Shown here one piece after another: positions 1-10,470 of a stretch of DNA of 10,470 bases. Within the stretch, counting starts at the first letter, position 1, and each line of letters opens with the position of its first letter. This DNA is from Paraprevotella sp. (GTDB taxonomy: Bacteria > Bacteroidota > Bacteroidia > Bacteroidales > Bacteroidaceae): assembly GCA_017630975.1 (NCBI GenBank), contig JAGBUF010000338.1:1-10470 (forward strand), in the 5' to 3' direction. The notes below the pieces were generated by a model, which worked only from the letters and a program-made list of their open reading frames with translations, made no database searches and had not been told where the DNA came from. A program made the position numbers and the translations under genes.

Positions 1-367
1 CCTCAATATGAATGAATTGCAAATTCTTTGCTTTCATTGATGGTTGATTGACCAAATCGGTCATCACCCTGCTGTTTTCTATCTCCGATACACCGATGAC
101 CGATGCACCGACCTTCGGCAACATATCTGTACCGATTTCTGAAAGGACCTTGGACATATTCTTCAGTTTGGCAAAATATTTCATGCCGGTCCATTTATTT
201 GTACCATTGGGCAAAAATTCATAATCATTCTTACCGTAATCATGAATCGTATCAAACAAATTTTCCAGATTGTAGAACCCCACTGCATACACCCCGATAT
301 TCTTTTTCTGTCCGAATGTCAACACGGGGAGCAGACAAAGCATTATCACATAAACTATCCTTTTCAT
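1..367 (-). CDS. Secreted endonuclease/exonuclease/phosphatase (EEP) family protein, partial (C-terminal part beyond left edge)
   Basis: Translating the minus strand from the ATG at 367 gives 122 residues, still open at base 1, so only the N-terminal third or so of the usual family length is present. Residues 1-19 form a signal peptide (KR, then a hydrophobic core, ending TFG before Q20), with no lipobox cysteine. The EEP fold starts at residues 28-38 with AVGFYNLENLF, whose Asn33 matches the first metal-site Asn of the family. A second hallmark is VIGVSEIEN at residues 90-98, where Glu95 aligns with the metal-binding Glu of the LQE motif in ExoIII/DNase I-like enzymes. Family members are Mg-dependent phosphodiesterases acting on DNA, RNA, inositol phosphates or sphingomyelin, so the substrate is not fixed by the visible part. 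The gene is divergent from the TonB receptor cluster, which contains another secreted nuclease; that context favours a nucleic-acid substrate, but this is inference. Base composition and start context look native. Confidence 0.88.
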   Translation of the reverse strand, partial: MKRIVYVIMLCLLPVLTFGQKKNIGVYAVGFYNLENLFDTIHDYGKNDYEFLPNGTNKWTGMKYFAKLKNMSKVLSEIGTDMLPKVGASVIGVSEIENSRVMTDLVNQPSMKAKNLQFIHIE

Positions 368-509
368 GACGTTATTCTTTAATTGTTATTACAAATATCC
401 GTTTTTTCATTCACCATACCAAAAAAAGTCCTAAAAAATTACCGTTTCATACTGATTATTTGAAATTTTTCACGTAAGTTTACGGCAAGAAATCATAAAA
501 TAAAAGGAC
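368..509. promoter_or_regulatory. Divergent intergenic region between EEP gene and TonB receptor operon
   Basis: This 142-base AT-rich spacer must hold promoters for both directions. For the plus strand the best -7 candidate is TAAGTTTA at 475-482, one mismatch from TAnnTTTG. The nearest upstream TTTG (459-462) is only 12 bases away, shorter than the usual 19-21, so this promoter is weakly supported or needs an activator. AAAGG at 503-507 is a reasonable ribosome-binding site for the ATG at 510. No clear operator palindrome or riboswitch-like structure was seen. Confidence 0.35.
392..423 (-). promoter_or_regulatory. Probable Bacteroides-type promoter of the EEP gene
   Basis: On the minus strand, TTTG at 423-420 is followed after 20 bases by GATATTTG at 399-392. 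This matches the Bacteroides sigma-ABfr consensus (TTTG around -33, TAnnTTTG around -7) at all but one position. Transcription would start near 385-388, giving a leader of about 20 bases before the ATG at 367. The site is seen in the sequence; its activity is inferred. Confidence 0.5.
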
Positions 510-3065
510 ATGAGAAAAAGAACGTCTTTGATTCTAACGTTTTTGCTGGCTGCCGGACTTCTCCATGCTCAGGAGATTGACACGATGGCTGTTTACCAGC
601 AAAGGACACAGAATGAGAATGCAGACTTCTCATTTACAGAATCACAGCTGAATGAAGATGACGATGCCGGACAGACTGTATCTGCAGTAACAGGTATCAG
701 CAACGACCTTTACTTATCGGAAGTGGGCTACTTGTTCAGTCCGATGCGTTTTCGATCACGCGCTTACCAAAACACCAACAATGGCATGTTCATCAACGGC
801 GTAAAATTCAATGATACCGAACGGGGAACTTTCAGTTACTCTTCTATCGGTGGACTGAACGATGTGACACGCAACCGAGAGGGTTCGCCTTTCTATTACA
901 TGAACCAATTCGGTTACACCGCCATCGGTGGATCGGACAACATCAACGTCAGAGCCGGGCAATATGCTGCCGGTCACAAGCTGACACTCTCCGGCGCAAA
1001 TAGAAATTACAGGACACGTGGCATGTATACCTATTCATCAGGATTGATGAGCAACGGGTGGGCATTTACCGGATCAGTAGGTTACCGTTGGGCCAACGAA
1101 GGAAATATCGAAGGTACATTCTATAACTCATTCAGTTATCTTTTCGGATTTGAAGAACGATTCAACGACCGTCACAGTCTGAGTTTCACAACATGGGGCG
1201 CTCCGACAGAAAGAGCGCAACAAGGTAGTTCTACCGAAGAGGCTTACTGGTTGGCAAACAGCCATTACTACAATCCGAACTGGGGTTATCAAAATGGAGA
1301 GAAACGTAATGCCAGAGTGGTGGAATCGTTTGAACCAACAGCCATTGTCACTTGGGATTTTGACATTGACGAACGCACCTCACTCAGCACCTCGGTTGCC
1401 GGTAAATATAATATGTATGCCAGTAGCGCACTGGGTTGGAGCGGCAATGCTGCCGACCCACGCCCGGACTATTACAAGAAGTTGCCAAGCGGACAGATTT
1501 CCACCAATATTTTTGATGGTGGACTGAGTGACGAGGATATTGAAACATGGCAAAATGCATACGAATATTGGACTGCTTCAAAAGCCAACCGACAAATCAA
1601 TTGGGACGCCATGTACTATGCCAATGCGCAACAACGCGCTTTAGGTGGAGAGGCACTGTATTACGTTGAGAACAGACATAATGACCAATTGGCTCTTCAT
1701 CTGAGTTCTACATTAAAAAGGTCCATGAACGAACATGGTTCTATCGCTGCCGGAATCAATTTAAGTACAACAAAGGGCATGCACTATAAAACCATGAAGG
1801 ATTTGATGGGAGCATCCACATTTACAGATGTGGATAAGTTTTCTGTTCGTGACTACGGTGTAAACTCGTTCATGATTCAAAATGACCTTGATCATCCCAA
1901 CAGAAAAATTGGTGAAGGTGACAAATTTGGTTACGACTACAATCTTTATGTCAATAAGGCACAGGCTTGGAGCAATTACCAAATCAACAAGAATTGGTTG
2001 ACCATGTTCTTTGCCGGCAGATTAGGGGGTACTACCATTGAGCGTGAAGGTTTGATGCGCAACGGACGTGCTGCACACAATTCCAAAGGAAGTAGCGGTG
2101 TGGCTAAGTTCTTAGAGGCTGGTTTCAAAACCGGTGCTACTTTCCGCGTGGGAGGAAAGCATGTATTCAATGTCGGCTTGGGTGCTGAAGAAAATGCTCC
2201 GTTGGCATACAATGCATTTGTGGCATCACGTTTGAAAAATGATTTCGTCAATGGGTTGCGCAACGAAGAGGTGATCAACACCGAAGCCAGCTACGCATAC
2301 AATGGTTCACGTTTCACTGCAAAGGTCACAGGATACTATACCCGTATGGCTAATGTGACAGAACTGGATCAGTTCTACAATGACCAGGAAGCACGCTACA
2401 CGTACTTAGCCATGACCGGAGTTGAGAAACAATATATGGGTGTGGAACTTGCTGCCCAAATCAAGATTCTCTCTAACTTGAAATTAAACCTTATCGGAAC
2501 TTACAGCGATGCTGAGTACACCAATAATCCCAATGCACAACTCACTTTCGAAAACGAATCTGAGACAACCACCGACAAGGTATATGCGAAAGGCATGAAA
2601 GAAAGTGGCACTCCCCTATCTGCCTATAGCATCGGTTTGGACTACAGCGTGAATGGATGGTTCCTGGAAGTCAAAGGAAATTACTATCACCGCGGGTTCA
2701 TTGATTTCTCTTCTTATCGCAGACTGTCCAGTGTGCTGGCAGCAGACGAGACCAGCGGTACGGTGGGAGAAGACGGACAAACCATTACTGTCATGCTACC
2801 GGAACAAGAGGAGTTCGATGGCGGATTTATGCTTGACCTCTCTGTCGGCAAATATATCCGCATGAAGAAAGGAAGAAGCCTAAGCATCAACCTCACCCTT
2901 AACAACGTGTTGAACAACACAAACATGAAAACGGGAGGATATGAGCAAAATCGTGATGATAATTACGACGACGGAAGCGAGCGCGCTTACAAGTTCTCCA
3001 AACATTCTAAATATTACTATGCCCAGGGTATCAACGGATTCTTGAATATAGGTTATCGTTTCTAA
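510..3065 (+). CDS. TonB-dependent outer-membrane receptor (SusD-less type)
   Basis: This 851-residue protein is an outer-membrane beta-barrel importer energised by TonB-ExbBD. A signal peptide spans residues 1-20 (cut at HA before Q21). DTMAV at 24-28, right at the mature N-terminus, resembles a TonB box. The plug domain covers roughly 45-150, with the typical pattern FRSRAYQNTNNGMFINGVKF at 81-100. The rest is alternating aromatic strands and polar loops of a 22-strand barrel, ending in the terminal aromatic signal GYRF needed for BAM insertion. Unlike SusC proteins it has no N-terminal CarboxypepD_reg domain, is shorter than the usual 1000 or so residues, and no SusD gene follows. Instead it is followed 22 bases downstream by a DUF5689 lipoprotein and then a choice-of-anchor J lipoprotein, which are probably its extracellular partners. 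The substrate is unknown; the linked nucleases suggest nucleic-acid fragments or nucleotides (inference). The start is supported by AAAGG just upstream. Confidence 0.93.
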   Translation: MRKRTSLILTFLLAAGLLHAQEIDTMAVYQQRTQNENADFSFTESQLNEDDDAGQTVSAVTGISNDLYLSEVGYLFSPMRFRSRAYQNTNNGMFINGVKFNDTERGTFSYSSIGGLNDVTRNREGSPFYYMNQFGYTAIGGSDNINVRAGQYAAGHKLTLSGANRNYRTRGMYTYSSGLMSNGWAFTGSVGYRWANEGNIEGTFYNSFSYLFGFEERFNDRHSLSFTTWGAPTERAQQGSSTEEAYWLANSHYYNPNWGYQNGEKRNARVVESFEPTAIVTWDFDIDERTSLSTSVAGKYNMYASSALGWSGNAADPRPDYYKKLPSGQISTNIFDGGLSDEDIETWQNAYEYWTASKANRQINWDAMYYANAQQRALGGEALYYVENRHNDQLALHLSSTLKRSMNEHGSIAAGINLSTTKGMHYKTMKDLMGASTFTDVDKFSVRDYGVNSFMIQNDLDHPNRKIGEGDKFGYDYNLYVNKAQAWSNYQINKNWLTMFFAGRLGGTTIEREGLMRNGRAAHNSKGSSGVAKFLEAGFKTGATFRVGGKHVFNVGLGAEENAPLAYNAFVASRLKNDFVNGLRNEEVINTEASYAYNGSRFTAKVTGYYTRMANVTELDQFYNDQEARYTYLAMTGVEKQYMGVELAAQIKILSNLKLNLIGTYSDAEYTNNPNAQLTFENESETTTDKVYAKGMKESGTPLSAYSIGLDYSVNGWFLEVKGNYYHRGFIDFSSYRRLSSVLAADETSGTVGEDGQTITVMLPEQEEFDGGFMLDLSVGKYIRMKKGRSLSINLTLNNVLNNTNMKTGGYEQNRDDNYDDGSERAYKFSKHSKYYYAQGINGFLNIGYRF

Positions 3066-3087
3066 CCCTTAAATTGAAGAAAAGACA

Positions 3088-3912
3088 ATGAAAAAGTTGA
3101 GTATTATATTAGCGACATTCTTATCCTGCTTCTTCATCGTAAGTTGCATGGACGATAACGAATATCCCGCACATTATGTGCCGGGCAATCCCAATATCGG
3201 AGAAGCCAATATTTCTATCGCAGAATTAAAAGAGAAATTCATACAAGTAACATCGGCCAATAAAGTCGAAAAAATTGAAGAGGACTTGATTATATCGGGT
3301 GTGGTGGTAGCTGATGACGAATCGGGAAACATCTACAAATCCATCTATATCAACGACGGAACAGGAACTATACAAATTGCCATCAACACTTCGGGTATAT
3401 ATGCACTCTTCCCGGTGGGACAAACCATCGTTGTGGATTGCAAGGGACTACACATCGGAGGATATGGCACGATGCCTCAGTTGGGCGCACTGTTTGAAGG
3501 CGAAATAGGCAGAATGTCCGAAATCACATGGATGAAACATGTACGACCGGAAGGCGGACCTGTACGAGAACACCCCGTATTGAAAAATCCAATCAAAGCA
3601 GACGAGGCTTGGTTAGATGCTGCAGAAGAGACAGCAGCACCCTATTTCGTATGCTTTGAGGAGGCCACCATTAAAGAAGCCGACGGCGAAGCCATCTTCG
3701 CACCGGAAGAGGAGGCGGATAAAGGTTACGGTGTAAATCGCAAAATACAAATAGGAAAGAAAAGTATGACTTTCCGTATCAGCACCTATGCCAATTTTGC
3801 CACAAGCATTATGCCGGAAGGAAAACTGAAGGCGACCGGCATGCTTACTGTGTACAACGGTACATGGCAATTTACCATCAGGACCCTCAGAGATATTGAA
3901 ACCATTGAATAA
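3088..3912 (+). CDS. DUF5689 domain surface lipoprotein with OB-fold-like core
   Basis: This 274-residue protein begins with a type II signal peptide whose lipobox is IVSC, with Cys20 as the lipidated residue. The residues after it (MDDNE) resemble the acidic lipoprotein export signal that sends Bacteroidetes lipoproteins to the cell surface. The remainder from about residue 40 fits the DUF5689 family. Residues 68-100 (LIISGVVVADD, then IYKSIYINDGTGTIQIAI) have the strand-loop-strand pattern and IxDGTG turn seen in OB-fold domains of extracellular nucleases and other nucleic-acid-binding proteins. Residues 110-135 and 220-270 supply further beta strands. No catalytic residues are apparent, so a binding or receptor-accessory role is more likely than an enzyme. 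It lies 22 bases after the TonB receptor and 17 before the next lipoprotein, with A-rich start regions, so the three are one operon. The family name is recognised from the pattern; nucleic-acid binding is inference. Confidence 0.82.
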   Translation: MKKLSIILATFLSCFFIVSCMDDNEYPAHYVPGNPNIGEANISIAELKEKFIQVTSANKVEKIEEDLIISGVVVADDESGNIYKSIYINDGTGTIQIAINTSGIYALFPVGQTIVVDCKGLHIGGYGTMPQLGALFEGEIGRMSEITWMKHVRPEGGPVREHPVLKNPIKADEAWLDAAEETAAPYFVCFEEATIKEADGEAIFAPEEEADKGYGVNRKIQIGKKSMTFRISTYANFATSIMPEGKLKATGMLTVYNGTWQFTIRTLRDIETIE

Positions 3913-3929
3913 AATAAAAACAAAAAGAT

Positions 3930-5540
3930 ATGAAACGTTATTTATCAATTTTCGTTAGCGCATTATGTGCATTAACGGTTTTCAACGCTTGTAGCGATGT
4001 TCCTGCACCGTATAAGATTCCGGGGGAAGATCCAGGAGATGGAACATTGGGAGCCGGCATATACGTAGAAGAGTCATTTGCTACAGATTTTGGGACATTT
4101 AAGGATTATACAGAAAAAGGAAACCCATGGATCATAGATTTCAAAACAGCAAAGGCTACCGGTTATGACAATGCCAGCAAAACTACTACGGAATCCAAAG
4201 GCTGGTTGATTTCAGAGGCTTTTGACCTCAGTCAATCTACAGGAGCATACGTTGAGTTTGAATATATTTTACGATATGTACGTGCAGGACAGACTGAAAA
4301 CAAAGTGCTCATCAGTACTGAGTATTTCGGGGATGTCAATGCTGCCAAATGGATTGATATTACAGGAACTCTTACGGAAGGAAGTGATTGGGAAACCTTC
4401 TATAAATACACAAAAGATTTGCCTGCTGAAGTCATCGGCAAGAATCATGTCAACATTGCTTTATATTATGCTTGCACTACTACTTCTGCCACTTGGGAAG
4501 TGAAGAATATCTCTGTTAAAGAAGGGACTGTAAAAGAAGAAGAAGAAGATAAACCGGTAAGTGGTAATCTATTGGAAAATGGTGATGCAGAAACTTGGGA
4601 AAATTCACAACCTGCCCATTGGAAGTCTGCCAGCACAGCAAGTAGCGCCACCCTATCGCAATCTACTGACGCACATAGTGGCAGTTACTCCATTTGCGTA
4701 GCCGGCGCTACCACAAACAAGCGATTGGCATACGAGGAAATAACCTTAAAGGCTGGTACCTATACATTGACATTCTATGCCAAAGCAGCCACAGCCGATG
4801 GCGGTAGCATCCGTCCCGGTTACACCTCAGTCATAGACGGTGTGGCACAAAGCAACGGATACAAGTATGGTTCATACTCCGACAATCTTACCAACACAGA
4901 GTGGAGAGAAATCACTCATGAATTCACTTTAGAGTCAACAACAACCCTCTGCTTGGTATTTATGAATCCGAAACAAACCGGTAAAGATGTCCTTCTTGAT
5001 GACTTCTCACTGACCACCGCCAATGGAGGATTGGCAGACGGTAGCAATGATGATGAAAATGATGATGAGAATGACACTCCCACTGCAAACATAACCTATA
5101 CAAAGGTAACTACCATCAGTGCCGGTACATATATCATCGCAGCCAACGTCGACGGTACCTATAAGGTGGCCACTCCACTTGGAGCAACCGCCAACTACGG
5201 TTATCTGAAGAATCCGGTAGATGCCACTGCCACCGGTAATACCATCACCCTGTCATCTACAGCTAATGAATTTGTCATTGAAAGTACATCCGGTGGTTAT
5301 ACCATCAAAGATGGCAACAATAAATACTATTACATGACAGGCACATATAATAGTTTCAATGTTGGTACATCACTTCCTACCGAGGGAGGCGTATGGAATA
5401 TCACTTTCAACGCAGACGGAACAGCCAACCTTGTCAATACTACAATGAACAAAACGTTGCAGTATGATACAGAATTCGGTTCATACGGAGTTTATGATAC
5501 CATCAAAGCTACGTTGCCGGCACTTTATAAGAAAAATTAA
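3930..5540 (+). CDS. Multidomain surface lipoprotein: choice-of-anchor J, CBM-like jelly roll and C-terminal beta domain
   Basis: This 536-residue protein has a lipoprotein signal peptide with lipobox FNAC (Cys21), followed by SDVPAPYKIPG, a start common in Bacteroides choice-of-anchor J proteins. Domain 1 (about 45-197) is choice-of-anchor J-like: it opens with ESFATDFGTF, has GWLISEAFDL at 91-100 and closes with WEVKNISVKEG. An acidic linker EEEED (203-207) leads to domain 2 (211-362), a CBM4/9-like jelly roll. That domain has the pattern NLLENGDAETW, then GTYTLTFYAKA, then VLLDDFSL, the usual layout of carbohydrate-binding modules. A second acidic linker (373-382, Asn/Asp/Glu only) leads to domain 3 (386-536), an all-beta module with KYYYMTGTYNSFNVG that I cannot assign with certainty. 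No catalytic motif is visible. It probably binds substrate or a surface ligand for the TonB receptor and the downstream nuclease. A hairpin follows its stop codon. Confidence 0.83.
   Translation: MKRYLSIFVSALCALTVFNACSDVPAPYKIPGEDPGDGTLGAGIYVEESFATDFGTFKDYTEKGNPWIIDFKTAKATGYDNASKTTTESKGWLISEAFDLSQSTGAYVEFEYILRYVRAGQTENKVLISTEYFGDVNAAKWIDITGTLTEGSDWETFYKYTKDLPAEVIGKNHVNIALYYACTTTSATWEVKNISVKEGTVKEEEEDKPVSGNLLENGDAETWENSQPAHWKSASTASSATLSQSTDAHSGSYSICVAGATTNKRLAYEEITLKAGTYTLTFYAKAATADGGSIRPGYTSVIDGVAQSNGYKYGSYSDNLTNTEWREITHEFTLESTTTLCLVFMNPKQTGKDVLLDDFSLTTANGGLADGSNDDENDDENDTPTANITYTKVTTISAGTYIIAANVDGTYKVATPLGATANYGYLKNPVDATATGNTITLSSTANEFVIESTSGGYTIKDGNNKYYYMTGTYNSFNVGTSLPTEGGVWNITFNADGTANLVNTTMNKTLQYDTEFGSYGVYDTIKATLPALYKKN
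4536..4550 (+). repeat. (GAA)4-GAT triplet tract coding for the first acidic linker
   Basis: Four GAA codons and one GAT code for EEEED at residues 203-207 of the multidomain lipoprotein, between its first two domains. Because the unit is three bases, slippage would change linker length without a frameshift. Confidence 0.7.
5046..5075 (+). repeat. Imperfect 12-base tandem repeat coding for the second acidic linker
   Basis: Two copies of AATGATGATGAR plus a partial third (AATGAC) code for NDDENDDEND, residues 373-382, between the CBM-like and C-terminal domains. The copies differ by one base (A/G). Copy-number change would be in frame. Confidence 0.75.
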
Positions 5541-5555
5541 ACTATGCTGATAACG

Positions 5556-5603
5556 ATTCAGGACAAACAGGATATTTCCTTCTTTGTCCTGAATTTCTTT
5601 TTA
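5556..5603 (+). terminator. Hairpin with T-rich tail between lipoprotein and endonuclease genes
   Basis: ATTCAGGACAAA at 5556-5567 pairs perfectly with TTTGTCCTGAAT at 5583-5594, a 12-base stem. The 15-base loop holds a small inner stem (AGGA with TCCT). A T-rich run TTTCTTTTTAT follows. It sits 15 bases after the stop of the multidomain lipoprotein and 24 before the next ATG. It looks like an intrinsic terminator. No convincing new promoter fits before the endonuclease, so partial read-through is likely (inference). Confidence 0.72.
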
Positions 5604-5618
5604 TAACACCAAGCACTT

Positions 5619-6584
5619 ATGAAACCACTTGTCTATTGTATTTTGTCATGTATCTGCTGTTGGGGATGGATATCATGTGACAAGAATGACGGTCCGATAT
5701 ACATCACCATTGAAAACACAAACGGAAATTCCGGTTCGCAGAACGGGGGCAGTAATGAGGAAAACAATATTTCCGCTTTTTCAAAGAATCTGGAAATGCC
5801 TCGTTTGGATGCCAACACCGGCGATGTGTATGCACACTATGTGACATACAAGGGACAAAAAGTGCTCAATTTCGTAGTCGACTGGCACAAGGAAAAGCTA
5901 CATTCCAGATGGATTGCCTTCCAGTTTACCAACACCACTGCCGCACAGAATTGGAACAGGGATAACTGGCACAACACAGAATGGGGCGGCGATCCTTTCC
6001 AACCGGACCCATTGATTCCGGCGGATGAAAGAACAGATCAATATTCCTACAAAGGCAGTAGATACAATAGGGGGCACTTATTGGCATCTGCCGACCGTCT
6101 GTTCTCAAAGGAGGGCAACGAACAAACTTTCTACATGTCGAACATGAGTCCGCAACAAGGTGGATTCAATAGCGACGATTGGTCTGACTTGGAAAAATTA
6201 GTAAGAAATTGGGGCAGAAACAATAGTTTTCGCGACACCCTTTTCGTTGTGAAAGGGGGAACCATTCGTGACAACCAAATATTGAAGTATATCAACAATG
6301 CCAGCTACGATGCTGTTGAGGGACAAAAGATTGCTGTACCTAAATATTATTTTATGGCATTGCTTTGCAAGAAATACACCGGCAGACAAAACACCTACAA
6401 AGCCATCGGCTTTTGGGTGGAACATAAATCCTATGGCGGAAAACCTATATTGTCTACATGGGTTGTCAGCATCGACCAATTGGAAGAACATACAGGAATT
6501 GATTTTTTCTGCAACCTGAACGACAACATAGAAAATGCTGTTGAAAGTAATTATAACATCGGAGAATGGCCCGGACTTAAATAA
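5619..6584 (+). CDS. Surface lipoprotein DNA/RNA non-specific endonuclease (NUC family)
   Basis: This 321-residue protein is a Mg-dependent nuclease of the Serratia nuclease/NucA fold, which cuts DNA and RNA with little sequence preference. The signal peptide (1-19) ends in lipobox WISC with Cys20 lipidated, then DKND and a low-complexity Asn/Gly/Ser linker (33-50) that spaces the enzyme from the membrane. The catalytic signature is NRGHLLASADR at 150-160. His153 is the general base, matching His89 of Serratia nuclease, with Arg151 beside it; the usual DRGH is NRGH here. SNMSPQQGGFNSDDWSDLE (174-192) supplies the metal-binding Asn184 and Glu192, at the same eight-residue spacing as Asn119 and Glu127 of the Serratia enzyme. 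WHNTEWGG at 117-124 and the C-terminal TGIDFFCNL are also typical. All key residues are present, so activity is expected. It follows the two lipoprotein genes after a hairpin; the ATG has no clear Shine-Dalgarno, as is usual in this group. Confidence 0.93.
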   Translation: MKPLVYCILSCICCWGWISCDKNDGPIYITIENTNGNSGSQNGGSNEENNISAFSKNLEMPRLDANTGDVYAHYVTYKGQKVLNFVVDWHKEKLHSRWIAFQFTNTTAAQNWNRDNWHNTEWGGDPFQPDPLIPADERTDQYSYKGSRYNRGHLLASADRLFSKEGNEQTFYMSNMSPQQGGFNSDDWSDLEKLVRNWGRNNSFRDTLFVVKGGTIRDNQILKYINNASYDAVEGQKIAVPKYYFMALLCKKYTGRQNTYKAIGFWVEHKSYGGKPILSTWVVSIDQLEEHTGIDFFCNLNDNIENAVESNYNIGEWPGLK

Positions 6585-6610
6585 TTATTGAAGAAAATAA
6601 CTCATAAAAC

Positions 6611-6641
6611 TTTGACGATTAGAAAAAATCCGCTAACTTTG
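6611..6641 (+). promoter_or_regulatory. Consensus Bacteroides promoter for rpmE2
   Basis: TTTG at 6611-6614, 19 bases, then TAACTTTG at 6634-6641 is a perfect match to the Bacteroides housekeeping consensus. Transcription would start near 6646-6650, leaving an untranslated leader of about 60 bases. That leader contains a weak 5-base hairpin, TATAG at 6668-6672 with CTATA at 6680-6684, which could be involved in translational feedback, though this is speculative. Confidence 0.8.
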
Positions 6642-6710
6642 CACCTCGTAAATCGAACCATTACACATATAGTTACCAGCTATAAGTTGAATTGATTAAA
6701 TTATAAGAAA

Positions 6711-6962
6711 ATGAAGAAAGATATTCATCCAGAAAATTACCGTCCTGTTGTGTTCAAAGACATGAGTAACGGTGACATGTTCCTTTCACGTTCTACTTGC
6801 AAGACTAACGATACAGTAGAATTCGAAGGCGAAACTTACCCAGTAATAAAACTTGAAATCTCCAGCAGCTCACACCCATTCTATACCGGTAAGAGCAAAT
6901 TGGTGGATACAGCAGGTCGCGTAGACAAGTTCATGAGCCGCTACGCAAAGACTCGCAAGTAA
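6711..6962 (+). CDS. rpmE2: 50S ribosomal protein L31, type B
   Basis: This 83-residue protein has the N-terminal [17 protein letters not shown] and the central [20 protein letters not shown] that identify bacterial ribosomal protein L31 of type B. L31 binds the large subunit at the central protuberance and bridges the two subunits. The type A form carries a CxxC zinc site; here only one cysteine (Cys30) is present, so this is the zinc-independent form. The gene is monocistronic, with a consensus promoter upstream and a strong hairpin 22 bases after the stop. Start choice is secure: the ATG begins the conserved N-terminus. Confidence 0.97.
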
Positions 6963-6984
6963 TCGGAATATCTATAAAGATATA

Positions 6985-7023
6985 CAAAAACGGTGTGAAC
7001 CTTATGGTATCACACCGTTTTTG
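6985..7023. terminator. Bidirectional intrinsic terminator between rpmE2 and the DUF3256 gene
   Basis: CAAAAACGGTGTGA at 6985-6998 pairs without mismatch with TCACACCGTTTTTG at 7010-7023, an 11-base loop between them; ACC and GGT in the loop can extend the stem. Because the stem begins with A5 and ends with T5, it carries a U-run in both directions. It lies 22 bases after the rpmE2 stop and 10 after the stop of the converging minus-strand operon, so it can end both transcripts. A smaller hairpin (6968-6983) precedes it. Confidence 0.9.
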
Positions 7024-7033
7024 TTATACTTTC

Positions 7034-7696
7034 TCATCTCTTCACGAAACAACCCTCCTTCCAATAGAAAGTAATCGGCTGTAACATATCTCCTACTCTC
7101 TCACGTTCTTCATCCATCACCTCACCCACTTGCAAGATACAATCTAAACGAAGTGAATCAGGATAGAGTTTCATCGTTATAAAACGCATATCCTGCAACG
7201 CTTGCAATCGTTTTAGTTCGTCCACGTCGGTATGCTCATTTTTCTTCCAGTAATCATCATACACCGGAGGGGTGAATACTTCTTCTAAAGATAAACGTTC
7301 CCATTCAGAGGTATAAATAGTCATTGTACTCTCTTTCATACGTTCGCCATACGTTTTGACCAAACAGATATAATATATACTATCGCGAACAGGAAGTAAT
7401 TTCATTTCCACCTGCACATTTTGCGTCAGCAAAAGTTTCAGATAATCATCATTCATATCTTGTAATACGGAATATCCGTCAAAACGATTACGCACCTTGG
7501 CTTCCATATTGTTCTCTATAAAATCAATACAATCCAAACGATTGTTTTTTGTCATTACCTCCAGCACATCATCAGGCATTGACGCAAATACATCTCTCAT
7601 TTTCTGACCTGAAGTTGGCAACACCAATAGCATACACAGACATAAGAGAGAAAGCACCCTCTTACTATCGCATGCCATAAAATCATACCTTATCAT
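7034..7696 (-). CDS. DUF3256 family secreted protein
   Basis: This 220-residue protein has unknown function and matches the Bacteroidales-restricted DUF3256 family as I recognise it (MRDVFASMPDDVLEVMTKNNRLDCIDF at the mature N-terminus, in two pieces around residues 33-59). A hydrophobic stretch (about 14-27, ending LPTSG before Q31) is a cleavable signal peptide without lipobox cysteine, so it is probably periplasmic. Mature sequence is rich in charged residues and short strands, with no metal-binding or catalytic motif that I can see. Two starts are possible: the ATG at 7696 and one six codons later at 7678. The latter has AAGG nine bases upstream and gives a better-shaped signal peptide (MACDSKR then the core), so it may be the true start. 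The gene lies 10 bases after the transporter gene and is the last of the minus-strand operon. Confidence 0.8.
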   Translation of the reverse strand: MIRYDFMACDSKRVLSLLCLCMLLVLPTSGQKMRDVFASMPDDVLEVMTKNNRLDCIDFIENNMEAKVRNRFDGYSVLQDMNDDYLKLLLTQNVQVEMKLLPVRDSIYYICLVKTYGERMKESTMTIYTSEWERLSLEEVFTPPVYDDYWKKNEHTDVDELKRLQALQDMRFITMKLYPDSLRLDCILQVGEVMDEERERVGDMLQPITFYWKEGCFVKR

Positions 7697-7706
7697 CTAT
7701 CAACCA

Positions 7707-8627
7707 TTAATTAGAACCTAAATATAAAAATACCATTCCCAACAGAATCAACAGCAAATCTATGGCCTTACTGCGCAAATTCTTTTCTTTGAATATCATC
7801 GCCCCGAACAGGAAGGACACAACAACACTGGCACGTCTCACCATGGAAACAATAGAAATCATTGCACCGTCAAGACTCAAAGCATAGAAGTAGACAAAAT
7901 CTGCAGCAGATAAGAAAATAGAAATCAAAACAATACACCAATTCCAATGAAAGGGAGTTGTTTGTTTACGTTTGGGCCACCATAAGAGCACAAGCATCAC
8001 AGCCATCATCAGGAATTGATATAGATTGTAATAGCTCTGTACTGTCATCCGATCCAAACCAACCCCTCCATTTTGGGGTGACGCCATCAAAAACTTATCG
8101 TATAATCCGCTGACTGCTCCCAATACGCTGGCTAGAACAACGAAATAAATCCATTTATCGTGTTTGAAATCAATACCTTCTTTCTTTCCGCTTTTACTCA
8201 ACATGAAAAAGGAGAATACCGCCAAAATCACACCCGTCCATTGATAAAGGTTCAGTCTTTCACCAAAAACCAGTAGCGCACCCAACAGTACCATCACTGG
8301 GCGCGTGGCATTGATAGGACCAACTATGGTCAAGGGCAGATGTTTCATGCCAAAATAACCGAAAAGCCATGAAGACAACACGATGAATGATTTCAACAAC
8401 ACATATCTTTGTGTATTCCAATCTATCGGAGGTATATAGAACATACTATCCTGATGAATGACACCTGATAAAGAAAACAGGATAAAGGGGAGAAATATCA
8501 AACTACAGAACAGCGTATTCAAAAACAATACAGGTAGAACTGCATTGGATTTCAGGGATTTCTTTTTGAAGACATCATAAAAGCCCAAAAGCAGAGCTGA
8601 CAAAAAAGCCAAAAGTAACCACATCAT
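7707..8627 (-). CDS. EamA/DMT-superfamily inner-membrane transporter
   Basis: This 306-residue, very hydrophobic protein has about ten membrane segments arranged as two repeats of five, the architecture of EamA (drug/metabolite transporter) permeases. The first repeat covers about 1-145 and contains the conserved stretch PLTIVGPINATRPVMVLLGA (97-116) followed by FGERLNLYQWTGVILAV. The second, about 160-306, contains SIVSMVRRASVVVSFLFGA and then FKEKNLRSKAIDLLLILLG, the matching motif in the other half. A Lys-rich loop KSGKKEGIDFKHDK separates them. Such proteins export or exchange small metabolites; the substrate cannot be told. Two ATG codons in tandem (8627 and 8624) open the gene; either could be used. 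It starts 15 bases after the truA stop and is followed by the DUF3256 gene at 10 bases, so it is probably co-transcribed with both. Confidence 0.88.
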   Translation of the reverse strand: MMWLLLAFLSALLLGFYDVFKKKSLKSNAVLPVLFLNTLFCSLIFLPFILFSLSGVIHQDSMFYIPPIDWNTQRYVLLKSFIVLSSWLFGYFGMKHLPLTIVGPINATRPVMVLLGALLVFGERLNLYQWTGVILAVFSFFMLSKSGKKEGIDFKHDKWIYFVVLASVLGAVSGLYDKFLMASPQNGGVGLDRMTVQSYYNLYQFLMMAVMLVLLWWPKRKQTTPFHWNWCIVLISIFLSAADFVYFYALSLDGAMISIVSMVRRASVVVSFLFGAMIFKEKNLRSKAIDLLLILLGMVFLYLGSN

Positions 8628-8642
8628 TTTCTTGTCATTCTA

Positions 8643-9413
8643 TTAATTTAGAAAACAATCATCGGGATATTCCACATCCACCAAGAACAAAGCATTACCG
8701 GGCATTGACTCTCCGGCACAGCATCTGTTCTTACCTTCTATCACATCACGAAAACCTTGAATGGTAAGTTTACCGCGACCTACCTCTACCAGCGTTCCAA
8801 CAATCGCACGCACCATATTACGCAAGAAACGGTCGGCCTTGATCTCAAATCGCCATTGCTCAGGACTTAGCTGTACCCATTCCGCTTTCATTATTTTACA
8901 ATTATTGGTCTTAGTGTCTGTATTAACCTTACTAAAACTCGTAAAATCAATATAATCAAAAAGCGTTTGCGCTGCCTCATTCATTTTCTCAAAATCCAAT
9001 GTTTTATACAGTCTGCAGGAATAAGCACGCAAGAAAGGGGATTTACCCACATGAACATAATAATGATATGTTCGTGACAGTGCATCAAAGCGTGCATGAG
9101 CTTCGGGTTTTACGGGCGTCACTTTATAGACCGAAATATCCGGGGGCAACAAACGATTGAGTTTATCGGTGAGCCATGCACTATCCACTAACTGCTCTGG
9201 TGCTTCGGGGTATTCAAAATCAAAATGGGCAATCATCATACGGGCATGTACACCGGTGTCTGTCCTACCTGCGCCTGTCACGGCAATAGGAATTCTTAAT
9301 ATGGTTGTCAATGCTTTCTGCAAACATTCTTGCACACTGATGCCATTAGGTTGTATCTGCCAACCATGATAATGTGTCCCGTCGTATGCCAAATAAACAA
9401 AATATCTCTGCAT
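8643..9413 (-). CDS. truA: tRNA pseudouridine(38-40) synthase TruA
   Basis: This 256-residue cytosolic enzyme isomerises uridines 38-40 in the anticodon stem-loop of many tRNAs. The catalytic motif [11 protein letters not shown] lies at 47-57 with Asp52 as the nucleophile, equal to Asp60 of the E. coli enzyme. The N-terminal [17 protein letters not shown] (7-23), [13 protein letters not shown] (108-120) and the C-terminal [20 protein letters not shown] are all family hallmarks. Length is normal. The ATG lies only 4 bases after the stop of the upstream secreted protein gene, indicating transcriptional and perhaps translational coupling. No damage is seen. Confidence 0.97.
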
Positions 9414-9417
9414 CGTC

Positions 9418-10470
9418 TTATTTATCTTTTACAATGTAATACGCAGGTTTCAAACCATTCAACGCAGCAGCACGTTTTGAAGTCTTCACTTTTATTCCAT
9501 TCAATGTATATACATCAACCTCACTGTCATTATTTCTTGAAGCGTCTTGAACGGAGGATAAGTCTTGATAATCATTCATCTGTATATCATCGATATTCAA
9601 CCTTTTTCCGGATGTTCCTGTACATTTGAATTTCAAGCGTATCGCACCCTTAACATGCAAATAATAGGCATATCGTTTCCACTCTCCTTTTTTGAATGAC
9701 ATTTCCTTGACTACATCCGTCCATGTCTTTCCGGCATCCAACGAATAACTTACAGTCAATTTCACCCCGGTATCCGTGTTGTACATTCCGGCATAAAACG
9801 ACAATGAATCGCAACCGTCTGTTTTATCTTCCAACATTTCGAGTTCGGTGATAACACCTGACTTTGATTGCATCCTGACAGACTTGGAATCATTGTATCT
9901 GTCATTCCCTGACCCCAGCAAGCTCTGTGCCATACGCCAGCGGCACGCAGAGCATTCCACCTCGGCTTCCGCGTATGCGCCCTTTGAACCGGACTCAAAA
10001 TTTTCAAAGAACGATTTCTCATTGTTCACTTCGCCGGTCAAGCTCACCACAATATCTTCAACCTTAGACGTTGACATGATCATTTCTGCTTCATAAAAGC
10101 CTTCTTCCGAAACGCTACCCATGCGTACATATAGAGTTTGTTTGGAACCGCTTACTGTGGTCTGCTCTCCCCACTGCACTCCATCTGCACTTACCTCGAA
10201 TGGTGCCGATGTATAAACAGTCGTAACATATTGAGGTACTTCAAGGGCTGTAATCGCCACAACTTGTTCCTTTGACGGCACTTGAGTTGAAGAGGTGAAA
10301 TGTATCTCAGACACATTGGTAGTGAACACAGGCTTTACAGTAGGCATCTTTACCTGCACCTCATTGGAATACATGATGGGACGACCGGATGCATCATACC
10401 CTGTCACCTGGTAATAATACGTGGTAGAGGCCTTCAGGTTAGAAACCACGAGAGAGGACGCCGTTGTTGA
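9418..10470 (-). CDS. Secreted modular protein, C-terminal part (FnIII, Ig-like, choice-of-anchor-like domain, T9SS-like tail); N-terminus beyond right edge
   Basis: The reading frame is open to base 10470, with seven codons visible upstream of an internal GTG at 10449, so the true start and any catalytic domain lie outside. About 350 residues are visible. From 10470 to about 10345 is the end of a fibronectin III domain ([18 protein letters not shown] is its typical F-strand). About 10332-10027 is an Ig-like beta domain. About 10014-9570 is a choice-of-anchor/jelly-roll-like domain that opens [13 protein letters not shown], has ECSACRW with two cysteines, and ends [12 protein letters not shown]. 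The last 44 residues (from about 9552) contain [13 protein letters not shown] and [12 protein letters not shown], resembling a type IX secretion C-terminal domain. The gene abuts truA by 4 bases. Such C-terminal modules occur on secreted hydrolases including nucleases, but the activity here cannot be seen. Confidence 0.82.

Follow-up and report, generated by a model that had tools for sequence, protein, structure and literature searches.

In a Paraprevotella-like genome we have identified a five-gene locus whose products, on balance, probably form an outer-membrane complex that imports nucleic acid, with double-stranded DNA as the likeliest substrate. The conserved core of the locus consists of a gene for a TonB-dependent transporter (TBDT) and an adjoining gene for a lipoprotein with a DUF5689 domain, usually in the company of a gene for an EEP nuclease, and this linkage is old. 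The orthology, adjacency and co-occurrence of the genes and the fold classes of their products are observed and are set out below. The experiments that we found on relatives of these genes concern natural transformation (PMC8459023). No paper on the locus in Bacteroidales was among the matches listed in the open-licence literature.

Genes of the Locus

The stretch of DNA under analysis, here called the window, is 10,470 nucleotides long. It is the whole of contig C68 of a fragmentary MAG (G000; 1.82 Mb in 383 contigs, 70.7% complete), and hence nothing beyond it can be read in that genome. Open reading frames and a family scan placed the five genes where the original prediction had put them. 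At the left end (positions 2 to 367, minus strand) lie the first 122 residues of the EEP nuclease (Exo_endo_phos_3; PF19580, E = 4.5e-28), whose gene is divergent from that of the receptor. On the plus strand follow the TBDT (510 to 3065), which was recognized by fold search and assigned to the RS04915 family by tree and profile comparison; a DUF5689 surface lipoprotein of 274 aa (3088 to 3912; PF18942, E = 1.8e-57) from the family of Riemerella RS04920, or M949_1556; a modular lipoprotein (3930 to 5540) with the motif C-S-D-V-P-A-P-Y behind the lipid cysteine; and a lipoprotein of the NUC family of DNA/RNA non-specific endonucleases (5619 to 6584; PF01223, E = 8.2e-44). Because the gaps between these four genes measure 22, 17 and 78 bases, the four likely share a single transcript.

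Ribosomal protein L31 is encoded next (6711 to 6962, plus strand), and the genes for DUF3256, EamA and TruA follow on the opposite (minus) strand. This block of four genes stays together even in loci in which it flanks the receptor on the opposite side (L059, L067, L088, L098, L103 and L105). The contig end cuts a further gene (9418 to 10470, minus strand). What is left of it encodes the C-terminal portion of a nuclease of the Endonuclease_1 family, the third nuclease in this region; the Paraprevotella relative of the protein (L027, 20411 to 22549, minus strand) matches PF04231 with an E value of 1e-42.

The Receptor Belongs with Those of Flavobacteriaceae

The receptor gave no Pfam or NCBIfam match, and no CarboxypepD_reg domain was detected in it. 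We therefore turn to its predicted structure. A model built from 44 sequences (pLDDT 78.5, the prediction being poor for most of residues 1 to 140) was compared with the PDB; its best 50 matches were all TonB-dependent transporters (best E = 3.7e-26), and the receptor as modeled has a β-barrel of the TBDT fold. The Pfam Plug domain is matched by six of 23 orthologues and not by the window receptor, in which the region is poorly predicted in the model. N-terminal of the plug region lies a conserved stretch (D-F-T-F-T-E-S-Q-L in the A1 consensus) that might, at a guess, be the TonB box.

Among the matches listed, the closest named relatives of the receptor come from Paraprevotella (71-86% identity). 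Profile comparison reaches much further: the family of the window receptor aligned with the receptor of Chryseobacterium camelliae over 784 columns with an E value of 2.1e-70. In a tree of 23 orthologues and ten paralogues the two groups were split at 100/100, with the orthologues from Bacteroidales and from Flavobacteriia on one side of that branch and clustered largely by lineage. Because profile comparison, neighborhood and tree agree, we place the Bacteroidales receptor with those of Flavobacteriaceae; by these comparisons the window receptor is orthologous to the Riemerella RS04915 family. A phage origin of the locus was rejected, as the receptor tree follows lineages and, of three window proteins, only NUC matches a PHROG family.

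The paralogous receptors are 25-30% identical to that of the window. A lipoprotein similar to the modular one was found in seven of the ten paralogue loci and a NUC gene in four. Neither the DUF5689 nor the EEP protein of the window had a match beside any of the ten. At L111 (from G077, a genome in which we found only a paralogous receptor), paralogue, lipoprotein and NUC adjoin EamA and DUF3256; it is possible that one system has replaced the other at a single chromosomal site.

Receptor, DUF5689 and EEP Genes Are Linked across the Phylum

Searching with tblastn the best 80 of 184 Bacteroidales loci by receptor similarity, a set that is close to the window by virtue of this selection, we found DUF5689 in 79 loci, EEP in 73, the modular lipoprotein in 72 and NUC in 54. 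Twelve further loci from more distant Bacteroidales families, some of them cut by contig ends, yielded DUF5689 in 11, EEP in six and NUC in three. In two of these (L241 and L246) NUC, EEP, receptor and DUF5689 all run in the same direction, and L240, which has the receptor and neither DUF5689 nor EEP, is the clear exception among the 12 loci, all of which were read closely. In the set of 80 the EEP gene lay upstream on the other strand in 62 loci, downstream on the plus strand in eight and upstream on the plus strand in three. It was missing from seven; in four of these (L050, L051, L070 and L072) the contig reaches less than 2.4 kb beyond the receptor on the upstream side. Bacteroides xylanisolvens is among the gut commensals in which the locus occurs (L041). 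Thus the conserved linkage of nuclease genes with the receptor, on which the original prediction depended, is seen in related genomes and survives changes of order and strand. Chance synteny was rejected, EEP being linked in three different arrangements.

Counted as sampled, with kinship ignored and with score thresholds chosen after the gap was visible, a strict receptor orthologue (profile A3, pieces above 500 bits; the class below starts at 310 bits) occurs in 46 of the 296 Bacteroidota genomes. A strong DUF5689 match (E < 1e-30) occurs in exactly the same 46. The two genes are less than 1.5 kb apart in 45 of the 46, the exception being G167, in which they lie on different contigs. In the order sample 70 of 149 genomes reach 430 bits, with a small gap to the next class (392 bits), and in the family sample 74 of 151 reach 435 bits; absences in these samples are soft because only three or six candidates were scored per genome. 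Among Weeksellaceae, a match of some kind is present in 78 of 80 genomes: 75 have one at E = 1.3e-142 or better, and in the other three it is weak (E = 5e-69 or above).

Twenty flanked loci from across the phylum were chosen by their match to the NCBIfam model M949_1556 (DUF5689 plus choice-of-anchor J). The receptor orthologue stood beside DUF5689 in 19 of them, EEP was present in 17, and NUC was present in one. In 58 short loci drawn from the phylum and order samples, many of them from the same genomes, DUF5689 was found without exception and EEP within the 1.5-kb flanks in 37.

We also noted a superoxide-dismutase-like gene, recognized by reading of the sequence, near EEP in 17 Bacteroidaceae loci (cluster 4: L054, L056-L058, L060-L065, L068, L075, L076, L080, L087, L089 and L104). 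Such a gene lies close to EEP in Weeksellaceae as well (L147-L149, L153 and L158), and its occurrence in both families is perhaps a trace of old synteny.

The Two Surface Lipoproteins

Lipoboxes on the plus-strand lipoproteins and an acidic stretch after the DUF5689 cysteine had been predicted, and both are present in the sequence; at least two acidic residues occur at positions +2 to +6 in 63 of 75 DUF5689 relatives. By its domain and by its similarity to a relative at L172 (BLASTP, E = 3e-16, 25% identity), the protein adjoining the receptor belongs to the RS04920/M949_1556 family. It scores 101 bits against the full-length model NF052645 (M949_1556), below the cut-off of 475, because its second half is elsewhere or missing.

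The model of the DUF5689 protein (pLDDT 91.4) has tandem OB folds. Its nearest matches by Foldseek are DNA-binding domains of HIN-200 proteins and RPA, and it is also near the OB domains of tRNA synthetases; HIN-200 proteins were absent from the best 50 of a second aligner, which only re-ranks. A hint of an OB fold at the level of sequence (PF01336, E = 0.0014) falls below the cut-off. The protein is acidic (pI 4.86; median 4.82 among 75 relatives), and this property would count against a simple binder of the nucleic-acid backbone. In several Bacteroidales families two DUF5689 genes stand in tandem behind the receptor (L244, L245, L247 and L250), as if the candidate binding lipoprotein had been duplicated. 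We also note that PF18942 is matched above its cut-off in a control genome, that of Bacillus subtilis; the protein in question may be YhcR, which we take to be a secreted nuclease with OB folds.

The modular lipoprotein gave no Pfam match above the cut-off in the scan of the window, and the three modules once proposed for it are confirmed by no library. Its relatives carry DUF5017, DUF6359 or CBM_4_9, so that module content varies. A motif of the C-S-D-V-P-A-P-Y type stands behind the lipid cysteine in 59 of 75 relatives. Conservation of this start of the protein (window positions 3930 to 3992; C-x-D-V-P-A-P-Y type) greatly exceeds that of the modules that follow, a pattern that would suit an anchor or docking peptide to which different cargoes can be attached.

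An Accessory and a Conserved Nuclease

The protein encoded at 5619 to 6584 scores 150.3 bits against PF01223 (cut-off 23), which places it by sequence in the DNA/RNA non-specific endonuclease family. Comparison with what we take to be the active-site motifs of this family revealed the His and Asn motifs, with the first Asp of DRGH replaced by Asn, as it is in 17 of 61 relatives. No NUC match was found in 26 of the 80 Bacteroidales loci, in nine of the 12 more distant ones or in 19 of the 20 phylum loci. As 16 of the 26 NUC-less loci have a full 10 kb downstream, we regard NUC as accessory. The earlier view of an outer-membrane module that is conserved as a unit and has two nuclease families is supported, with NUC as an accessory of the core. 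In the many gut members that have it, the surface nuclease could serve for feeding, for trimming or for both.

The EEP protein scores 98.6 bits against PF19580 on the fragment that the contig end has left. A full-size relative at L027 has 348 aa (PF19580, E = 6.2e-95). The fragment contains the metal-Glu motif E-I-E-N and stops, at the contig end, short of the second half of the active site. Among relatives, which are basic (median pI 8.86), the active-site motifs are kept in 65 of 66. The protein has a signal peptide and no lipobox, and so "secreted" more likely means periplasmic in this case: EEP is probably a periplasmic and not a surface enzyme. The proposal that both nucleases cut at the surface accordingly has to be narrowed to NUC, since EEP, with its signal peptide and without a lipobox, looks periplasmic.

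Relationship to the Transformation Genes of Riemerella

In R. anatipestifer, RA0C_RS04915 encodes a carboxypeptidase-regulatory-like protein predicted to lie in the outer membrane, and it adjoins RA0C_RS04920, whose product has DUF5689, DUF5017 and choice-of-anchor J domains (PMC8459023). Markerless deletion of either gene brought transformation from 5.4e-5 in the wild type to below the detection limit of 4.2e-10, and deletion of the SusC-like gene RS09840 had no significant effect (PMC8459023). The same source reports a DUF5017 gene between the receptor/DUF5689 pair in F. columnare; in two of our loci (L150 and L152) a small gene likewise lies between the pair, at a place where both genomes match the second half of M949_1556. 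The source calls the homologues widely distributed in Bacteroidetes, yet also states that RS04915 homologues occur only in Flavobacteriaceae (PMC8459023).

We compared the published order with that in a Weeksellaceae genome contained in one contig of 2.16 Mb (G492). The order there is recA, a dinB-like gene, three sdh-like genes, comEC, two genes, EEP, receptor and DUF5689, with dinB and sdh assigned by reading of N-termini. RecA scores above its NCBIfam cut-off, and ComEC exceeds the one set for the ComEC N-terminal domain. If locus tags advance by five per gene, RecA falls at RS04870, ComEC at RS04895, the receptor at RS04915 and DUF5689 at RS04920, as published, and EEP falls at RS04910. 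With 599 bits the DUF5689 protein of this genome clears the M949_1556 cut-off of 475, and it contains the choice-of-anchor J domain. The match of the window genes to the R. anatipestifer locus is thus one of gene order and family. The distance between comEC and the receptor varies: it is four genes in G492, G505 and G515 and, by ORF reading, about 12 kb in G444, a genome of the same genus, and no comEC was seen in the stretch read of G475. Closeness of the two is therefore not general.

The genome of the window itself has ComEC (E = 7.4e-55), DprA (E = 3.2e-74) and HHH_3 (E = 2.8e-8). ComEC is present in 288 of 296 phylum genomes, including all 46 with the receptor, DprA in 24 of 25 and HhH in 25 of 25, and because these genes are near-universal their presence is weak evidence. 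DUF1343 (RS09020), which is essential for transformation in Riemerella, was found in none of eight genomes of the window's genus and in eight of 25 overall and does not track the receptor. Given its absence from the genus genomes tested, we stop short of assigning the window to the full Riemerella machine. Transformation is reduced by the loss of tonBA or tonBB, an effect for which the authors suspect iron and nutrient uptake (PMC8383284).

Discussion

The case for an inward movement of nucleic acid is built on homologues that are essential for transformation, on the linked nuclease genes and on the OB folds. Against it count the absence of DUF1343 from the eight genus genomes tested, the locus L240 with its receptor but neither DUF5689 nor EEP, the finding of EEP in only six of the 12 more distant loci and the acidity of the DUF5689 protein. 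In our best reading the complex would work like that of Riemerella, with a surface nuclease and binding modules added in many Bacteroidales. The two-OB-fold DUF5689 protein and the modular lipoprotein would hold DNA at the cell surface, where NUC, if present, would trim it to fragments or free ends. The TBDT would pass the DNA across the outer membrane using the energy of TonB, and EEP would process it in the periplasm. ComEC and DprA, both present in the genome of the window, would then carry the strand onward, or periplasmic breakdown would feed the cell. In this scheme we infer DNA as the ligand, the direction of transport, the use of TonB, the periplasmic place of EEP and every step in gut Bacteroidales.

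A broader proposal is more tentative. It is that Bacteroidota possess a TonB-driven DNA importer that is not based on a secretin and pilus, is conserved from Flavobacteriia to gut Bacteroidales (Bacteroides, Paraprevotella and Prevotellaceae) and leads from a surface lipoprotein with two OB folds through a TBDT to a periplasmic EEP. Gut Bacteroidales would then be transformed by way of this complex, and many of them would be naturally transformable under the right conditions. We hold this to be plausible, with the odds somewhat against it.

A different use of the same genes would be feeding, in which DNA or RNA is cleaved by surface nucleases and oligonucleotides enter through the receptor as a source of carbon, nitrogen or phosphate, with no role in gene transfer in gut Bacteroidales. 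Several observations are in keeping with this idea: in 54 of 80 loci the receptor is accompanied by a surface NUC lipoprotein, an Endonuclease_1 protein is encoded within a few genes of the locus, four of ten paralogous receptor loci have NUC nucleases, and DUF1343 is absent from the Paraprevotella genomes tested. However, receptor and DUF5689 stay where NUC is missing (26 of 80 loci and 19 of 20 phylum loci), and the Riemerella relatives are essential for transformation (PMC8459023), so that we consider feeding in this strict form rather unlikely. Feeding and transformation may, for that matter, share one importer.

Still less probable, in our judgment, is a transporter for some other ligand (a glycan, a peptide or a metal complex), for which the loss of competence in Riemerella would be indirect and the nucleases would clear surface DNA for biofilm or defense. 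The OB folds modeled in DUF5689 and the lasting linkage to EEP, with its motifs kept in 65 of 66 relatives, speak against it, as does the specificity of the Riemerella screen, the SusC-like RS09840 having proved dispensable when cleanly deleted (PMC8459023). Nonetheless, binding modules in relatives include CBM_4_9 and BACON, the lipoproteins are acidic, and the B. thetaiotaomicron DNase BT3563 acts in biofilm (PMC11078008). Moreover, a vaccine review describes an M949_1556 mutant with attenuated virulence, and the family may therefore have wider effects (PMC12566107).

The locus is a candidate DNA-import gate in common gut bacteria and, if import of nucleic acid is the correct reading, has a bearing on gene exchange in the gut and on the genetics of commensals. 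For the passage of DNA across the outer membrane it offers two or three testable genes in dominant gut bacteria, tied to the result in Riemerella. The conserved EEP gene is an addition, as it does not appear among the genes listed from the screen in the cited part of PMC8459023.

Finally, we compare the locus with known systems. It resembles a SusCD-type polysaccharide utilization locus in having a TBDT with surface lipoproteins and a surface enzyme, and it differs in having nucleases and no match to a glycan-cutting enzyme. No SusD-family match was found among the ten window proteins scanned, and identity with such a locus was rejected for want of SusD. The comparison as originally drawn, which starts from a receptor that has no SusD partner, is not supported as stated; this receptor falls in a clade apart from the ten paralogous receptors in the tree. 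The paralogue loci L106, L108, L110 and L111, of the same family, are like the window in combining a receptor with a modular lipoprotein and NUC, but their receptors form the separate clade at 100/100. Moreover, the receptor of L106, the one paralogue scanned for domains, has recognizable CarboxypepD_reg, plug and barrel domains, unlike that of the window.

Porphyromonas gingivalis, itself a member of the Bacteroidales, uses ComF, ComEA and ComEC in competence, most other components of uptake being described as unknown (PMC11532111); ComEC and HhH proteins are likewise present in the Bacteroidales tested here, and section 3.5 of that source names no outer-membrane part. The nearest counterpart is the RS04915/RS04920 pair of Riemerella, the one organism in which a function in transformation is established. 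The window receptor differs in having no detectable CarboxypepD_reg domain, and the window DUF5689 protein ends after its DUF5689 domain (274 aa versus 467), with a separate modular lipoprotein and NUC following. Nevertheless, the two loci have the same receptor and DUF5689 families in the same adjacency, and in G492 a divergent EEP gene stands beside them.
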